DNA of 64,000 nucleotides from Pseudobutyrivibrio xylanivorans DSM 14809 (GTDB lineage Bacteria > Bacillota > Clostridia > Lachnospirales > Lachnospiraceae), in assembly GCF_900141825.1 (NCBI RefSeq), contig NZ_FQYQ01000003.1, forward strand, positions 62,001 to 126,000. The letters are read 5' to 3'. The notes beneath the pieces are model-generated. The model saw only the letters and a program-made list of their open reading frames with translations, had not been told where the DNA came from and did not search any database. Positions 1 to 64,000 of this stretch are shown one piece after another. The position numbers and the translations under genes were made by a program. Within the stretch, counting starts at the first letter, position 1. Each line of letters opens with the position of its first letter.

Positions 1-523
1 AAACCGGGCCACCTATGGCAAGATAAATAAGCGGAGCTATTATTCCATCTGAAGTGTTCTCGGCAACAGTCTCCACTGCCGCTTTAATAACTCCCTTTTC
101 ATCAAGACATGCAGTGTCTCTGCCTACTATCATGGAAACTGCCTTACGACCAACATCCAAACCCTGACTTTTAAGTGCCTTATATACCTTCATACTCTCA
201 ACATAAAGACTTTTTGTAGCAATACACTGGTACGTAATTACGGTTTCGATTATAACTCCCAATATTGAATTCAAAGTGTAAGCTACGTGAAGAATAGCAA
301 AACATATCCCGGCTGAAATCGTAATTACGATAATTACCATTATCAGTCCATATCTTCTCTTAAGTTTATTAGTCTTTTCTGGTTCCAGTATCCTCTCAGC
401 TTTATTCAAAAAGAACTCAGTAAGATAGCTTATAAGATTACCGATCCAGCGAACAGGATGTGGAAACCCTATAGGATCACCTACGAAAAGATCTAGGATA
501 AAGCCCGCTAAAAATGCCGTCAT
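1..523 (-). CDS. cbiB: Adenosylcobinamide-phosphate synthase CbiB, 3' end beyond the window
   Basis: Integral membrane enzyme that attaches aminopropanol (phosphate) to adenosylcobyric acid to make adenosylcobinamide (phosphate). The translation begins MTAFLAGFILDLFVGDP and contains the family hallmarks PHPVRWIG, VGRDT and AAVETVAENTSDG; it then runs off the left edge at about residue 174 of the roughly 310 usual. A hydrophobic helix follows the first KR-rich loop. The ATG at 523 lies inside the 3' end of cobC (47-nt overlap), so the two are probably translationally coupled; a TTG four codons upstream is an alternative start. No strong Shine-Dalgarno sequence is visible. It is the last gene of the cobalamin operon seen here. 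Identity is secure; the exact start is less so. Confidence 0.9.
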   Translation of the reverse strand, partial: MTAFLAGFILDLFVGDPIGFPHPVRWIGNLISYLTEFFLNKAERILEPEKTNKLKRRYGLIMVIIVITISAGICFAILHVAYTLNSILGVIIETVITYQCIATKSLYVESMKVYKALKSQGLDVGRKAVSMIVGRDTACLDEKGVIKAAVETVAENTSDGIIAPLIYLAIGGPV

Positions 524-1052
524 GTGATAAATCAATTGAATATCCCTCGCAGTTCTCTACATGATATGAATAGTATTCTCCCCCAAAGATATGACTTAGA
601 ATCCCCATGATAGTTCCTCCATGGGCAATCACGGAAATATTATAATAATCCTTACTAATCTCCAATAGCTTATCAAATCCTATTAAAGCTCTGGCAGTGG
701 CCTCCTGTTTACTCTCTCCACCAGGAAATTGTAAATCTCCACCACTGTCTATCCATAACTGATAATCTGGATTTGATGATAGCTCTTTATAATTCTTCCC
801 CTCAAAATCACCAAAATTCGTCTCTTTAAGCTCATCAATGATAATAGGCTCAAGGGCTGGATAAATAATCTTGGCAGTTTTTATACAACGAATCAAAGGA
901 CTTGAAAAAACAATATCTGCCTCAGGATAATTCCTTTCCATAATTTCCTTCTCACCTTCTAAGGTAAGCCCTTCATCAGTGATTCCAATATAACAGTTGG
1001 TAAGATTTCCAGCTGTTTTTCCATGACGAATAAAAGTAATTGTTCTATCCAT
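477..1052 (-). CDS. cobC: Alpha-ribazole phosphatase CobC (histidine phosphatase superfamily)
   Basis: 191-residue histidine phosphatase. The N-terminal FIRHGKT carries the phospho-accepting His and RHG signature; IVFSSPLIRC, FGDFEGKNYKEL and VIAHGGTIMG supply the remaining catalytic Arg, Glu and second His. In cobalamin synthesis this family removes the 5'-phosphate of alpha-ribazole phosphate or of adenosylcobalamin phosphate. Placement between a cobU-like gene (1 nt gap) and cbiB (overlap) supports CobC over a generic phosphoglycerate mutase-like phosphatase. Length is normal for the family. The protein has no signal peptide and should be cytoplasmic. Confidence 0.9.
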   Translation of the reverse strand: MDRTITFIRHGKTAGNLTNCYIGITDEGLTLEGEKEIMERNYPEADIVFSSPLIRCIKTAKIIYPALEPIIIDELKETNFGDFEGKNYKELSSNPDYQLWIDSGGDLQFPGGESKQEATARALIGFDKLLEISKDYYNISVIAHGGTIMGILSHIFGGEYYSYHVENCEGYSIDLSHDGIFSGLYPRSFRR

Positions 1053-1385
1053 TTATTTTATCCTTTGTCCAATTCCGCAAACCACACGGTAAACCTCTGT
1101 TGCATCTTTGGCAAGTTCAATCATGATACGACCACAAATCTCTCTCCAGGTCCTGTCATTCTCATCTAAAGGAACGATTCCATTTCCTATCTCATCCGAA
1201 ATAATTACCCATTCTCCATCATTAACAACCTCTCTTATTTCCGCAAGGATTTCGCTATTGTTCTTCCCCTCTGAAATACGCTTTTTTACAAAAAGATGAA
1301 GTTGATTAAAATACTTGGCCTCAGGGAACTCATTTCTTGCAAATTCAGTCTTGCCCTGATAACTTCCACCAACAATTAAAATCAT
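1053..1385 (-). CDS. Short CobU-like P-loop protein (second CobU paralogue)
   Basis: 110-residue relative of adenosylcobinamide kinase/guanylyltransferase, about 60 residues shorter than CobU. It keeps the P-loop GGSYQGKT (residues 6-13), the motif DEIGNGIVP (64-72), Arg78 and the GxRxxxELA-like helix that follow in normal CobU, and the CGIGQRIK C-terminus. It lacks the central segment with the GMP-accepting His. The full-length CobU 800 bp upstream has the opposite pattern: it has the His but has lost the GxGIVP motif. The two may therefore be subfunctionalised or work as a pair, or this copy could be a kinase-only or NTP-binding regulator. Same strand and operon as cobS (20 nt gap) and cobC (no gap). 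Family assignment is good; catalytic role unknown. Confidence 0.75.
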   Translation of the reverse strand: MILIVGGSYQGKTEFARNEFPEAKYFNQLHLFVKKRISEGKNNSEILAEIREVVNDGEWVIISDEIGNGIVPLDENDRTWREICGRIMIELAKDATEVYRVVCGIGQRIK

Positions 1386-1405
1386 AAATCTACCTCTAAT
1401 TTAAT

Positions 1406-2182
1406 CTAGAAAATCAATGCATTACCCATCACAGATAAAACTGCGACTGCCACTGCCATCAAAGTCTCTGCACTACACACAAACCAGCCTGCCAAATCAC
1501 CTGTAATCCCACCAAATTTAGAATATGCTACATAGATATACCTAATCAGTGCAATGACAAGCGCAGCCAAAGAAACTGTCCAATACCACTGTAACAAATA
1601 TCCAGCTGTGAGCGCGCATAAAATAAACTCAATTGCCAGGAATATAATTACCACCTTATCTTTAGCATTTTTAGCTGAAGTGCTAAGTATTCCATCATTT
1701 TTTGCTTTCTTTGAGGAAACAACACAAATCCCACTGACACATCTAGCCGCCACAAATGAAAAGCACCATGCCATAACAGCATTGTCATCCATTAGGAATA
1801 AAGCAGAAAAAAGAATTAAGCCAAGGGCAACAAGTCTTATTACCGCAAACGCACCAATATGAGAATCCTTTAATATCTCATGTCTTTTTTCTTTGTCTCC
1901 CCATGAAGCCAACGCATCACTTGTATCCATATAGCCATCAATATGAAATCCACCTGTAATAACAATAGGAATTACAATTGCAATGGCAGAAAACACTATA
2001 TCCCCAATATAAAACATTACTGTAAACTGTCTCCACCAATACACTAAAAATCCAATTATAGCCCCAATAAATGGAAAGAATATCAAGTGATATTCCATAT
2101 CTTCACTATCCCAATTAAATCTAGGCATTGGAATTCTTGAATACATGGAAAAAGCAACCACTATTGATTTAAGTAATTTCAT
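1406..2182 (-). CDS. cobS: Adenosylcobinamide-GDP ribazoletransferase (cobalamin synthase) CobS
   Basis: 258-residue polytopic membrane protein that joins adenosylcobinamide-GDP to alpha-ribazole (phosphate), the last assembly step. Family motifs visible: the N-terminal FSMYSRIPMP segment, FPFIGAIIGF, and the acidic metal/substrate motif GGFHIDGYMDTSDAL followed by the HEILKDSHIGAFA region. Five to six hydrophobic helices follow, including one ending in the GGITGDLAGW motif near the C-terminus. It overlaps cobU by 4 nt, consistent with translational coupling. Confidence 0.95.
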   Translation of the reverse strand: MKLLKSIVVAFSMYSRIPMPRFNWDSEDMEYHLIFFPFIGAIIGFLVYWWRQFTVMFYIGDIVFSAIAIVIPIVITGGFHIDGYMDTSDALASWGDKEKRHEILKDSHIGAFAVIRLVALGLILFSALFLMDDNAVMAWCFSFVAARCVSGICVVSSKKAKNDGILSTSAKNAKDKVVIIFLAIEFILCALTAGYLLQWYWTVSLAALVIALIRYIYVAYSKFGGITGDLAGWFVCSAETLMAVAVAVLSVMGNALIF

Positions 2183-2697
2183 CTTTCTACTCCTATTCCT
2201 ACAACAACTTCCACTGATTTGTCAGCCATTCTGGCGATTTCAGCGTTAATCTTTCCTAACGCTCTGAGATATTCTTTTGTATAATCGTCATATTCAAGGC
2301 CATCCTCAAAAACGTCGTTTGAAACAATTACCAGCTGGGAAACCTTTTCATCAAGCGTCTTTATATCTTTAATAATTTTATCAACCGTATATGACTCGGA
2401 ATTAACTTTGCCATCTCTGAACATCTCGTTGGCTACCAGATTGGACATACACTCCAAGAGAATTATGCAGTCCTCACTGGTTTTTATCGTATTTGCAATA
2501 TCATAAGGCTGCTCAAGGGTAATAAACTCCTTGCCTGCCCTAAGGCTTCTATGCCGTTCAATACGCTCCAGTGACTCGTCATCCTGTGCCTGCATTGTGG
2601 CAAGATAATATCGATTTTTACAATTGGACTGGCAAACATAATCCTCTGCATAAGCAGATTTTCCACTGCTGCTGCCACCATAGATCAATGTAATCAT
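2179..2697 (-). CDS. cobU: Adenosylcobinamide kinase / adenosylcobinamide-phosphate guanylyltransferase CobU
   Basis: 172 residues, normal CobU length. P-loop GGSSSGKS at residues 7-14; the ERHRSLR segment contains His49, matching the GMP-accepting histidine of the family; LLECMSNLVANEMF follows the Walker-B-like strand. The usual downstream NEVGxGIVP motif is degenerate here (SNDVFEDGLEYDDY), and an intact version is found only in the short paralogue at 1053-1385. Phosphorylates adenosylcobinamide and transfers GMP from GTP to it. Overlaps cobS and cobT by 4 nt each in the operon. Confidence 0.9.
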   Translation of the reverse strand: MITLIYGGSSSGKSAYAEDYVCQSNCKNRYYLATMQAQDDESLERIERHRSLRAGKEFITLEQPYDIANTIKTSEDCIILLECMSNLVANEMFRDGKVNSESYTVDKIIKDIKTLDEKVSQLVIVSNDVFEDGLEYDDYTKEYLRALGKINAEIARMADKSVEVVVGIGVER

Positions 2698-3773
2698 TTA
2701 TTAAATCTCTCGTATTGTTCAACCTCTGAATCCTGAAACTTAAGTGCGTTATGAAAAACCTCATCAGTAAGACGAAGCATATGTGCCATCATAACAGCCC
2801 CTGCACCTTCGCCTACTGCCATCTTTCCATCAATAACAGGCTCAATATTGAGCTTGCCTGCGATTTTTCTTGCTACAGGCTCCTTACTGATATGAGATGG
2901 AATGATATAATCCTTAGAATTATCAAGTAATCTGTCCGCCACAAGTGCAGAAACCATACTGAGCATTCCATCAAGAATAATTGGCACCTTATATAACGCA
3001 CCTCCAATAACAATTCCAGTCATTGCCGCAAGCTCAAGTCCACCAAAATTACTACAGATTTCAACTGGGTCTAATCCACTGTATTTTGAAAGTGCCATAG
3101 ATACTACTGCACGTTTTCTGCTGAAGCCCTCATCATCAAGACCAGCACCTCTGCCAGTGACTGCCTCTGCATTTAAATCAAGTAAGTACCCAGCCATAAC
3201 TGAGGCTGATGTAGTATTTCCTATTCCCATTTCGCCAATAAGAATAATATTTTTGCCTTCATCCTGACTATCCTTAACCAAATCCATTCCCACCTGAACG
3301 GCACGTGAAAACTCTTCCACAGACATGGCTGGTTGCTTAAGGAAATTGCAGGTGCCATACTTAACTCTTCGGTTAAGGGTATAAGGAACTTCTTCAGAAT
3401 AATTTATTCCCACATCCACAGACAAGACATCTATACCCAGATATTTAGCCATAACACCAGCAGTAGTAACACCCTTGCCAATATTTGTAGCACAGATTCT
3501 TGTAACATCCTGGCTTGTTTGGCTAACTCCCTCTTCTACTATGCCATGATCACCACAGCACACAATCAGTTTCATATGGGATAAATCAGGTGCTTTGAAT
3601 CCCTGTATTGCTGCAATCTTTGAATATACTGCCTCAAAGGTACCAAAACTTCCAATCGGTTTTGCTACCTTATCCCATTCATTTTGCATCTCCTTTAAGG
3701 CTTCCTTATCAACAGGCTCTACTTTAAGCTTGTTTTCGAGTACGTCGTCAAATAAATATCTAATGTCCCCCAT
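2694..3773 (-). CDS. cobT: Nicotinate-nucleotide--dimethylbenzimidazole phosphoribosyltransferase CobT
   Basis: 359 residues, full length. Makes alpha-ribazole phosphate from a lower-ligand base and nicotinate mononucleotide. Family motifs: the N-terminal NEWDKVAKPIGSFGTFE; CCGDHGIVEEGVSQTSQDVT; GIGNTTSASVMAGY; the TGRGAGLDDEGFSRK motif; and AVGEGAGAVM near the C-terminus with the family's catalytic glutamate region. Its start overlaps the 3' end of cbiA by 14 nt and its end overlaps cobU by 4 nt. Nothing here tells which lower-ligand base is used. Confidence 0.95.
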   Translation of the reverse strand: MGDIRYLFDDVLENKLKVEPVDKEALKEMQNEWDKVAKPIGSFGTFEAVYSKIAAIQGFKAPDLSHMKLIVCCGDHGIVEEGVSQTSQDVTRICATNIGKGVTTAGVMAKYLGIDVLSVDVGINYSEEVPYTLNRRVKYGTCNFLKQPAMSVEEFSRAVQVGMDLVKDSQDEGKNIILIGEMGIGNTTSASVMAGYLLDLNAEAVTGRGAGLDDEGFSRKRAVVSMALSKYSGLDPVEICSNFGGLELAAMTGIVIGGALYKVPIILDGMLSMVSALVADRLLDNSKDYIIPSHISKEPVARKIAGKLNIEPVIDGKMAVGEGAGAVMMAHMLRLTDEVFHNALKFQDSEVEQYERFNK

Positions 3774-5100
3774 AATTTTTCATAACCTCCACAAAATTAT
3801 TTATAAATTCTGGATTGGATGGATAGTAAAGATGTGGAAAACCTATATAACCTCCATTTTTACTATGAATACAATTCCAGCTTTTTCCTCCGAAAGGCTT
3901 TGTAGCAACACAGCAATCTCCATTATTATCTGTATCATAATAATGGAATTCATGGCCTTTTATCTGAAGCTCACCCATATCAACTGTTACATAACCAAAA
4001 CGGACAAGCTTACCTTTCCACTCGACTCTTGCTTTTATTGCACCAACCATATCATATATCTGATTATCTGAATTCTTAATAGAATCTGAAAGATACATAA
4101 AGCCACCACACTCTGCAAGAATTGGCATACCGGAATCGATTGCATTTTTGATTGATGCCTTCATACTTTTATTGGAAGAAAGCTCCTTCATATAGTTTTC
4201 AGGATAACCTCCTCCTAAGAGGATTCCATCTACCCCATCAGGAAGCTGAGCATCTTTGATAGGCGAAAACTCTACTAGCTTTACACCTGCTTCCTTTAAC
4301 ATTTCCAAATTTTCTTTGTAGTAAAAACAAAATGCTTCGTCTCTTGCCACTGCAAGCACCACACCCACATTTACGAATTTGCTAGAACTATCTTCCTTAA
4401 TTATATCTAATTCTGCTGCCTCGGATGCTAATTTTTTTAACTCTTCAAGATTAAGGTTCTCTGTAATAACCTCTGCCAAATCATCTATCTTTTTATTAAT
4501 CTCCGGTACTTCTTCTGGCATTACAAGTCCTAAATATCTGCTTGAAAGCTGCTGATCTTTAATCTCAGGTATGGTTCCAAGATATTTGATACCAAGCTCC
4601 TTTTCTATTATCACCCCGAGAGTATTTCCAAAGGCTACACTGGTCCTATTTAGTATTACAGCCTTAATGAGATGATATTCATCATAATCCAAAAAGCCTT
4701 TAAGCTGAGCGATGATAGAACGACCTGCACCTTTAGCATCAACCACAAGAACAATAGGCACTGAAAGGGCTCTGGCTAAATCATAACTGGAGCCCTGTGT
4801 CTCAACACCCCCAATTCCATCATAGAGACCCATTACTCCCTCAATTACTGCCATGTCACCTGAATATGATTGTACAAAAAGCGACCTTGTAGTGCTGTCA
4901 TCAGTGAAGAATGTATCAAGATTTCCTGATGGGATTCCAAGAACTGTTCTGTGAAACATAGGGTCAATATAGTCTGGACCGCATTTATAGCTACACAAAC
5001 TAAGCCCTGAATTTATCATTGCTCGCAATATTCCGCATGTAATTGTAGTTTTTCCGCTGCCACTTCTAGGTGCAGCTATCATAACTCTTGGATACTCCAT
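3760..5100 (-). CDS. cbiA: Cobyrinate a,c-diamide synthase CbiA
   Basis: ATP- and glutamine-dependent amidation of the a and c side chains of cobyrinic acid. N-terminal dethiobiotin-synthetase-like domain: PRVMIAAPRSGSGKTT P-loop, YKCGPDYIDPMFH, and VMGLYDG. C-terminal type-1 glutaminase-like domain: LLGGGYPENY, then ILAECGGFMYLS with the nucleophilic Cys, and EFHYYD with the catalytic His. I start at the ATG at 5100 (MEYPRV..., 446 residues) because the P-loop then sits at the usual distance from the N-terminus. The longer frame from 5142 would begin inside an inverted repeat and give a non-homologous extension. The Shine-Dalgarno sequence is weak (GAGAG). Confidence 0.93.
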   Translation of the reverse strand: MEYPRVMIAAPRSGSGKTTITCGILRAMINSGLSLCSYKCGPDYIDPMFHRTVLGIPSGNLDTFFTDDSTTRSLFVQSYSGDMAVIEGVMGLYDGIGGVETQGSSYDLARALSVPIVLVVDAKGAGRSIIAQLKGFLDYDEYHLIKAVILNRTSVAFGNTLGVIIEKELGIKYLGTIPEIKDQQLSSRYLGLVMPEEVPEINKKIDDLAEVITENLNLEELKKLASEAAELDIIKEDSSSKFVNVGVVLAVARDEAFCFYYKENLEMLKEAGVKLVEFSPIKDAQLPDGVDGILLGGGYPENYMKELSSNKSMKASIKNAIDSGMPILAECGGFMYLSDSIKNSDNQIYDMVGAIKARVEWKGKLVRFGYVTVDMGELQIKGHEFHYYDTDNNGDCCVATKPFGGKSWNCIHSKNGGYIGFPHLYYPSNPEFINNFVEVMKNYGGH

Positions 5101-5112
5101 AATTATTCTCTC

Positions 5113-5199
5113 GCTAGTTACACTCTCAATCCTAAGAATCACTCCGCTCAGTGTAGAATACTTCGCTTGAGTAATTCTTAGAGATTGATAGCTACTAGC
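5113..5199. repeat. Imperfect inverted repeat between cbiJET and cbiA
   Basis: Two arms of about 31 nt, GCTAGTTAC... on the left and ...GTAGCTACTAGC-like on the right, enclose a loop of about 23 nt. The conserved cores are TCAATC, TAAGAAT and ACTC read inward. Together with flanks it occupies nearly all of the 124-nt gap between cbiA and the fusion gene, in an operon where other genes overlap. No T-run adjoins it in the operon direction, so it is not an obvious intrinsic terminator. It could be a processing/stability hairpin or a short mobile repeat unrelated to the GGCTTCCCC family. Confidence 0.6.
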
Positions 5200-5224
5200 T
5201 ATCCTTAACTTTCTACCAAAAAAA

Positions 5225-7288
5225 CTATATGCTAAACGATACTATGTATACGGGGTTTTGGCCCTGCATTATGCTGTAGTCGCCTGCCTTCTTAGCCTTT
5301 GATATGCTCACCTGAACAACATCTGCATCCTCAATTTCAAATTTCTTTATCACACTGTTGATTTCTGCAATAGTCTCTATGGTCACGGAGTTTATTACGA
5401 TTCGCATATGCGAATTCATTTTCTTCAGTGTCATAAGAATATCTTCTAATCTTCCACCACTTCCACCGATGAAAACATGAGTCGGTGTTGGAAGATTATC
5501 AAGAGCATCTGGTGCAGTTCCTTCTAAAACATAAACATTTTCCAGCATATGTTTTGCTACGTTTTTTCGAATCAGCTGTGTAGCTTCGCTTTTAAGTTCT
5601 ATGGCATACACCTTAATAGATGGATCTAGTCTTCCCATCTCCACAGCAACAGAACCACTGCCACTTCCAATATCATAAACAACAGCATCCTTATGCAGCT
5701 GGAGTTTACAGATAGAAAGCTGCCGAATCTCCTCCTTGGACATAGGAACCTTGTCCCTTATAAAATCATCATCAGAAAGCACTGGTGCAATTACCTTAGG
5801 CTGCCAATTGGCATTTTCAATAATGATTGTGCTAAGTCCATCCAGATTATAGGTGCTGCATTTTTCGGCAGTATACCAACCTAATTTTTCATCAGAATAT
5901 AGATTTGTTCCAATGAATACTCTAAATTTATAACTCTGATTTGTCTCAAGAGAAACGAGAATATCTCCAATATCTCTTATATCCTTACTACCAGATGTGA
6001 TAACAAAGGTATTTTTATTATGCTTCACTGCATCTATAAGCTCCGGTCTCCACCTCTCCTGAGGGATTCCATGAGAACTCATTATCTTCGAATCCTGCCA
6101 GGTAACATTTGCCTTAGCAGCTACTGCATTTATAGATGAGATGCCAGGTAAAATTTTAACGCTGGCATAGCCTGTCTGATTTAATGCTTTGGCAAGATTT
6201 GTGGCACCACTGTAAAATCCCGTATCACCAGAAAATAAAACAACTGCCTTTTTTATTCCAAACTGAATACCATCAGCAATCTCCTGAAGGCAAGGCAAAA
6301 TATCCTTTGCCAGATAATAAGGGTATTTTTTTGCCTGGCTTTCAATGCCAAGGAGCATTCTTGGTGCGCCAAATAAATAATCCGCTTCCTTTACTGCCGA
6401 AACCACCTCTGCAGTAACAGTTCCAAAGCCCATTCCAAAACCAGCTAAAGATACTATGATTTTTTTGTCTTCAGTGATGCTTTCTTTTGTAATCTTATGG
6501 ATATCTAAATCTGGATTTTCAGTAATATTAAATAGCTTAAATATTTCCTCAACCACCTGGTCAAAAGACAAGGCATCTGTTTTTTCTTCTGGTCTTCTAA
6601 TAACAAAGCAGCGCACACCACAGGCGTTTGCAGCTTCTATTCTGCTGGCCTCACCTGATGATTTTCCACTTTCCTTTAAGACACAAATCTGTGCATTAAA
6701 CTCTTTAAAAAAAGCAATGTTCATTCCCTTAGAAAATGGCCCCTGCATTGCCACAATCTGATTTCCCTTTAGGCCTAAATTTTTGCAGATTTCAAGACTC
6801 TCATCATTAGGAATAATTCTGGCTATAATTCTTTCTTTAAGAGATTCATCCTCACAAAAGGCTGATAGCTCCTTGCTTCCTGTGGTGAGAAAAACATTTC
6901 CTGTTGTATTTAAAAGAGCTTTTGCGCATTCTTTAACAGAATCAAAAAAGGTGCAGTTACTATAATCTATCTGCTCCTCTTCCCTGGCTAATCTATAAAA
7001 AGGAACGCTGGTATATTTAAAAAGACTGGTCTCAATCTCCTTTTTTACAATTTCTGCAAAAGGATGAGTAGCATCTACTATGGCATCCGGCTTTTCATCC
7101 TTATAAAATTCTGCCATTTCATCAGCATTCATCCTGCCTGTATGAATCTTAATAAGTGGTGATTCTGCAACAGGCTCCTTGCCATATTCTGTTGCCACAC
7201 AGTAAACAGTAGAAATACCTGCAGCCGCAAGAGTAGCTGCCAAGTTCCTTCCCTCTGTAGTTCCACCAAAAATGATTACCTTTTTCAT
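5225..7288 (-). CDS. cbiJET: Trifunctional fusion: precorrin-6A reductase (CbiJ) + precorrin-6B methyltransferases (CbiE and CbiT)
   Basis: 687 residues containing three cobalamin enzymes in series. Residues 1 to about 255 are CbiJ/CobK-like (N-terminal VIIFGGTTEGRNLA, then VDATHPFAEIV): NADPH reduction of (cobalt-)precorrin-6A. Residues about 274-480 are CbiE, a tetrapyrrole methylase (LAGFGMGFGTVTAE, LFSGDTGFYSG, LPGISSINAVAA). Residues about 500-687 are CbiT, a Rossmann SAM methyltransferase/decarboxylase (VYDIGSGSGSVAVEMG, then FIGGSGG). The two methyltransferase halves correspond to CobL; adding the reductase lets one polypeptide carry precorrin-6A through to precorrin-8. Overlaps cbiH by 4 nt. 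Separate proteins or CbiET-only fusions are more usual. No stop or frameshift between modules. Confidence 0.93.
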   Translation of the reverse strand: MKKVIIFGGTTEGRNLAATLAAAGISTVYCVATEYGKEPVAESPLIKIHTGRMNADEMAEFYKDEKPDAIVDATHPFAEIVKKEIETSLFKYTSVPFYRLAREEEQIDYSNCTFFDSVKECAKALLNTTGNVFLTTGSKELSAFCEDESLKERIIARIIPNDESLEICKNLGLKGNQIVAMQGPFSKGMNIAFFKEFNAQICVLKESGKSSGEASRIEAANACGVRCFVIRRPEEKTDALSFDQVVEEIFKLFNITENPDLDIHKITKESITEDKKIIVSLAGFGMGFGTVTAEVVSAVKEADYLFGAPRMLLGIESQAKKYPYYLAKDILPCLQEIADGIQFGIKKAVVLFSGDTGFYSGATNLAKALNQTGYASVKILPGISSINAVAAKANVTWQDSKIMSSHGIPQERWRPELIDAVKHNKNTFVITSGSKDIRDIGDILVSLETNQSYKFRVFIGTNLYSDEKLGWYTAEKCSTYNLDGLSTIIIENANWQPKVIAPVLSDDDFIRDKVPMSKEEIRQLSICKLQLHKDAVVYDIGSGSGSVAVEMGRLDPSIKVYAIELKSEATQLIRKNVAKHMLENVYVLEGTAPDALDNLPTPTHVFIGGSGGRLEDILMTLKKMNSHMRIVINSVTIETIAEINSVIKKFEIEDADVVQVSISKAKKAGDYSIMQGQNPVYIVSFSI

Positions 7289-8040
7289 ATTTTGTATCCT
7301 CTAGGAGTAACCAGTTTATTATTTATGATTTTAGTTCTGGAGCTTCCAATGAAAACTGTAGTGAACATATTTACCTGAGTATCGCGTAATTCCTTTAATG
7401 TACATACTGTTCCACTGCAGCCTTCTCTTCCAATATTTTCCACATAGCCACAGGCTCTGTCTTCGTCGGCCCCTACTGATAGCATAATATCGCAGGCCTT
7501 TTGTAAATAATCATGTCTTTTATGACTTGAAGGATTGTAAATAGCAATTGCAAAATCCCCTTCAATGGCAGCCTTTAGCCTGCGCTCTATTACCTCCCAA
7601 GGTGTAAGCAAATCACTAAGGCTAATGACACAAAAATCGTGATTAATTGGTGATCCTAAAACGGCTGCTCCAGAAATAGCTGCTGTAACTCCTGGAATAA
7701 TAGAAATGCTATTTTCGGTTATTTCAGAATTCATATTTGCGTATTCTGGAAGAAGCTCATACATAGGAGCTGCCATACCATAAACACCAGCATCTCCGCT
7801 GCAGATAAATGCAACATTTTTTCCTACTATAGCAAAATCATAGCAGGCTCTGCATCTTTCAATTTCTTTTCTCATTGGAGTTGTGAAAAACTCCTTCTCT
7901 GGAAAAAGTTCTTTTACTAAGTCGATATACACTGTGTAACCAACAATAACATCTGCCTGCTCCATTGCAGAGTAAGCCTCGTCAGTCATCATTGATTTAT
8001 CTCCAGGTCCCATTCCAACAATATAAATATGTCCTGCCAT
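7285..8040 (-). CDS. cbiH: Precorrin-3B C17-methyltransferase CbiH (ring-contraction enzyme)
   Basis: 251 residues from the chosen start. Tetrapyrrole methylase fold: N-terminal IYIVGMGPGDK glycine-rich SAM loop, FICSGDAGVYGMA, SIIPGVTAAISGAA, FAIAIYNPSSHKR, and the GCSGTVCTLKEL segment with FTTVFIGSS near the C-terminus. Makes (cobalt-)precorrin-4 with ring contraction. The ATG at 8040 is preceded by a clear AGGAGA six to seven nt away and starts the canonical MAGHIYIVG; a frame five codons longer has no such support. It is 8 nt downstream of cbiG. Confidence 0.95.
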   Translation of the reverse strand: MAGHIYIVGMGPGDKSMMTDEAYSAMEQADVIVGYTVYIDLVKELFPEKEFFTTPMRKEIERCRACYDFAIVGKNVAFICSGDAGVYGMAAPMYELLPEYANMNSEITENSISIIPGVTAAISGAAVLGSPINHDFCVISLSDLLTPWEVIERRLKAAIEGDFAIAIYNPSSHKRHDYLQKACDIMLSVGADEDRACGYVENIGREGCSGTVCTLKELRDTQVNMFTTVFIGSSRTKIINNKLVTPRGYKI

Positions 8041-8048
8041 ACTTTCTC

Positions 8049-8960
8049 CTACCAAGCTAAATATATTTTCCTTCTTTTGGCTTCAGCAAGGGTCATGCCA
8101 TCCTGCGCCACTTTCTTTTTTACCAGAACGCCACCTTCTCCTGCCAAAAGCAGGGCTGAGCGCTCGCAGACATTTCCTACACCAACCTGTTCTTTAACAA
8201 AATCAGATTCTTCAAATTCTCCATTAACTTTATCTAATTCCTCAGATGAGTAGGTAACAAAAAACACACCATAATACTCTGCCAGTTTGATTAATCCTAT
8301 TTCCTCTGATTTCACATCAATAGACGCTATTGCATAAAGATTTTTTTCAAGCTCATCATCATTATAAAACGTATTTACGAAAGCTTTTAATTCCTCAAAT
8401 GTTTTTCCTTTTTTACATCCCATCCCAAGAATCAAACGTTTTGGAATAAGCTTAAGTCCTTCGATAATAATTTCATCTTCTGATTCTTTGATATCAAGCG
8501 CTTCGCCCTTCAAAGCTTTTGCCGATACCTTTTTAATTAAACTCTTATCAGTAATTAAAAGACCATTTTTCTTAGCAAAAACATCTACCGCAAATACGTT
8601 ATTTATATCTGTGGCTGTAGTAATAACTGGATTTGCACCAATAGCTTTTCCAATTATTCTTGCAAGATCATTAGCTCCGCCATAATGTCCTGATAAGATT
8701 GGAATTACATTTTTCCCCAACTCATCAATCACAATCACTGGACTATCCTTTAGTTTACTGGTAATAAAAGGGGCTATAGTACGAACTGCTATCCCGGTAG
8801 AGCCAATAAAAATAATAGGCAAATGCGTATCAAAGCAGTCTTTTGTCCAATCAGACAAAGAAATGTCATCTGGCTTTGTCTCCACAATGAAGATTTTATT
8901 AAGTTTATCTGATATCTTTTTACCATTATCAGTAAAATAAACTACTCTAATTATTAACAT
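8049..8960 (-). CDS. cbiG: Cobalt-precorrin-5A hydrolase CbiG
   Basis: 303 residues. Opens the delta-lactone of cobalt-precorrin-5A, releasing acetaldehyde. The N-terminal and middle regions show IFIGSTGIAVRTIAP, then VIDELGKNVIPILSGHYGGA with the family's conserved His, and ANPVITTATD. The C-terminal domain starts LILGMGCKKGKTFEEL and includes ASIDVKSEEIGL. Length is typical for CbiG. The Shine-Dalgarno AGGAG lies at 8966-8970 and overlaps the cbiF stop codon, indicating coupling. The ordinary partner enzymes CbiF and CbiH flank it. Confidence 0.95.
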   Translation of the reverse strand: MLIIRVVYFTDNGKKISDKLNKIFIVETKPDDISLSDWTKDCFDTHLPIIFIGSTGIAVRTIAPFITSKLKDSPVIVIDELGKNVIPILSGHYGGANDLARIIGKAIGANPVITTATDINNVFAVDVFAKKNGLLITDKSLIKKVSAKALKGEALDIKESEDEIIIEGLKLIPKRLILGMGCKKGKTFEELKAFVNTFYNDDELEKNLYAIASIDVKSEEIGLIKLAEYYGVFFVTYSSEELDKVNGEFEESDFVKEQVGVGNVCERSALLLAGEGGVLVKKKVAQDGMTLAEAKRRKIYLAW

Positions 8961-8968
8961 TTTTACTC

Positions 8969-9814
8969 CTAGGCTTCCCCTTGAGGGTTGCTAGGCTCCA
9001 GTGGAGCCTGTTCAGCAACGACCGAGCCGGAAGGTGAGACAAGGTGGTCCGAAGGTGACTGATGAGGTGTCCTATACATGGTCTCAAAACTTGGATCATA
9101 AAGCTTACTCAAAGAATAATTAGACTTCGCAATTACGTTTCCAACAAGTATCACCGCCAGATTGCTAATTCCTTTAGCCTTGGCAGTACTTGCAAGAGTT
9201 CCTACCGTACAAATATATTTTTCTTCATCTGGCCAGGTGGCCTTGTAAACAATTGCTGCAGGGGTGTTTTTATCGTATCCGCCCCTAACCAGTCTCTCCT
9301 GAAGTTCCTCAAGCATACCAGCACTTAGATAGATTGCCATGGATGCTCCATGAGCTGCAAAACTTTCTATGCTCTCCTTTTCCGGAACTGAGGTCCTGCC
9401 CTCCATTCTGGTTATTATCAAAGACTGACTAATATCTGGAAGTGTATATTCCAAATTAAGAGAAGCCGCTGCTCCAAAGCATGCGCTGACTCCTGGGCAG
9501 CTCTCATATGCAATATTGTTTTCATCTAAAATATGCATCTGCTCCTGAACAGCACCGTAAATACTTGGCTCGCCAGTATGAAGTCTAACAAGAGTTTTTC
9601 TCTCCCTGTCGGATTTAAGCATTACTTCCATAACTTCATCCAAAGTCATAGTGGCACTGTTGTAGATTTCACAGCTGTCTTTCGCATATTCCAAAAGCTC
9701 TGGATTAACCAAAGAGCCAGCGTAAATAATCACATCAGCCAGCTGCAAAAGCTTCATTCCTCTTACTGTAATAAGATCTGCTGCGCCACATCCTGCGCCA
9801 ACGAAATAAATCAT
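8969..9814 (-). CDS. cbiF: Precorrin-4 C11-methyltransferase CbiF with a repeat-encoded C-terminal tail
   Basis: Residues 1-248 are a complete tetrapyrrole methylase: IYFVGAGCGAADLITVRG, VRLHTGEPSIYGA, SCPGVSACFGAAA, the ITRMEGRTSVP motif, and the SKLYDPSFE ending typical of CbiF/CobM. From residue 249 the protein runs into the GGCTTCCCC-family repeat at 8972-9070, read in reverse, which adds about 33 residues (TPHQSPSDHLVSPSGS... ending NPQGEA) before a TAG just outside the repeat. The catalytic part should be intact because the insertion lies after the native C-terminus. The TAG overlaps the Shine-Dalgarno sequence of cbiG. Confidence 0.94.
   Translation of the reverse strand: MIYFVGAGCGAADLITVRGMKLLQLADVIIYAGSLVNPELLEYAKDSCEIYNSATMTLDEVMEVMLKSDRERKTLVRLHTGEPSIYGAVQEQMHILDENNIAYESCPGVSACFGAAASLNLEYTLPDISQSLIITRMEGRTSVPEKESIESFAAHGASMAIYLSAGMLEELQERLVRGGYDKNTPAAIVYKATWPDEEKYICTVGTLASTAKAKGISNLAVILVGNVIAKSNYSLSKLYDPSFETMYRTPHQSPSDHLVSPSGSVVAEQAPLEPSNPQGEA
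8972..9070 (+). repeat. Structured repeat copy R1 (99 bp), in frame at the 3' end of cbiF
   Basis: Runs from GGCTTCCCCTTGAGGG to GATGAGGTGT on the plus strand. It contains a strong hairpin TTGCT-AGGCTCC-AGT-GGAGCCT with AGCAA closing the outer arm. It is 99 nt (33 codons) and free of stops in the cbiF frame. Near-identical to R2 (12436-12534) and R5 (38674-38774), and related in layout to R4 in rsmF and the short R3. Confidence 0.93.
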
Positions 9815-9826
9815 AAATCCTCCAAT

Positions 9827-11326
9827 TTATTTTAGTATGCTGTAAATATAATCCATATCTAAATTCTCTCTAACTATGGCTGCAAGCTTATCGTACTCAG
9901 CATCCTTTAGTTGCTGGTAATCAACTCCAGCTCCATCTAGATTTAGGCCTTTTGACTGGGCAATTGCCTCGGCAATCCTATATGCCAAATCACCATTATC
10001 AAATATTCCATGTACATAGGTGCCCATTAGGTTTTTATTTTGTACGAGAATAATATTCCCTTCGTCGTCTCGTTCAATTATTTCAGGTAAACCTAAATCC
10101 TGTTCTATAGTAGTAACACCATTATGAATCTCATAACCAACGAACTCTTCACCGGCGATTGAGGAAAATACATTAGTCAAATCATCAAAGCAATCCTCAG
10201 TCTGACTACGATACTTTTCCCCACTAAGAACGGTTTTAAGCGAGAACAGCTCCATACCTCTTATTGAACCGCCTTCCTCTACCGCCTCAGGGTCGTCAAT
10301 GATATTCCCCATCATCTGGAATCCACCACATATACCTACCACAGGCTTATTAAGTGCAAAGCGCTTAATAGCTGCCTCCATGCCGGATTCTCTCATCCAT
10401 CTCAAATCAGAGATTGTGTTCTTACTGCCAGGTATAATTACCATATCTGCATCAGTAAATTCTCTTGGATTTGAAATAAAACTGACTTTAACGCCTGGAA
10501 TATTTTCAAATGGAGCTATGTCCGTAAAATTTGAAATTCTAGGTAATCTTACCACGGCTATTTCTATCGTATTTACGATATCACCATAGTCATAAGTATT
10601 TGATAGTCTTTCACTTAGGCTATCTTCATCATCTATCATAAGTCTGGCATATGGAACTGTTCCCACAACAGGTACCTTTCCGCGCTCCTCAAGCATTTCT
10701 ATGCCAGAATCTAAAAGACTTTTATCCCCTCTAAATTTATTAATAATCAGCCCCTTTACTCGCTGTCTTTCCTGTGGTTCTAAAAGCTCCAAAGTACCTA
10801 AAAGCTGAGCAAACACACCACCTCTATCTATATCACCAACTAAAAGTACGGGAGCATCTACCAGCTCAGCCATACCCATATTTACAATGTCATCTCTCTT
10901 AAGATTAATTTCAGCAGGGCTTCCTGCTCCTTCTATCACAATGATGTCAGCCCATTCTTCAAGCTTATTGAATGCAGCCATAATATCAGGAACCAATTTT
11001 TTCTTATATGCGAAATAATCTCTGGCAGACATGTTTCCAATAGCCTCACCGTTTACAATAACCTGACTTCCGATATCATTTGTTGGCTTTAACAAAATCG
11101 GATTCATGTAAACTGATGGTGCCACTCCTGCACATTCAGCCTGCATAGCCTGTGCCCTGCCAAGCTCCAAACCGTCTGCTGTTACAAATGAATTTAGAGC
11201 CATATTCTGTGACTTAAATGGCGCCACTTTATAACCATCCTGCTTAAAAATGCGACACAGGGCACCTACCAAAAGACTCTTTCCAACATTTGACATGGTC
11301 CCCTGAATCATTATTACTTTTGACAT
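9827..11326 (-). CDS. cbiP: Cobyric acid synthase CbiP (CobQ)
   Basis: 499 residues, full length. Amidates the b, d, e and g side chains of adenosylcobyrinic acid a,c-diamide using glutamine and ATP. N-terminal synthetase domain: MIQGTMSNVGKS P-loop, PFKSQNMALNSF, MNPILLKPTND, and IVIEGAGSPAEINL. C-terminal glutaminase domain: VIIPGSKNTISDL, then VVGICGGFQMMG with the nucleophilic Cys and GTYVHGIFDN with the catalytic His. Overlaps the end of cbiD by 13 nt and is separated from cbiF by 12 nt. Confidence 0.96.
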   Translation of the reverse strand: MSKVIMIQGTMSNVGKSLLVGALCRIFKQDGYKVAPFKSQNMALNSFVTADGLELGRAQAMQAECAGVAPSVYMNPILLKPTNDIGSQVIVNGEAIGNMSARDYFAYKKKLVPDIMAAFNKLEEWADIIVIEGAGSPAEINLKRDDIVNMGMAELVDAPVLLVGDIDRGGVFAQLLGTLELLEPQERQRVKGLIINKFRGDKSLLDSGIEMLEERGKVPVVGTVPYARLMIDDEDSLSERLSNTYDYGDIVNTIEIAVVRLPRISNFTDIAPFENIPGVKVSFISNPREFTDADMVIIPGSKNTISDLRWMRESGMEAAIKRFALNKPVVGICGGFQMMGNIIDDPEAVEEGGSIRGMELFSLKTVLSGEKYRSQTEDCFDDLTNVFSSIAGEEFVGYEIHNGVTTIEQDLGLPEIIERDDEGNIILVQNKNLMGTYVHGIFDNGDLAYRIAEAIAQSKGLNLDGAGVDYQQLKDAEYDKLAAIVRENLDMDYIYSILK

Positions 11327-12549
11327 TCTAATAATTTTCCTCTACTGTTTGCAGACTCCGCTAGAAGTCCAAATTCATTTGAATATAAAATGCAATCGAG
11401 TTTAATTCTTCCCTGAGCTCTAAAATCCAGATAAAACAATATCTTCTCAAGAACTATGTCCATAGTTGGCTTAAGGTATCCTGCATCATCAATAATATGC
11501 AAGGCTTCCTCAGTGTTGAGACATTCAAGTATTTTTCTTGCCAACTCTCCATCACAACCGGCTCTTAAAGCACATGCTGAAAGAATCTCCATTCTGGAAT
11601 CCGCCTCATGGGAATGTGTATTCATAATGCCACCAGCCACCTTAACAAGCTTTCCAATATGACCTGTTATAAGCATAGCTTCAAAACCAAGCTTGAGGCA
11701 CATGTCTACAGTCTCTCCAATAAAGTTTGAGCATTTTACACTCTTATCCAAATCATAGCCATAATGCTCCTTCATGAACTTAAGTCCGTAATTTCCTGGA
11801 GTAACAATCGCAGTCTTAAAACCTAATTCCTTCTTTTGCTTCAGCTCTACTTCAATTGTATCTATGAGAGCCTTTGCACTCATTGGCTCCACAATACCAG
11901 TGGTCCCTAAAACCGAAATTCCATTTACTATTCCAAGTCGTGGATTAAAGGTCTTGCTTGCCAGCTCCACTCCCTCTGGAATAGAAATAATTATCTGAAG
12001 CTTTCCATTGAAATCCAATAGCTTGCAAACCTCAGTCACTTCCTTTTCAATCATCTCTCTTGGGACATGATTAATAGCGGCATTTCCAACAGGCTGATCA
12101 AGTCCTGGCAAAGTCACTCGCCCTACTCCTTCACCACCATCTATCTCAAGCTCAAGATTCTGTCCTGTTGTAGCCTCAATAGCTGGTGTAATCACACTTA
12201 CTGTTGCTGTCACATGACAGCCTGTAGTCACATCAGGATCATCTCCGCCATCCTTTATCACAGCGCAACTCACCTGTTTTTCCTGTCGATTCACATCCAC
12301 AATATCAGCCTTGAACATGATTCCCGCAGGGGTCTCAATTTCAATATTCAGTTTTTCCTGCCCTGTGAAAAGCATGTACGCCGCCGCCTTCGCCGCCGCT
12401 GCCGCACAGCTTCCTGTGGTGAATCCTTTTTTTAAGGCTTCCCCTTGAGGGTTGCTAGGCTCCAGTGGAGCCTGTTTAGCAACGACCGAAGCGGGAGCTG
12501 AGAATGCTGTCACCGAAGGTGACTGATGAGGTGTCCTTTTTTCAATCAT
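11314..12549 (-). CDS. cbiD: Cobalt-precorrin-5B C1-methyltransferase CbiD with a repeat-encoded N-terminus
   Basis: 411 residues. From residue 39 the protein is standard CbiD: KKGFTTGSCAAAAAKAA, VTGCHVTATVSV, GEGVGRVTLPGL, the GTTGIVEPMS motif and VTPGNYGLKF; it C1-methylates cobalt-precorrin-5B. Residues 6-38 are translated from the 99-bp repeat R2 and are non-homologous. No ATG, GTG or TTG lies at the natural start region (the codon before KKGFTTG is TTA), so initiation must use the ATG at 12549. That ATG overlaps the stop of the upstream nuclease gene (ATGATTGA) and has an AGGA six nt upstream inside that gene. The element thus appears to have replaced the native start and couples cbiD to its own gene. 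Confidence 0.92.
   Translation of the reverse strand: MIEKRTPHQSPSVTAFSAPASVVAKQAPLEPSNPQGEALKKGFTTGSCAAAAAKAAAYMLFTGQEKLNIEIETPAGIMFKADIVDVNRQEKQVSCAVIKDGGDDPDVTTGCHVTATVSVITPAIEATTGQNLELEIDGGEGVGRVTLPGLDQPVGNAAINHVPREMIEKEVTEVCKLLDFNGKLQIIISIPEGVELASKTFNPRLGIVNGISVLGTTGIVEPMSAKALIDTIEVELKQKKELGFKTAIVTPGNYGLKFMKEHYGYDLDKSVKCSNFIGETVDMCLKLGFEAMLITGHIGKLVKVAGGIMNTHSHEADSRMEILSACALRAGCDGELARKILECLNTEEALHIIDDAGYLKPTMDIVLEKILFYLDFRAQGRIKLDCILYSNEFGLLAESANSRGKLLECQK
12436..12534 (+). repeat. Structured repeat copy R2 (99 bp), forms the 5' coding end of cbiD
   Basis: GGCTTCCCCTTGAGGG through AGGCTCCAGTGGAGCCT and GTCACC-GAA-GGTGAC to GATGAGGTGT. Same length as R1 and in frame with cbiD. It forms one end of the 520-bp putative element around the DUF559 gene, with its GATGAGGTGT end facing inward. 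Confidence 0.93.
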
Positions 12550-12901
12550 TGATTAATCCTAAATTCTTTCTTATATCATCACAAACTGCAATGAAATTCT
12601 TATTAACATCAAAATTTGAATATCTTAACACTCTAATTCCATTTTCATTTAAGAAAGTATCTCGTTTTATATCTTTTATATGCCCCTCTTCCTCATAATG
12701 CTGACTTCCATCCAGTTCAATTACAATCTTTTTTTGCGCACAATAAAAATCAACTATATAATTACCAATTATTTGTTGTCTCTTTACAGTTAATGGTAAT
12801 ACCTTTAAACAATCATACCAAAGGCGCTTTTCTTCTTTTGTCATAGACCTTCTCAATTTCTGAGAATTTTTCTTCAGATTTGGATTATAGTTCTCGTTCA
12901 T
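12542..12901 (-). CDS. DUF559 (Vsr / PD-(D/E)XK-like) endonuclease-domain protein
   Basis: 119 residues. Recognisable as DUF559: the N-terminal MTKEEKRLWYDCLK, then the nuclease-like core YIVDFYCAQKKIVIELDGSQH (Asp51, Glu62, Asp64, His68) and the RDTFLNENGIRVLRYSN strand with conserved Arg93. The fold is related to very-short-patch repair endonucleases. There is no methyltransferase or restriction gene nearby. Translation starts immediately downstream of repeat R3, whose conserved GATGAGGTG end lies 5-7 nt from the ATG and looks like a Shine-Dalgarno sequence. The stop overlaps the cbiD start. It is unrelated to cobalamin chemistry and is the likely cargo or mobiliser of the repeat element; DNA-cleaving activity is inferred from the family. 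Confidence 0.88.
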   Translation of the reverse strand: MNENYNPNLKKNSQKLRRSMTKEEKRLWYDCLKVLPLTVKRQQIIGNYIVDFYCAQKKIVIELDGSQHYEEEGHIKDIKRDTFLNENGIRVLRYSNFDVNKNFIAVCDDIRKNLGLIND

Positions 12902-12905
12902 ATGA

Positions 12906-12955
12906 ACACCTCATCCGTCAGCTTCGCTGACACCTTCCCCTCAAGGGGAAGGCTT
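12906..12955 (-). repeat. Short structured repeat copy R3 (50 bp)
   Basis: Read on minus: AAGCCTTCCCC-TTGA-GGGGAAGG hairpin, then GTCAGC-GAA-GCTGAC hairpin, then GATGAGGTGT directly before the DUF559 ATG. It lacks the central AGGCTCC hairpin of R1, R2 and R5 but keeps both ends and the terminal stem-loop, with compensatory stem changes relative to R2 (GTCACC/GGTGAC). It forms the right inverted end of the putative element. Confidence 0.88.
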
Positions 12956-12979
12956 GCAGATTTATCTGCATTAACATCA

Positions 12980-13007
12980 AAGGCTTCCATCTTTTGATGG
13001 AAGGCTT
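12980..13007. repeat. Hairpin AAGGCTTCCATC-TTTT-GATGGAAGGCTT just downstream of cbiC
   Basis: Near-perfect stem-loop placed 4 nt after the cbiC stop, in the direction of transcription. Only a short T-run (CCTTTGATG on minus) follows, so termination would be weak and the operon can read through. The ends GGCTTCC...GGAAGGCTT echo the outer end of R3, and a small palindrome GCAGAT-TT-ATCTGC (12956-12970) lies between them. This stretch may be a decayed repeat copy or an RNA-stability hairpin. Confidence 0.6.
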
Positions 13008-13011
13008 CATT

Positions 13012-13638
13012 TTACAGAGAGTAAATCAATGCATTACAGATAGCGGCTGCGATATTGCTGCCACCTTTTCTGCCTTCATTGATAATGTACGGTACGTCTG
13101 AATTAAGAAATAGTTCTTTGGCTGCCACTACATTTACAAAACCAACTGGTACACCAATAACAAACTCTGGAGTAAATATCCCGGCCTCCATCATTTCGTA
13201 AAGAGAAATAAGCGCAGTAGGTGCATTACCTATTGCAAAAATAACAGGCTTTCCAAGCTTTGCTGCTCTTTCCATTGATACAGTAGCCCTTGTAACCTGA
13301 CGTTCCTTTGCCTCTGCTGCCACTTCCTCATCTGCCATGAAACAATGCACCTGCCCACCAAAGCATGCCAATCTTTTCTTGTTTATTCCAGACAAAGCCA
13401 TATTAGTGTCTGTAACAATGTCTGCTCCATTTCTAATAAGTTCCTTAGCCTTTTCAATGCCCCCCTTTGAGTAACGCATAGTATCTGCATAATCAAAGTC
13501 TGCACTGGTATGAATAGTGCGCATGGTTATTGGAGCCTCATCAGGCGGTAAAGTGACGCCTCGCTGCTCCAACTCCTGAGAGATTATTTCAAAGCTTCGT
13601 TTTTCAATTTCAGATGGTAGAACAAATTCGATTTTCAT
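13012..13638 (-). CDS. cbiC: Precorrin-8X methylmutase CbiC
   Basis: 208 residues. Moves the C11 methyl group to C12, giving (cobalt-)hydrogenobyrinic/cobyrinic acid. Family motifs: SFEIISQELEQRGV, then TIHTSADFDYADTM containing the catalytic His, the DTNMALSGINKKRL segment and IFAIGNAPTALI, ending GRKGGSNIAAAICNAL. Starts overlapping the ABC ATPase gene by 4 nt. The insertion of the DUF559 element lies immediately downstream, separating it from cbiD. Confidence 0.95.
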   Translation of the reverse strand: MKIEFVLPSEIEKRSFEIISQELEQRGVTLPPDEAPITMRTIHTSADFDYADTMRYSKGGIEKAKELIRNGADIVTDTNMALSGINKKRLACFGGQVHCFMADEEVAAEAKERQVTRATVSMERAAKLGKPVIFAIGNAPTALISLYEMMEAGIFTPEFVIGVPVGFVNVVAAKELFLNSDVPYIINEGRKGGSNIAAAICNALIYSL

Positions 13639-14420
13639 AACACCTCAATAATACTATTAGAATATGCCAACAATCCTGAAATGATTCTGTCACCATCACC
13701 TGGTTTCATTCCATATATTTTCTCTATATTCTCCCCTGTGAAAATCTCATCAGGGGTTCCAATCTTATAAATCTGTCCATCGCAAATTCCAATCACATGA
13801 TCCGCGACGGCTGGTACAAATTCCAATTCATGAATAGACATCAACACTGCTATATTCTTCTCTATTGCCAGTTTTTTTATTACAGATAAAATATCAATCT
13901 TATACTGAATATCAAGAAATGATGTAGGTTCATCAAGAATCATTATCTCTGGTTCCTGAGCTATTGCACGAGCCAGCATAACCCTTTGTCTTTGTCCGTC
14001 ACTGATTTTCATAAAGTCCTTGTCAGCAACATCTTCAGCTCCAACAAGACTTATGGCCTCAGCCACCTTTTTTTTATCCTCGGCATTGAGTATTCCCAGC
14101 CTTCCTGTATAAGGATATCTTCCTGCTGAAACTACCTCAAAGCAGGTCATAAGTTCTGGATGAATTCTTTCAGTCATTACCATTGAAAGCTTTTTTGCCA
14201 GTTCATTATCCATGATTGATTCATCAATATCACCACCAATAAAAAGCTTTCCCGACATCTTTTTAAGTTGTCTTGTAATAGTTTTTAGTATTGTGGATTT
14301 TCCCGAACCATTTGGTCCAATTAAGGCTATTATTTCTCCTGGCAAAACCTGAAATGTAGCGTCTGAAATAACAGCCTTCCCATATCCAACTGTTAGATCT
14401 CTTGCACTAATTTGTTCCAT
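13635..14420 (-). CDS. ABC transporter ATP-binding protein, BtuD/FecE type
   Basis: 261 residues: Walker A LIGPNGSGKSTILK, Q-loop region, signature ISDGQRQRVMLARAIAQEP, Walker B IMILDEPTSFLD, and H-loop SIHELEF. Overlaps the permease gene by 14 nt and cbiC by 4 nt. As part of the riboswitch-controlled cobalamin operon it most likely powers import of a corrinoid, although related systems import ferric siderophores or heme, and secreted CbiK upstream leaves room for a metal or tetrapyrrole substrate. Confidence 0.9.
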   Translation of the reverse strand: MEQISARDLTVGYGKAVISDATFQVLPGEIIALIGPNGSGKSTILKTITRQLKKMSGKLFIGGDIDESIMDNELAKKLSMVMTERIHPELMTCFEVVSAGRYPYTGRLGILNAEDKKKVAEAISLVGAEDVADKDFMKISDGQRQRVMLARAIAQEPEIMILDEPTSFLDIQYKIDILSVIKKLAIEKNIAVLMSIHELEFVPAVADHVIGICDGQIYKIGTPDEIFTGENIEKIYGMKPGDGDRIISGLLAYSNSIIEVL

Positions 14421-15429
14421 GTCCTGCCTCCTTACGCTTAATTAAAAGATAAATCACTACAGGTGCAAGTCCAATAGCTGTAACAGCACTAATGCTTAAT
14501 TCCACAGGCGCAAAAGCAGTACGGGCAATATCGTCACAAACCAATGTAATAATCGCACCTCCTAAAAAGCATGCTGGAATCATCACGATTGGCTTTGAAG
14601 TCTTCAAAATACTTCTCATAATATGAGGCACAGCTATTCCCACAAAGGAAATTGGTCCAGCAAAAGCTGTTACTGTACCTGATAACACGCTGGAAAGCAT
14701 AATTAAAGCAACTCTAAGAGCACTTATATTTACACCCATATTTCTGGCATAGTTTTCACCAAGCTGATAAGCACCTATAGGCTTTGATAAAAAGAATGAC
14801 ATGAAAAGTGATGCTGTAACAAAAATAATTGAAATATAGACATTTTCCCAACTAATACCCGAGAAACTACCTAAAGACCAATTATGAAGATTTACAATAT
14901 TTGAATCATCCGCAAATGCGATAATGAATTCCGTAATTGCGGAGCAAATATAGCCAATCATCACACCGCAAACTACAAGCATAGACATATTTCTAACTTT
15001 CTTTGATAATAACAAAACTATTCCCATAGAAATCAGAGCCCCTGTGAAAGCATTAATAACCATTCCTGCGGAGCTCATGATTTTTCCCTGTCCTAAGTAA
15101 ACTACCATTGTTAGAGCTACAAAAAGCTTTGCTCCTGATGAAATACCAAGTACATAAGGTCCCGCAATTGGATTCCCAAAGAAAACCTGAAGTAAGAAGC
15201 CTGAAACAGCCAAGGCTCCACCCAGAATAATAGCTGCTAAAATTCTAGGAAGCCTTATAGAAATAATGATTTTATCAAGATAAGCATCTCCTGAACTAAA
15301 GAGTGCTTTTAAGATTTGTGGCACAGTAATATCTGCGCTGCCCATACCAATGCTCAGCACAAATATAGCAAAAAGCAATATTGTCATTCCCAAAAATTTA
15401 ATCAAGTAATATCTTTTTTTGTTGTTCAA
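14407..15429 (-). CDS. ABC transporter permease, FecCD/BtuC family
   Basis: 340 residues with about nine to ten hydrophobic helices. Family motifs: IRLPRILAAIILGGALAVSG near the first third, FGNPIAGPYVLGISSGA, and GPISFVGIAVPHIMR, the coupling-helix region that contacts the ATPase. Lies 3 nt from the binding-protein gene and overlaps the ATPase gene. Predicted inner-membrane channel of the corrinoid (or related chelate) importer. Confidence 0.92.
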   Translation of the reverse strand: MNNKKRYYLIKFLGMTILLFAIFVLSIGMGSADITVPQILKALFSSGDAYLDKIIISIRLPRILAAIILGGALAVSGFLLQVFFGNPIAGPYVLGISSGAKLFVALTMVVYLGQGKIMSSAGMVINAFTGALISMGIVLLLSKKVRNMSMLVVCGVMIGYICSAITEFIIAFADDSNIVNLHNWSLGSFSGISWENVYISIIFVTASLFMSFFLSKPIGAYQLGENYARNMGVNISALRVALIMLSSVLSGTVTAFAGPISFVGIAVPHIMRSILKTSKPIVMIPACFLGGAIITLVCDDIARTAFAPVELSISAVTAIGLAPVVIYLLIKRKEAGHGTN

Positions 15430-15432
15430 TGT

Positions 15433-16983
15433 TTAATCCTCTAGCTGATAAATAAATGATAACGACTCATCTTCTTTAACTAAAATATTATGTATATCCT
15501 CTATTAATTCTGCCACATCACTGGTCCTTTGAAAATAGCTCTTTTCAATACAATAAACGCTATTTTCTTTGACAGCCTTGAAATCTGCTAATATTTCGGC
15601 CTTTGCGACTAATTCGTCTATAGAAGAAAGTTCGCCCTCTATTGTGCTGTTATATATAAGCACATCTGCATCTGCCGCCTGAAGATAGAAATCCTCCATA
15701 GTAATCTTAACAGTGGATACTGCAGTGTCTTCAGACTCATTGATATTTGTTGGGACATAATTACCACCTGCCATCCCAACCATTGTAGAAATATAGTCTC
15801 CTGGGCGTCTTACCACCACCTGACCATTAGATGAAATAGAAAATACAGCAACTTTCAACCCTGTATTGGATTTTTCCTCCACTTTGCCTACTCGTTTAAC
15901 CTGTTTTTCGAAGATATCGTTGGCCTCATCCATTTTGTTATATAAAAGACCATAAAATTTAATCCACTCAAGTCGTCCAAGTGGATTTTTTTCGTAGCTA
16001 GACTGCTCTACAATAACAGGTATTCCCAATGCTTCCAGCTTTTCCTTAACGGACGGCTTGTGATAAATCATTGTATTTTCAATGGCAAGATTGCAGCCTT
16101 CTGTAAGAAGCAGCTCGTAATCAGGCGCTGAATACTTTCCGGCATAAAGAATATCTTTACTTTTCATAAGCTTCTTCGCCTGTGGAATATACCAGTCATT
16201 AATGTCCGTACCAGAAAGTCTTACATTTGATAAGGCATCAATGGATTCTAATAAATCCATCACAGATGTAGATACAAGATATGTCTTATCAATTGCACCA
16301 AGGACTGTTGCCCCCTTTACATTTCCTTTAAAGGTTCCTGCTTTTTCAGGGTATATAAAATATTGGGCCGCATCTCCCTCACCAATAGTGATAAATGAAA
16401 ATTGATTTCCATTTTCATCCTGATAGAAATCAACAGAATACTCAGTGGCATACTGAAGCTTTAAAGAAGATACATATGTGTACCCACTCAGGTCTGGCTT
16501 TATGGAAGCTGATTCTGATAATACCTCTTTCTCTGCCGCCGCATCTTCATTTTCATTATCTGGTGAATATACAGTAAGAGTGTACTCTATCTCATGAGGA
16601 GTACTCATGGCTGTAGTATCACCAATTACAGTAAATGCTTTATCAAACTGTGAAAATGGTATCGTAAATACGGAATGCTCCTCAGGTGTAGCCTCATTAT
16701 CAAATCTTACGCCATCAACAAGCATATAGTCATAATGAGAGCTGGACCAAACAAGCTTAACTGTCTTGTTCTCTCCTGTTACTGAAACCTCCGCAGGAGA
16801 TTCCACCGTAGCCTTGCCGCTGCCACCTTCCAAGGTGACCTGACAGCTATAAACTGCACTTTCCTGCCTGGATTCTACAACATTATTCTCTATTAAATTG
16901 TCCTTATTAAAAAAGCTGCAGGCTGTAAGACTCAGAGCCAGCACTGCAGCTATTAAACCAAATTTTTTCAAAAAACACCTCAT
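15433..16983 (-). CDS. Substrate-binding lipoprotein with an extra N-terminal domain (BtuF-like)
   Basis: 516 residues, longer than typical BtuF-like proteins (about 300-350). Signal peptide with lipobox LTAC (Cys22). Residues about 45-145 form a beta-rich domain (CQVTLEGGSGKATV, then YDYMLVDGVRF, FTIPFSQFDKAF, ADTTAMS-like TTAMSTPHEIEYTLTV). Residues about 195-516 match the Fe/B12 periplasmic-binding fold (ILYAGKYSAPDYELLLTEGC, then LGIPVIVEQSSYE, MVGMAGGNYVP). The N-terminal domain shares its pattern of YxxxxxDG, FxIPxxxxDxxF segments with the neighbouring 186-residue lipoprotein. Substrate is inferred to be a corrinoid from the riboswitch and neighbours; not proven. Confidence 0.82.
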   Translation of the reverse strand: MRCFLKKFGLIAAVLALSLTACSFFNKDNLIENNVVESRQESAVYSCQVTLEGGSGKATVESPAEVSVTGENKTVKLVWSSSHYDYMLVDGVRFDNEATPEEHSVFTIPFSQFDKAFTVIGDTTAMSTPHEIEYTLTVYSPDNENEDAAAEKEVLSESASIKPDLSGYTYVSSLKLQYATEYSVDFYQDENGNQFSFITIGEGDAAQYFIYPEKAGTFKGNVKGATVLGAIDKTYLVSTSVMDLLESIDALSNVRLSGTDINDWYIPQAKKLMKSKDILYAGKYSAPDYELLLTEGCNLAIENTMIYHKPSVKEKLEALGIPVIVEQSSYEKNPLGRLEWIKFYGLLYNKMDEANDIFEKQVKRVGKVEEKSNTGLKVAVFSISSNGQVVVRRPGDYISTMVGMAGGNYVPTNINESEDTAVSTVKITMEDFYLQAADADVLIYNSTIEGELSSIDELVAKAEILADFKAVKENSVYCIEKSYFQRTSDVAELIEDIHNILVKEDESLSFIYQLED

Positions 16984-17006
16984 TAACTGCTACTGCAGTC
17001 CCGGAT

Positions 17007-17567
17007 CTATTCTTCTACGACTGGGTTTGTAACACTAACCTTGTGGTCGTACCAAACACCCTTCTCGCCGATAAGAGCAAGATCAAACTCTGTATCTAAA
17101 GAAGCTACTGGAACATCAAAGCCATGAACCATTTCTGAAGTGCCATCGTCATATGTCACTTCGTCATCTGTAGACTGAAGCCAATTAGCCTCATCGCTCT
17201 CAGCATCAGCTGCAAGACCTACATAGAGATTCTGAATCTTGTCTGAAACAAGCGAAATGTGAACTGTAGCCTGACCATCCTTAACAGTAAGAGTACCGTG
17301 ACCATTCATAGCCTCATTTACATGGAACATGCTGCTGTCTGTATTAAAATCTACCTGATATACTCCATCCTCAAGATCGATTCCAGCTACCTCAGTAGCC
17401 TCACTCTCAGTTTCTTCAACTGGCTCTTCCACCTGCTCAGTTTCTGGAGCTGCTGTCTCCTCTACTGCAGTCTGTTCTTCAGTAACCTCTGCTGCCTTAT
17501 TTCCACAGCCTACAAGAGAGGCTGCCATTGTTAAAACTAATGCTAATGCTAAAAATCTGCTTTTCAT
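17007..17567 (-). CDS. Small lipoprotein with a single beta-rich domain
   Basis: 186 residues. Signal peptide MKSRFLALALVLTMAASLVGC with lipobox LVGC (Cys21), then an acidic low-complexity stretch (residues about 25-62), then a domain beginning GIDLEDGVYQVDFNTDSSMF and ending GEKGVWYDHKVSV. The domain resembles the N-terminal part of the binding protein encoded next door (paired LxVxDGxxTVHISL and HGFDVPVASLDTEFDLAL segments). Likely an extracytoplasmic ligand-capture or metal/tetrapyrrole-binding accessory to the transporter; I do not recognise a named family with certainty. Sits 12 nt downstream of cbiK. Confidence 0.75.
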   Translation of the reverse strand: MKSRFLALALVLTMAASLVGCGNKAAEVTEEQTAVEETAAPETEQVEEPVEETESEATEVAGIDLEDGVYQVDFNTDSSMFHVNEAMNGHGTLTVKDGQATVHISLVSDKIQNLYVGLAADAESDEANWLQSTDDEVTYDDGTSEMVHGFDVPVASLDTEFDLALIGEKGVWYDHKVSVTNPVVEE

Positions 17568-17579
17568 TTAATAAATCTC

Positions 17580-18791
17580 CTATAATACTGCCTTTGTGTG
17601 TTCTACATAAATCTTCTGAACATCTTCGATTCCACCAAGTCCTGAAATCTGACAATCAACTGACTCAAAGCTTCCATCTGCTGTAAACATAGACTTCCAA
17701 GAGTCATCATCGTCACCAGCCATATCGTTGTTTGCGTGATCACCAGCAACAACCATAAGTGGACGAAGAACTACCTTTTTGAATCCAGCTTCCTTGACAG
17801 CTGCGATAATATTCTCGCAAGATGTCTCTTCTGGCTCACCTTCAACTGTACCAATAAATACATTCTTATAACCAAGGTCATTCATCTGTGTCTGCATCTG
17901 TGAATATGTAACCTTTGCTGTGTGGCTTGTTCCGTGTCCCATAAATACAAATGCAACACCTTCATCAGCTGCAGCATCAAGACTGTCAAAACCACCTACA
18001 GAAACAGCTTCTGCTACAACAGCCTTTGCAACTGTTTCCTTATCCTTGTTTACCTCAGCTGCATCCTTTCCAACCTGACCAAGAAGTGGCTCTGCAACCT
18101 TTACTGAATCGAACTTATCTGCATATGCATCAACTGCTTCCATAAGCTCATCATACTCTGCACCGTGCATAAGATGTGTAGGCTGAACAACAAGGTTCTT
18201 AACACCATTATCTACTGCTCTATCAAGAGCCTGCTTTACATTATCAATCTTTTCATTATCACGAGCTAAAATGTGATTGATGATAATCTGTGCTGTAAAT
18301 GCACGTCTTACTGACCAATCTGGATTAGCCTCTGCGATAGCCTTTTCTACACCACCGATATCATTTACACGGCTATCATTGAATGATGTACCAAAGCTTA
18401 CTACAAGAATTTCGTTCTCACCGATTTCATCCTGATTTAAAGGATCATCCTTAGATGCATCACCTGTATCTCTACCAAAGTAATCTGGATCAGCTTCCTC
18501 TCCCTCAACTAATTCCTTTTCCTCATCAGTAAGTGCATCCCAAGCTTCCTTAGCTGCCTTACACTGTGCTTCTGTGTCCTCTGTCCACTCCTGAACATAA
18601 ATTGCATCAATTAATTTTGCTACTTCCATTGCTCTGTTTACGTTTGCATCTCCATTAGGCTCTTCAAAAACTGCATCGCTGCTTTCTGTTGAATCGGCTG
18701 TTTCAGTTTTAGCCTCTTCACTAGTTCCACATGCCACAATACTAAAAGACATAGCCGCAACAAGTAAAACACTTAAAACTTTTTTCTTCAT
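17580..18791 (-). CDS. cbiK: Secreted lipoprotein form of anaerobic cobalt chelatase CbiK
   Basis: 403 residues, about 130 longer than cytoplasmic CbiK. N-terminal signal peptide with lipobox IVAC (Cys21), acidic spacer, a helical segment with WDALTDEEKELVEG, then the chelatase domain from about residue 128: ILVVSFGTSFNDSR, VVQPTHLMHGAEYDE with a conserved His, FVFMGHGTSHTAK with the second His, and PLMVVAGDHANNDMAGDD. CbiK inserts Co2+ into sirohydrochlorin. An exported form is known from Desulfovibrio vulgaris (CbiK-P). On the cell surface it could act in metal or tetrapyrrole handling together with the two lipoproteins and the ABC system; whether it still supplies the cytoplasmic pathway is unclear. 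First gene after the cobalamin riboswitch. Confidence 0.9.
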   Translation of the reverse strand: MKKKVLSVLLVAAMSFSIVACGTSEEAKTETADSTESSDAVFEEPNGDANVNRAMEVAKLIDAIYVQEWTEDTEAQCKAAKEAWDALTDEEKELVEGEEADPDYFGRDTGDASKDDPLNQDEIGENEILVVSFGTSFNDSRVNDIGGVEKAIAEANPDWSVRRAFTAQIIINHILARDNEKIDNVKQALDRAVDNGVKNLVVQPTHLMHGAEYDELMEAVDAYADKFDSVKVAEPLLGQVGKDAAEVNKDKETVAKAVVAEAVSVGGFDSLDAAADEGVAFVFMGHGTSHTAKVTYSQMQTQMNDLGYKNVFIGTVEGEPEETSCENIIAAVKEAGFKKVVLRPLMVVAGDHANNDMAGDDDDSWKSMFTADGSFESVDCQISGLGGIEDVQKIYVEHTKAVL

Positions 18792-18821
18792 TTTTTATTA
18801 TACCTCCATTTTTCAGACGGA

Positions 18822-18852
18822 CAAAAATCAAAAGGGTCGCATAGTGCGACCC
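18822..18852 (-). terminator. Rho-independent terminator in the cobalamin-riboswitch expression platform
   Basis: On minus: stem GGGTCGCA / TGCGACCC with a 3-nt loop (arms 18845-18852 and 18834-18841), followed by TTTTGATTTTTG. It lies between the aptamer and cbiK, about 40 nt upstream of the start codon, so it is the likely regulatory terminator: cobalamin binding would favour it and shut off the operon. Confidence 0.8.
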
Positions 18853-18904
18853 TCAATTCAATCAAAATCATGAATTAAGATTTGAAAGTCCGCAAATCAT
18901 TAAT

Positions 18905-19085
18905 TTGAAGACTAGGCAGGTCTCCTGACTTCGATCAACATCTACATTCCCTTCCCAAGCATGCTCAGTGATATAAATGCAGACTCCCTAACACAGTGAC
19001 GGCTTCGCTCTGGATTCTCACCAGATTCCCTTTTCACCCATACCAACTTCGCAAATACGAAATCTATAGGCACCTAATCTTTTGA
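18905..19085 (-). promoter_or_regulatory. Cobalamin riboswitch (AdoCbl-type aptamer)
   Basis: Minus strand reads, in order, TTAGGTGCC, GGGAA...CTGGTGAGAATCCAG, the GCCGTCACTGT core, GGGAAGG and the B12 box AGTCAGGAGACCTGCCTA at about 18911-18928. These are the conserved blocks of the cobalamin aptamer in the right order and spacing. It precedes cbiK and should control the whole cobalamin/transport operon with the terminator at 18822-18852. Confidence 0.95.
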
Positions 19086-19095
19086 AACATATTAA

Positions 19096-19135
19096 ATTCT
19101 ATGAAAAGTTAACACATTTGACATAGTATGTCAAA
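19096..19135 (-). promoter_or_regulatory. Putative promoter of the cobalamin operon overlapping a perfect palindrome
   Basis: ATGTCA (19119-19124), 17-nt spacer, TAGAAT (19096-19101) would start transcription near 19090, just upstream of the riboswitch aptamer, as expected. The -35 hexamer sits within the palindrome TTTGACATA-G-TATGTCAAA (19117-19135), two nt after the stop of the upstream gene. The palindrome could be an operator. Confidence 0.5.
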
Positions 19136-19136
19136 C

Positions 19137-21296
19137 CTAAGAAACGTCACTCTTAATTGCAATAACTGAAACTCCAAAAGCTATATTGTCGTTAACAGGA
19201 TTCTGCCCAATTCTCTTGATATACACATCCATTATAAGTCCTGCTTCTTTTGCGTCTTCAACAAGAACCCAATCCTTTCCTTCATTTGTTTGGACGGCTT
19301 GTAAAAACTGTTCTGATGGAAGAGCTTTCTGCTTAATCATTATATGACCAAGATCAGACTGCTCTACATATCCAAGCTTCACCAGGAAATTTGCAAAGGA
19401 TTTATTATATCGCACTACATATAAGCCATCATTTCTTAACTCTAATATTCCCGTAGGTATCTGCCCCAAAAACTCGTTTGATCCAATGTTAGTAGTATCC
19501 GTTGTAACGTCGAGCTCCATTACATTAGTACGGGTAATGGCATCATAATATGACACTTCTTCTTCCCGTTCTATAACATTTCCTATGTTAGCTTCAGCAA
19601 TTGTATACCACTCATCTAAAGGAATAGGCTTAGCAAAATGGAACCCCTGAAGCTTTCCTGCTCCAACTTCCCTTAAGAACCTAACCTGATCTGCTGTTTC
19701 AACACCTTCCACAACAGTATCTATTCCCAACTGTCTTGCCATTTCGATGAGCTTTGTAATAATGACATGATTCTTTTTATTGGTTGCAAATTCACGTATA
19801 AAACTCATGTCGAATTTAATCAAATCAACATCAATTTTTTGTAGCATGTTAAGGGACGAATATCCACTTCCAAAATCATCCATCCAAACCTTAAATCCAG
19901 CTTCATGGAATCTTCTGATTTGCTCTATTACAAAACCAATCTCTAACGCTGAAACACTTTCTGTTATTTCTATTGTAATTTTATCAGGCGAAATCGAAGA
20001 TTCATCTACTCTCTTTTTAATTTCCTCAACTATATCGCATAATTGAAAATCAAATCTGGATAAATTGATAGACACCGGAACAATAGGATAACCCTTACTT
20101 GCTACCTCTTCCAAATCTCTTAAAACGCACTCCAGAATATATAAATCCAGCTTATGAATAAGCTTAATATCTTCTAATACATATATAAAATGCTGAGGTG
20201 GAATCATACCCCTTACTGGGTCTATCCATCTAGCCAAAGCTTCCTCATCACATGCCTGTCCGTTTACAGCTCTGATTATCTGTTGGTAGTAAGGTTTAAT
20301 CCAACCTTCCTCCATGGCCCTTTCAAAATTATTAATTACATACTCGTAGTTCGTTGCGGATTCATGAATGTTGGCATCATAATAAGAAAATTTAGATACA
20401 TAGGCACCCTTTTCCCTATCACTGGTCATCTTTGCTCTATCAAATGCTGTTGCTGCAGATATTTCCTCAAATGCATCAGAATAAATACCAACATGTATAG
20501 GTACAGTTCTTCCTTCGTTGGCATACTTCATGTCTTCAAATACTTTTTGCAGAATATCCTCCAAGCCCTCAGTTTTAGTGTATACTGCAAAATGGTCAGA
20601 TCCCATTCGTCCGCAATTCTCATTAGTAAAATATTTTTTTAGAGTATTAGCGGTGGCAATTATAAGATTATCGCCCTCTCTAAGTCCATACTTTTCATTA
20701 AAGTATTTCATGCCCTTTAAATCAAAGAATAACATTGCAGGTGCATAGCCCTCTTTGCGATATTTCCGGCCGCCCGCCTCTGCAAGCGAAAGAAAATAAG
20801 ACATGTTTGGCAGGCCTGTAAGAGTATCATAAAAATTATCTCTTATCAGGCTTTCCTTCGTCATAATATCATTGAAATTAGAAGCCAGCTTTTCAGTAAG
20901 CGGATTATCACTATTCAGTCCCTCTACCATATATATAGTAGATGAAAGCATGGTTCCGTTAGGCATAAAGAAATGCTCTCCGTGTGAATGTAAAATCACA
21001 TAATCATTAATGAGCTTTGACATTGTCCTGTATACACAGTCAAAGTTATCGCCTCCAGCAGCAAATTTTAGTGCGGCATCAGCAACTCTGGCTTTATCAT
21101 CTGGATGAGTATCTTTGTACATATCATCATCCAAATATGTAATGACATCTTCTCGCTTCATTCCCATAAGCTTACACATTCCATCAGTAACAAGCAGAGT
21201 TACTACGCGCTTGTCTATGTACTGATATATTGCCATGGCAATATTCAATCTTTCAAGAGCTTCCTTTTCAATTTCCCCAAACTGATACTTCTCCAT
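19137..21296 (-). CDS. c-di-GMP phosphodiesterase: PAS - degenerate GGDEF - EAL - PAS-like
   Basis: 719 residues, cytoplasmic (no membrane helices). Residues about 1-125 resemble a PAS domain; about 155-305 a GGDEF domain whose signature is degenerate (MGSDHF in place of GGDEF), so cyclase activity is unlikely; about 330-575 an EAL domain with the catalytic set intact (EALARW, SINLSRF, ITES, MDDFGSGYSSL, IKFDMSF, VEGVE, KLQGFHFAKP), so c-di-GMP hydrolysis is expected; about 600-715 a C-terminal PAS-like segment (GILELRNDGLYVVRYN). The GGDEF part may act as a GTP sensor, as in other composite proteins. Monocistronic: divergence in function from the cobalamin operon downstream and a terminator upstream. 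Confidence 0.92.
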   Translation of the reverse strand: MEKYQFGEIEKEALERLNIAMAIYQYIDKRVVTLLVTDGMCKLMGMKREDVITYLDDDMYKDTHPDDKARVADAALKFAAGGDNFDCVYRTMSKLINDYVILHSHGEHFFMPNGTMLSSTIYMVEGLNSDNPLTEKLASNFNDIMTKESLIRDNFYDTLTGLPNMSYFLSLAEAGGRKYRKEGYAPAMLFFDLKGMKYFNEKYGLREGDNLIIATANTLKKYFTNENCGRMGSDHFAVYTKTEGLEDILQKVFEDMKYANEGRTVPIHVGIYSDAFEEISAATAFDRAKMTSDREKGAYVSKFSYYDANIHESATNYEYVINNFERAMEEGWIKPYYQQIIRAVNGQACDEEALARWIDPVRGMIPPQHFIYVLEDIKLIHKLDLYILECVLRDLEEVASKGYPIVPVSINLSRFDFQLCDIVEEIKKRVDESSISPDKITIEITESVSALEIGFVIEQIRRFHEAGFKVWMDDFGSGYSSLNMLQKIDVDLIKFDMSFIREFATNKKNHVIITKLIEMARQLGIDTVVEGVETADQVRFLREVGAGKLQGFHFAKPIPLDEWYTIAEANIGNVIEREEEVSYYDAITRTNVMELDVTTDTTNIGSNEFLGQIPTGILELRNDGLYVVRYNKSFANFLVKLGYVEQSDLGHIMIKQKALPSEQFLQAVQTNEGKDWVLVEDAKEAGLIMDVYIKRIGQNPVNDNIAFGVSVIAIKSDVS

Positions 21297-21367
21297 GCTC
21301 TTAATATCCCCTTTTTATACACTAAATAAATAGGCGAAATCACCTATCGTTTAATAGTATAAAAAAA

Positions 21368-21408
21368 AATAATGAATTAACTGTTAAAAAAACAATTAAA
21401 TCATTATT
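21368..21408 (-). terminator. Terminator after the TetM-like/NYN gene
   Basis: Arms of 18 nt (AATAATGATTTAATTGTT on minus and its partner, two mismatches) with a short A/T loop, followed on minus by a run of nine T. Ends the argS-rsmF-yitT-GTPase operon. The remaining 60 nt up to the next gene should hold the promoter of the EAL gene; no convincing hexamers recognised. Confidence 0.75.
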
Positions 21409-21416
21409 TTAAAAAA

Positions 21417-23960
21417 TTATTTTATATCAAACTGCTCTCTAAGCTCCTGAGCCCGTCTTTCAACCTCTTCAATAAATTCTCTAGATGAAATCAGTCTCGC
21501 TCCTGCTCCTCGGATTATTACCTGTTCCAATCCGTCTGAAGTAACTACAGAGATGTCATATTTTTTGCCGTGCTCATGTGTAAATCTTTCAATATAGGCA
21601 TCTGCTGTCTGAGCTTCCGCTGTAAACACCTGATGAATATTAAGATAATCTGAAGCCGTCACCTCATGTCCCTTAACACGATATGCATCAAAAACAGCAA
21701 TAACATTGTAATCTGTCATAGCCTTATAATTGCTAAGAATATCAAGAAGCTTTCCTCTGGCTCCATCAAGATTCACATCTAAAACAGCCTTCAGCTCAGG
21801 CCAGGCGTATATCAAATTGTAGCCATCTACAAGGAGATATTTCTCCTTAGCCCTAACTTCCTTCGGTGCAGTATATACGTAGTCAGAATCTACCCTTCTA
21901 GGTCTGCTGCTATCTCCATAATGCCACCCCTTTTTAGGATTCTTTCCATGATTACTATGTGTAGCCATATGAAGTATCTTATCTATCTCATCTGGATCAA
22001 GCCATTCATCAACAGAGTGATTCATTCTTTTTGTAGCCACAACCTCTGATTCATCCGATGTTTTCTGGCTACGACATGGCACGTGGCATTTTTCTTTAAC
22101 CTCATCCCAATTAACAATAACAGCACTACCGTGAGAACAGAATACGGATGAGGACGGATTGTCCACATCTGAATCAGGATTATAGCCTACAATCTCCTTT
22201 ACTTCCAGGCTGTTATGACAAGGTAGGTATCCATAAAATGTCAGCGACAGCTGCCCCTCTCCCTTAGTGTAGGTAATGAGTTTGGACTGATAATTTCTTA
22301 TCTCCGAAGCAGGAGCAGTACCTGTCAGCTTTGACATACCATTATAATCCTCAGGTACATCAAATGAACCAGACATTGTTTCAATATCAGTCATTGCTCG
22401 TCCAATGGCATCAGATGGAACCAAAAGTTCAAATTTATAGTATGGCTCCAAAATAGTGGTACCTACTTCCATAAGACCTTGTCTTATAGCTCTGTAGGTT
22501 GCCTCTCTGAAATCTCCACCTTCTGTATGTTTTATATGTGACCGTCCACCTACTATAGTAAATTTTATGTCCGTCAGTGGAGCTCCTATTTCAACACCCA
22601 AGTGCTCCTTTTCAAGAATATGAGTTTCAATTAATCTCTGCCAGTTTAGAGCCAAATCGTCTGTGGCAACATCAGATGCCACTACTATTCCACTTCCTGC
22701 CTCTAAAGGTTCCATTAAAATGTGAGCCTCTGCATAATGTCGTAAAGGTTCAAAATGTCCTACACCCTCCACAGAAGCAGCAATAGTTTCTTTGTATAAC
22801 ACCCCAGATTCTTGGAATTCTACATCATAATTTAATTCTCTTTTAATTTTATTAATGAGAATTTCAGTCTGAACCTCACCCATAAGATTCATTTTTATCT
22901 CTTCCTGATGTGGATCCCAGCTAACATTTAAAGAAGGGTCCTCCTCATTAAGTGCAAGTAGCTTAGGGTATGCAAGCTTTGGCACTGTGCCATCTGTAAA
23001 GACAAGCTTATACTGAAGGACAGGTCTTAATGAAAGCTCTGCTCTATTGGCTTCTACTCCAAGTCCTTGTCCTGGGAAGGTTTCCTTTGGACCAACAATA
23101 GCCACCACATCTTTGGCCTCTGCCTTTTCTACCTGTTGATATTTAAGTCCCGAATATATGCGAAGCTCGTTTACTTTTTCGCCATTTGGAAGAACTTCCT
23201 TAACCTTAAGCTCTCCCCCTGTTATTTTTGTAAATGTTAGTCTGGCATCTCTGCCAAGGCTTTCTATTTTATATATTCTTGCACCAAAATCCTTTGCTTT
23301 CTCCATGCCATCTGAAAGTAATGCCATAAAATCCATCAGCTCAATCACACCTTCATTCTTCATGGCTGAGCCAGAAAAAACAGGAATTGTCTTTCGTTCT
23401 AAAACAAGTCTGCATATTGTCTTCTGACTTAAATCCTCAGTCTCTAAAAATTCCTCCATGGCGTCTTCATCTTCCATGGACATTGATTCCTTATCTGTGA
23501 AAACAACACATCTGTCAGAAAGCTGTGTCTTCAAATCCGCCATCACATCATCAAGATTCGCCGTATCCATATCCATTTTATTTACAAAGACAATTGTAGG
23601 AATATTGTTATTTTCCAGAAGTCTAAAGATAGTTTTAGTGTGAGACTGAACACCATCTGTGCCAGAAATCAGAAGAATTGCATAATCAAGAGCCCATATT
23701 GCTCGCTCTACTTCAGTAGCGAAATCCACATGCCCTGGTGTATCTAAAAGAGTGATAGATTGATTATTGTGTTGAAAAACTGCAGGCTTTGAAAAGATGG
23801 TGATTCCTCTGGCCTTTTCCTGAGAATCAGTATCCAAAAAAGCATCCCCATGGTCTACTCGACCAATGGATGCTATCTGGCCTGCATTATACAGAATTGC
23901 TTCGGACAATGTAGTTTTTCCCGCATCTACATGTGCCATTATTCCCCATACTGATTTCAT
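21417..23960 (-). CDS. TetM-like ribosomal-protection GTPase fused to a C-terminal Rae1/YacP NYN endoribonuclease
   Basis: 847 residues. Residues 1 to about 640 follow the TetM/TetO layout of translation GTPases: G1 AHVDAGKTT (9-17), RGITI, DTPGHVDF, NKMD, SGSA; the later domains match TetM's YxSxLxxxTxGxxxxxLxxxGY segment (NYQSKLITYTKGEGQ). A lineage-specific stretch follows (SSVFCSHGSAVIVNWDEV, then a linker with DEWLDPDEIDKIL). Residues 708-847 are a YacP/Rae1-type NYN nuclease: LLVDGYNLIYAWPEL, AVFDAYRVKG, FTAEAQTADAYIE, VTSDGLEQ, RGAGARLISSREF. Rae1 in Bacillus cleaves mRNA in the ribosomal A site, and TetM-type GTPases bind there, so the fusion suggests a ribosome-directed mRNA nuclease. 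It is chromosomal, last in an operon with argS and rsmF; a drug-resistance role is not implied. Overlaps yitT by 1 nt. Confidence 0.88.
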   Translation of the reverse strand: MKSVWGIMAHVDAGKTTLSEAILYNAGQIASIGRVDHGDAFLDTDSQEKARGITIFSKPAVFQHNNQSITLLDTPGHVDFATEVERAIWALDYAILLISGTDGVQSHTKTIFRLLENNNIPTIVFVNKMDMDTANLDDVMADLKTQLSDRCVVFTDKESMSMEDEDAMEEFLETEDLSQKTICRLVLERKTIPVFSGSAMKNEGVIELMDFMALLSDGMEKAKDFGARIYKIESLGRDARLTFTKITGGELKVKEVLPNGEKVNELRIYSGLKYQQVEKAEAKDVVAIVGPKETFPGQGLGVEANRAELSLRPVLQYKLVFTDGTVPKLAYPKLLALNEEDPSLNVSWDPHQEEIKMNLMGEVQTEILINKIKRELNYDVEFQESGVLYKETIAASVEGVGHFEPLRHYAEAHILMEPLEAGSGIVVASDVATDDLALNWQRLIETHILEKEHLGVEIGAPLTDIKFTIVGGRSHIKHTEGGDFREATYRAIRQGLMEVGTTILEPYYKFELLVPSDAIGRAMTDIETMSGSFDVPEDYNGMSKLTGTAPASEIRNYQSKLITYTKGEGQLSLTFYGYLPCHNSLEVKEIVGYNPDSDVDNPSSSVFCSHGSAVIVNWDEVKEKCHVPCRSQKTSDESEVVATKRMNHSVDEWLDPDEIDKILHMATHSNHGKNPKKGWHYGDSSRPRRVDSDYVYTAPKEVRAKEKYLLVDGYNLIYAWPELKAVLDVNLDGARGKLLDILSNYKAMTDYNVIAVFDAYRVKGHEVTASDYLNIHQVFTAEAQTADAYIERFTHEHGKKYDISVVTSDGLEQVIIRGAGARLISSREFIEEVERRAQELREQFDIK

Positions 23961-24826
23961 TAATTATATCCTCTAAATCCCTTACCTATTATCTCACTGG
24001 AATTCGTAATTGCGATAAATGCAGAAGGCTGATTTCTTCGAATATAATTCTTCAGCTCCACTGCCTGCTGTCTCTTAAGGATTGTAAGAATTACGGTCTT
24101 TTCCTTATGACCATAGGCTCCTTCAGCTTTATAAACGGTAGCGCCTTTTCCCAAATCCTTCATAATATAATTAACAATAGGCTCTGGGTCATTGCAAATA
24201 ATAGTGAAATATTTTGCAAGGTTAATATTTTCTATTGTCTCATCAACAACAAGTGATTTTGCCAACAGTCCCACAAGAGAAAAAAGTCCTGTTTGAACAT
24301 TAAATACAAGGCATGCACATGCAACGATAAAGACATCTGACATGAACAAAGCTGTACCAATATCTACCTTTGTATATTTCTTTAAAATCATTGCTACTAT
24401 GTCTGTACCACCAGATGATGCACCAAGATTAAAGAAAATCGCTGATGAAAACGCTGGCAATGCCACAGCAAATAATAACTCCAATACTGGTTCTTCTGTA
24501 AGAGGCCCATCCATAGGGCAAACCATCTCAAGGATACGAGGCCCAAAGGAAACCAGTAATGTAATATATGTAGTCTTCACGCCAAATTTCTTTCCAAATA
24601 CCAGGAATCCTATCACTAACAAAATCATATTAATGATTAAGTTAATATTACCTGGTGTTCTAGGTAATAACTGGGCAAGTACAATGGAAATACCACTCAC
24701 GCCTCCAAAAGAAAAATGGTTAGGGAATTTGAAGAAATATATTCCAATAACCATAACAGCAGAAGCTATGGTAAACATGATATATTCGTAGATATCCTGT
24801 TTGTGCATATAAATTTTATGAATCAT
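23960..24826 (-). CDS. YitT family membrane protein (DUF161 + DUF2179)
   Basis: 288 residues. Five predicted membrane helices in the first 190 residues, including MVIGIYFFKFPNHFSFGGVSGI and FNLGASSGGTDIVAMIL, which are hallmarks of the YitT family, followed by a cytoplasmic C-terminal domain (YFTIICNDPEPIVNYIMKDLG, GAYGHKEKTVIL) matching DUF2179. Function in the family is poorly known. Tightly packed in the argS operon, overlapping both neighbours by 1-4 nt. Confidence 0.9.
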   Translation of the reverse strand: MIHKIYMHKQDIYEYIMFTIASAVMVIGIYFFKFPNHFSFGGVSGISIVLAQLLPRTPGNINLIINMILLVIGFLVFGKKFGVKTTYITLLVSFGPRILEMVCPMDGPLTEEPVLELLFAVALPAFSSAIFFNLGASSGGTDIVAMILKKYTKVDIGTALFMSDVFIVACACLVFNVQTGLFSLVGLLAKSLVVDETIENINLAKYFTIICNDPEPIVNYIMKDLGKGATVYKAEGAYGHKEKTVILTILKRQQAVELKNYIRRNQPSAFIAITNSSEIIGKGFRGYN

Positions 24827-26214
24827 AATAAACGTAACCCCTTCGGATAATGATTTTTTATCTGACCCTTAACAGCCTTTCCCCATCCTACAGAATATCC
24901 ATCTACAGTAATGAGTGTCCAGCCATCCTGTACATCAGCCATCACTGACTGTCCTCTAAGATAATTCTGAACATCCTGACCATCAGCTGGTAAATCGAAG
25001 CTGTTTTTAACTTCATCCCTTGTGAGTGCTAATGCCAGTGCATGACTAGGTTCAAATCTGTTTTTCTTAAGTGTACCAAGGAAAAGTCCACCTCGAAGTA
25101 CATGGAGTTTTGAAAAATCAGGACAGTTGTCGGGAAGCAGGTATAACAACACCTCATCCGAGCCCTTCGGGCCCACCTTGTCTCCGCTTCCGCTCCGGTC
25201 TGCTCGAACCTGAGGTCCACTGGACCTCTCTCGCCCTTCAAGGGGAAGGCATTTATCTAATGGAATATCAATTCTTAAAAAATCAAAGTATTCTTTAATC
25301 TTTTTATTTACTTTCTTTATTGAGATTACCGCTCTATCAGCAGCGCACTCTTCTCTACGACCATCTGAATCTGCTTTCTCCAGGAGAGCCGCATAATGCC
25401 CCTCTCCCTTTACCTCATGAGGCCACAAGCGCCTTTCCTCAATAAGAATCATATCTGGATGACGACTGATGAAAGCAGCCACTGCTTCCTCATCCTCCAG
25501 TTTTGCAAATGTACAGGTGCTATAACACATTCTTCCACCAGGAATAAGCATCTCGTAAGCTCTGTCTAAAATCTCTGCCTGACGGTCAGCACACATCTCT
25601 ACGGATTCAAGGGACCACTCATCACATGCATCATGATTCTTTCTGAACATTCCCTCTCCAGAACAAGGCGCATCTACCATTATCTTATCAAAATATTCTG
25701 GGAATGTATCTGCCAGCTTATCTGGATACTCAGATGTAACAATGCAATTTCTGATACCCAGTCTTTCTACATTTTCAGATAAAATCTTGGCACGGTTTTT
25801 CATCGGTTCGTTTGATACAAGAATTCCTTCACCGTTTAAATAGCCTGCTATCTGCGTAGACTTACCACCAGGAGCGGCACATAAATCCAGACAGATATCC
25901 CCTGGAACTGGGGCTAACATTTCTACAGGAAGCTGAGCCGAAGCATCCTGTATATAATATACACCTGCAGCATGATATGGATGAAGTCCTGGTCTGTAAG
26001 TCTCATCATAGTAATATCCGTTTTTACTCCAATCCACTTTTCCTGTAAGCATAGATGACATAGTTTCCACTGCCTTATCATCTGCTTTTATAGGATTAAA
26101 TCTCAGTGCTGATATCTTATTTTCCTCATAAGAACGCAAAAACGCATGGAAGTCAGGGCCTAAGTCCTGCTCCATGCGATTAACAAAATCAATTGGTAAA
26201 AAAGATGTATCCAT
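24823..26214 (-). CDS. rsmF: RsmB/RsmF-type 16S rRNA m5C methyltransferase with an in-frame repeat insertion
   Basis: 463 residues. NOL1/NOP2/Sun methyltransferase core: DICLDLCAAPGGKSTQIA SAM motif, IMVDAPCSGEGMFRK and CYSTCTF with the two catalytic cysteines, then a C-terminal RNA-binding region (FDLPADGQDVQNYLRGQ). Residues about 322-355 are encoded by repeat copy R4 (25149-25250): 34 codons, no stop, compositionally foreign (LPLEGRERSSGPQVRADRSG...). The insertion lies after the catalytic domain, in the linker to the C-terminal domain, so activity may be retained. Overlaps yitT by 4 nt and abuts argS with no gap. Confidence 0.88.
   Translation of the reverse strand: MDTSFLPIDFVNRMEQDLGPDFHAFLRSYEENKISALRFNPIKADDKAVETMSSMLTGKVDWSKNGYYYDETYRPGLHPYHAAGVYYIQDASAQLPVEMLAPVPGDICLDLCAAPGGKSTQIAGYLNGEGILVSNEPMKNRAKILSENVERLGIRNCIVTSEYPDKLADTFPEYFDKIMVDAPCSGEGMFRKNHDACDEWSLESVEMCADRQAEILDRAYEMLIPGGRMCYSTCTFAKLEDEEAVAAFISRHPDMILIEERRLWPHEVKGEGHYAALLEKADSDGRREECAADRAVISIKKVNKKIKEYFDFLRIDIPLDKCLPLEGRERSSGPQVRADRSGSGDKVGPKGSDEVLLYLLPDNCPDFSKLHVLRGGLFLGTLKKNRFEPSHALALALTRDEVKNSFDLPADGQDVQNYLRGQSVMADVQDGWTLITVDGYSVGWGKAVKGQIKNHYPKGLRLL
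25149..25250 (-). repeat. Structured repeat copy R4 (102 bp), in frame inside rsmF
   Basis: On minus: GCCTTCCCCTTGAAGGG, a central hairpin GAGAGGTCC-AGT-GGACCTC, a GACCGGAGCGG and GGAGACAAGGTG block, the terminal stem GGCCC-GAA-GGGCT and GATGAGGTGT. The layout equals R1, R2 and R5 but many stem bases differ in a compensatory way. It is exactly 34 codons and reads through rsmF. Local G+C is much higher than the surrounding gene. Confidence 0.9.
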
Positions 26215-27975
26215 TTACATACGCTCCGGTGCATTGAAACCGAGAAGGTCTATAGCCTTTTCCAGAACGCCCCTTGTAAGCCATAAAAGCTTAAGGTAGC
26301 TGGCCTTAACTGCCGCATCCTCCTCAGCCAAAATCTTAGTGTCATGATAAAATCTGTTGAATGCATTTGCTAAATCGTATATGTAAGCACAAATCTTGTG
26401 TGGTGCCATCTCCTCATATGCTGATGCAAGAGCTGCCATAAACTTTGTAAGTTCGAGCTGAAGGCCACGCTCTGACTCAGAATGTGCTGGAAGAATAGCT
26501 CCATCAAATGAGCTAACTCCTGCCTTTGTAAGGATTGATTTACAACGTACGATTGTATAAAGAATATATGGGCCTGTGTTTCCTTCTGCTGAAGTGAAAC
26601 GATCAATATCAAAGATATAATCCTTTGATGCCTGATTTGAAAGGTCACCATATTTAACAGCTGAAAGACCAACGATCTGTGCAGTCTTAGCAGCCTCTTC
26701 ATCATTCATAGTACCATTCTCTTTGATTTTCTCAAGCATCTTCTCTTCTACTTCCTGAAGAAGATACTCAAGACGCATAACACCACCCTGGCGTGTCTTG
26801 AATGGCTTTCCATCCTTTCCATTCATAGTACCAAAGCCTACGAAGTAAAGGTTCTTATCTGCTGGAACAATACCAGTCTTCTTTGCACAACGGAATACCT
26901 GTGTAAAGTATAACTCCTGACGCTTATCAACAACATATATAACAGAATCTGGATTATAGTCCTTCATACGCCATACAAGTGTTGCAAGGTCTGTTGTATT
27001 GTAAAGAGATGCTCCATCTGACTTAAGAATCATACATGGTGGTACCTCTTTTGTATCTGTATCTTCCTTAACATCTACTACAAGAGCGCCCTCTGAAATG
27101 TAAGCAAAGCCATCGTCCTTCATCTTCTGAACCATATCAGGGATGTAAGGCTGTGCATCTGATTCCCCCTTCCAAAGATCAAAATCTACATCAAGCTTCT
27201 CATAGTTACGCTTTAAGTCTGTAACTGAAACATTAAGAATGTGTGTAAGGAGTGCCTGATAGCCCTTTCTTCCGTGCTGAAGCTCATAAGTAGCTGTCAT
27301 AGCAGCTTCCTTATATGCAGGATCCTCTTTTGATTTTCCTGAAGCACATGGATAAATCTCCTCAAGCTCTGTAATAGAGAAAGGTGGCTCTGTAGGATAT
27401 TCTCCATCATAGTTCTCATCAAAATAAACAAGCTCTGGCTTACGAAGCTTAAGCTCAGTAATGATAAGTCCCATCTGAAGACCCCAGTCTCCAAGATGAA
27501 CATCACCTATTACTTCATCACCCATAAAACGTGCTGTACGCTTAATAGACTCTCCAATGATAGCAGAACGAAGGTGACCAACGTGAAGTGGCTTAGCAAC
27601 ATTAGGTCCGCCGTAATCTATCATAACTTTCTTTGGTGAAGAAACTTTGTCTACACCAAAACGCTCTGTATCATCAGCCATTTTTGAAACGAACTGCGCA
27701 ATAAACTCGTCTGAAAGATTCATATTAATGAAACCTGGAGGGCAAGCCTCACATTTAGAAAACATGCTGTTTGCAGCAAGCTTCTCTGCTACCTCACCAG
27801 CGATGGCGATAGGAGCTTTTTTGTATTCCTTTGCAGCTGCAAGTGCGCCATTACACTGAAACTGGCAAAGATCTGGACGGTTTGAAAGAGAAACCATTCC
27901 GTATTTTTCGTCATAGCCACAGGCTGTAAAACCTGCTACAACTTCTTCCTTAATCTGCTGAAGAATTGCTTTCAT
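26215..27975 (-). CDS. argS: Arginyl-tRNA synthetase ArgS
   Basis: 586 residues, class I synthetase. N-terminal Add1-like domain, HIGH-type motif in NVAKPLHVGHLRSAIIGES, LGDWGLQMG, and the KMSKS-region counterpart KPFKTRQGGVMRLEYLL, followed by SDLSNQ-like GDLSNQASKDYIFD and the C-terminal anticodon-binding DALR domain (ICAYIYDLANAFNRFYHDTKIL). First gene of a tight operon with rsmF, yitT and the GTPase-nuclease fusion. Confidence 0.97.
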   Translation of the reverse strand: MKAILQQIKEEVVAGFTACGYDEKYGMVSLSNRPDLCQFQCNGALAAAKEYKKAPIAIAGEVAEKLAANSMFSKCEACPPGFINMNLSDEFIAQFVSKMADDTERFGVDKVSSPKKVMIDYGGPNVAKPLHVGHLRSAIIGESIKRTARFMGDEVIGDVHLGDWGLQMGLIITELKLRKPELVYFDENYDGEYPTEPPFSITELEEIYPCASGKSKEDPAYKEAAMTATYELQHGRKGYQALLTHILNVSVTDLKRNYEKLDVDFDLWKGESDAQPYIPDMVQKMKDDGFAYISEGALVVDVKEDTDTKEVPPCMILKSDGASLYNTTDLATLVWRMKDYNPDSVIYVVDKRQELYFTQVFRCAKKTGIVPADKNLYFVGFGTMNGKDGKPFKTRQGGVMRLEYLLQEVEEKMLEKIKENGTMNDEEAAKTAQIVGLSAVKYGDLSNQASKDYIFDIDRFTSAEGNTGPYILYTIVRCKSILTKAGVSSFDGAILPAHSESERGLQLELTKFMAALASAYEEMAPHKICAYIYDLANAFNRFYHDTKILAEEDAAVKASYLKLLWLTRGVLEKAIDLLGFNAPERM

Positions 27976-28043
27976 TCTTATCCTCCATATAAAATCTATT
28001 TATAATTTACTTAAAAAAGTCAAATCCACGGTGGTTGATTATA

Positions 28044-28079
28044 CCATAAAAAAGAGAATCCCACAATCGTGGGATTCTC
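28044..28079 (-). terminator. Intrinsic terminator between the 122-residue protein gene and argS
   Basis: Perfect 11-bp stem GAGAATCCCAC-AATC-GTGGGATTCTC (28054-28079), followed on minus by TTTTTTATGG. Ends the gene at 28093-28461; argS therefore needs its own promoter in the following 70 nt, where I see no convincing hexamers. Confidence 0.85.
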
Positions 28080-28092
28080 CATAAATCAAGGA

Positions 28093-28461
28093 TTATATAC
28101 CAATATAACTCAAAATATACATCACAAGAATAATACCCAGACCGATTGTGTTAAGTACTAGTAACTTTTCTCTAGTCTCCTGTCTGAGCTTTACCTGATT
28201 AAGTGTTTCCTGTATTCCATTTAGCTTACTTTCCAAAACATCACATTTCTGCTCTAAAGGCAAAGTAATCTCCTCAAGATTTTCCCGAATTGAGTTTTTC
28301 AACTCCCTTGTAATTTTTCCGTTCTCACTTGGCTGTTCTAGATCTTTGGAATCAATAAGCTTTTCAAGCACAGTGATACTGTCCTTAAGCCGTGTAAACT
28401 CTTCCTTAATATCACGTTCTGCAAAATCCGATAAATCGATAATGTTTTCTTCGCTAATCAT
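28093..28461 (-). CDS. Small protein with coiled coil and C-terminal membrane anchor
   Basis: 122 residues. Residues about 15-95 are charged and heptad-like (LKDSITVLEKLI, then LEQKCDVLESKLNGIQETLNQV), indicating a coiled coil; residues about 99-120 are one hydrophobic helix (LNTIGLGIILVMYILSYIGI). Tail-anchored topology. Good Shine-Dalgarno AAAGGGG precedes the ATG. I do not recognise a family. Monocistronic, divergent from the thioesterase gene. Confidence 0.7.
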   Translation of the reverse strand: MISEENIIDLSDFAERDIKEEFTRLKDSITVLEKLIDSKDLEQPSENGKITRELKNSIRENLEEITLPLEQKCDVLESKLNGIQETLNQVKLRQETREKLLVLNTIGLGIILVMYILSYIGI

Positions 28462-28521
28462 GCCGATTCCCCTTTCTGTCTAGAGTTTAGAATAATTTTA
28501 CCACTTTATTCATAAAAAGAG

Positions 28522-28555
28522 TATAATAAATCTATGAACTTTTTAGAGGAAGGAG
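28522..28555 (+). promoter_or_regulatory. Putative -10 element and ribosome binding site of the thioesterase gene
   Basis: TATAAT at 28522-28527 is a perfect -10; an upstream TTTACC at 28497-28502 is a weak -35 with a 19-nt spacer. AGGAAGGAG at 28547-28555 is a strong Shine-Dalgarno sequence, although 12 nt from the ATG at 28568, which is a little long. Confidence 0.55.
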
Positions 28556-28567
28556 CATCTAAAAAAT

Positions 28568-28951
28568 ATGTTAGAAATCGGAATGAAGGGAAATGCAGAA
28601 ACAGTTGTCACTCTGGACAACACTGCAAAAGCTTTTACAAGTGGAGCTCTGGAGGTTTTTGCAACACCAGCAATGATTTCACTTATGGAAGAAACATGCT
28701 GGAAAATGATTCAGCCAGAACTTGAAGAAGGGCTCGGATCTGTAGGAACTAAAGTAGATGTAAGCCATATGGCACCAAGTGCTATCGGCTCCACAGTTAT
28801 GTGTGAAGCGACACTAATTAGTATTGATGGACGTAAGCTTGTCTTTGAAGTTGTTTGTTCCGACGAAAACGGAATGGTAGGTATGGGTACCCATGAACGC
28901 TTCATAATCAATAATGAAAAGTTTATGCAAAAAGCAACTGGACATAAATAA
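28568..28951 (+). CDS. Hotdog-fold thioesterase, FlK (fluoroacetyl-CoA thioesterase) family
   Basis: 127 residues. Begins GMKGNAETVVT and contains FATPAMISLMEETCW and GTKVDVSHMAPSAIGSTV; the Thr, Glu and His in these segments match the catalytic triad of FlK-type thioesterases (Thr42, Glu50, His76 in FlK). The substrate cannot be inferred; most bacterial members are general acyl-CoA thioesterases and nothing suggests fluoroacetate here. It is one of only two plus-strand genes and ends at a bidirectional terminator. Confidence 0.85.
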   Translation: MLEIGMKGNAETVVTLDNTAKAFTSGALEVFATPAMISLMEETCWKMIQPELEEGLGSVGTKVDVSHMAPSAIGSTVMCEATLISIDGRKLVFEVVCSDENGMVGMGTHERFIINNEKFMQKATGHK

Positions 28952-28988
28952 AAAACGGCTGGGACAATTAAGTCCCAGCCGCATTTTT
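28951..28988. terminator. Bidirectional terminator between convergent genes
   Basis: Perfect 10-bp stem CGGCTGGGAC-AATTAA-GTCCCAGCCG (28956-28981) with ATTTTTTA on the plus side and TTTTTATTT on the minus side. Serves the thioesterase (plus) and the cohesin-like gene (minus). Confidence 0.9.
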
Positions 28989-28990
28989 TA

Positions 28991-29794
28991 TTATCCAAAG
29001 AATCCAAAGAATTTTTTAATCTTTATTGAAACAGGTGCTGACTCTTCTGAGTATACACGACTGTTTCCACTTCCCTGGAATGAAACTACCTTATAGTAGT
29101 ATGTCTTATTGTTAGCTACCATAACATCCCAATATCCATTAAAACCGCTAATTGTAGCAATCTTAGTGTACTTGCCATTCTTTGATGTGCTGCGATATAC
29201 AACATATCCGTCAGCATTAGGATCCTTTGACCAATGAACATAAGCACCGATAAGTGTCTGGCTTATGCTATTGATAGATGGCTTAACAAGCTTAGGTCTT
29301 CCAACCTCAACCTCATCCTGAAGTAATGTCTCTTCAACAACTGCTGCCTCTTCGTTATTGATTCCAAATACCTTTGTGCCGATAGTTGTCTTCTGAGACT
29401 TAAGTCCCTTCTTAACTGCAAACTGTACAGTCATAAGAGTGCCATTTACTGTCTTTGGAGCTTCTCCAACGAATGCATAGGCAACTCCCTTTGATGCGCC
29501 ATCTTCAAATGACTTGTTTACGTCCGCATCCGCAAACTTGATACCCTCTGAATCACTCTTGAGCTCAAGAACGCTTGGATCGTATTCAACAGCAACTCTA
29601 CCATCAGTAACTGTTGTCTTATCTAATGTTACCTTTACAGTAACCTTCTGGCTGTCGCCCTTACCTGTAGACTGAACTGAAGTATGAACAGGTGTCTTCT
29701 CAGCAGCTAAAACTGGTGTAGCAGGTATTCCAGTAAGTAATGTAATTGCTGCCATACCGAGAACGACTGCTCTTTTTAAATTCTTATTCATCAT
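28991..29794 (-). CDS. Secreted cohesin-like + fibronectin-III-like protein
   Basis: 267 residues. Signal peptide (AVVLGMAAITLLTGIPATPVLAA). Residues about 36-175 have the pattern of a cohesin domain: VTVKVTLDKTTVTDGRVAVE, the YDPSVLELKS turn, GVAYAFVGEAPKTVNGTLMT and FAVKKGL. Residues about 180-260 look like a fibronectin type III module (AYVHWSKDPNADGYVVYRS, YYYKVVSFQGSG). There is no sortase motif or membrane anchor. Its ATG overlaps the 3' end of the S8 protease gene by 11 nt, with AGGAGG inside that gene, so expression is coupled. The protease carries an internal dockerin, so the natural prediction is that this protein binds it. Cohesin assignment is by pattern and should be treated as probable. 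Confidence 0.78.
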   Translation of the reverse strand: MMNKNLKRAVVLGMAAITLLTGIPATPVLAAEKTPVHTSVQSTGKGDSQKVTVKVTLDKTTVTDGRVAVEYDPSVLELKSDSEGIKFADADVNKSFEDGASKGVAYAFVGEAPKTVNGTLMTVQFAVKKGLKSQKTTIGTKVFGINNEEAAVVEETLLQDEVEVGRPKLVKPSINSISQTLIGAYVHWSKDPNADGYVVYRSTSKNGKYTKIATISGFNGYWDVMVANNKTYYYKVVSFQGSGNSRVYSEESAPVSIKIKKFFGFFG

Positions 29795-32700
29795 TCTCTC
29801 CTCCTAACTGGTCCTCTACTACTTCAGAATCCTCATCAGATTCCTCTGACTTTTCTTCCTCGGAAACCTTTGACTCTGGCTCCTCAGAATCATCTTTATC
29901 TTCTGTATCTTCTGCCTTTACATCGTCTGTCTTAACATCAGCTGTCTTCTCATCATCAGAAGTCTCTGTATCCTTAGACTTATCGTCCTCAGGCTTTTCT
30001 TCGTCCTCTTCAGGCTCTACAACCTTTACCTTAACCTCTGCTGTGAGATGCTTTCCCTTCTTATCTGTAGCAACTGTGTAAACAGTGATAGTTGTTTCAC
30101 CAGCCTTCTTACCAGTGATTACACCATTCTGTGTTACAGATGCGATACGGCTGTTATCGCTAATCCAAACGAGGCGCTCATAACCTTCTGCTAACCACTT
30201 TGGTCCAACAGTAGCTGTAACCTGAGCCTTCTCATCTACCTTAAGCTCAACCTCATCCTTATCAACAGAAAGTTCTGTAACATACTTTGTATCAGCGTGA
30301 CCAGTATTGTTGAAACGATATACTGATTCATTCATAGCATAGTCGATAACATCTACATAGAATACATCCTCTGGAGCATCGATAGAGATTGTAACATCCT
30401 GATCTGGTGTCTCCTGATTTACTGCATACTTACCGATAATTGTCTCCTTATCGCTACCAATTACAAGAACTGAAGCAGCATATCGATTATCGTATAATGT
30501 GATGTCATACTTACCATCTTCACCCTTAACTGCATCTACAACAGCTGGAGCTGTATTATCAATTGTCATAGGAGTTGTAAGATACATTCCTGGTGATGTA
30601 AGTGTTGTAACATCCTCTACGTCATCATAGTAAGCAGGGATAGCCTGAAGAGTAATGTCAACCTGTGTTCCATCTGGAAGTGGATTTCCATTAGCATCTG
30701 TACCAGCCCAGTTGAGTTCCTGTGCTGCAAGTGTCTCCATCCACTGACCTCTGCTTGCATAGTAGAACTCAGCGTAGTTCTCATTTGTAACATTCTCGAA
30801 GTACTTCTCGCCAGTAGCCCTATCCTTAATAGTAAGAACTAATCTACTAGCATTTCTGATTAATGTGTAGTACTGAGAACCAAGGTATGTACCATTCTCA
30901 GAGCTGATTGCATTTCTATCTGGGATATACTTAGCATCCTCTGTGAAATAGTTAGGAACATAGTAGTTCTCGTTAGCTATTCCAAGTGGGAAGATTGAAA
31001 GGAAGTTTGTTCTCTTAACACCTGAGTATGTTACAGCATTAGCTGCATACTCCTTATCATGCCAGTACTGCATGAAATCAAAATCTTCATACATTGGAGA
31101 ATCAGCCCAGTTTCCATAGAATGCAAGGAATGGAACTGACATGTTTACTGTACCATTTACATAGATGTAACCATCTACATACATACCGTTTTCAAATCCT
31201 GCAAGATACTGTCTGTCATCATCTGAAAGGTTGATGTTAACAGAAATCTTTGTGCTATCCTTAACCTCAACAACCTCAAGGCCGAGATTTACATCTGCGT
31301 TACCCTTAAGTGCCTTAGAGAATGTGTAAACATCCTTTGTATTAACAACGCCATCCTTGTTGAAATCGAAGTACTCTTCGTTATTCTCAACGATAGCTAC
31401 TGTCTTGTTTGCGTTTACTACCTGAAGAAGAACCTTACGATCCTTAGCATTTACCTTACCATCATCGTTAAGGTCATATACAAGCTTTGTATCATCAGCT
31501 GTAAGTGTTACTGCTGGGTTAAGCTTATGTGATGTGCCAGAGAAGTATGTTGTACCCTCCTCATCATAAAGCTCCTCAGTTAATACTGTTGAATCAAGTA
31601 CATAGTACTGTGGATCAACATCCATGTTGTAAATATCGAAATCGAATGAGTAAGAACCTGTCTTTGCTGGATCATCGCCAAGAACAGCCTTAACCTTACC
31701 ATCGTTACCTTCCTTGTCACCAACAAGGATATATGAAGGTGATGAAACTGCATCCTGAACATTTGCAAGACCTGCACCCTGTGCACGAGGTGAGTACTCA
31801 AGACCGTTCTCTCTATCATTTCCTTCATATAATGGTGTTGCTGTACTCATAAGAAGTGACTGAGCAAGTGTACGTACAGATACACCATTTAATTCTGCAA
31901 GATCATTCTCGCGAATATACTGCTGAACAAGAGCACTCTGGCCTGCGATTGAAGGAGCAGCCATTGATGTACCACTCATAAGGCCATAAGTACCATCATC
32001 TCTTGTAGAGAAGATATTTCCACCAGGTGCTGTGATTTCTGGCTTAAGATCAAGTGTGCCTGGAACACCAACTGATGAGAAATCACTCATTGTGTAACCA
32101 TCAGCTACATCTCTTACTGTCTCAGGAAGTGATGTTACATTGATTGTTCCTTCGTAAACGCCCTCAGCGACCTGCTTACCTGTTGCAGCTACAGCCTGTC
32201 CATCAGCCTGTGTGATAGAACATACTGGAATAGTTGCATCAGAGCCCTGCATTGTCATGCTGATTGTACCTGGCTGGTTATTGTAAATTACACAAGCCTT
32301 AGCACCAGCTGCTGCTGCGTTCATGTGCTTCTGAGCAAATGTGATAGAACCACGAGATACAAGTACTACCTTATCCTTAACATCTACACCTTCATAATCA
32401 GAAGCTTCGCCGATACCATCAAAGTATACGAATGGATACTCAACACCACTCTGATCAGCTGTTGTATCAAGCTCGTAGAAATGTGGTGCAAGTGAATCTG
32501 AACCATCAGAGAAGAATACATGCTTATCATCTGTAGTAGCAAAATAGAAAGATGTTAAACCTGAGTTAACAGCACTAGCTACTGTAAGAGCATTGAAGTA
32601 TGAACCTGGTGAACCAACTGTATCAAGGTTTACATCCTTGCTTAAGTTTACACCGTACATAGAGCTATCTGACCAGCGACCCGAGTTACCAGCTGAGATA

Positions 32701-34040
32701 GAAACTACTGTACTTGTTCCTTCAAGCTTCTTGAAAATATCGTTGATATAACCTTCTACATCAGAAGACTCACCAGCAGCTGAAGAACCAAGTGAAAGGT
32801 TTACAGCATCAGCTTTAAGAAGGATTGCATCCTCAATAGCTGCCATGTAATCATCTGTGTAAGCACCACCGTTTGTACCAAAAACCTTCATTACAATAAG
32901 CTGTGCATCTGGAGCGATACCAACAACGCCTGCAGCCTGCTTATCATAACCTGTTGCTGATGCAGCACTTGGTACATAAGTGTTTGCAAGAGAAATACCA
33001 GCTACATGTGTACCGTGGTCTCCCTCATCATCATTGTCGTGAGTGATATCAAGGTTGCTATCTACATAGTTAAATGCAAAAGCAACCTTCTCGTTGTTGT
33101 AAAGAGTTTCTGCTGTTACATCAGCATCTCTCTTAAATGCATTAAGATTTGGAAGAACATTTGCGATTTCTTCCTTATCAAGAAGATCATAATCAGCTAC
33201 AGTCTTGCTTGCAGCCTCTGCTGTCTCCTTAAGGTGAGCATCGAATGCACCGCCATCAAATGATGGATGATCGATATCAATACCTGTATCAATTACAGCG
33301 ATTCTTGTTCCTGCTCCTGTGTAGCCAGCTGTCCATGTGTTATAGCTGCCTACCATATCGCCTGAAGTGATTGTGTTAGGCTCTGCCTCTACCTGTGGGT
33401 CGTGCTGTGCTGCTACATAAACCTTAGCTACACCATCAACCTTCTCAATCTCTTCAATATCCTTAAATGCTACATCTGCTGAAATAGCATTTGCTAAAAT
33501 AGAGAAATTGTAGTTAACATCAAGAGCTTCTCCGTCAAGAGCTTCTCTCTCGATCTTCTCTACTGCTTTCTCCTGCTGAGCTTCGATTTTATCAGCAGCC
33601 TTCATAGCAGCCTTATTCTCTGCTAAATCTGCTGTATCAAACCCCTTGTCGAGGACACTGTCGCCCTCCATAACAATAATAACTCTGGTCTGCTCTTCTG
33701 GATCCTGAGCTTCTACAGGTGTTTCAACTTCCTCCCCTGTGATAACTTCCTTAGGATCAACAAGACCTTCTTCTTGAGGATCTACTTCCTCAAACAGTGG
33801 CTCCTCAGCATCTGATGTCTCTTCAACCTCTGCAGTCTCTTCCTCTGATGCTTCAACATCTTCGGCCTCATCTGTCTCTTCAGAAGCTGTAGCGGCAGCT
33901 TCGTCAGAAACTTCTGCTTCGACGGTTACCTCTGCTGACTCGTCAACTGGACTAGCAAGTGCTGTAAGTGCTGGCGACATTGTCATTGCTGCTGCCAGGA
34001 TTACAGACAATACCTTTTTTGGTATCCAGTTCCTTCTCAT
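29784..34040 (-). CDS. Large secreted subtilisin-family (S8, lactocepin-like) protease with internal dockerin and Big_2 domain
   Basis: 1418 residues. Signal peptide ending SPALTALA; acidic propeptide; inhibitor I9-like segment (TRVIIVMEGDSVL...). Catalytic triad: Asp near 251 in IAVIDTGIDIDHPSFD, His near 340 in GDHGTHVAGI, Ser near 690 in SGTSMAAPSIAG. A PA domain is inserted before the Ser (DVKDKVVLVSRGSITF, AAGAKACVIYNN). Residues about 852-912 are a dockerin: two EF-hand-like repeats, YDLNDDGKVNAKD and FDFNKDGVVNTKD. Then Fn3-like regions, a Big_2 domain at about 1250-1340 (WISDNSRIASVTQNGVITG), and a highly acidic tail without LPxTG. Predicted extracellular. Coupled to the cohesin-like gene downstream. 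Confidence 0.92.
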   Translation of the reverse strand: MRRNWIPKKVLSVILAAAMTMSPALTALASPVDESAEVTVEAEVSDEAAATASEETDEAEDVEASEEETAEVEETSDAEEPLFEEVDPQEEGLVDPKEVITGEEVETPVEAQDPEEQTRVIIVMEGDSVLDKGFDTADLAENKAAMKAADKIEAQQEKAVEKIEREALDGEALDVNYNFSILANAISADVAFKDIEEIEKVDGVAKVYVAAQHDPQVEAEPNTITSGDMVGSYNTWTAGYTGAGTRIAVIDTGIDIDHPSFDGGAFDAHLKETAEAASKTVADYDLLDKEEIANVLPNLNAFKRDADVTAETLYNNEKVAFAFNYVDSNLDITHDNDDEGDHGTHVAGISLANTYVPSAASATGYDKQAAGVVGIAPDAQLIVMKVFGTNGGAYTDDYMAAIEDAILLKADAVNLSLGSSAAGESSDVEGYINDIFKKLEGTSTVVSISAGNSGRWSDSSMYGVNLSKDVNLDTVGSPGSYFNALTVASAVNSGLTSFYFATTDDKHVFFSDGSDSLAPHFYELDTTADQSGVEYPFVYFDGIGEASDYEGVDVKDKVVLVSRGSITFAQKHMNAAAAGAKACVIYNNQPGTISMTMQGSDATIPVCSITQADGQAVAATGKQVAEGVYEGTINVTSLPETVRDVADGYTMSDFSSVGVPGTLDLKPEITAPGGNIFSTRDDGTYGLMSGTSMAAPSIAGQSALVQQYIRENDLAELNGVSVRTLAQSLLMSTATPLYEGNDRENGLEYSPRAQGAGLANVQDAVSSPSYILVGDKEGNDGKVKAVLGDDPAKTGSYSFDFDIYNMDVDPQYYVLDSTVLTEELYDEEGTTYFSGTSHKLNPAVTLTADDTKLVYDLNDDGKVNAKDRKVLLQVVNANKTVAIVENNEEYFDFNKDGVVNTKDVYTFSKALKGNADVNLGLEVVEVKDSTKISVNINLSDDDRQYLAGFENGMYVDGYIYVNGTVNMSVPFLAFYGNWADSPMYEDFDFMQYWHDKEYAANAVTYSGVKRTNFLSIFPLGIANENYYVPNYFTEDAKYIPDRNAISSENGTYLGSQYYTLIRNASRLVLTIKDRATGEKYFENVTNENYAEFYYASRGQWMETLAAQELNWAGTDANGNPLPDGTQVDITLQAIPAYYDDVEDVTTLTSPGMYLTTPMTIDNTAPAVVDAVKGEDGKYDITLYDNRYAASVLVIGSDKETIIGKYAVNQETPDQDVTISIDAPEDVFYVDVIDYAMNESVYRFNNTGHADTKYVTELSVDKDEVELKVDEKAQVTATVGPKWLAEGYERLVWISDNSRIASVTQNGVITGKKAGETTITVYTVATDKKGKHLTAEVKVKVVEPEEDEEKPEDDKSKDTETSDDEKTADVKTDDVKAEDTEDKDDSEEPESKVSEEEKSEESDEDSEVVEDQLGGENDE

Positions 34041-34067
34041 ATAATGAGTCCTCCCTTTATATTATTT

Positions 34068-34104
34068 ATAAAAAAACGTACCTAACCAGATATAGTCAGA
34101 TACG
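34068..34104 (-). terminator. Terminator between the 213-residue protein gene and the protease gene
   Basis: Imperfect stem ACGTATCTGAC / GTTAGGTACGT (34075-34104) followed on minus by seven T. Separates the two genes transcriptionally, so the protease has its own promoter in the short remaining gap or inside the hairpin region. Confidence 0.65.
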
Positions 34105-34109
34105 TATTT

Positions 34110-34751
34110 CTATCTATTAGATTTATTTATAAAAATTCCAATTAGGACAACTATTCCCAAAAGCACAGCTATTGCAATTGGTAAATTTACCCCTGGCCTA
34201 ATACTCGTATCTAAATTATTCTCCTGAACTTCAGCTGTTGTCTCTGAAGTAATAACATCATCTTCTACTGATTCATTAGCCTGTGATTCAGTATTTGATG
34301 AATCTTTTGTATGCTCTTTTTCTATATTTTCTTGTGTCTCATCTAAATTTGTCGTCTCTTCTGTCTCGTCTTTTTTCCCTTCTGTGTTGGTAATCTGAGC
34401 ACCTTTATCAATCTTCACTAATGAAACCTCTGATAACTGCTCAATCGTTTTAGCTTCTGAGTTAGAAACAACTGCAACTATGGCATTACTTGTATCGTCT
34501 TTTCTGTTAACCTGAAGAGTCTGGCCCTTACAGACCTTTTCTTCAATAATAGCAATACCCTGATTAATAGAAATCTCATTCGTAAATACGATATATGCAT
34601 GAACACTATCTTCGGTGATTGTATCCTCAGAAAGTCCTAAATCGTCTTTATTGATAGTAGAATCTCTATCTTGCTGATCTATGCTTTTTTCTATGAATGA
34701 GTCTGATGTAACCTCAGTAAAATCAACATTTGCCATATCTTCGTTACTCAA
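34110..34751 (-). CDS. Acidic single-pass membrane protein, TTG start
   Basis: 213 residues if initiated at the TTG at 34751; ATG at codon 6 (34736) is the alternative. A TAG lies four codons upstream, so no longer form exists in this frame and there is no signal peptide. Residues 1-140 contain a possible folded segment (VHAYIVFTNEISINQGIAIIE, VKIDKGAQ); residues about 110-185 are Thr/Glu/Ser-rich; residues about 190-208 are one hydrophobic helix (LPIAIAVLLGIVVLIGIFI) followed by NKSNR. The stretch looks like the anchor half of a surface protein, so it may be a 5'-truncated gene. No family recognised. Ribosome binding site weak. Confidence 0.55.
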   Translation of the reverse strand: MSNEDMANVDFTEVTSDSFIEKSIDQQDRDSTINKDDLGLSEDTITEDSVHAYIVFTNEISINQGIAIIEEKVCKGQTLQVNRKDDTSNAIVAVVSNSEAKTIEQLSEVSLVKIDKGAQITNTEGKKDETEETTNLDETQENIEKEHTKDSSNTESQANESVEDDVITSETTAEVQENNLDTSIRPGVNLPIAIAVLLGIVVLIGIFINKSNR

Positions 34752-34775
34752 AAAATAAAACTATGTTTAATTAAC

Positions 34776-34873
34776 AGTGTCAATTTAAATTGATAACACT
34801 TTCAAGTGCTAAAGTCAAGAAGTTTAAAATAAATTCCTAATAGAAATTTTCTATACTTCGTATTAGGAATTTA
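34776..34873. terminator. Terminator of the glnA-ANTAR unit, plus an A/T palindrome
   Basis: Perfect 13-bp arms TAAATTCCTAATA (34830-34842) and TATTAGGAATTTA (34861-34873); on minus the stem is followed by TTTTAAAC, giving a modest terminator directly downstream of the ANTAR gene. Further left, AGTGTCAATTT/AAATTGATAACACT (34776-34800) is a bulged palindrome just upstream of the next gene and could be its operator or promoter region. Confidence 0.65.
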
Positions 34874-34882
34874 TTATAGCTA

Positions 34883-35446
34883 TTATCGCCCTCCAACAAT
34901 CTCTCTGGCGATTTCTATTCTGGTCATTCTTCTGTCCATAGCCTGTTTTTCAATCAGCTTATGAGCCTCCTCCTCAGAGATGTTATTTTCAACCATAAGC
35001 AGTATTTTAGCTCTGGAAATAACCTTCATATCAGCAAGCTTCCTCTCAAGCTTTTCATTCTCTTTTTGTGCCATGTTAATACGTCTTTGGGCCACCTTAG
35101 CAAGCTTCAATGCCTGCCAGAAGAGCTGCTTATTGATAGGCTTCCCCACAGTGATAACACCATAGTCCTCCACCTGAGCAGAGATTTCCTCTAAGCGCTC
35201 TGCCTTAACAAACAGTATTACCTGGCATATATTTTTCTCAGCGATATCTTTCGAAAGCTCTTCTCCACTAGCCCCTCCTATCGGACCATTAATGATACAA
35301 ATATCAAAATCATAGTCCAGTATGGCACGCTTGGCCATTGGTCCACTTGTAACATCAACCATGTCCATGTAACCATTTTCCTTTAGGAAGGATTTGTAAA
35401 AAGAAGTACCCTTTTCGTTATCGCACACAATTAGTGCCCTATCCAT
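34883..35446 (-). CDS. ANTAR-domain RNA-binding antitermination regulator with pseudo-receiver
   Basis: 187 residues. Residues 1-115 have a response-regulator receiver fold (ALIVCDNEKGTSFYKSFLKENG, VITVGKPINKQLF with the conserved Lys), but the phospho-acceptor position is Asn53 (CIINGPIGG) instead of Asp, so canonical phosphorylation is unlikely. A helical linker (about 118-140) leads to a C-terminal ANTAR domain (AKILLMVENNISEEEAHKLIEKQAMDRRMTRIEIA...). ANTAR proteins bind hexaloop RNA hairpins and prevent termination, as NasR/NasT, AmiR and EutV do. The gene is 13 nt downstream of glnA, and four leaders in this block carry matching hairpins, so this protein is the obvious regulator of the nitrogen genes here. 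Confidence 0.9.
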   Translation of the reverse strand: MDRALIVCDNEKGTSFYKSFLKENGYMDMVDVTSGPMAKRAILDYDFDICIINGPIGGASGEELSKDIAEKNICQVILFVKAERLEEISAQVEDYGVITVGKPINKQLFWQALKLAKVAQRRINMAQKENEKLERKLADMKVISRAKILLMVENNISEEEAHKLIEKQAMDRRMTRIEIAREIVGGR

Positions 35447-35459
35447 TTATTAATACTCC

Positions 35460-36707
35460 TTAAACTCTGCTCTTAATTGTCTCAATGTAATGAGTAGCAA
35501 TATCTTTGAAATTGGAATTATTAATAAATTCACTATTCGAAGCACATTCAATAGCATCCTCAATGGTAAGAGGCAGTGTTGCCAAATTTGCTGTTCTATC
35601 CTCCGTTAATAATCTTGAATTAATATCAAGAGGTGGTGGCAATTGTTCTTTATTTCTAACACCTGCCAAGCCAGCCTGAATAACAATAGCACTTGCAAGA
35701 TATGGATTAATACATGAATCAGGTGAACGTAAGATGAAATGCTCACTGTGACCATTAATCTCAGGCACTCTTAAAAGTCTGGAATTGTTCTGGGAAGACC
35801 ATGTAATATACTTTGGTGCCTCAGTAATTCCAAAACGGTTATACGAATCTTTTCTACAGTTAAGGAAGAGAGTGATGTCTCTCATTCTGTTGAGAATTCC
35901 TGCTATAAAGCTCTCTGAAAATTCCTTATCTGTAATCTGGAGATTCTCTCCCTTCTTATAATTGGCCATCTTTATATGAAGACCATTTCCTGGCTTGTCC
36001 TCAAGTGGCATTGGATCAAAGGAAGCAAACACACCATTTCTTGCTGCAATATTTTCAACTACATTCTTATATGTAACAAAATTGTCTGCTGTAGTAAGAA
36101 CATCATCTGGCATAAAGTCAATTTCATTCTGTCCAGGTCCTCTCTCGTGATGAGATGACTGTGGCTTGATACCTATCTCCTCAAGTGTAAGACAGATTTC
36201 TCTTCGAATATTTTCACCCTTGTCATTAGGAGCAACATCAAAATAACTACCATTATCAAATGGAATATTTGTTGAATTGTCCTCCTCATCAGTCTTAAAT
36301 AGATAGAACTCAGATTTTAAACCCATTCTTGTGTTAAATCCTTCATTCTCACACTCTTTTAAAGTATCTTTAAGGAAATGACGATAATCGTATGCAAATG
36401 GTGTGCCATCTGCTAAAACAATATCGCAATATAATCTAACTACTCGTCCTGACTGTGGACGCCAAGGTAATATATGAAGTGTGTCAGGATCTGGCTTTAA
36501 GAATAAATCCTGATTCTCGATTTTTTCATATCCATTTATAAGGAAGGAATCAAAATTAATTCCCTTTTCAAAAGCTGAACGAAGCTCTCCAGGCATTATG
36601 GAAATATTCTTCTGAATACCATATAAATCGCAAAATGCGAGACGAATAAACTTAACGTCGTTTTCTTCAATAAACTCAATTACATCTTCAACTGTAAACT
36701 GTGACAT
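35460..36707 (-). CDS. glnA: Glutamine synthetase, GlnA (type I-like)
   Basis: 415 residues from the ATG at 36707, which has AGGAGG five nt upstream; a longer frame to 36794 would run back through the leader and is rejected. Glutamate + ammonium + ATP to glutamine. Motifs: LAFCDLYGIQKNISI (N-terminal beta-grasp), GLKSEFYLF, HHERGPGQNEIDFMP, GNGLHIKMANY, CRKDSYNRFG and FILRSPDSCINPYLASA. About 30 residues shorter than classical GSI. The leader carries an ANTAR hairpin-terminator (36735-36814). Upstream neighbour is the AmtB-PII fusion; downstream is the ANTAR regulator. Confidence 0.93.
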   Translation of the reverse strand: MSQFTVEDVIEFIEENDVKFIRLAFCDLYGIQKNISIMPGELRSAFEKGINFDSFLINGYEKIENQDLFLKPDPDTLHILPWRPQSGRVVRLYCDIVLADGTPFAYDYRHFLKDTLKECENEGFNTRMGLKSEFYLFKTDEEDNSTNIPFDNGSYFDVAPNDKGENIRREICLTLEEIGIKPQSSHHERGPGQNEIDFMPDDVLTTADNFVTYKNVVENIAARNGVFASFDPMPLEDKPGNGLHIKMANYKKGENLQITDKEFSESFIAGILNRMRDITLFLNCRKDSYNRFGITEAPKYITWSSQNNSRLLRVPEINGHSEHFILRSPDSCINPYLASAIVIQAGLAGVRNKEQLPPPLDINSRLLTEDRTANLATLPLTIEDAIECASNSEFINNSNFKDIATHYIETIKSRV

Positions 36708-36734
36708 ATTCCCTCCTAAATAAATCCTTTTATG

Positions 36735-36814
36735 TAAAAAAAGGGCGCACTTTTTAAGCCTTCTATTGCTCAAAAAATACGCCTTTGTACTCATCTAGAG
36801 TACAACAGGCGTAT
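36735..36814 (-). promoter_or_regulatory. ANTAR hairpin / terminator leader of glnA, with an alternative hairpin
   Basis: On minus: GTAC-AAAGGC-GTAT (36777-36790) is a hexaloop hairpin with A at loop position 1 and G at 4. Its GGCGTA arm is also the 5' arm of a terminator: GGCGTATTTTTTGAGC pairs with GCTTAAAAAGTGCGCC (16 bp with wobbles), then CTTTTTTT. In addition ATACGCC and GGCGTAT can pair around GTACTC-TAGAT-GAGTAC (36777-36814), a third fold exclusive with the terminator. A weak promoter TTTACA-N17-TACTCT lies just upstream. Confidence 0.82.
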
Positions 36815-36850
36815 CCTTTTGTAAAGTGTTTTATTAAACTAAATTTAAAT

Positions 36851-38596
36851 TTATTCTACATCCTGTAAAGCTGCAAAATCCTCTTCGCCTGTACGAATCT
36901 TAACAACCTGCTCTACGTCATATACGAAGATCTTTCCATCACCAATATGTCCTGTGTAAAGAACCTTCTTAGCAGTCTCGATAACATCCTTAACAGGCAC
37001 CTTGCAAACTACTACGTCTACACGAATCTTAGGAAGAAGAGATGGCTCTAAAGCTACACCTCTGTAGTATTCAGGAGCACCCTTCTGAACACCACAACCC
37101 ATTACGTGAGATACTGTCATACCTGTAATACCAAGCTTAAGGAGAGCATTCTTAAGCTTCTCAAGGTTACGCTCCTTGCAAAGGATTTCTACCTTTGTCA
37201 TACGAGGGCGACCTGCTGCTGTAATCTGTGAAGGTGCGTACTCAACCTCAATAGCCTCCTCAGGAGATGCAAGACCTGCTGCCTCAAGTGTCTCTGAAAT
37301 AAGACTTGCTGTCTCCTCATCATATTCATCAGAATCAAAGTCATCATCAAGCATGTTGAAGCCTGAATATGCACTTGGAAGACCATGCTCTGTTCTATCA
37401 AGACCAACGATTTCCTCTTCTGCTGAAGCACGAAGACCAATAACTGCTTTAATTACTGAGAATGTAATTGCAATTGTTACTGCTGCCCATGTGCCTACTG
37501 CAATTATACCAAGTAACTGTATTCCTAATAATTTAAAACCACCACCATAGAAAAGACCTGTAAGCTCACTTGCTGGAGCTGAAGTTGTTGCAAAAAGACC
37601 AACTGCAATTGTACCCCAAATACCGTTCATCATATGAACTGCTACAGCTCCAACTGGATCATCAACATGAAGCTTGTAATCAAGAAGCCATACGCCAAAT
37701 ACTACAAGGAAACCTGAAACAATACCAATTACCATAGCACCAAATGCATCTGTAACATCACAAGGAGCTGTGATAGCTACAAGACCAGCAAGTGAAGCGT
37801 TAAGTGACATTGAAACATCTGGCTTACCAAACTTAAGCCATGTAAATACCATTGTTGTTACAGTTGCAACTGCAGGAGCAATGGTTGTTGTAACAAAGAT
37901 TGATGCAAGCTGCTCTAAAGATGTAGCTGCAGCACCATTAAATCCATACCAGCCAAGCCAAAGAATAAATACGCCAAGAGCTCCGAGTGCAATGTTGTGA
38001 CCTGGAAAAGCGTTTACCTTTGTAATTTTACCATTCTTATCATGACTAAATTTACCAATACGAGGTCCAAGAATTTTTGCACCGATAAGAGCGCAGATAC
38101 CACCAACCATGTGAATTGCAGCTGAGCCAGCGAAATCATGGAAGCCAAGCTGTGATAACCAGCCGCCGCCCCAAATCCAGTGAGCCTCAATTGGATATAT
38201 TACAAGTGAAATGACACCTGAATAAACGCAATAGCTAACAAACTTTGTACGCTCTGCCATAGCACCTGAAACAATTGTAGCTGTTGTAGCACAGAATACT
38301 AAGTTAAACACGAAATTGCTCCAGTCAAAGTTTGCATAGTTTGTAAAGATTCCAAGTGTTGGTTTTCCAACAAGACCAAAGAGTGTGTCTTCACCAAACA
38401 TGAGACCGAAACCTAAGAAAACAAACATTACAGTACCGATACAGAAATCCATTAAGTTTTTCATAATGATATTTCCTGTGTTTTTTGCTCTGGTAAAACC
38501 GGCCTCGACCATCGCAAAACCTGCCTGCATCCAGAAAACCAATGCGGCACCTATCAGGAACCACACACCAAATAAAATGCTAGTATACTCTTCCAT
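36851..38596 (-). CDS. amtB: Ammonium transporter AmtB fused to a PII (GlnK-like) signal protein
   Basis: 581 residues. Residues 1 to about 405 are an Amt channel with eleven hydrophobic helices (FWMQAGFAMVEAGFTRAKN, then GSAAIHMVGGICALIGA with pore His and PVGAVAVHMMNGIWG with the second pore His). An acidic linker follows. Residues 466-581 are a complete PII domain: RMTKVEILCKERNLEKLKNAL, GITGMTVSHVMGCGVQKG, RVDVVVCKVPVKDVIE, TGHIGDGKIFVYDVEQVVKIRTGE. PII proteins normally plug AmtB as separate trimers; here they are covalently linked. The T-loop reads EYYRGVALEPSLLPK, so the Tyr51 uridylylation site is replaced and regulation is likely by ATP/ADP/2-oxoglutarate only. The leader has an ANTAR hairpin-terminator. 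Confidence 0.93.
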   Translation of the reverse strand: MEEYTSILFGVWFLIGAALVFWMQAGFAMVEAGFTRAKNTGNIIMKNLMDFCIGTVMFVFLGFGLMFGEDTLFGLVGKPTLGIFTNYANFDWSNFVFNLVFCATTATIVSGAMAERTKFVSYCVYSGVISLVIYPIEAHWIWGGGWLSQLGFHDFAGSAAIHMVGGICALIGAKILGPRIGKFSHDKNGKITKVNAFPGHNIALGALGVFILWLGWYGFNGAAATSLEQLASIFVTTTIAPAVATVTTMVFTWLKFGKPDVSMSLNASLAGLVAITAPCDVTDAFGAMVIGIVSGFLVVFGVWLLDYKLHVDDPVGAVAVHMMNGIWGTIAVGLFATTSAPASELTGLFYGGGFKLLGIQLLGIIAVGTWAAVTIAITFSVIKAVIGLRASAEEEIVGLDRTEHGLPSAYSGFNMLDDDFDSDEYDEETASLISETLEAAGLASPEEAIEVEYAPSQITAAGRPRMTKVEILCKERNLEKLKNALLKLGITGMTVSHVMGCGVQKGAPEYYRGVALEPSLLPKIRVDVVVCKVPVKDVIETAKKVLYTGHIGDGKIFVYDVEQVVKIRTGEEDFAALQDVE

Positions 38597-38622
38597 AATA
38601 CTTTCCTCCTAAATCTTTATTT

Positions 38623-38666
38623 AAAAAAGCGCGCAACATTCTATCGAATGTCGCACGCCTTTGTGC
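38623..38666 (-). promoter_or_regulatory. ANTAR hairpin / terminator leader of amtB
   Basis: On minus: GCAC-AAAGGC-GTGC (38653-38666), whose 3' side is shared with the terminator GCGTGCGACATTC-GATA-GAATGTTGCGCGC (13 bp, 38629-38658) followed by six T. The start codon of amtB is 27 nt further on after AGGAGG. Repeat copy R5 lies 7 nt upstream. Confidence 0.85.
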
Positions 38667-38673
38667 CTAATAT

Positions 38674-38774
38674 GGCTTCCCCTTGAGGGTTGCTAGGCTC
38701 CAGTGGAGCCTGTTCAGCAACGACCGAGCCGGGAGGTGAGACAAGCTGTCAGCTTTAGCTGACTGATGAGGTGT
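38674..38774 (+). repeat. Structured repeat copy R5 (101 bp) between glnN and the amtB leader
   Basis: GGCTTCCCCTTGAGGG, hairpin AGGCTCCAGTGGAGCCT, terminal stem GTCAGCT-TT-AGCTGAC and GATGAGGTGT, the last base falling on the glnN stop codon. Intergenic, and not a multiple of three, unlike the copies in genes. Confidence 0.93.
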
Positions 38775-40867
38775 TACTTAACTGAATATAAAATCTCTCC
38801 ATAAGTTGGATATGGCCAGATATCGCTTGGTACTACTGTCTCAAGCTCATCTACAACCTCTCTAAGCTCATTCATGTCTGCAAAGATTACATCATGGTGG
38901 AACTTAGCAAGCTCGTATGTATCAGAAAGCTTCTTTGCACCTTCGATATCCTTCTCAAGCTTCTCAAGTCTCTTATCCATCTCTGTTGTAAGCTTAGCTG
39001 CTTTCTCAAGATGCTTCTTCTCAACTGATGAATCAACCTTAAGTCCTGTTGCCGCTTTAGCATTAAGTGTTTCAGCAAGTGTGTACTGATAATCTGATGC
39101 AGCTGCCATGATATCCCTCTTAACCATTGAATCAAATGTGAGAGCTTCAATATCGATTACCTTATAGTAATTCTCAAGCTGAATATCGTAACGACTTAAG
39201 ATTTCCTGCTCTGTAAATACACCGTGCTTAGTAAATACATCAATCGATTTCTTATCAACAAATGCTGGAAGGGCATCTACTGTAGACTTAAGATTCTTAA
39301 GACCACGCTTCTTAGCTTCCTTTACCCACTCTTCTGAGTAACCATTTCCGTTGAAGATGATTCTCTTATGAGCTGTAAGCTCTCTCTTAATAAGTTTATC
39401 AAGTGCCTTATCAAAGCTCTTTGCTTTCTCAAGCTCCTCTGCAAACTTATCAAGCTCCTCTGCAACGATTGTATTTAAGATTACGTTTGGTCCAGAGATA
39501 GATGCTGATGAACCAAGTGATCTAAACTCAAACTTATTACCTGTAAATGCAAATGGTGATGTTCTGTTTCTATCTGTAGTATCCTGTGAAATACTTGGGA
39601 TAACTGCAGCACCAATTGACATCTTTTTCTTCTTTACATCTGCATAATCCTTACCATCAATGATAGACTCAACAATTGCCTCAAGCTCATCACCAATGAA
39701 CATTGAGATGATTGCTGGTGGTGCCTCGTTTGCACCAAGTCTGTGATCATTTCCAGCAGAAGCAACAGATACTCGGAGTAACTCCTGATATTCATCAACA
39801 GCTTTGATCACGGCTGTGAGGAATAATAAGAACTGGGCATTTTGGGAAGGAGTAGCGCCTGGCTCTAACAGGTTCACTCCGGTATCTGTTGAAATAGACC
39901 AGTTGTTGTGCTTACCTGAACCATTGACACCAGCGAAAGGCTTCTCATGGAGCAGGCATGTCATGCCGTGTCTGCCTGCCACTACCTTCATCATCTCCAT
40001 GGTGAGTTGGTTATGATCGGTTGCTATATTAGTGGTTGAGAAAACTGGTGCAAGTTCGTGCTGTGCTGGAGCAACCTCGTTGTGCTTTGTCTTTGCGAGA
40101 ACTCCCAGCTTCCACAACTCCTCGTCTAACTCTTTCATGAAAGCCGATACTCTAGGCTTGATTGTTCCAAAATAGTGGTCCTCAAGTTCCTGTCCCTTTG
40201 GAGGCTTTGCTCCGAAAAGTGTACGGCCTGTGTAAATTAAATCTGGACGCTTGTTATACATCTCAGAATCAATAAGGAAATATTCCTGCTCTGGACCGAC
40301 TGTTGTAATAACTCTCTTTACTTCATCATGTCCGAAAAGCTTAAGTACTCTAACTGCTGACTTATCAAGTGCTTCCATTGAACGAAGAAGTGGTGTCTTC
40401 TTATCAAGTGCTTCACCTGAGTAAGAGCAAAATGCTGTAGGGATGCAAAGTGTATCATCTTTAATAAATACATAAGATGTTGGATCCCATGCTGTATAAC
40501 CTCTAGCCTCGAATGTAGCTCTAAGTCCGCCTGATGGGAATGAAGATGCATCAGGCTCGCCCTTAATAAGCTCCTTACCTGAGAAAGTCATAATAACCTT
40601 TCCACCTTCTTCTGGCTGAATAAATGAATCATGCTTTTCTGCTGTAACACCTGTCATTGGCTGGAACCAATGTGTGAAGTGTGTAGCACCAAGCTCAATA
40701 GCCCATTCCTTCATAGCATGTGCAATTACATTTGCAAGCTCTCTATCAAGTGGACGTCCCTCCTCTACTGTGTTTCGGAGCGCTTTATATGCGTCCTTTG
40801 GAAGTCTTTCCTTCATAGTTTCGTCGTTAAAGACTTTAGAACCAAAAATTTCTGTTACCTTGCTCAT
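38774..40867 (-). CDS. glnN: Glutamine synthetase type III, GlnN
   Basis: 697 residues from the ATG at 40867, with AAGGAGG nine to ten nt upstream; a longer frame to 40903 overlaps asnB and is not needed. GSIII signatures: FTHWFQPMTGVTAEKHDSF, GGLRATFEARGYTAWDPTS, TVGPEQEYFLID, TKHNEVAPAQHELAPVF, FAGVNGSGKHNNWS and NRTSPFAFTGNKFEFRSLGS. C-terminal helical extension characteristic of GSIII. Follows asnB by 16 nt, so the two are co-transcribed from the asnB leader. The presence of both GSI-like and GSIII genes in one cluster points to heavy reliance on ammonium, as in rumen bacteria. Confidence 0.96.
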   Translation of the reverse strand: MSKVTEIFGSKVFNDETMKERLPKDAYKALRNTVEEGRPLDRELANVIAHAMKEWAIELGATHFTHWFQPMTGVTAEKHDSFIQPEEGGKVIMTFSGKELIKGEPDASSFPSGGLRATFEARGYTAWDPTSYVFIKDDTLCIPTAFCSYSGEALDKKTPLLRSMEALDKSAVRVLKLFGHDEVKRVITTVGPEQEYFLIDSEMYNKRPDLIYTGRTLFGAKPPKGQELEDHYFGTIKPRVSAFMKELDEELWKLGVLAKTKHNEVAPAQHELAPVFSTTNIATDHNQLTMEMMKVVAGRHGMTCLLHEKPFAGVNGSGKHNNWSISTDTGVNLLEPGATPSQNAQFLLFLTAVIKAVDEYQELLRVSVASAGNDHRLGANEAPPAIISMFIGDELEAIVESIIDGKDYADVKKKKMSIGAAVIPSISQDTTDRNRTSPFAFTGNKFEFRSLGSSASISGPNVILNTIVAEELDKFAEELEKAKSFDKALDKLIKRELTAHKRIIFNGNGYSEEWVKEAKKRGLKNLKSTVDALPAFVDKKSIDVFTKHGVFTEQEILSRYDIQLENYYKVIDIEALTFDSMVKRDIMAAASDYQYTLAETLNAKAATGLKVDSSVEKKHLEKAAKLTTEMDKRLEKLEKDIEGAKKLSDTYELAKFHHDVIFADMNELREVVDELETVVPSDIWPYPTYGEILYSVK

Positions 40868-40883
40868 ATCATTATTCCTCCTT

Positions 40884-42470
40884 TTAAATTCCACTAGCTC
40901 CATAATTTGATAATACTCTTGCCGATGGGTCGTTTACGTTGCATCCTTCCCAATTTTTATTTGGCATCCAGAAGTCTACAATCATTTCTGCCTGACCTGG
41001 ATAATACTTTTCAAATAAATCTCTATAAAGGAGAGATTCCTTTGTGAATGGTGTTCTGTATTCGTATTTACGTTTTGCATTCTCGAGGTCTTCATCTGAA
41101 TAAATACTATTTGCATACTCCTTTAAGTAATAAACCATTGAATGTCCAACTGCGTCGGAAAATGCCGCCTTCTCTCTGAAGAGAATGTCGTAAGGCAGGT
41201 AATCGTCTCCCTCGAATGCATGCCTTAATAAATATTTTCCTTTGTTATACTTATTCATTTTTATTTCAGGATTAATGCTCATAACATAATCCACAAAGGC
41301 TAAATCTCCAAATGGAACTCTTGCTTCCATTGAATGAACTGAGATACATCTGTCAGCTCTTAGTACATCGTACATATAAAGCTCTCTCAGTCTCTTCTCT
41401 GCTTCAAGCTGAAACTCTTCAGCATTAGGAGCAAAATCTGTATATTTATATCCGAAAATCTCATCTGAAATCTCACCGGTGAGAAGTACTCTCACCTCTG
41501 GGAATTCTTTCTTTATACCCTTGCAAATCAGGTACATTCCCATGCTGGCTCTTATTGTTGTGATGTCGTATGTTCCAAGAGCAGCAACAACTTCTTCTAA
41601 GGATTCAAGAACGATGTCCTTGTTGATGATAATTTCGTGATGCTCACTTCCAATGTAATCAGCAACTTCTTTTGCATATTTAAGATCGATGGCATCTTCA
41701 TTCATTCCAATTGCGAATGTTTTGATTGGCTTGTCCATCATCTTCTGTGCAACGGCACATACCAGTGAAGAATCAAGTCCTCCTGAAAGAAGGAAACCAA
41801 CTGGTGCATCTGCATCAAGTCTCTTTTCAATGCCTGCTACAAGAAGTTCTTTAATCTTTGCTGACGCGTCCTCTACTCCGTCCTTACTGTAAGGCTTGCG
41901 CTCTGCCAAATCTCTGTAGCAAATGAACTGACCACCCTTGTAGTAATGTCCCGGTGGAAACGGCTTAACCTCATCTGTAAGACCTATTAAGTTCTTTGCC
42001 TCAGAAGCAAACATAATTGAACCAGCTTTATCGTATCCATAGAACAAAGGTCTGATTCCGATTGGATCTCTTGCTGCTACCAAATCGTCTTCCTCTTTGT
42101 CGTAGATGACCATTGCAAATTCTGCATCCAGCTTTTCAAACATCTCTGTACCGTATTTACGATACATTGGTAAGATGATTTCACAATCGCTGTCACTTAA
42201 GAACTTGTAACCATCTGCTCTCAGCTCTTCTCTCACTGGCTTGAATCCGTATAGCTCACCGTTGCAGATTACATAATTGCCATCCAGTTCAAAGGGCTGC
42301 ATTCCTGCCTCCGTAAGGCCCATAATTGATAATCTTTGGAATCCCAGGACCGAATCGTTTATGCGTATCACCTTTTGCATATCTGGTCCTCTAGACACTG
42401 TTTTAGAGAATGCCGCTTCAAAATCTTTCATGTCGACGTGGCATTTGCTTAAAGCCATAATTGAACACAT
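40884..42470 (-). CDS. asnB: Asparagine synthetase (glutamine-hydrolysing) AsnB
   Basis: 528 residues. The chosen ATG at 42470 gives N-terminal MCSIMALSK, so Cys2 is the class II glutaminase nucleophile; a longer frame to 42518 would bury it and overlaps the leader. GGAAGGTG precedes the start. Glutaminase motifs: RGPDMQKV, FQRLSIMGL, VICNGELYG. Synthetase domain: GFLLSGGLDSSLVCA PP-loop, GEISDEIFGY, and SVHSMEARVPFGD. Expression is controlled by the ANTAR leader upstream. Confidence 0.93.
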   Translation of the reverse strand: MCSIMALSKCHVDMKDFEAAFSKTVSRGPDMQKVIRINDSVLGFQRLSIMGLTEAGMQPFELDGNYVICNGELYGFKPVREELRADGYKFLSDSDCEIILPMYRKYGTEMFEKLDAEFAMVIYDKEEDDLVAARDPIGIRPLFYGYDKAGSIMFASEAKNLIGLTDEVKPFPPGHYYKGGQFICYRDLAERKPYSKDGVEDASAKIKELLVAGIEKRLDADAPVGFLLSGGLDSSLVCAVAQKMMDKPIKTFAIGMNEDAIDLKYAKEVADYIGSEHHEIIINKDIVLESLEEVVAALGTYDITTIRASMGMYLICKGIKKEFPEVRVLLTGEISDEIFGYKYTDFAPNAEEFQLEAEKRLRELYMYDVLRADRCISVHSMEARVPFGDLAFVDYVMSINPEIKMNKYNKGKYLLRHAFEGDDYLPYDILFREKAAFSDAVGHSMVYYLKEYANSIYSDEDLENAKRKYEYRTPFTKESLLYRDLFEKYYPGQAEMIVDFWMPNKNWEGCNVNDPSARVLSNYGASGI

Positions 42471-42495
42471 ATAAATCACCTTCCCAGTATGAAAC

Positions 42496-42547
42496 AAAAA
42501 AGGCGCCGTGAGAAACACATTAAGTGTTTCTCACGACGCCTTTGTCG
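42496..42547 (-). promoter_or_regulatory. ANTAR hairpin / terminator leader of asnB-glnN
   Basis: On minus: CGAC-AAAGGC-GTCG (42534-42547), then the terminator GGCGTCGTGAGAAACAC-TTAAT-GTGTTTCTCACGGCGCC (17 bp, one wobble) and six T (42496-42501). The 3' side of the hexaloop hairpin is the 5' side of the terminator stem, so the two are mutually exclusive. Confidence 0.88.
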
Positions 42548-42571
42548 TTCCATTGATTTTTATTGATTTGA

Positions 42572-42600
42572 ATAATAAAACTTTGTTAATTCGTTGTCAA
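42572..42600 (-). promoter_or_regulatory. Promoter of asnB-glnN
   Basis: TTGACA (42595-42600), 17-nt spacer, TATTAT (42572-42577). Transcription would start near 42565, about 20 nt before the ANTAR hairpin; there is little room for a second upstream hairpin. Confidence 0.75.
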
Positions 42601-42609
42601 CAACTTTTT

Positions 42610-44106
42610 TTATAAATTTGAATATCCCATCAGATATTCATCTACTTCACGGGCACAATCACGGCCCTGACGAATGGCCTTTACAACCAGAGACTGGCCT
42701 GTATGCATATCTCCAGCTGTGAATACTTTCTTCACATTTGTGGCGAAAGAATTCGCATTTACGGATGCAACGTTAGTACGTCCATCCACATCTACCTTGA
42801 ATGCCTTTGTAACATAATCCTGTGAACCAAGGAATCCTGCTGCGATAAGGCAAAGCTGACATGGTACTTCCTTTTCTGTGCCATCAACTGGTACCATCAT
42901 CTTTCGGCCTGTCTTCTTGTCCACCTGTGACTCTAAAGATACTAAGACTGCAGACTTAAGGTTGCCATTTTTGTCGGTCTTAAATTCTTTGACAGTTGTG
43001 GTGTAAACACGTGGGTCATGACCAAACTTTACAATAGCCTCCTGCTGACCGTAATCAGTCTTGCACACAAGTGGCCACTGTGGCCATGGATTGGACTCAG
43101 CACGAACATCTGGAGCCTTTGGCATCATCTCCAGCTGAATAACAGATTTACAACCGTGACGAATAGCTGTACCTACACAGTCATTTCCTGTATCACCACC
43201 ACCTATGATAATTACATCTTTACCTTTGGCAGAAATATATTCACCATCAACAAGCTGCATATTATTAGCCCAGAGGCACTTTGTAGTCGAGGTAAGGAAA
43301 TCTACAGCAAAATGTATACCCTTAGCCTCCTTACGGCCTGTAGCCGCTATATCTCTAGGATTAGATGAACCACAGCAAAGAATTACAGCATCATATTTTG
43401 ATACCACATCATTTGCCTTAACGTTATCACCTACATTCGCATTTACGATAAAGCTTACGCCTTCCTGCTCCATTATCTTTACCTTACGGTCAATAATCTG
43501 CTTTTCAAGCTTCATGTTTGGAATACCGTAGCGGAGCAAGCCGCCCACTTTATCATTTCTCTCATATACAGTGACACTGTGGCCACGTCTGTTAAGCTGA
43601 TCTGCCACCGCAAGACCTGCAGGGCCTGAGCCAATTACAGCAACGCGCTTTCCAGTGCGTACCTTTGGTGGCTTTGCATCCGCAAGACCATTCGCATATG
43701 CGTATTCAATGATAGCCATCTCATTTTCCTTTGTAGAGACAGCATCACCATTAAGGCCACAGGTGCATGCCTTCTCACAAAGAGCAGGACATACTCTGCA
43801 GGTAAATTCTGGGAAATTGCTTGTCTTGTGAAGACGTCTGTAAGCCATCTCATAATTTCCCTGATATACTAAATCATTCCACTCAGGAATCAGGTTGTTA
43901 AGAGGACAGCCTGAAGTCATCCCCTTAATTGTCATACCTGCCTGGCAAAATGGAACACCACACTCCATGCAACGGGCAGCCTGCTTCTGCTGCTCCTCCT
44001 TTGAAAGTGGTGTATGAAATTCATTAAAATTCTTTATACGGCAAAGAGGACTAACTGCAGAAGCCTCTTTGCGCTCATATTCTAAAAATCCTGTTGGCTT
44101 TCCCAT
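42610..44106 (-). CDS. gltD: Glutamate synthase small subunit GltD
   Basis: 498 residues. N-terminal ferredoxin-like 4Fe-4S region with Cys clusters (RCMECGVPFCQAGM, GCPLNNLIPEWN, then CRVCPALCEKACTCGL), FAD-binding VAVIGSGPAGLAVADQL, NAD(P)H-binding DVIIIGGGDTGNDCVG, and the C-terminal VFTAGDMHTGQSLVVKAI. Supplies electrons to GltB for glutamine + 2-oxoglutarate to two glutamate. 15 nt downstream of gltB. Confidence 0.96.
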   Translation of the reverse strand: MGKPTGFLEYERKEASAVSPLCRIKNFNEFHTPLSKEEQQKQAARCMECGVPFCQAGMTIKGMTSGCPLNNLIPEWNDLVYQGNYEMAYRRLHKTSNFPEFTCRVCPALCEKACTCGLNGDAVSTKENEMAIIEYAYANGLADAKPPKVRTGKRVAVIGSGPAGLAVADQLNRRGHSVTVYERNDKVGGLLRYGIPNMKLEKQIIDRKVKIMEQEGVSFIVNANVGDNVKANDVVSKYDAVILCCGSSNPRDIAATGRKEAKGIHFAVDFLTSTTKCLWANNMQLVDGEYISAKGKDVIIIGGGDTGNDCVGTAIRHGCKSVIQLEMMPKAPDVRAESNPWPQWPLVCKTDYGQQEAIVKFGHDPRVYTTTVKEFKTDKNGNLKSAVLVSLESQVDKKTGRKMMVPVDGTEKEVPCQLCLIAAGFLGSQDYVTKAFKVDVDGRTNVASVNANSFATNVKKVFTAGDMHTGQSLVVKAIRQGRDCAREVDEYLMGYSNL

Positions 44107-44121
44107 GATAATCCTTCCCTC

Positions 44122-47100
44122 CTATCGACATAACAAATTAAAAGCTTCAATCTGTGCCTGCTCAGAAGACAATCCTTTTTCCTCCATCTGAACGATAGTC
44201 TGCATCATCTTCTTATAGTCGAATGGCACAATTCTCTTGAACTTAGGAAGGTACTCGCTGAAGTTTTCGTATACTTCCTTACCCTTCACAGAGCCTGTTG
44301 CCTTGACATGCTCCTTAATGATTTCCTTAAGCTCTAAAACATCATATTTATCTGTTACAGTCTCAAGGCTTACCATAGATTTATTAAGCCTCTTATAAAG
44401 TGTTGCATCCTCATCAAGAACGTATGCAATACCACCTGACATACCGGCAGCAAAGTTCTTTCCTGTTGTACCAAGAACTACTACACGACCGCCTGTCATG
44501 TACTCACATCCATGATCTCCACAGCCTTCTACTACTGCTGTCGCTCCGGAATTACGAACTGCAAAACGCTCTCCGGCAACACCATTTATAAATGCTTTAC
44601 CACTTGTAGCACCGTAAAGCGCAACGTTACCAATGATGATATTCTCATCCTGCTTGTAGGTCGCTTCCTTTGATGGATAAACTACAAGCTTTCCACCTGA
44701 AAGTCCCTTACCGAAGTAATCGTTAGAATCTCCTTCGAGCTCTAAAGTAAGTCCCTTAGGAATAAATGCGCCGAAGGACTGACCACCTGCACCGTGGCAG
44801 CTAACCTTGTATGTATCCTCTTCAAGACTCTCTCCAAAGTGACGAGTAAGCTCAGCACCAAGAAGTGTTCCAAGGCTTCGATCTGTATTAGAAATATCTA
44901 CAGAAAGTTCTCCGGCCTTTCCTGACTTAATTGAGCTTGAAAGCTTCTTAAGAAGAATCTTCTCATCAACAGTCTTCTCAAGCTCAAAGTTATATACATT
45001 CTTGTTCTCGTAAGAAATCTTCTCACCCTCGAATGGATTATTAAGAACTGCAGACATATCAACCTTGCCATAGGCACCGTTCTTGCAGTTTTCCTTAACC
45101 TTAAGTAAATCTGTACGTCCACAAAGCTCATCTACAGTCTTACAGCCAAGCTCTGCCATGTATTCACGAAGCTCCTGAGCGATAAAACGCATAAAGTTAA
45201 CAACGTATTCTGGCTTTCCTGCGAAACGCTTTCTAAGCTCTGGATTCTGTGTAGCTACGCCAACTGGGCATGTATCAAGGTTACATACACGCATCATTAC
45301 GCAACCCATGGTTACAAGTGGGGCTGTAGCGAAACCAAACTCCTCTGCACCAAGAGCACATGCAATAGCTACGTCACGACCGCTCATAAGCTTTCCATCT
45401 GTCTCAATAACGACCTTATTTCTAAGACCATTCATCATAAGAGTCTGATGAGCCTCAGCAAGACCAAGCTCCCATGGCAGACCTGCATTGTGAATAGATG
45501 ACTTTGGAGCTGCACCTGTACCACCGTCATAGCCTGAAATAAGAATTACCTGTGCACCTGCTTTTGCTACACCAGAAGCGATTGTACCTACACCAGCCTC
45601 TGATACAAGCTTTACAGAAATACGAGCATCCTTATTTGCATTTTTCAAATCATAAATAAGCTCTGCCAAATCCTCGATTGAATAGATATCGTGATGAGGT
45701 GGTGGCGAAATAAGAGCAACACCTGGAGTAGAAAGACGAGTCTTTGCAATCCAAGGGTAAACCTTCTTTCCTGGAAGATGTCCACCTTCACCTGGCTTAG
45801 CACCCTGTGCCATCTTAATTTGGATTTCCTTGGCGCTAACAAGGTACTTACTTGTTACACCAAAGCGACCTGATGCTACCTGCTTGATTGCAGAGCAACG
45901 GTTAAGACCATCTGGTCCAATCTCATATCTCTCGTCTTCCTCACCACCTTCACCAGAATTTGACTTTCCGTGAAGCATATTCATGGCAATAGCCATAGTC
46001 TCATGAGCTTCCTTTGAGATAGAACCATAACTCATTGCACCAGTTTTAAATCTCTTAACGATAGAATCTACTGATTCTACCTCATCGATACTGATACCCT
46101 TCTTAGGATATTTAAAATCAATAAGACCTCTAAGGTTTCTAATATTATCCTCTTCATTTACTAAGCTAGTGTATTCCTTAAAGGTATTGTAATCTCCTGT
46201 TCTTGTAGAAAGCTGAAGGAGATGAATTGTAGCTGGATTATAAAGATGCTCCTCTGCTCCTGAGCGCATCTTGTGCTGACCTCTTGAATCAAGAGTCTCA
46301 TCTACATCTAAATCAAGTGGATCAAAGGCATGTGAGTGCTGCATATCCACCTGCTCCTGAATATCCTTTAATGTAATTCCACCAATTCGGCTGATGGTTC
46401 CTGTAAAGTACTTATCAATTACATCAGAGCTAATACCTATAGCCTCAAAAATCTTAGCACCCTGATATGACTGAACTGTAGAAATACCCATCTTTGATGC
46501 GATCTTGATAATGCCTGAAATAACAGCCTCGTTATATGCATCAATAGCTGCATGGACATCCTTCTGAAGCTGTCCTTTCTGGATAAGCTCAGCGATTGTC
46601 TCCTGTGCAAGATATGGGTTGATAGCAGAAGCACCATAACCTAAAAGTGTTGCAAAATGGTGTACCTCTCTAGGTTCACCAGATTCAAGAATAACTGAAA
46701 GGCTTGTACGCTTCTTTGTCTGAACCAAATGACGCTGTACAGCGGCAACTGCAAGGAGTGATGGAATTGCCACATGGTTTTCATCAACACCTCTATCTGA
46801 AAGAATGATGATATTTGCACCCTCTCTGTTTACTCTGTCTACCTCAACAAAAAGATGCTCGATAGCCTTCTCCAAAGAAGTATTCTTATAGTAAATGATT
46901 GGCACTGTTTCAGCCTTAAGACCTGGCACCTTCATAGACTTAATCTTCATCAAATCTGTTGTTGTAAGGATTGGGTTGTTAATCTGGAGCATGTTGCAGT
47001 TTTCTTCCTTTTCTTCAAGGACGTTTCCTGCTGTTCCAAGATAAATAGTTGTAGCAGTAACAATCTCCTCACGAATAGAATCGATTGGTGGATTTGTTAC

Positions 47101-48654
47101 CTGTGCAAAAAGCTGCTTGAAGTAATTAAATAATGGCTGATGATGCTTTGATAAAACGGCAAGTGGTACATCAATACCCATTGCACCTGTATTCTCACCA
47201 CCATTTAATGCCATTGGAAGGATAGAATCCTTAATCTCTTCATATGAATATCCAAAGGCCTTCTGAAGCTTATCTCTCTCAGCCTGAGAATATACTGGCA
47301 CAGATTCATTAGGAATCTTAATGTCTGCAAGGTGAGCAAGATTTGCATCAAGCCACTGACCGTATGGCTGACGTGCCGCAAATGTAGCCTTAAGCTCGTC
47401 ATCTGCAATAAGTCTGCCCTCTACAGTATCAACAAGAAGCATCTTGCCTGGCTTTAATCTATCCTTTGCCTTAATTCTGCTCTCCTCGATTGGAAGTACA
47501 CCAACCTCTGAAGAAAGAATAAGGTAATCATCATTTGTAATATAGTATCTTGATGGGCGAAGACCATTTCTATCAAGAACGGCACCCATAATATCTCCAT
47601 CTGAGAAAAGGATTGATGCAGGTCCATCCCATGGCTCCATCATTGTTGAATAATACTGATAGAAGTCACGACGAGCCTGCTCCATAGCCTTATTCTTTAC
47701 CCATGGCTCTGGAATTGTAATCATAACAGCAAGTGGAAGTGGCATGCCGTTCATTACAAGGAACTCCAAAGCATTATCAAGCATGGCTGAATCAGAACCT
47801 GCCTGATTACATACTGGGGTAATCTTTGTCATCTCAGATTCAAGAACCTGCGATACCATTGTCTCTTCACGTGAAAGCATCTTATCTGCATTACCCTTTA
47901 TTGTGTTAATCTCACCATTATGCACAATAAAGCGGTTTGGATGAGCACGCTCCCATGAAGGATTTGTATTTGTTGAAAATCTTGAGTGAACTGTAGCGAT
48001 AGCTGACTCATAATCAGGGTCCTGGAGATCCTCGAAGAAAAGTCGAAGCTGATCAACTAAGAACATTCCTTTATATACGATAGTTCTGCTAGAAAGAGAA
48101 GCTACATATGTATCCTCAGCAGTTTGCTCGAAGACACGACGTGCCACGTAAAGCTTTCTATCAAAATCAAGTCCCTTCTTACAGTCTGCTGGCTTTTTAA
48201 TGAATCCCTGCATTATATGAGGCATACATTCTACTGCCAGTTTTCCAAGAATTTCTGCCTTTGTTGGAACCTCTCTCCAACCTAAAAATTCCAAGCCTTC
48301 CTTCTCTGCAATGATTTCGAACATCTTCATGGCTTGTTTTCTCTTCAACTCATCCTGAGGGAAGAAAAACATACCCACTCCGTATTCTCTCTCATCACCA
48401 ATAGCAATGCCTGAAGCCTTACAAGCTTTCTTGAAAAACTTATGAGAAATCTGAAGTAAAATACCTACGCCGTCACCTGTTTCTCCAGCTGCATCCTTAC
48501 CGGCTCTGTGCTCAAGATTTTCTACAATCTTTAAAGCATCTGATACAGTCTGATGAGTCTTGATTCCTTTGATTGAAACAACTGCTCCGATTCCGCAATT
48601 ATCGTGCTCAAAGGCTGGATTGTATAATCCCATCTGCTGATTGCAATTATCCAT
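44122..48654 (-). CDS. gltB: Glutamate synthase large subunit GltB
   Basis: 1510 residues from the ATG at 48654, which is eight nt after GGAAGGAG. The N-terminal glutaminase has its nucleophile in HDNCGIGAVV, about residue 25, probably after propeptide removal. RFSTNTNPSWERAHPNRFIVHNGEINT and GMPLP are typical of the glutaminase. The FMN/synthase domain contains MSYGSISKEAHE, AKPGEGGHLPGKKV, GYDGGTGAAPKSS and CPVGVATQNPELRKRF with the 3Fe-4S cysteines. The C-terminal GXGXG beta-helix shows GGKLVVYPSKEATY and GGRVVVLGTTGKNFAAGMSGG. Controlled by the ANTAR leader at 48685-48740. Confidence 0.97.
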   Translation of the reverse strand: MDNCNQQMGLYNPAFEHDNCGIGAVVSIKGIKTHQTVSDALKIVENLEHRAGKDAAGETGDGVGILLQISHKFFKKACKASGIAIGDEREYGVGMFFFPQDELKRKQAMKMFEIIAEKEGLEFLGWREVPTKAEILGKLAVECMPHIMQGFIKKPADCKKGLDFDRKLYVARRVFEQTAEDTYVASLSSRTIVYKGMFLVDQLRLFFEDLQDPDYESAIATVHSRFSTNTNPSWERAHPNRFIVHNGEINTIKGNADKMLSREETMVSQVLESEMTKITPVCNQAGSDSAMLDNALEFLVMNGMPLPLAVMITIPEPWVKNKAMEQARRDFYQYYSTMMEPWDGPASILFSDGDIMGAVLDRNGLRPSRYYITNDDYLILSSEVGVLPIEESRIKAKDRLKPGKMLLVDTVEGRLIADDELKATFAARQPYGQWLDANLAHLADIKIPNESVPVYSQAERDKLQKAFGYSYEEIKDSILPMALNGGENTGAMGIDVPLAVLSKHHQPLFNYFKQLFAQVTNPPIDSIREEIVTATTIYLGTAGNVLEEKEENCNMLQINNPILTTTDLMKIKSMKVPGLKAETVPIIYYKNTSLEKAIEHLFVEVDRVNREGANIIILSDRGVDENHVAIPSLLAVAAVQRHLVQTKKRTSLSVILESGEPREVHHFATLLGYGASAINPYLAQETIAELIQKGQLQKDVHAAIDAYNEAVISGIIKIASKMGISTVQSYQGAKIFEAIGISSDVIDKYFTGTISRIGGITLKDIQEQVDMQHSHAFDPLDLDVDETLDSRGQHKMRSGAEEHLYNPATIHLLQLSTRTGDYNTFKEYTSLVNEEDNIRNLRGLIDFKYPKKGISIDEVESVDSIVKRFKTGAMSYGSISKEAHETMAIAMNMLHGKSNSGEGGEEDERYEIGPDGLNRCSAIKQVASGRFGVTSKYLVSAKEIQIKMAQGAKPGEGGHLPGKKVYPWIAKTRLSTPGVALISPPPHHDIYSIEDLAELIYDLKNANKDARISVKLVSEAGVGTIASGVAKAGAQVILISGYDGGTGAAPKSSIHNAGLPWELGLAEAHQTLMMNGLRNKVVIETDGKLMSGRDVAIACALGAEEFGFATAPLVTMGCVMMRVCNLDTCPVGVATQNPELRKRFAGKPEYVVNFMRFIAQELREYMAELGCKTVDELCGRTDLLKVKENCKNGAYGKVDMSAVLNNPFEGEKISYENKNVYNFELEKTVDEKILLKKLSSSIKSGKAGELSVDISNTDRSLGTLLGAELTRHFGESLEEDTYKVSCHGAGGQSFGAFIPKGLTLELEGDSNDYFGKGLSGGKLVVYPSKEATYKQDENIIIGNVALYGATSGKAFINGVAGERFAVRNSGATAVVEGCGDHGCEYMTGGRVVVLGTTGKNFAAGMSGGIAYVLDEDATLYKRLNKSMVSLETVTDKYDVLELKEIIKEHVKATGSVKGKEVYENFSEYLPKFKRIVPFDYKKMMQTIVQMEEKGLSSEQAQIEAFNLLCR

Positions 48655-48684
48655 GTTCGCTACTCCTTCCACATTTTACATAAC

Positions 48685-48740
48685 AAAAAAGACGTCTAAA
48701 GAGACTTCCCCTAAGGAAATTTCTTTAGACGCCTTTGTCT
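48685..48740 (-). promoter_or_regulatory. ANTAR hairpin / terminator leader of gltBD
   Basis: On minus: AGAC-AAAGGC-GTCT (48727-48740); then a terminator with outer stem GCGTCTAAAGA / TCTTTAGACGT and an inner AATTTCC/GGGGAAGT stem, followed by six T (48685-48690). Same arrangement as the amtB, asnB and glnA leaders. Confidence 0.87.
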
Positions 48741-48748
48741 TGTGCAAA

Positions 48749-48777
48749 ACTATACAACTTTTTAAATTTTTATGCAA
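48749..48777 (-). promoter_or_regulatory. Promoter of gltBD
   Basis: TTGCAT (48772-48777), 17-nt spacer, TATAGT (48749-48754). The start site would fall near 48743, so the RNA begins only a few bases before the hexaloop hairpin, leaving no room for a second ANTAR hairpin upstream. Confidence 0.75.
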
Positions 48778-48799
48778 GGGAATTTTTCTAAAAAATCTC

Positions 48800-48859
48800 A
48801 TTTTTCAAGGTTTAATTAGTCCCAAAATCCTTGAAAAATAAGGATTCAAGTGGTATTGT
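48800..48859 (+). promoter_or_regulatory. Inverted repeat and promoter of the BASS transporter gene
   Basis: Perfect 11-bp arms ATTTTTCAAGG (48800-48810) and CCTTGAAAAAT (48829-48839). The right arm contains a -35 TTGAAA (48831-48836), followed by a 17-nt spacer and -10 TATTGT (48854-48859). The palindrome may be an operator. The region lies between the divergent gltB and transporter genes. A near-direct repeat of TTTAAAGTGCTA occurs further downstream (48863-48893). Confidence 0.6.
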
Positions 48860-48922
48860 AATTTAAAGTGCTATTGCTTTAAAGTGCTAAATTTATTTAA
48901 TTCAGAAAGGATGGTTTATGTT

Positions 48923-49918
48923 ATGAAACAAATAAGTAACTTTATCGGAAAGTACATGGCTGTCATTGTACTTGTAGTTGCAGCATTGGCTTTGTTTGTG
49001 CCTGCAAGCTGTCTATGGATTCAGACCAGCTGGATTAACTATCTTCTTATGATAGTAATGTTCGGGATGGGTCTTACCATTAAGCCTGAGGATTTTGTTT
49101 TAGTATTCACTCATCCAAAGGACATTCTTATTGGCTGTATTGCTCAATTCACAATTATGCCAATACTTGCTTTCCTACTTGGCAAAGCGTTTGGGCTTGA
49201 GGCGGGACTTCTGGCAGGTGTAATTCTTGTTGGTACCTGTCCTGGTGGCACATCTAGTAATGTAATTACATACCTTAGCAAAGGTGATGTTGCTTTATCT
49301 GTAGGAATGACTAGTGTTAATACACTTCTTGCTCCTCTTCTCACACCAGTTATTACATATTTATTCCTTCGTACAACTGTGTCAGTTGATGTAATGGCAA
49401 TGTTTATTTCTATTATAAAGGTAGTTATTGTACCTATCGCTCTTGGATTTGTAATCAATCACTTCTTTGGTAAATACACCGCAAAAGTAAAAGAGGCTCT
49501 TCCACTTGTATCTGTTCTTGCAATCACTATGATTGTAGCTGCTGTTGTTTCCCACAACTCAGAGCAGATTCTCACTACAGGTGCAGTTATCTTCCTAGTT
49601 GTAATCCTTCACAATCTTCTTGGTTATGCATGTGGATTATTACTTGGAAAGGCATTGAAGCTTTCTCTCGCAAAGAAAAAAGCTCTTTCAGTGGAAATTG
49701 GTATGCAAAACTCAGGCCTTGCGACCTCACTTGCAGCTACAGCTTTTCCTAATCTCGCAATGGCTACAGTACCAGGAGCAATCTTCTCTGTATGGCATAA
49801 CATTTCGGGAGCATTACTTGCAAACATCTATCGCAGAATGGAAGAAGGCAAAGAGCATGAGTTGAAGATTAAAGTCTCAGTTGAAGTTACTGATGACGAA
49901 AAAAGTAATTTTGCATAG
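48923..49918 (+). CDS. BASS family (bile acid:sodium symporter-like) transporter
   Basis: 331 residues from the chosen ATG (MKQISNFIGKYMAVIVL); a longer frame begins at 48884, but the Shine-Dalgarno-like AGAAAGG at 48904-48910 fits only starts after it. Nine to ten hydrophobic helices; family motifs: LLMIVMFGMGLTIKPEDF, VGTCPGGTSSNVITYLSKGD, ALSVEIGMQNSGLATSLA and the final GAIFSVWHNISGALLA. Members carry organic anions (for example pantoate, pyruvate, bile acids) with sodium; the substrate here is not predictable. Confidence 0.9.
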   Translation: MKQISNFIGKYMAVIVLVVAALALFVPASCLWIQTSWINYLLMIVMFGMGLTIKPEDFVLVFTHPKDILIGCIAQFTIMPILAFLLGKAFGLEAGLLAGVILVGTCPGGTSSNVITYLSKGDVALSVGMTSVNTLLAPLLTPVITYLFLRTTVSVDVMAMFISIIKVVIVPIALGFVINHFFGKYTAKVKEALPLVSVLAITMIVAAVVSHNSEQILTTGAVIFLVVILHNLLGYACGLLLGKALKLSLAKKKALSVEIGMQNSGLATSLAATAFPNLAMATVPGAIFSVWHNISGALLANIYRRMEEGKEHELKIKVSVEVTDDEKSNFA

Positions 49919-49971
49919 GTTTCTCAGAAAAACAAAAGCCTAAATTTTTTATCATTAACTATTTAAAAAGT

Positions 49972-50006
49972 ACAGCCAGACATCATCTGATGCCTGGCTG
50001 TTTTTT
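49972..50006. terminator. Terminator between the BASS gene and the cellulase operon
   Basis: ACAGCCAGACATCA-TC-TGATGCCTGGCTGT (49972-50001, one mismatch), followed by TTTTTTATTT on plus. On the minus side TTTTTAAATAG follows, so it probably terminates in both directions. Confidence 0.85.
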
Positions 50007-51852
50007 ATTTATAATAAGTTGTAACTGTCTCACCATTTGAGCCTAGAGGCACCTTGTGATCAAGACCTACAAACTTACCAGTTTTTGAATCAGACCATAG
50101 TGTCTGCTTCATCATGTTGTACTTAGCTGAATCCCAGGTTACCCAGTCGCCTTCAAGAAGTCCGCCTGTGTCACCAGAGTTAGGATTAATGCACCAGAAG
50201 GTGTGATTGATGTGATTCTTAGCTATGAAATCTGACATGATATTCAGATACTTCTCATTAGAACCACCATCCATGAATCCACCCCACTCACCAATAAGAA
50301 GAGGTGCGATATCCTTATCCTGGAGATAGAACCAGCTGTCATACCAAACATCCTCAAGAAGAGTCTTTTCGCTGAAATCCTTCTTGAACCATGTCTGCTC
50401 GTAAACTAGTGGGCCGTAATCATGTGGAGAATATACTAACTGATTCTGATACTTTCCAAGGTCTACTGGATATTTTCCAGCGTTTCTGAGGTTTCCACCC
50501 CACCATCCCCCGTAATACTTAAGCTCATCTTCTGAAGCATTAGGATCCTGTAAGCCTGAGTTGTAATCATAACCAGCTCTTGGTGTCTCCTCGATACCTT
50601 CTACCATAATAAGAAGGTTAGGGTTTACATCGAGGATAGCCTTTCCACAACGGCTAGCTGCATACTGCCAGTTGCACTCATCCTTAGAATCGTCCCACTT
50701 AGCTGCAGGCTCTTCGCCTGTAGAATACTTGCCATGTGGTTCGTTTTTAAGATCGCAAGCGATGATTGTATCATCATTCTTATACTCTTTTACAAACCAT
50801 GTCCAACCATCAATCCAATCCTGTGTGGTGAAGCCCTTAGGTCCATACCAAACATTATAATTGTGACCTGAGTTGTTGGCATCAGCACTATGGCAGTCCA
50901 TCATAATCTTGATACCATTTTCTCTGCAAAGCTTTACGAATGTATCAAAAATTTCTCTTGAATCCATATCGCTTCCATCAGCTCTTTTAAGCTCTGGATT
51001 AGCGTATGTATTTACATTAACTTTTACTTTCTTACCAGCCTTCCAGTCAAGGAGAAGCTCTGTAGAAATTGGCACACGTACAAGGTTGATACCATGATCT
51101 GCCATTCCTTCAACTACATCCTTCATATTAGCACTCCACAATCCATGGAATACCTTCTCTGAGCAGTTGAATCCAAACCAGTTTGCACCAGTTAAGAATA
51201 CCTCACGTCCCTGCTTATCAAGAATCTTATGGCCATCTGTGTGAAGCCAGTCATCTTCCTGAACTGAAGGATCCTCTACCACTGTTGTAGGAGTTGGAGT
51301 TGGCGTTGGTGTTGGTGTTGGCTTAACAGTAGGTGTTGGTGTCACAACTGGTGTTGGAGTTGGTGTAGGCTTTGCTGTAGGTGTTGGTGTTACAACCGGT
51401 GTTGGAGTTGGTGTAACTACTGGTGTAGGTGTTGGCTTTGGAGTATCAGCCTGTCCATCCCCATTTGCAATAATCTCAACTGTAGAACCAACATGTGTTG
51501 AACCTTGAACGCCAAATTCTACTGTGCTACCTGGCTCGATAACTGAATTCCACTCCATTGGAGTGATTTCATAATAGTCACCAGACTCTTTTACCTTAAC
51601 GTTCCAGCTTGAATCAATTCCAACATCATTCTTGTTCACTTTAAGAGCCCAAGAATCAGCTCTGGTTATTGTATCATTCTTTACCTTAATTAATACCTGG
51701 TAGCCTGAGCCCCAATTATTAATTGTATAGGCTGTAGTTAATTCCTTCTCTGCTGCTCTTACACTAAGAGGTGCAAGATTGCATCCTGATACAAGTAATA
51801 AGGCAGCTAAAGAAGCGGATAATGTCTTCTTGCAAATAGATTTTTTTTGCAC
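50005..51852 (-). CDS. Secreted GH5 endoglucanase with N-terminal CBM2-type module (lipoprotein)
   Basis: 615 residues. Signal peptide with lipobox LVSGC, so likely surface-anchored. Residues about 40-128: CBM2-like module ([18 protein letters not shown]... [15 protein letters not shown]). Residues about 135-200: Pro-Thr-Val linker. Residues about 205-615: GH5 domain with [34 protein letters not shown], the acid/base in [11 protein letters not shown] and the nucleophile in [11 protein letters not shown]. Hydrolyses cellulose or other beta-1,4-glucans. 10 nt downstream of the GH9 gene and probably co-transcribed. Confidence 0.93.
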
Positions 51853-51862
51853 TTTGCACCTC

Positions 51863-54334
51863 CTACTCTACAGTAATTCCAACTGTTGAGCCTACATGGC
51901 CTGATCCCTGAACACCAAATGATGTAGATGCACCTGGCTCAAGAACTGCGTTCCATGACATAGGGGTAATTACATAGTAATCATCTGTCTCGTCAATGTT
52001 TACGCACCAGCTAGAATCAATCTGAATGTCGCTCTTATTTACCTTAACTGTCCATGTGTTAGTTGTGATCTTAGAGTCATTCTTAACATTTATTAATACC
52101 TGATAGCCTGAACCCCAGTTGTTAATTGAATAATCAGCATTCAAGCTTCCTGAAGGTGTCTCAGTTGGCACTGGTGTTGGAGTTGGTGTTGGCTTTGGCG
52201 TAGGTGTTGGTGTTGGCTTTGGTGTAGGTGTTGGTGTTGGCTTTGGTGTAGGTGTTGGTGTTGGCTTTGGTGTAGGTGTTGGTGTTGGCTTTGGTGTAGG
52301 TGTTGGTGTTGGTGTTACTACTGGTGTTGGTGTTGGCTCATCAACAACATCTACTGTCTTCTCACCAAGAACTAATGTAGAGCCCTCAAACAGCTGCATT
52401 CCCTTAGGTGCAGACATCTGAGAATTGCTTGTTCCGCCAAGTCCTGCTACACATGGGCTTGTAGAATAATCCCACTTACCAGGTGCTGTAATTCTAATCT
52501 GAAGCTCGCACTTGCACTCACTCTGTCCACCTGGATAGATTTCAGCGCCTGCAAGATCAAGGTCGATATAGTAAAGACCTGAGTTGCCAGACTTCTTAAA
52601 GCTAGAAATCTTTACAGGATGCTGCATATAAGTTGTAGAAACCTTCATATCTGATGCACTGTTTCCTTGTGCGATAACATCGCTAAGGTCGAAGTACATA
52701 CGAAGCTTAAGATTGTCAGTAACTCTTGCTGGCCATGCTGTATGATTCTCGATAACAGTCTTAAGCTCAACAAAGTTAATCTTGTTGTTCTTATCCTGAG
52801 CATTGATGCCAGCCTTAAGAACAAACTCTTCACCATCTGTCTTTTCGATAGCTGTTGGTGTTGTAACGGCACCAAATCCGTTCTTTTCATAGAGATATGC
52901 ACAAGCGCCTGTGAAGCCTGCATTGTAATCGCAAGCAACCTCGTTTGCCTGATAATCACTACGAACATCCTTGTATGAATCGTCTGCAGAACCAGGTCCA
53001 CCAACGATAGCACCTACAAGTGTATGTCTTGAATTCTCAGGAGCTGCGTTGAGGTTGTTTGACCAGCAACCATGAGCTGCTCTGTGATGAGGATTCTTAG
53101 GAGACTGTGCATTGTAGCCAACCATGAAGTTCTGGCCATTGCTTCCCAGTGTGTAATTGATTGTTCTTTCGATATAAGCATTTGCTCCATCCTTATGAGC
53201 TTTATCTGCTTTATCAAGACCAAGATATATTGTATCAATGAATGCCTGGTTGCAAGCATAACGAACTGAGCCCCACTCACTTAAGAATGAAAGTCCACCA
53301 GGAGTAATTCTTACTGAATTAGAACCTTCAAGCTTGCCATTCCAGCAATCAATACTATTCTCAATTGGTGTGTAATACTTATCTTTACCTGTTAACTCTG
53401 CAAGAAGTAAGCATGCACCCATGTGTGTGTCATCCCAAGACATTGTCCAAGAATATGCAATTTCATCGCCACCCTGGAATTCTGAACCAAAGTTTTCAGC
53501 ATACTTCTCTGCCTTTGTAAGATATGTCTTATCTCCTGTTGCCTTGTACAACCAGCATCCAGCTAAAGCAAGCTCATCATAGAATCCGCTGTATGATGTG
53601 TAGAATCCGCTTGCTGCTGTGTAGCCTGCATCACTCTTTGCACTTTCTGCCATCTTATATAAGGTCTTGGCATGTGATAAGTATGATGCTGCTCTTGAAG
53701 GATCTGAATCCTTTAATACAAGAGATGCTACTGCAAGTGAAGCTGCAGCCTCACCTGTTACACAAGAACCACCACCTGCAGATGTTCCATCTACCTTAAA
53801 GGATGGTCTAGACATCTTTGTTTCAACAAGCTCTGGTGCGCCCCAGAATCCATGGTCCTTTCCACCATCGCCTACTTGATAATAATATGTGTTTGAATCT
53901 GGATTACATTTTACAAAGTAATCATTTGCCCACTTAATATCGTGAAGCATCCACTTTTCCTGTCCAGACTCCTTGTATGCCTTTGGATTATTTAAGTATG
54001 ACCAACCAAGAACCATAGATGAATATGCCATTGGTAAATTAAACTTAACATTATCACCAGCATCATACCATCCACCAGTAAGATCAAGTCCGTTGTCTGA
54101 GCCATCCTTAAGTGCAGAATCTGCTCTCCAGTTTGTTCTTGATAATGTTTCCTCTGAAAGCTTTCCAGATTCCTGAAGCTGATAGAACAATAATGACTTT
54201 GCAAGAGCATCACCATAATTGTAATTTGCAGCATCAGCCTTAAGTGTTGGAAGGCTAAAGCCGCCAATCACCATGGATGCAGACAGAGAGCACATCAGAA
54301 CCTTTTTGCAAAAAGATTTTGTGTTTTTGTGCAT
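51863..54334 (-). CDS. Secreted GH9 cellulase with CBM3c-like and CBM2-type modules
   Basis: 823 residues. Signal peptide ([24 protein letters not shown]). Residues about 35-490: GH9 catalytic domain, with [20 protein letters not shown] containing the catalytic Asp, [12 protein letters not shown], and [19 protein letters not shown] with the catalytic Glu. Residues about 505-680: CBM3c-like module. Then a Pro-Thr linker of KPTPTPTP units, and residues about 735-823: CBM2-type module nearly identical to those of the two GH5 enzymes. The GH9-CBM3c order is typical of processive endoglucanases. Strong AAGGAGG before the start. Confidence 0.94.
52170..52330 (-). repeat. 24-bp tandem repeats encoding the KPTPTPTP linker of the GH9 cellulase
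   Basis: About five near-perfect 24-bp units encode KPTPTPTP; related GTTGG-rich linker sequences occur at 51290-51440 and 54785-54890 in the neighbouring enzymes. Long similar stretches in adjacent genes are prone to slippage and recombination. Confidence 0.9.
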
Positions 54335-54389
54335 ATAACATATTCCTCCTTAAAAATTGTTTTTATATTATGATATCCGCGCGCTTGAT

Positions 54390-54418
54390 ATCATAGTTTA
54401 CTTAAACGTTTGAGTTTC
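54390..54418 (-). promoter_or_regulatory. Possible promoter/operator of the GH9-GH5 operon
   Basis: TATGAT (54390-54395) as -10, with palindrome TTAAACGTTTGA (54402-54413) in the spacer. The palindrome resembles LacI-family (including CcpA cre-like) operators. The -35 is poor. The position mirrors the palindrome in the spacer of the other cellulase promoter. Confidence 0.4.
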
Positions 54419-54421
54419 TGA

Positions 54422-54468
54422 TTAAAAGGAATGCGAGTAAAATTTACTCTAAAAATCTACCCGCATTC
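54422..54468 (-). terminator. Terminator of the second GH5 gene
   Basis: Arms GAATGCGGGTA / TACTCGCATTC-like (54429-54439 and 54458-54468, one mismatch), with an inner palindrome GAGTAAAATTTACTC, then CCTTTTAATC on minus. Separates the gene at 54484 from the GH9 gene. Confidence 0.6.
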
Positions 54469-54483
54469 TCTAATTTTTTAATC

Positions 54484-56112
54484 TTACTTAACAGTTATAT
54501 CTACTGTTGTACCAATTGAACCATTGCCCTGAATTCCGAAGTCTACCGACGCTCCCGCTTCTATAGAAGAATTCCATGACATTGGTGTGATTACATAATA
54601 GTCACCATCCTCGGCAACATTTACACACCAGCTTGAATCAATCTTTACATCTTTCTTATTTACCTTCGCTGTCCATGTATTAACCTTAGCTGAAGAATCA
54701 TTCTTTACCTTGATTAATACCTGATAGCCTGAACCCCAATTATTAATTGTGTACTCTGCCTTTAAATCACCTGTAGCTGAAGGTGTTGCTGTTGGCTGAG
54801 GAGTTGGTGTAGGTGTTGGCTTTGGCGTTGGTGTAGGTGTTGGCTTTGGTGTTGGTGTAGGTGTTGCTGTTGGCACTGGTGTAGGTGTTGGAACAACTTT
54901 TCCATTGATAGTAGCTGGTGTTCCATCTACATGCTTCATAATTGCACTGATGATTTCTGGATCCATCCACTTTAATGAATTTCTATCAATGTATCTGTGA
55001 CACTCACCATCAGAACCTGCAGAATTATTCTCATAGACATTGTTATCCCAGAGAACCATTGCTACATTGCTGTACTTTGCAGCTGTTCCCCAATAGTAAT
55101 TAGCCCACTTTACACGGTCTGCTCTATTGTTTCTGTTTGTTGCACTTGTCTCACCAACGATAACTGGTACGTTCTTTGATAAGAACTTAGAATTTAAATC
55201 ATTGAAGAATGAATCAATATCCCCCTTATTGCTATCGTCAAACTTTGTTGTGTATGTATCACTTGCAAGAGCGAAATAATAAGGAATATAAGCATGAACT
55301 GAAAGAATCAGTCTGCCCGTTGCAGAGTCCTTAGGCATAGCAAATGAATTTGTCATACAGCCTTCGATAGAAGCATCATAACCTGGAACCATTACGCATC
55401 TTGTAGCGTTGTTTCCACCTGTTGCTCTGATTGCATCAAGTGCTACCTGATTGTAATCATTGATGCATGCAACAGCCTCTTTAATATCAGAGCTTGGATT
55501 ATTTCTTGGGAACCACCACTCCTCGCTGTGTCCAACAAGTCTTGGCTCATTCATTGTTTCAAAAACAAGGTGATAATCATAATCCTTGAACTCTTTACCA
55601 ATCTGTGTCCAAACTGACTTGAAATAAGCCTCTGAACGATTCTTATTAGCATTGTTTGGAACATAGAAGCAATAATCACTATTGATATCATGATGTGTAT
55701 TTAAGATTACATACATATCATTTGCAATACAGTAATCTACTACTTCATGTACTCTCTTCATGAAGAAATCAGGAATTTGATAATTAGATCCTGTTGTATA
55801 CTGTCCCCATGAAACAGGAATACGAATTGTATTAAAGCCTGCCTTTGCGACTTCATCGATTAATGCTTTTGTTGTCTTTGGGTTTCCCCAGTATGTCTCA
55901 TTTGAGCTTGTGTATGGGAAATTGGCTTTCTGACCATATGAGTCAAGACTGTTCCCAATATTCCAACCTACTGTCATGTCTGAGACAACCTGTGTAGCAG
56001 TTTTGTTTGTACCGCTGGCAGCATTTGCTGTTTTTACAGGAACTGCTGTTACAACGATTATTAATGTCAATACTAACGATAATAATCGCTTAATTTTTTT
56101 AACATTATGCAT
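54484..56112 (-). CDS. Secreted GH5 endoglucanase with C-terminal CBM2-type module
   Basis: 542 residues. Signal peptide ([22 protein letters not shown]). Residues about 35-395: GH5 domain of the subfamily-4 style: [37 protein letters not shown], acid/base in [14 protein letters not shown] and nucleophile in [14 protein letters not shown]. Pro-Thr linker (about 402-440), then CBM2-type module ([20 protein letters not shown]). Own promoter and terminator. Not a paralogue of the GH5 at 50005 over its catalytic domain, but the binding modules are nearly alike. Confidence 0.93.
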
Positions 56113-56154
56113 TCTTATGCATCTCCCTTCAAATTACTGTCGCGACCTATATAT

Positions 56155-56184
56155 ATAATAAGTTTTCGAAAACGTTATAGTCAA
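56155..56184 (-). promoter_or_regulatory. Promoter of the GH5 gene with a palindrome in the spacer
   Basis: TTGACT (56179-56184), 18-nt spacer, TATTAT (56155-56160). The spacer holds GTTTTCGAAAAC (56162-56173), a perfect 12-bp palindrome of LacI-family operator type, so a repressor would block RNA polymerase. The remaining gap up to 56371 (about 190 nt, A/T-rich) shows nothing else I can assign. Confidence 0.6.
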
Positions 56185-56371
56185 TAACTTATGCCTCGCT
56201 GTGTATTATTTCACACGTGCAGTTTTCACGTCGCAAAAACTCTGTCAAGACTAATATACTAGTATTTTTAACAATTAATCGTAGTATTTTTTTATGCACT
56301 TTGTATCATTTTCGTAATATTTTGTTAATATTTTACTCTTTCGATTTAATTTTTCACTGTGCATATTTACT

Positions 56372-56416
56372 AAAAAAGACCCAATTTTTTCTTACAAAAA
56401 AATCGGGTCTTTTTTT
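56372..56416. terminator. Bidirectional terminator downstream of the GH25 gene
   Basis: AAAAAAGACCC-A-ATTTTTT / AAAAAAT-C-GGGTCTTTTTT, a long A/T- and G/C-cored hairpin with T-runs on both strands. Ends the GH25 gene (minus). Confidence 0.85.
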
Positions 56417-56464
56417 AGAGTTTCCTTTTTCAGAAGGAAAACTTTAAATTGGCGAGTATCATTT

Positions 56465-58081
56465 TTACTCTACTACTTTTATATAACTGCTTACGCAATA
56501 TAGTGTCTGTCCGTTGTAATCAATTCTTGACCAGCCATACTCATTATTAATCCCTGTACGTGTAGCCGTCATACCATTGTATAAAGTGATAACAACCTGC
56601 GAATCTGCATCGGTAACACTTGGCTTAGAGCGAAGGTTAACTATTTCCTTTGCAGTTATTAACTCATTACAATCTGTAAATTTTGTTTTAAATCCTGTTG
56701 TAGCTGGTGTCTGCTCTGCTTGGGCTGCATCTGTAGCTGTTTCTGGAGTAGGTGAAGGTGCTGTCTGGGCGGCTGCAGATAAATCTGTTGTAAGGTAGCT
56801 TGAAACTGCATAATATGTGCCACCCTCAAATACCACTCTTGACCATCCGCTCTTGCTGACTCCTGTACGTGTAGCAGTCTGACCATTAAGAAGTGTCACC
56901 TTAACTGTACTATCTGCTCCCTGGCTAGGCTTATCTCTTAAGTTTGTCTTACTCTTCGCTGTAACTGTTTCCTCCACAGCATCGAACTTCATAAGTGCTT
57001 CCACGTCAGCTGACGCCACTGCTCTTTCAGATGTATCCTTGGCTGTTTCTGTGCCGTTGTAACCAAAGTATGCCACATCAACATCTACCTTTTTGCTAAT
57101 TCCAGGAATAGTTCCCTGATTTGTGTACTGCCACATAGCGCATTTTCCGCTATATGCAGGACCTGTAGCAATGGCTGATGTGTCCTGGTTATACCATGCC
57201 ATCCAGATTTTCCATTTTTTCTCTAACGAAGATGCATTCCACTTGGCATCATTTGTCAGCTCATTTTTTGAAGCGTAGAAAATAGGTGTATATCCGGCCT
57301 TATATATGGCATCCAAAAAAGCATCTGCAACTGCACTTCTCTCATCCATTGTCAGATTGTACTGTCGACTTGAGCTATTTTCAAATCCCTCACAGTTATA
57401 TCCAACAGGATATGTTATAGGATATTGAGCAATATAATTTGCAACCCAGGTAGCCTCCTCATTGGCCTCTGTAGAATTTATCGCTGTAGAAAAGAAATAA
57501 GCACCAATCTTAATTCCATTCTTTTCAGCTTCCTGCATATTATATTTTGCATTTGTGTCAGCTTTGATTTCTCCTGTAGATGAATCTCTGTAACCAACAC
57601 GAATCATTGCAAAATTGATACCAGATGAAGCTACCTTGGCCCAATCGATTGTACCCTGGAATTTAGAAACATCTATACCATAAGTGATGTTTGAATTCTC
57701 TCCTACTGTGCTGGCACTAACCAAATTACCAACATCTACAACCTCGCCTGATTCCACCTTTACTTCTGTCTGTGGATCCTTTGCTGTTTTATCCTCTTCG
57801 GATTCCTCCAGCTGCTCCGTTGCCTCTTCTGATTCTTCCTGTGGCTCCCCAGTCACCACTTCGATTTTCACATCATCCTCTGGCTCCTGTATCTCTGCCA
57901 CCTCGACTGGTTCTTCCTTTCCACCAGCTAGTTTTTTGACAATAAATACGGTCCCCAGTGTGAAAAACAGAATACCTACAGCGATGCCGCCAATAAGTAT
58001 CCTGCGTTTAATAATATTTTTTTGCTTCCTTCCTCGGCTGGAAGCTTTCTTGTTGTAATCAAAATGATCAAAGTCCTTCAT
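56465..58081 (-). CDS. Membrane-anchored GH25 lysozyme-like protein with two SH3b domains
   Basis: 538 residues. N-terminal cytoplasmic Lys/Arg-rich stretch, one membrane helix (ILIGGIAVGILFFTLGTVFIV), then an acidic linker (about 55-125). Residues about 133-340: GH25 fold with YGIDVSKFQGTIDW, FAMIRVGYRD, KIGAYFFSTA and the WQYTNQGTIPGISKKVDVDVAYF ending. The usual catalytic DxE motif reads NCE (VGYNCEGFEN), so one acidic residue is an Asn. Two SH3b-like repeats follow (about 365-430 and 460-536; each with NLRDKPS or NLRSKPS and TATRTG). Likely peptidoglycan-acting at the outer face of the membrane. Single gene, terminator on either side. Confidence 0.88.
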   Translation of the reverse strand: MKDFDHFDYNKKASSRGRKQKNIIKRRILIGGIAVGILFFTLGTVFIVKKLAGGKEEPVEVAEIQEPEDDVKIEVVTGEPQEESEEATEQLEESEEDKTAKDPQTEVKVESGEVVDVGNLVSASTVGENSNITYGIDVSKFQGTIDWAKVASSGINFAMIRVGYRDSSTGEIKADTNAKYNMQEAEKNGIKIGAYFFSTAINSTEANEEATWVANYIAQYPITYPVGYNCEGFENSSSRQYNLTMDERSAVADAFLDAIYKAGYTPIFYASKNELTNDAKWNASSLEKKWKIWMAWYNQDTSAIATGPAYSGKCAMWQYTNQGTIPGISKKVDVDVAYFGYNGTETAKDTSERAVASADVEALMKFDAVEETVTAKSKTNLRDKPSQGADSTVKVTLLNGQTATRTGVSKSGWSRVVFEGGTYYAVSSYLTTDLSAAAQTAPSPTPETATDAAQAEQTPATTGFKTKFTDCNELITAKEIVNLRSKPSVTDADSQVVITLYNGMTATRTGINNEYGWSRIDYNGQTLYCVSSYIKVVE

Positions 58082-58132
58082 TGTTGTTATATTCTTCCTC
58101 CAATTTTTTCAAAACATACATGTTTAGTATAA

Positions 58133-58167
58133 CAAAATAAAAAAAATAAGCCAGCCCGAAGGCTGGC
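58133..58167 (-). terminator. Terminator of the trp operon
   Basis: Stem GCCAGCC-TTCG-GGCTGGC on minus (58150-58167) followed by TTATTTTTTTTATTTTG; strong tetraloop terminator directly after trpG. Confidence 0.9.
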
Positions 58168-58180
58168 AATTTCAACATTT

Positions 58181-58744
58181 TTAAGCTATGAAGTTTTTAA
58201 TCATCTGACGTCCATCAGGTGTGAGAATTGATTCTGGATGAAACTGTAACCCGTAAATTTCATAATCCTTATGCTTTACAGCCATTACCTCTCCATCATC
58301 TGAAGTAGCTACCACTTTTAGATTAGAAGGAAGAACTTCAGGGTCTGCTGCCAAGGAATGGTAACGGGCTACTTTTATCACTTCAGGAAGTCCCTTAAAT
58401 AATTTGCAGTCTTTGTCAATTGAAACAACCGACTGCTTTCCATGCATCAATTCCTTAGCGTAGGTAATGTTAGCGCCAAATGTCTCACAGATTGCCTGAT
58501 GTCCAAGACATACTCCAAGAATAGGAACCTTTCCTGCAAAGTGAGCTATTACATCTTCGCAAATCCCAGCATCTATTGGCCTACCCGGACCTGGGGAAAT
58601 AATAATCTGATCAGGATTAAGCTTTTCAATATCGCATAGACGAAGTTCGTCATTACGAATTACTAATATATCTGAATTAATCTCTCCAACCAGCTGATAA
58701 AGATTGTATGAAAAACTGTCGTAATTATCTATTAGTAAAATCAT
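58181..58744 (-). CDS. trpG: Anthranilate synthase component II TrpG
   Basis: 187 residues, class I glutaminase: LLIDNYDSFSYNLYQLVGE, ISPGPGRPIDAG oxyanion motif, PILGVCLGHQAICE with the nucleophilic Cys, and LQFHPESILT with the catalytic His and Glu. Supplies ammonia to TrpE. Could equally serve a PabAB role, but its 4-nt overlap with trpE and place in the trp operon favour TrpG. Last gene before the terminator. Confidence 0.96.
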   Translation of the reverse strand: MILLIDNYDSFSYNLYQLVGEINSDILVIRNDELRLCDIEKLNPDQIIISPGPGRPIDAGICEDVIAHFAGKVPILGVCLGHQAICETFGANITYAKELMHGKQSVVSIDKDCKLFKGLPEVIKVARYHSLAADPEVLPSNLKVVATSDDGEVMAVKHKDYEIYGLQFHPESILTPDGRQMIKNFIA

Positions 58745-60234
58745 GCCAATCCCCCTTCTGCGTATTTTACAGCATTAACTACTGCCTTTGCTTTATTGAT
58801 ACACTCCTCTGCCTCTGTAAGAGGTACTGAATCATACACAATTCCAGCCCCCGAACGAATACAGATTGCATCTTTTTTCTTATAAACAAGTCTGATAGCA
58901 ATACACACATCAAGATTGCCTGCAAAATCAATATACCCTAATGCACCGCCGTAGATACCACGTTTGCTCTGTTCCAGTTCTTCGATAATCTGACAAGCTC
59001 TAAACTTTGGTGCACCTGAAAGAGTTCCAGCTGGTAAAATTGCATCGACAGCATCTATAACATCCTTATTGTCAGCAAGCTGTCCTACCACTGTAGAACC
59101 TATGTGCATTACATGAGAATAACGCTCTACTCCCATATACTTTTCTACATTTACGGAACCAAGCTTACTTATTTTTCCAATATCATTTCTACCAAGATCC
59201 ACAAGCATATTGTGTTCTGCCAGTTCTTTTTCATCCTTTAGGAGCTCTGCCTCAAGTGCTTCATCTTCGCTCTGACTCTTTCCTCTAGGACGTGTCCCTG
59301 CAAGTGGAAATGTGCTTACAGTTTTTTGCTCTACTTTTACTAAAGTTTCAGGTGATGCACCTGCAATTTCTATGTCATCACTGTTGAAATAAAACATATA
59401 TGGTGATGGGTTTGTAGAACGTAGATACCTGTATGTATCAAACAGACTTCCTTCTGCCTTTGCTGTCATAGGGTTAGATAGAACCACCTGGAAGATATCC
59501 CCCTCCTTGATGTAATGTCTGGCTTTTTCAACCATCTGACCATATTCTTCTTTTGAAAACTTTGGTGTTATTTCTGAATTGAGCTTAAGTGGTTTAAACT
59601 CCATTTTAACACCCTCATTAAGAAGCTTCTTTAGCTGCTCTAGTCTCTCGCCGGCCTTTGAGTATGCTTCATCCATAGAATCAGTATCTAGCATTATTCC
59701 TGTAATTATGAAAATCTTCTGCTTGTAATTGTCGAATGCAATTACATCATCAAAAAGCATAAGGTCCATATCCTTAAAATCATCTTCTCCATGATTTTCA
59801 AGGGCAAGCTTTGGCTCAGCATACTTAATATAGTCATAAGAAAAATATCCAACAAGACCTCCTGTAAAAGTTGGTAAGCCTTTTACAGTTGGGCTCTTAT
59901 AGTCATTAAGTATCTGACGAAGAATTAATCCTGGATGGGCAACCTTACGCTCCTCTACAAGAGTTTTATCTGCCCCATGATTATCTTTAATCTGCACTGT
60001 ACCATCCTGACAGGTGATTTCCATTTTAGGGTTGAACCCTAAGAATGAATACCTTCCCCATGTCTCAGACTGGCTGGCACTTTCTAAAAGATAACATTGA
60101 TGGCTTGCATTTCTTAAAATTCTCACTGTCTCTATTGCAGTAAGGCTGTCTGAAAGCATCTCAATTGCTACAGGAATACGTTTATAGTCACCGCTTTCAG
60201 CCAGCTTTTTTACTTCCTCTAAACTAGGAAACAT
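58741..60234 (-). CDS. trpE: Anthranilate synthase component I TrpE
   Basis: 497 residues. Chorismate-utilising enzyme: N-terminal feedback-site segment LLESASQSETWGRYSFLG, GGLVGYFSYDYIKYAE, and the C-terminal catalytic domain FQVVLSNPMTAKAEGS, SPETLVKVE, PLAGTRPRGKSQSEDE, ELAEHNMLVDLGRND and LPAGTLSGAPKFRAC. The LLES motif near the N-terminus is the tryptophan-sensing element. Its start overlaps the trpA stop by 11 nt, placing it after rather than before the rest of the pathway. Confidence 0.97.
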   Translation of the reverse strand: MFPSLEEVKKLAESGDYKRIPVAIEMLSDSLTAIETVRILRNASHQCYLLESASQSETWGRYSFLGFNPKMEITCQDGTVQIKDNHGADKTLVEERKVAHPGLILRQILNDYKSPTVKGLPTFTGGLVGYFSYDYIKYAEPKLALENHGEDDFKDMDLMLFDDVIAFDNYKQKIFIITGIMLDTDSMDEAYSKAGERLEQLKKLLNEGVKMEFKPLKLNSEITPKFSKEEYGQMVEKARHYIKEGDIFQVVLSNPMTAKAEGSLFDTYRYLRSTNPSPYMFYFNSDDIEIAGASPETLVKVEQKTVSTFPLAGTRPRGKSQSEDEALEAELLKDEKELAEHNMLVDLGRNDIGKISKLGSVNVEKYMGVERYSHVMHIGSTVVGQLADNKDVIDAVDAILPAGTLSGAPKFRACQIIEELEQSKRGIYGGALGYIDFAGNLDVCIAIRLVYKKKDAICIRSGAGIVYDSVPLTEAEECINKAKAVVNAVKYAEGGLA

Positions 60235-61000
60235 AATAAGCCTCCTTCATTTCTTTAACGAATCTTCCTACATGCTTAGGTGCATCTTTACCATGCTCTG
60301 CAATAACTCTCACAATTGCAGAACCTACAATAGCTCCATCTGAAATACCTGCCATTTCACCAGCCTGTTCAGGTGTAGATATGCCAAAGCCTACTGCACA
60401 TGGTACATCAGTATTCTTTCTAACACGTTCCACTAAAGACTTGATATTTCCATTAAGCTCTTTTCTTGTACCTGTAACGCCAAGGCTAGATACGATATAA
60501 ATAAATCCTTTAGCATCTGCAGAAATCATATCAATTCTGTCTTCTGAAGTAGGTGCAATCATTGACACAAACTCTACATCATATTCTACAGCTACATCTT
60601 CAAACTCAGCCTTTTCCTCAAATGGAACATCAGGCAGGATAATTCCGCAGATTCCTGTTTCCTTACACTTTTCAAAGAATCTTTCACTTCCATATGAATA
60701 AACTACATTTGCATATGTCATAAATACTAATGGTATACTTACTTCCCCACGAACCTCTGCAACCATATTGAACACATCATCAGTTGTGACCTTATTCTTG
60801 AGAGCTCTGATATTTGCCTCCATGATGACTGGTCCCTCTGCTGTAGGATCTGAAAATGGGATACCAAGCTCAATTAAATCTGCGCCGTTTTTCTCAAGCT
60901 CTTTTATTATTTCTTTTGTGGTCTCAAGGTCTGGATCACCGCATGTAATAAATGGAATAAATGCTTTTTTATTGTTAAATGCTTCTGCTATTTTACTCAT
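60224..61000 (-). CDS. trpA: Tryptophan synthase alpha chain TrpA
   Basis: 258 residues. Starts at the ATG at 61000 ([20 protein letters not shown]), preceded by GAGGAGAG; a longer frame to 61051 overlaps trpB coding sequence and is rejected. Motifs: [20 protein letters not shown] with the catalytic Glu, and [11 protein letters not shown] with the catalytic Asp. Cleaves indole-3-glycerol phosphate to indole. Overlaps the trpFB stop by 8 nt. Confidence 0.96.
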
Positions 61001-62783
61001 AGATGTTCTCTCCTCTGTAACGTGCAATTGCGGCACAATCCTTGTCGCCACGACCTGAAACTGTAACCATGATAATCTGATCCTTGCTCATTGTAGGTGC
61101 CAGCTTCTTCGCATATGCGATAGCATGTGAGCTTTCGATTGCTGCAATAATTCCCTCTGTCTTAGCTATATACTCAAATGCCTCCACTGCCTCATCATCT
61201 GAAACAGGTACATATTCTGCTCTGCCAATGTCATGAAGATATGCATGCTCTGGACCAACTCCAGGATAATCAAGACCTGCCGAAATAGAATATACAGGTG
61301 CAATCTGTCCATACTCATCCTGACAGAAATATGACTTCATACCGTGGAAGATTCCCACCTTACCAGTGTTAACTGTAGCTGCTGTCTCAAATGTATCAAT
61401 ACCACGACCAGCTGCCTCACAGCCGATTAGCTTTACATTTTCATCTCCAATATAGTGATAGAATGAACCCATTGCATTACTTCCGCCACCTACACAGGCT
61501 AGAACAGCATCTGGAAGTCTTCCTTCCACCTCAAGAATCTGTGCTCTGGATTCTCTTGAAATAACAGCCTGGAAATCTCTAACAATTGTAGGAAATGGAT
61601 GTGGCCCCATAACAGAACCAAGACAGTAATGTGTATCATCAATTCTTGTAGTCCATTCTCTCATACACTCTGAAACCGCATCCTTAAGAGTTGCTGTTCC
61701 ACTTGTAACTGGAACTACATCTGCGCCTAAAAGCTTCATTCTATATACGTTTAATGCCTGACGCTTAGTATCCTCTTCACCCATGAAAATTACACATTCC
61801 ATATCAAGAAGGGCTGCCGCTGTGGCTGTTGCAACGCCATGTTGTCCTGCACCAGTTTCAGCAATGAGTCTGGTCTTTCCCATCTTCTTTGCAAGAAGAG
61901 CCTGTCCTAAAACATTGTTAATCTTATGGGAACCTGTATGATTCAAATCTTCTCTCTTAAGATAAATCTTTGCTCCGCCCAAATCCTTAGTCATCTTCTC
62001 AGCGTAATAAAGAAGACTTGGACGACCAGCATAGTTATCAAGAAGTTCCTTTAACTCTCTATTAAATTCCGGATCATCCTTGTAGTGGTTGTAAGCTTCC
62101 TCCAACTCATTTACTGCATTCATAAGAGTCTCTGGAATATACTGACCACCGTGTACACCAAATCTTCCTGTAGTCTTAGATGCTTTTTTATCCTCTCGTA
62201 CCGCATTTACGAATTCACGCATCTTATGACCATCCTTAAGCTTGTCAGTCTCAATACCTGAACTTACATCTACACCATAAGGATTAGTAGCTTCAATAGC
62301 ATCAGCAACATTTTCCTGATTGAGACCACCAGCTAACATAAAAGGTCTATCGATATATGAAAGCAATTTCCAATTGAAAGTCTTTCCTTCTCCCTGACCT
62401 ACATCAAAAAGAATCATGTCTGCACTGGACTTTTCAGCCTTAATAAGCTCCTCAGGTTCATCACCCTTAAATCGCTTGATTACAGGAATACTCTTATCCT
62501 GAAGCTCCTTGATATAATCCTCACTTTCATTTCCATGAAGCTGAGCCACATCAATAATTCTCTCATCATATAGATTTTCAATTTCAACTGGATTGGCATC
62601 AACAAAGACACCTACAGTTTTAATTTCTGGGTTAAGCATTGCTCTAAGCTTTTTCGCCTTATCCTTTGTGATATTTCGTCTGCTCTTCTCATAGAATACA
62701 AAACCAACATACTCTGGCTTAACTTCGTTTGCTTTTTTAATATCTTCTTCTCTTGTAAGTCCGCATAATTTAATTGCTGTCAT
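60993..62783 (-). CDS. trpFB: Fusion: phosphoribosylanthranilate isomerase (TrpF) + tryptophan synthase beta (TrpB)
   Basis: 596 residues. Residues 1 to about 198: TrpF barrel with [11 protein letters not shown] catalytic Cys, [39 protein letters not shown] and [13 protein letters not shown]. Residues about 202-596: full TrpB with [31 protein letters not shown] with the PLP lysine, [12 protein letters not shown] and [12 protein letters not shown]. No stop or frameshift at the joint, where a short linker (KASKTTG) connects the two. Fusions of TrpF and TrpB are less common than TrpC-TrpF. The two steps are not consecutive in the pathway. Confidence 0.95.
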
Positions 62784-62784
62784 A

Positions 62785-63564
62785 TCAATTTCCTCTTAAC
62801 TCTCTAAGTTTTGCTGCTTTATCTTCTGCCTTCATCAACGTCTCGCCAATAAGGACCGCATCTACTTTGGAATCCTTTAGAAGCTTTATATCTTCTGGTC
62901 CCTTAATACCACTTTCTGATACGAATATCACATCCTTTGGAACCATTTCTCTAAGGTTTCTGCTATTACCTGTATCTACCGAAAAATCCTTTAAATTTCT
63001 GTTATTAACACCAATCAGGCGTGCCCCTGCTCTTATTGCCATTTTAACTTCGTCAGCATCATGCGCTTCCACCAAAGCACTAAGTCCCAGATTATCGCAT
63101 ATACGAATATATTCTCTTATCTGTTCTTCAGTAAGAATCGCACATATAAGAAGTACCGCCTTGGCTCCAAGAACCTTTGCCTCGTAAATCATATATTCAT
63201 CTACAGTAAAATCTTTTCTTATACATGGAATCTTTACCGTATTTGCTATTTCTCTAAGATAATCATCACTGCCTAAAAACCATTTTGGTTCGGTAAGAAC
63301 TGATATGCAGTCTGCTCCAGCCTTTTCATAATCCTTTGCTATCCTAAGATAATCAAATTCTTCTACAATGATTCCCTTTGAAGGAGATGCCTTTTTGCAT
63401 TCACATATAAAACTGATACCTGGTTTCTTAAGGGCTTCTTCAAATTCGAAGCTCCCCTTTGGAAGACTTGTAGCCTTTTCCTTTAATTCCTCTAAAGAAA
63501 CTTGCTTTTTTGCTTCCTCAACTCTATGCGTTGCATGCTGCCCTAGCTGCTGTAGTATGTTCAT
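62785..63564 (-). CDS. trpC: Indole-3-glycerol-phosphate synthase TrpC
   Basis: 259 residues from the ATG at 63564 (AGGAGAGG upstream); the longer frame to 63588 adds eight residues inside trpD coding sequence. Motifs: [67 protein letters not shown], and [13 protein letters not shown]. Overlaps trpD by 41 nt and trpFB is 1 nt away. Confidence 0.95.
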
Positions 63565-64000
63565 CTGCCTCTCCTGCTTTAATCTCATTGCTAACTAAAA
63601 TAAATTTCTCTAATGTTTCAAGTGCTTTTCCTGAATCAATGATTTCAGCAGCCAACTTAATTCCCTCTGAAAAGCTCTCAGCTTTTCCACCAATAAAAAG
63701 TGAAGCTCCAGCGTTCAAAAGAACTGCATCTCTCTTAGCACCCTTTGCACCGTTTAAGATTTCTCTAGTGATCTTTGCATTCTCCTCAGGTGTGCCTCCC
63801 TTTAAGTCTTCCTTTGTACATCTGTTAAATCCAAAATCTTCTGGCTTAATTGTGTATGTAAGCAACTCGCCATTATAAATCTCACAAATTTTAGTAGGAG
63901 CGCTTAATGAAATCTCATCAAGCTTGTCCATACCATATACAACCATACCTCTCTTTACGCCAAGGCTTACAAGAACCTGTGCAAGTGGCTCAACTAGATA
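63524..64000 (-). CDS. trpD: Anthranilate phosphoribosyltransferase TrpD, 5' end beyond the window
   Basis: The C-terminal 158 residues of TrpD. The frame stays open to the right edge (upstream residues read [18 protein letters not shown] then [13 protein letters not shown]), matching the conserved TrpD segment GVxRAxVVxGxDGLDE. Later motifs [35 protein letters not shown] fit the C-terminal domain. The N-terminal PRPP- and Mg-binding part lies outside the window. Confidence 0.95.

Follow-up and report, generated by a model that had tools for sequence, protein, structure and literature searches.

Within the window, by which we mean the whole stretch of DNA that was analysed (64,000 nucleotides), a cobalamin operon holds a small gene of the DUF559 family (PF04480) enclosed by two inverted copies of a structured repeat, and the question that this locus raises is whether gene and repeats move together as one element and, if so, what moves them. 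The unit lies between two genes that, going by their sequences, we take to be cbiD and, next upstream, cobH (precorrin-8X-type). It and the solo copies of the repeat are located as follows:

12436..12953, no strand assigned: whole unit, R2–DUF559 gene–R3; the tails of both repeats point toward the gene
12436–12535, + strand: R2, long form, about 100 bp; an insert interrupts hairpin 1; tail TGATGAGGTGT
12542–12901, − strand: putative DUF559 (PF04480) nuclease gene, 119 aa; PF04480 E-value 5.5e-30
12906–12953, − strand: R3, short form, 48 bp; hairpin 1 CCTTCCCC-TTGA-GGGGAAGG; hairpin 2 GTCAGC-GAA-GCTGAC; tail GGATGAGGTGT
8972–9070, + strand: R1, solo long-form repeat, at the C-terminal end of ORF 8969–9814 (− strand)
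25149–25250, − strand: R4, solo long-form repeat
38674–38774, + strand: R5, solo long-form repeat

The unit in the window

The sequence-only reading had R2 and R3 inverted around the DUF559 gene and R1, R4 and R5 as solo copies, with which these coordinates and strands agree. The two flanks are unequal (long form versus short form), and the same arrangement of R2, gene and R3 is seen in genus relatives (L157–L159). Inside the unit, the DUF559 gene is the sole ORF of at least 100 aa; it is also the one PF04480 match in the window's 3.4 Mb genome, and a profile search of that genome for the Y1 transposase (PF01797) gave no match, in keeping with the earlier claim that no transposase accompanies the unit. 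The repeat had been taken to be a multi-copy one, and this holds genome-wide: a gapped pattern is matched exactly at 22 places, the reversed control pattern at none, and a BLAST search of the same genome with R2 returned 15 matches, six of them near full length and nine covering only the last 26–35 bases. The ends of the repeat had been described as fixed between copies, which fails for one end: this is GGCTTCCCC in R1, R2 and R5 and GCCTTCCCC in R3 and R4, a C/G switch that proved informative (see below).

Reading frames run into the repeats: R2, read in frame, forms the N-terminus of the cbiD ORF (11314–12549), R1 forms the C-terminus of the ORF at 8969–9814, and further cobalamin genes of genus relatives also start or finish inside repeats. 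Close to the cobalamin genes, the window has a cobalamin riboswitch (RF00174, 93 bits) at 18898–19092 on the − strand.

A putative triplex fold for the repeats

In the repeat, a hairpin (hairpin 1) whose 3′ arm is made of purines is followed by either a short linker or another hairpin (hairpin 2), and this in turn by a purine tail that repeats the purine arm of hairpin 1 in mirror order. Two counts, both inflated by kinship among the repeats, describe how arm and tail correspond: in an anchored test, where hairpin 2 sets the register, 48 of the 137 distinct arm/tail combinations follow the mirror rule (G-G, A-A/T, C-T) at no fewer than six of seven positions, against a mean of 12.7 and a maximum of 23 in 2000 trials with tails exchanged between repeats; and, with the register set by positions 2–7 only, the outermost stem base and the first tail base combine as G/G 40 times and as C/T 32 times, the combinations C/G, G/T and G/A occurring 0, 2 and 4 times, respectively. 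The same rule is seen in arms whose sequences differ. Tails taken in direct order give 6 combinations, versus a mean of 2.7 and a maximum of 9 for exchanged tails. A loose repeat scan of the Clostridia set, allowing 33 spacer lengths, is uninformative on the mirror rule, its mirror and direct totals being near equal (283 versus 256). In the code of antiparallel purine-motif triplexes, the third strand forms G*G.C, A*A.T and T*A.T, with T placed opposite C.G. Such a triplex accounts for the co-variation of stem and tail, whereas Watson–Crick pairing within hairpin 1 does not; the counts also bear out the proposal that the folded form is under constraint.

To our knowledge, no origin or function is on record for triplex-forming repeats; PIT elements are reportedly the intrastrand triplex motifs of Hoyne et al. 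Judged by their sequences, the present repeats agree with the intrastrand-triplex (PIT/TM) motifs of the literature, specifically with class II, and the statement that no named system of this kind is known has to be withdrawn for the repeats (PMC4666352). According to the available part of that source, triplex-forming repeats are known from E. coli, Neisseria, Haemophilus and cyanobacteria; E. coli K-12 carries 23 copies of the TM repeat, and TM_ECO forms a stable triplex in vitro, as seen by CD and NMR, without support in vivo (PMC4666352). The same part reports that the E. coli motif is not associated with mobile elements and that its flanking genes form no functional class, and it makes no mention of nuclease, endonuclease or DUF (PMC4666352). 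The likeness to PIT/TM lies in the hairpin with its purine third strand (class II purine motif), in the numerous intergenic copies and in the inverted type A/type B pairs; additionally, the TTA second loop of E. coli type A is found in L073. The differences are that the 3-nt loop of TM_ECO gives way to a second hairpin in many Clostridia copies, that a DUF559 gene here stands between two copies, and that the triplex, shown in vitro for TM_ECO, is a reading of the sequence here.

The DUF559 protein

The window protein scores 103.9 bits against PF04480 (gathering cut-off 20.6), the only other matching family being MTES_1575, and seven proteins of other loci also reach the PF04480 gathering score. 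Five residues (E24, D51, E62, D64 and H68) are invariant in 62 aligned sequences, and the predicted fold is nearest to NGO0050, the homing endonuclease I-Bth0305I and Vsr; on this prediction, the protein is probably a Vsr/EDxHD-type nuclease.

I-Bth0305I is structurally the closest relative of known function, which favours an explanation by homing: DUF559 would be a free-standing homing endonuclease whose cuts fall at or close to triplex repeats already present, the gene would home between repeats that provide both its target and its homology arms, and the repeats would owe their own spread to something else, such as a Y1 transposase. We consider this chief rival unlikely, while granting it a real chance. 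Free-standing EDxHD homing endonucleases exist alongside those encoded in introns and inteins. The likeness is one of a Vsr-like predicted fold, whereas the protein of the unit has 119 aa in all, has no long DNA-binding region and comes with repeat ends of its own. The gene is a stand-alone ORF and no intron was found around it, a search of the window with Rfam at the gathering threshold giving the cobalamin riboswitch only.

Association of DUF559 genes with the repeats

The loci come from a single search of species-level genomes, for which an alignment of five proteins served as query. Of the 554 stretches confirmed in it, the 80 best (L076–L155) were picked on protein similarity, repeats playing no part; by their titles, nearly all are from Clostridia or other Firmicutes, with one from Anaerolineaceae. 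Together with three contigs (L068, L070 and L071) they make up 83 DUF559 loci. A strict repeat lies within 400 bp of 71 of these 83 genes and of 26 of 276 other ORFs of the same loci; the sequence-only reading had proposed a search for this pairing in other Clostridia, and it is found there. Repeats are present on both sides of 26 of the 83 genes and of three of the 276 control ORFs, none of the three being an obvious cargo gene; 12 of the 83 loci have no strict repeat, and at most loci it is one-sided. The tail-in orientation is favoured at DUF559 loci. When the 350 bp upstream were aligned locally with the reverse complement of the 350 bp downstream, for loci with at least 150 bp on each side, a score of at least 14 was reached at 42 of 79 DUF559 loci and at six of 320 control ORFs of the same loci. 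Shuffled flanks (335 versus 2.3) were dropped as a control because shuffling destroys hairpins.

The arrangement is also met beyond Clostridia: at least one strict repeat is present at all 13 fetched loci from other phyla or a viral contig, namely the viral contig itself and 12 records of a plasmid collection (Deinococcus, Sinorhizobium (twice), Azospirillum, Sphingomonas, Sphingobium, Synechocystis, Picosynechococcus, Pseudanabaena, Neisseria, E. coli and Photobacterium). Functional clusters are interrupted by DUF559 genes in some cases; examples are the NAD(P) transhydrogenase genes of Sphingomonas and, in Deinococcus, a 4-hydroxyphenylacetate cluster. A family-level sample of 299 genomes held one true DUF559 genome, the 37 other PF04480 matches being weak (best E-value 3e-9); repeats were multi-copy in three of its genomes (G000, 22; G153, 21; G075, 8), with one match in each of eight others, too few for testing. 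The weak matches (loci L039–L067) are mostly in frames of about 150–180 aa and cover profile positions 66–107 only. Among those with located ORF ends, four long frames and one short flank being set aside, none has a repeat (0/24), and they may belong to another family of nucleases, one that lacks these repeats.

The genomes concerned hold many repeats, and ordinary REP- or terminator-like repeats might thus lie beside the gene by chance; given the flank self-alignment, the far poorer repeat content of control ORFs of the same loci, and the homology boundaries that fall at the repeats (see below), we regard this as barely credible. Less easily dismissed, albeit still improbable, is passive hitchhiking, whereby triplex repeats provoke both breaks and recombination, and the host machinery shuffles DUF559 genes, themselves selfish or defensive for other reasons, between repeats. 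Triplex motifs are linked to genome instability in the available part of PMC4666352, and PADLOC gives partial matches of the window protein to DpdF and mREase_II, both of which would suit hitchhiking; the specificity for DUF559 seen in the rarity of two-sided repeats at control ORFs, the repeat-free weak PF04480-like genes and the preference for tail-in orientation all argue against it.

Boundaries of the unit, and filled and empty sites

In 77 pairs of DUF559 loci, the homology covers the ORF and, in the query, hairpins flank the ORF on both sides. Their homologous block overshoots the left hairpin by a median of 5 bp and the right hairpin by 4 bp, and both of its ends fall within −5 to +15 bp of the hairpins in 44 of the 77 pairs (22 loci), pairs that are not independent (L096 and L229 are one locus from two collections) and that stand without a control gene family. 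In the other 33, the homology is in some cases longer (larger duplications, or the same locus twice) and in some shorter. The boundary is visible in alignments of the copies of G675 and G494, and is less clean in G342, where another repeat is inserted into the flanking repeat; in G404, the homology runs 150–200 bp past the unit. Gene and repeats had been proposed to be packaged together, and the boundaries in the 44 pairs and in the G675 and G494 alignments uphold this. Moreover, blocks that take in both repeats and end just beyond them speak against a homing endonuclease that merely uses repeats already in place. Comparison of L240 (G342) with L239 shows a whole repeat apparently inserted in the hairpin 1 loop of another; the long-form repeats of the window may have a similar origin.

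The cobH–cbiD interval was compared in nine of 29 genus genomes, each with a DUF559 gene somewhere. Five are filled with repeat, DUF559 and repeat (G000, G302, G303, G304 and G307), two have a solo repeat (G321 and G324) and two are empty, with neither repeat nor gene (G306 and G312); relatives are therefore polymorphic at this site, as a mobile unit was expected to make them. The empty sites count against the homing explanation, as no prior repeat was needed there. On the other side of cbiD is a second position, with DUF559 between inverted repeats in L162 and L165, where the flanking tails are GATGAGGG in place of GATGAGGTG; G302 and G304 (L158 and L159) have two DUF559 paralogues, one on each side of cbiD. 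In another genus, about 837 bp with DUF559 and additional repeats in G679 stand against about 14 bp in G596, with flanks 94% identical; this filled site is not a clean unit, an additional repeat lying within the segment that replaces the 14 bp.

Hairpins stand on both sides at 76 of 146 loci, and a search of these for target-site duplications of lengths 3–6 found none, no offset exceeding the maximum for shuffled flank pairs, a result that also suits a homing endonuclease. The arrangement in G595 (C9:60700–61332) can be read in the same way: a repeat pair stands on either side of the gene, the order being the same in both pairs, as though the gene had been inserted into a pair. Each of these pairs consists of a C.G-type and a G.C-type repeat head to head, and resembles the type A + type B pairs reported for E. 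coli. Taken as a whole, the combination of repeat, gene and repeat appears to be one mobile unit of about 450–500 bp, without a detectable target duplication.

Co-occurrence across genomes and the Y1 transposase

The pattern used for co-occurrence matches just one sequence type of repeat. In the genus, it is present in all 12 genomes with an intact DUF559 gene and in five of the 17 without (Fisher p = 1.2e-4); among 391 genomes of the class, it is present in 32 of 52 with a DUF559 match, a set that includes three fragments or broken genes (G351, G403 and G578) and four weak matches (three of them in long frames; E-values 1e-13 to 4e-15), and in 18 of 339 without (p = 9e-21). Repeats in genomes lacking the gene had been named in the sequence-only reading as evidence against it, and such genomes exist at both levels. 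Much of the raw co-occurrence reflects shared ancestry, since shuffling gene presence within families yields 24.0 expected versus 32 observed (p = 6.5e-4), and the within-family association of gene and repeat is modest.

A PF01797 match is found in eight of the 17 repeat-bearing genus genomes versus two of the 12 repeat-free ones, in four of the 12 with an intact DUF559 gene, and in four of the five with repeats but without one (G299, G318, G153 and G325; fragments in G153). A second mobiliser besides DUF559 is possible. Repeats that exist without the gene, in four of the five such genus genomes together with a Y1 match, also favour the homing explanation, for which the repeats spread otherwise; against it, nine of the 17 repeat-bearing genus genomes, the window's among them, have no PF01797 match.

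Relatives and known systems

YcjD and NGO0050 belong to the same family as the window protein. A structure has been solved for NGO0050 (3hrl); across roughly 100 aligned residues it shows no difference from the L074 protein, and in L074 a triplex-type repeat lies downstream of the DUF559 gene; likewise, such a repeat is found just downstream of ycjD in L073. The ycjD gene of E. coli K-12 (PF04480 E-value 1.4e-49) is matched at 3366 places, spread over 3365 of the 5426 E. coli genomes, and 3333 records contain most of the sapF–ycjD–fabI stretch; ycjD is a single-copy gene, fixed between sapF and fabI, so it is not moving there now. In other E. coli strains, according to the available part of PMC12817139, the site is occupied by eefRABCD in its place. 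The loci L203 and L204 show ycjD and the eefRABCD efflux operon as alternatives at this site.

RAYTs are HUH (Y1) transposases, a class of enzyme to which PD-(D/E)XK nucleases do not belong. The sequence-only reading had likened the pattern to peel-and-paste transposition as well, which for this unit is conjecture. The unit resembles the REPIN/RAYT system in having a gene between inverted copies of a dispersed palindromic repeat, with solo and paired derivatives; it differs in its PD-(D/E)XK-type nuclease, its triplex-type ends and the lack of PF01797 in the unit and the window's genome. The unit has inverted hairpin ends. Target-site duplication, a mark of DDE transposons and MITEs, was not detected at the 76 loci. 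No link between DUF559 and such repeats was found in a literature search that left most subscription journals and bioRxiv outside its range and that took in parts of PMC8836110, PMC4666352, PMC12817139, PMC1189080, PMC3943268, PMC9403480 and PMC8715426.

A model for the element

The association, the boundaries, the filled, solo and empty sites, the lack of a detectable target duplication, the mirror rule with its co-variation and the predicted fold lead us to favour, with a probability of about 0.58, a compact mobile element made up of repeat, DUF559 gene and repeat, with triplex ends on which DUF559 acts. The ends would be intrastrand-triplex repeats, the purine tail folding back as the third strand, and we infer that DUF559 drives the movement of the unit by acting on these ends, which it may do both in cis and in trans; the solo and paired repeats would then be non-autonomous derivatives, comparable with the REPINs of RAYTs. 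Presumably, the nuclease would recognize the folded end and nick or cut it in single-stranded DNA, for instance on the lagging strand, and either break repair or a single-stranded intermediate could copy the unit into a new site. Several points stand against such an element: the repeats in genomes without a DUF559 match, the PF01797 matches in four of five such genus genomes, the static ycjD, the 12 loci without a strict repeat, the 33 pairs with other boundaries, the unclean G679 site and the modest within-family association.

A wider proposal, which we offer tentatively and would not yet wager on, is that the unit represents a new class of mobile element, with intrastrand-triplex ends and an EDxHD/Vsr-type mobiliser, and that this class is the source of PIT/TM repeats in Clostridia, Proteobacteria, Cyanobacteria and Deinococcota; ycjD and gonococcal NGO0050 would count as resident members, and it is through the stem–tail code (G/G, C/T) that the protein would read the triplex. 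A nuclease gene travelling between triplex repeats offers a testable origin for those repeats. If the proposal is true, a family that so far goes by the label DUF559, ycjD of K-12 included, would acquire a function, and the protein might be one that recognizes an intrastrand DNA triplex.
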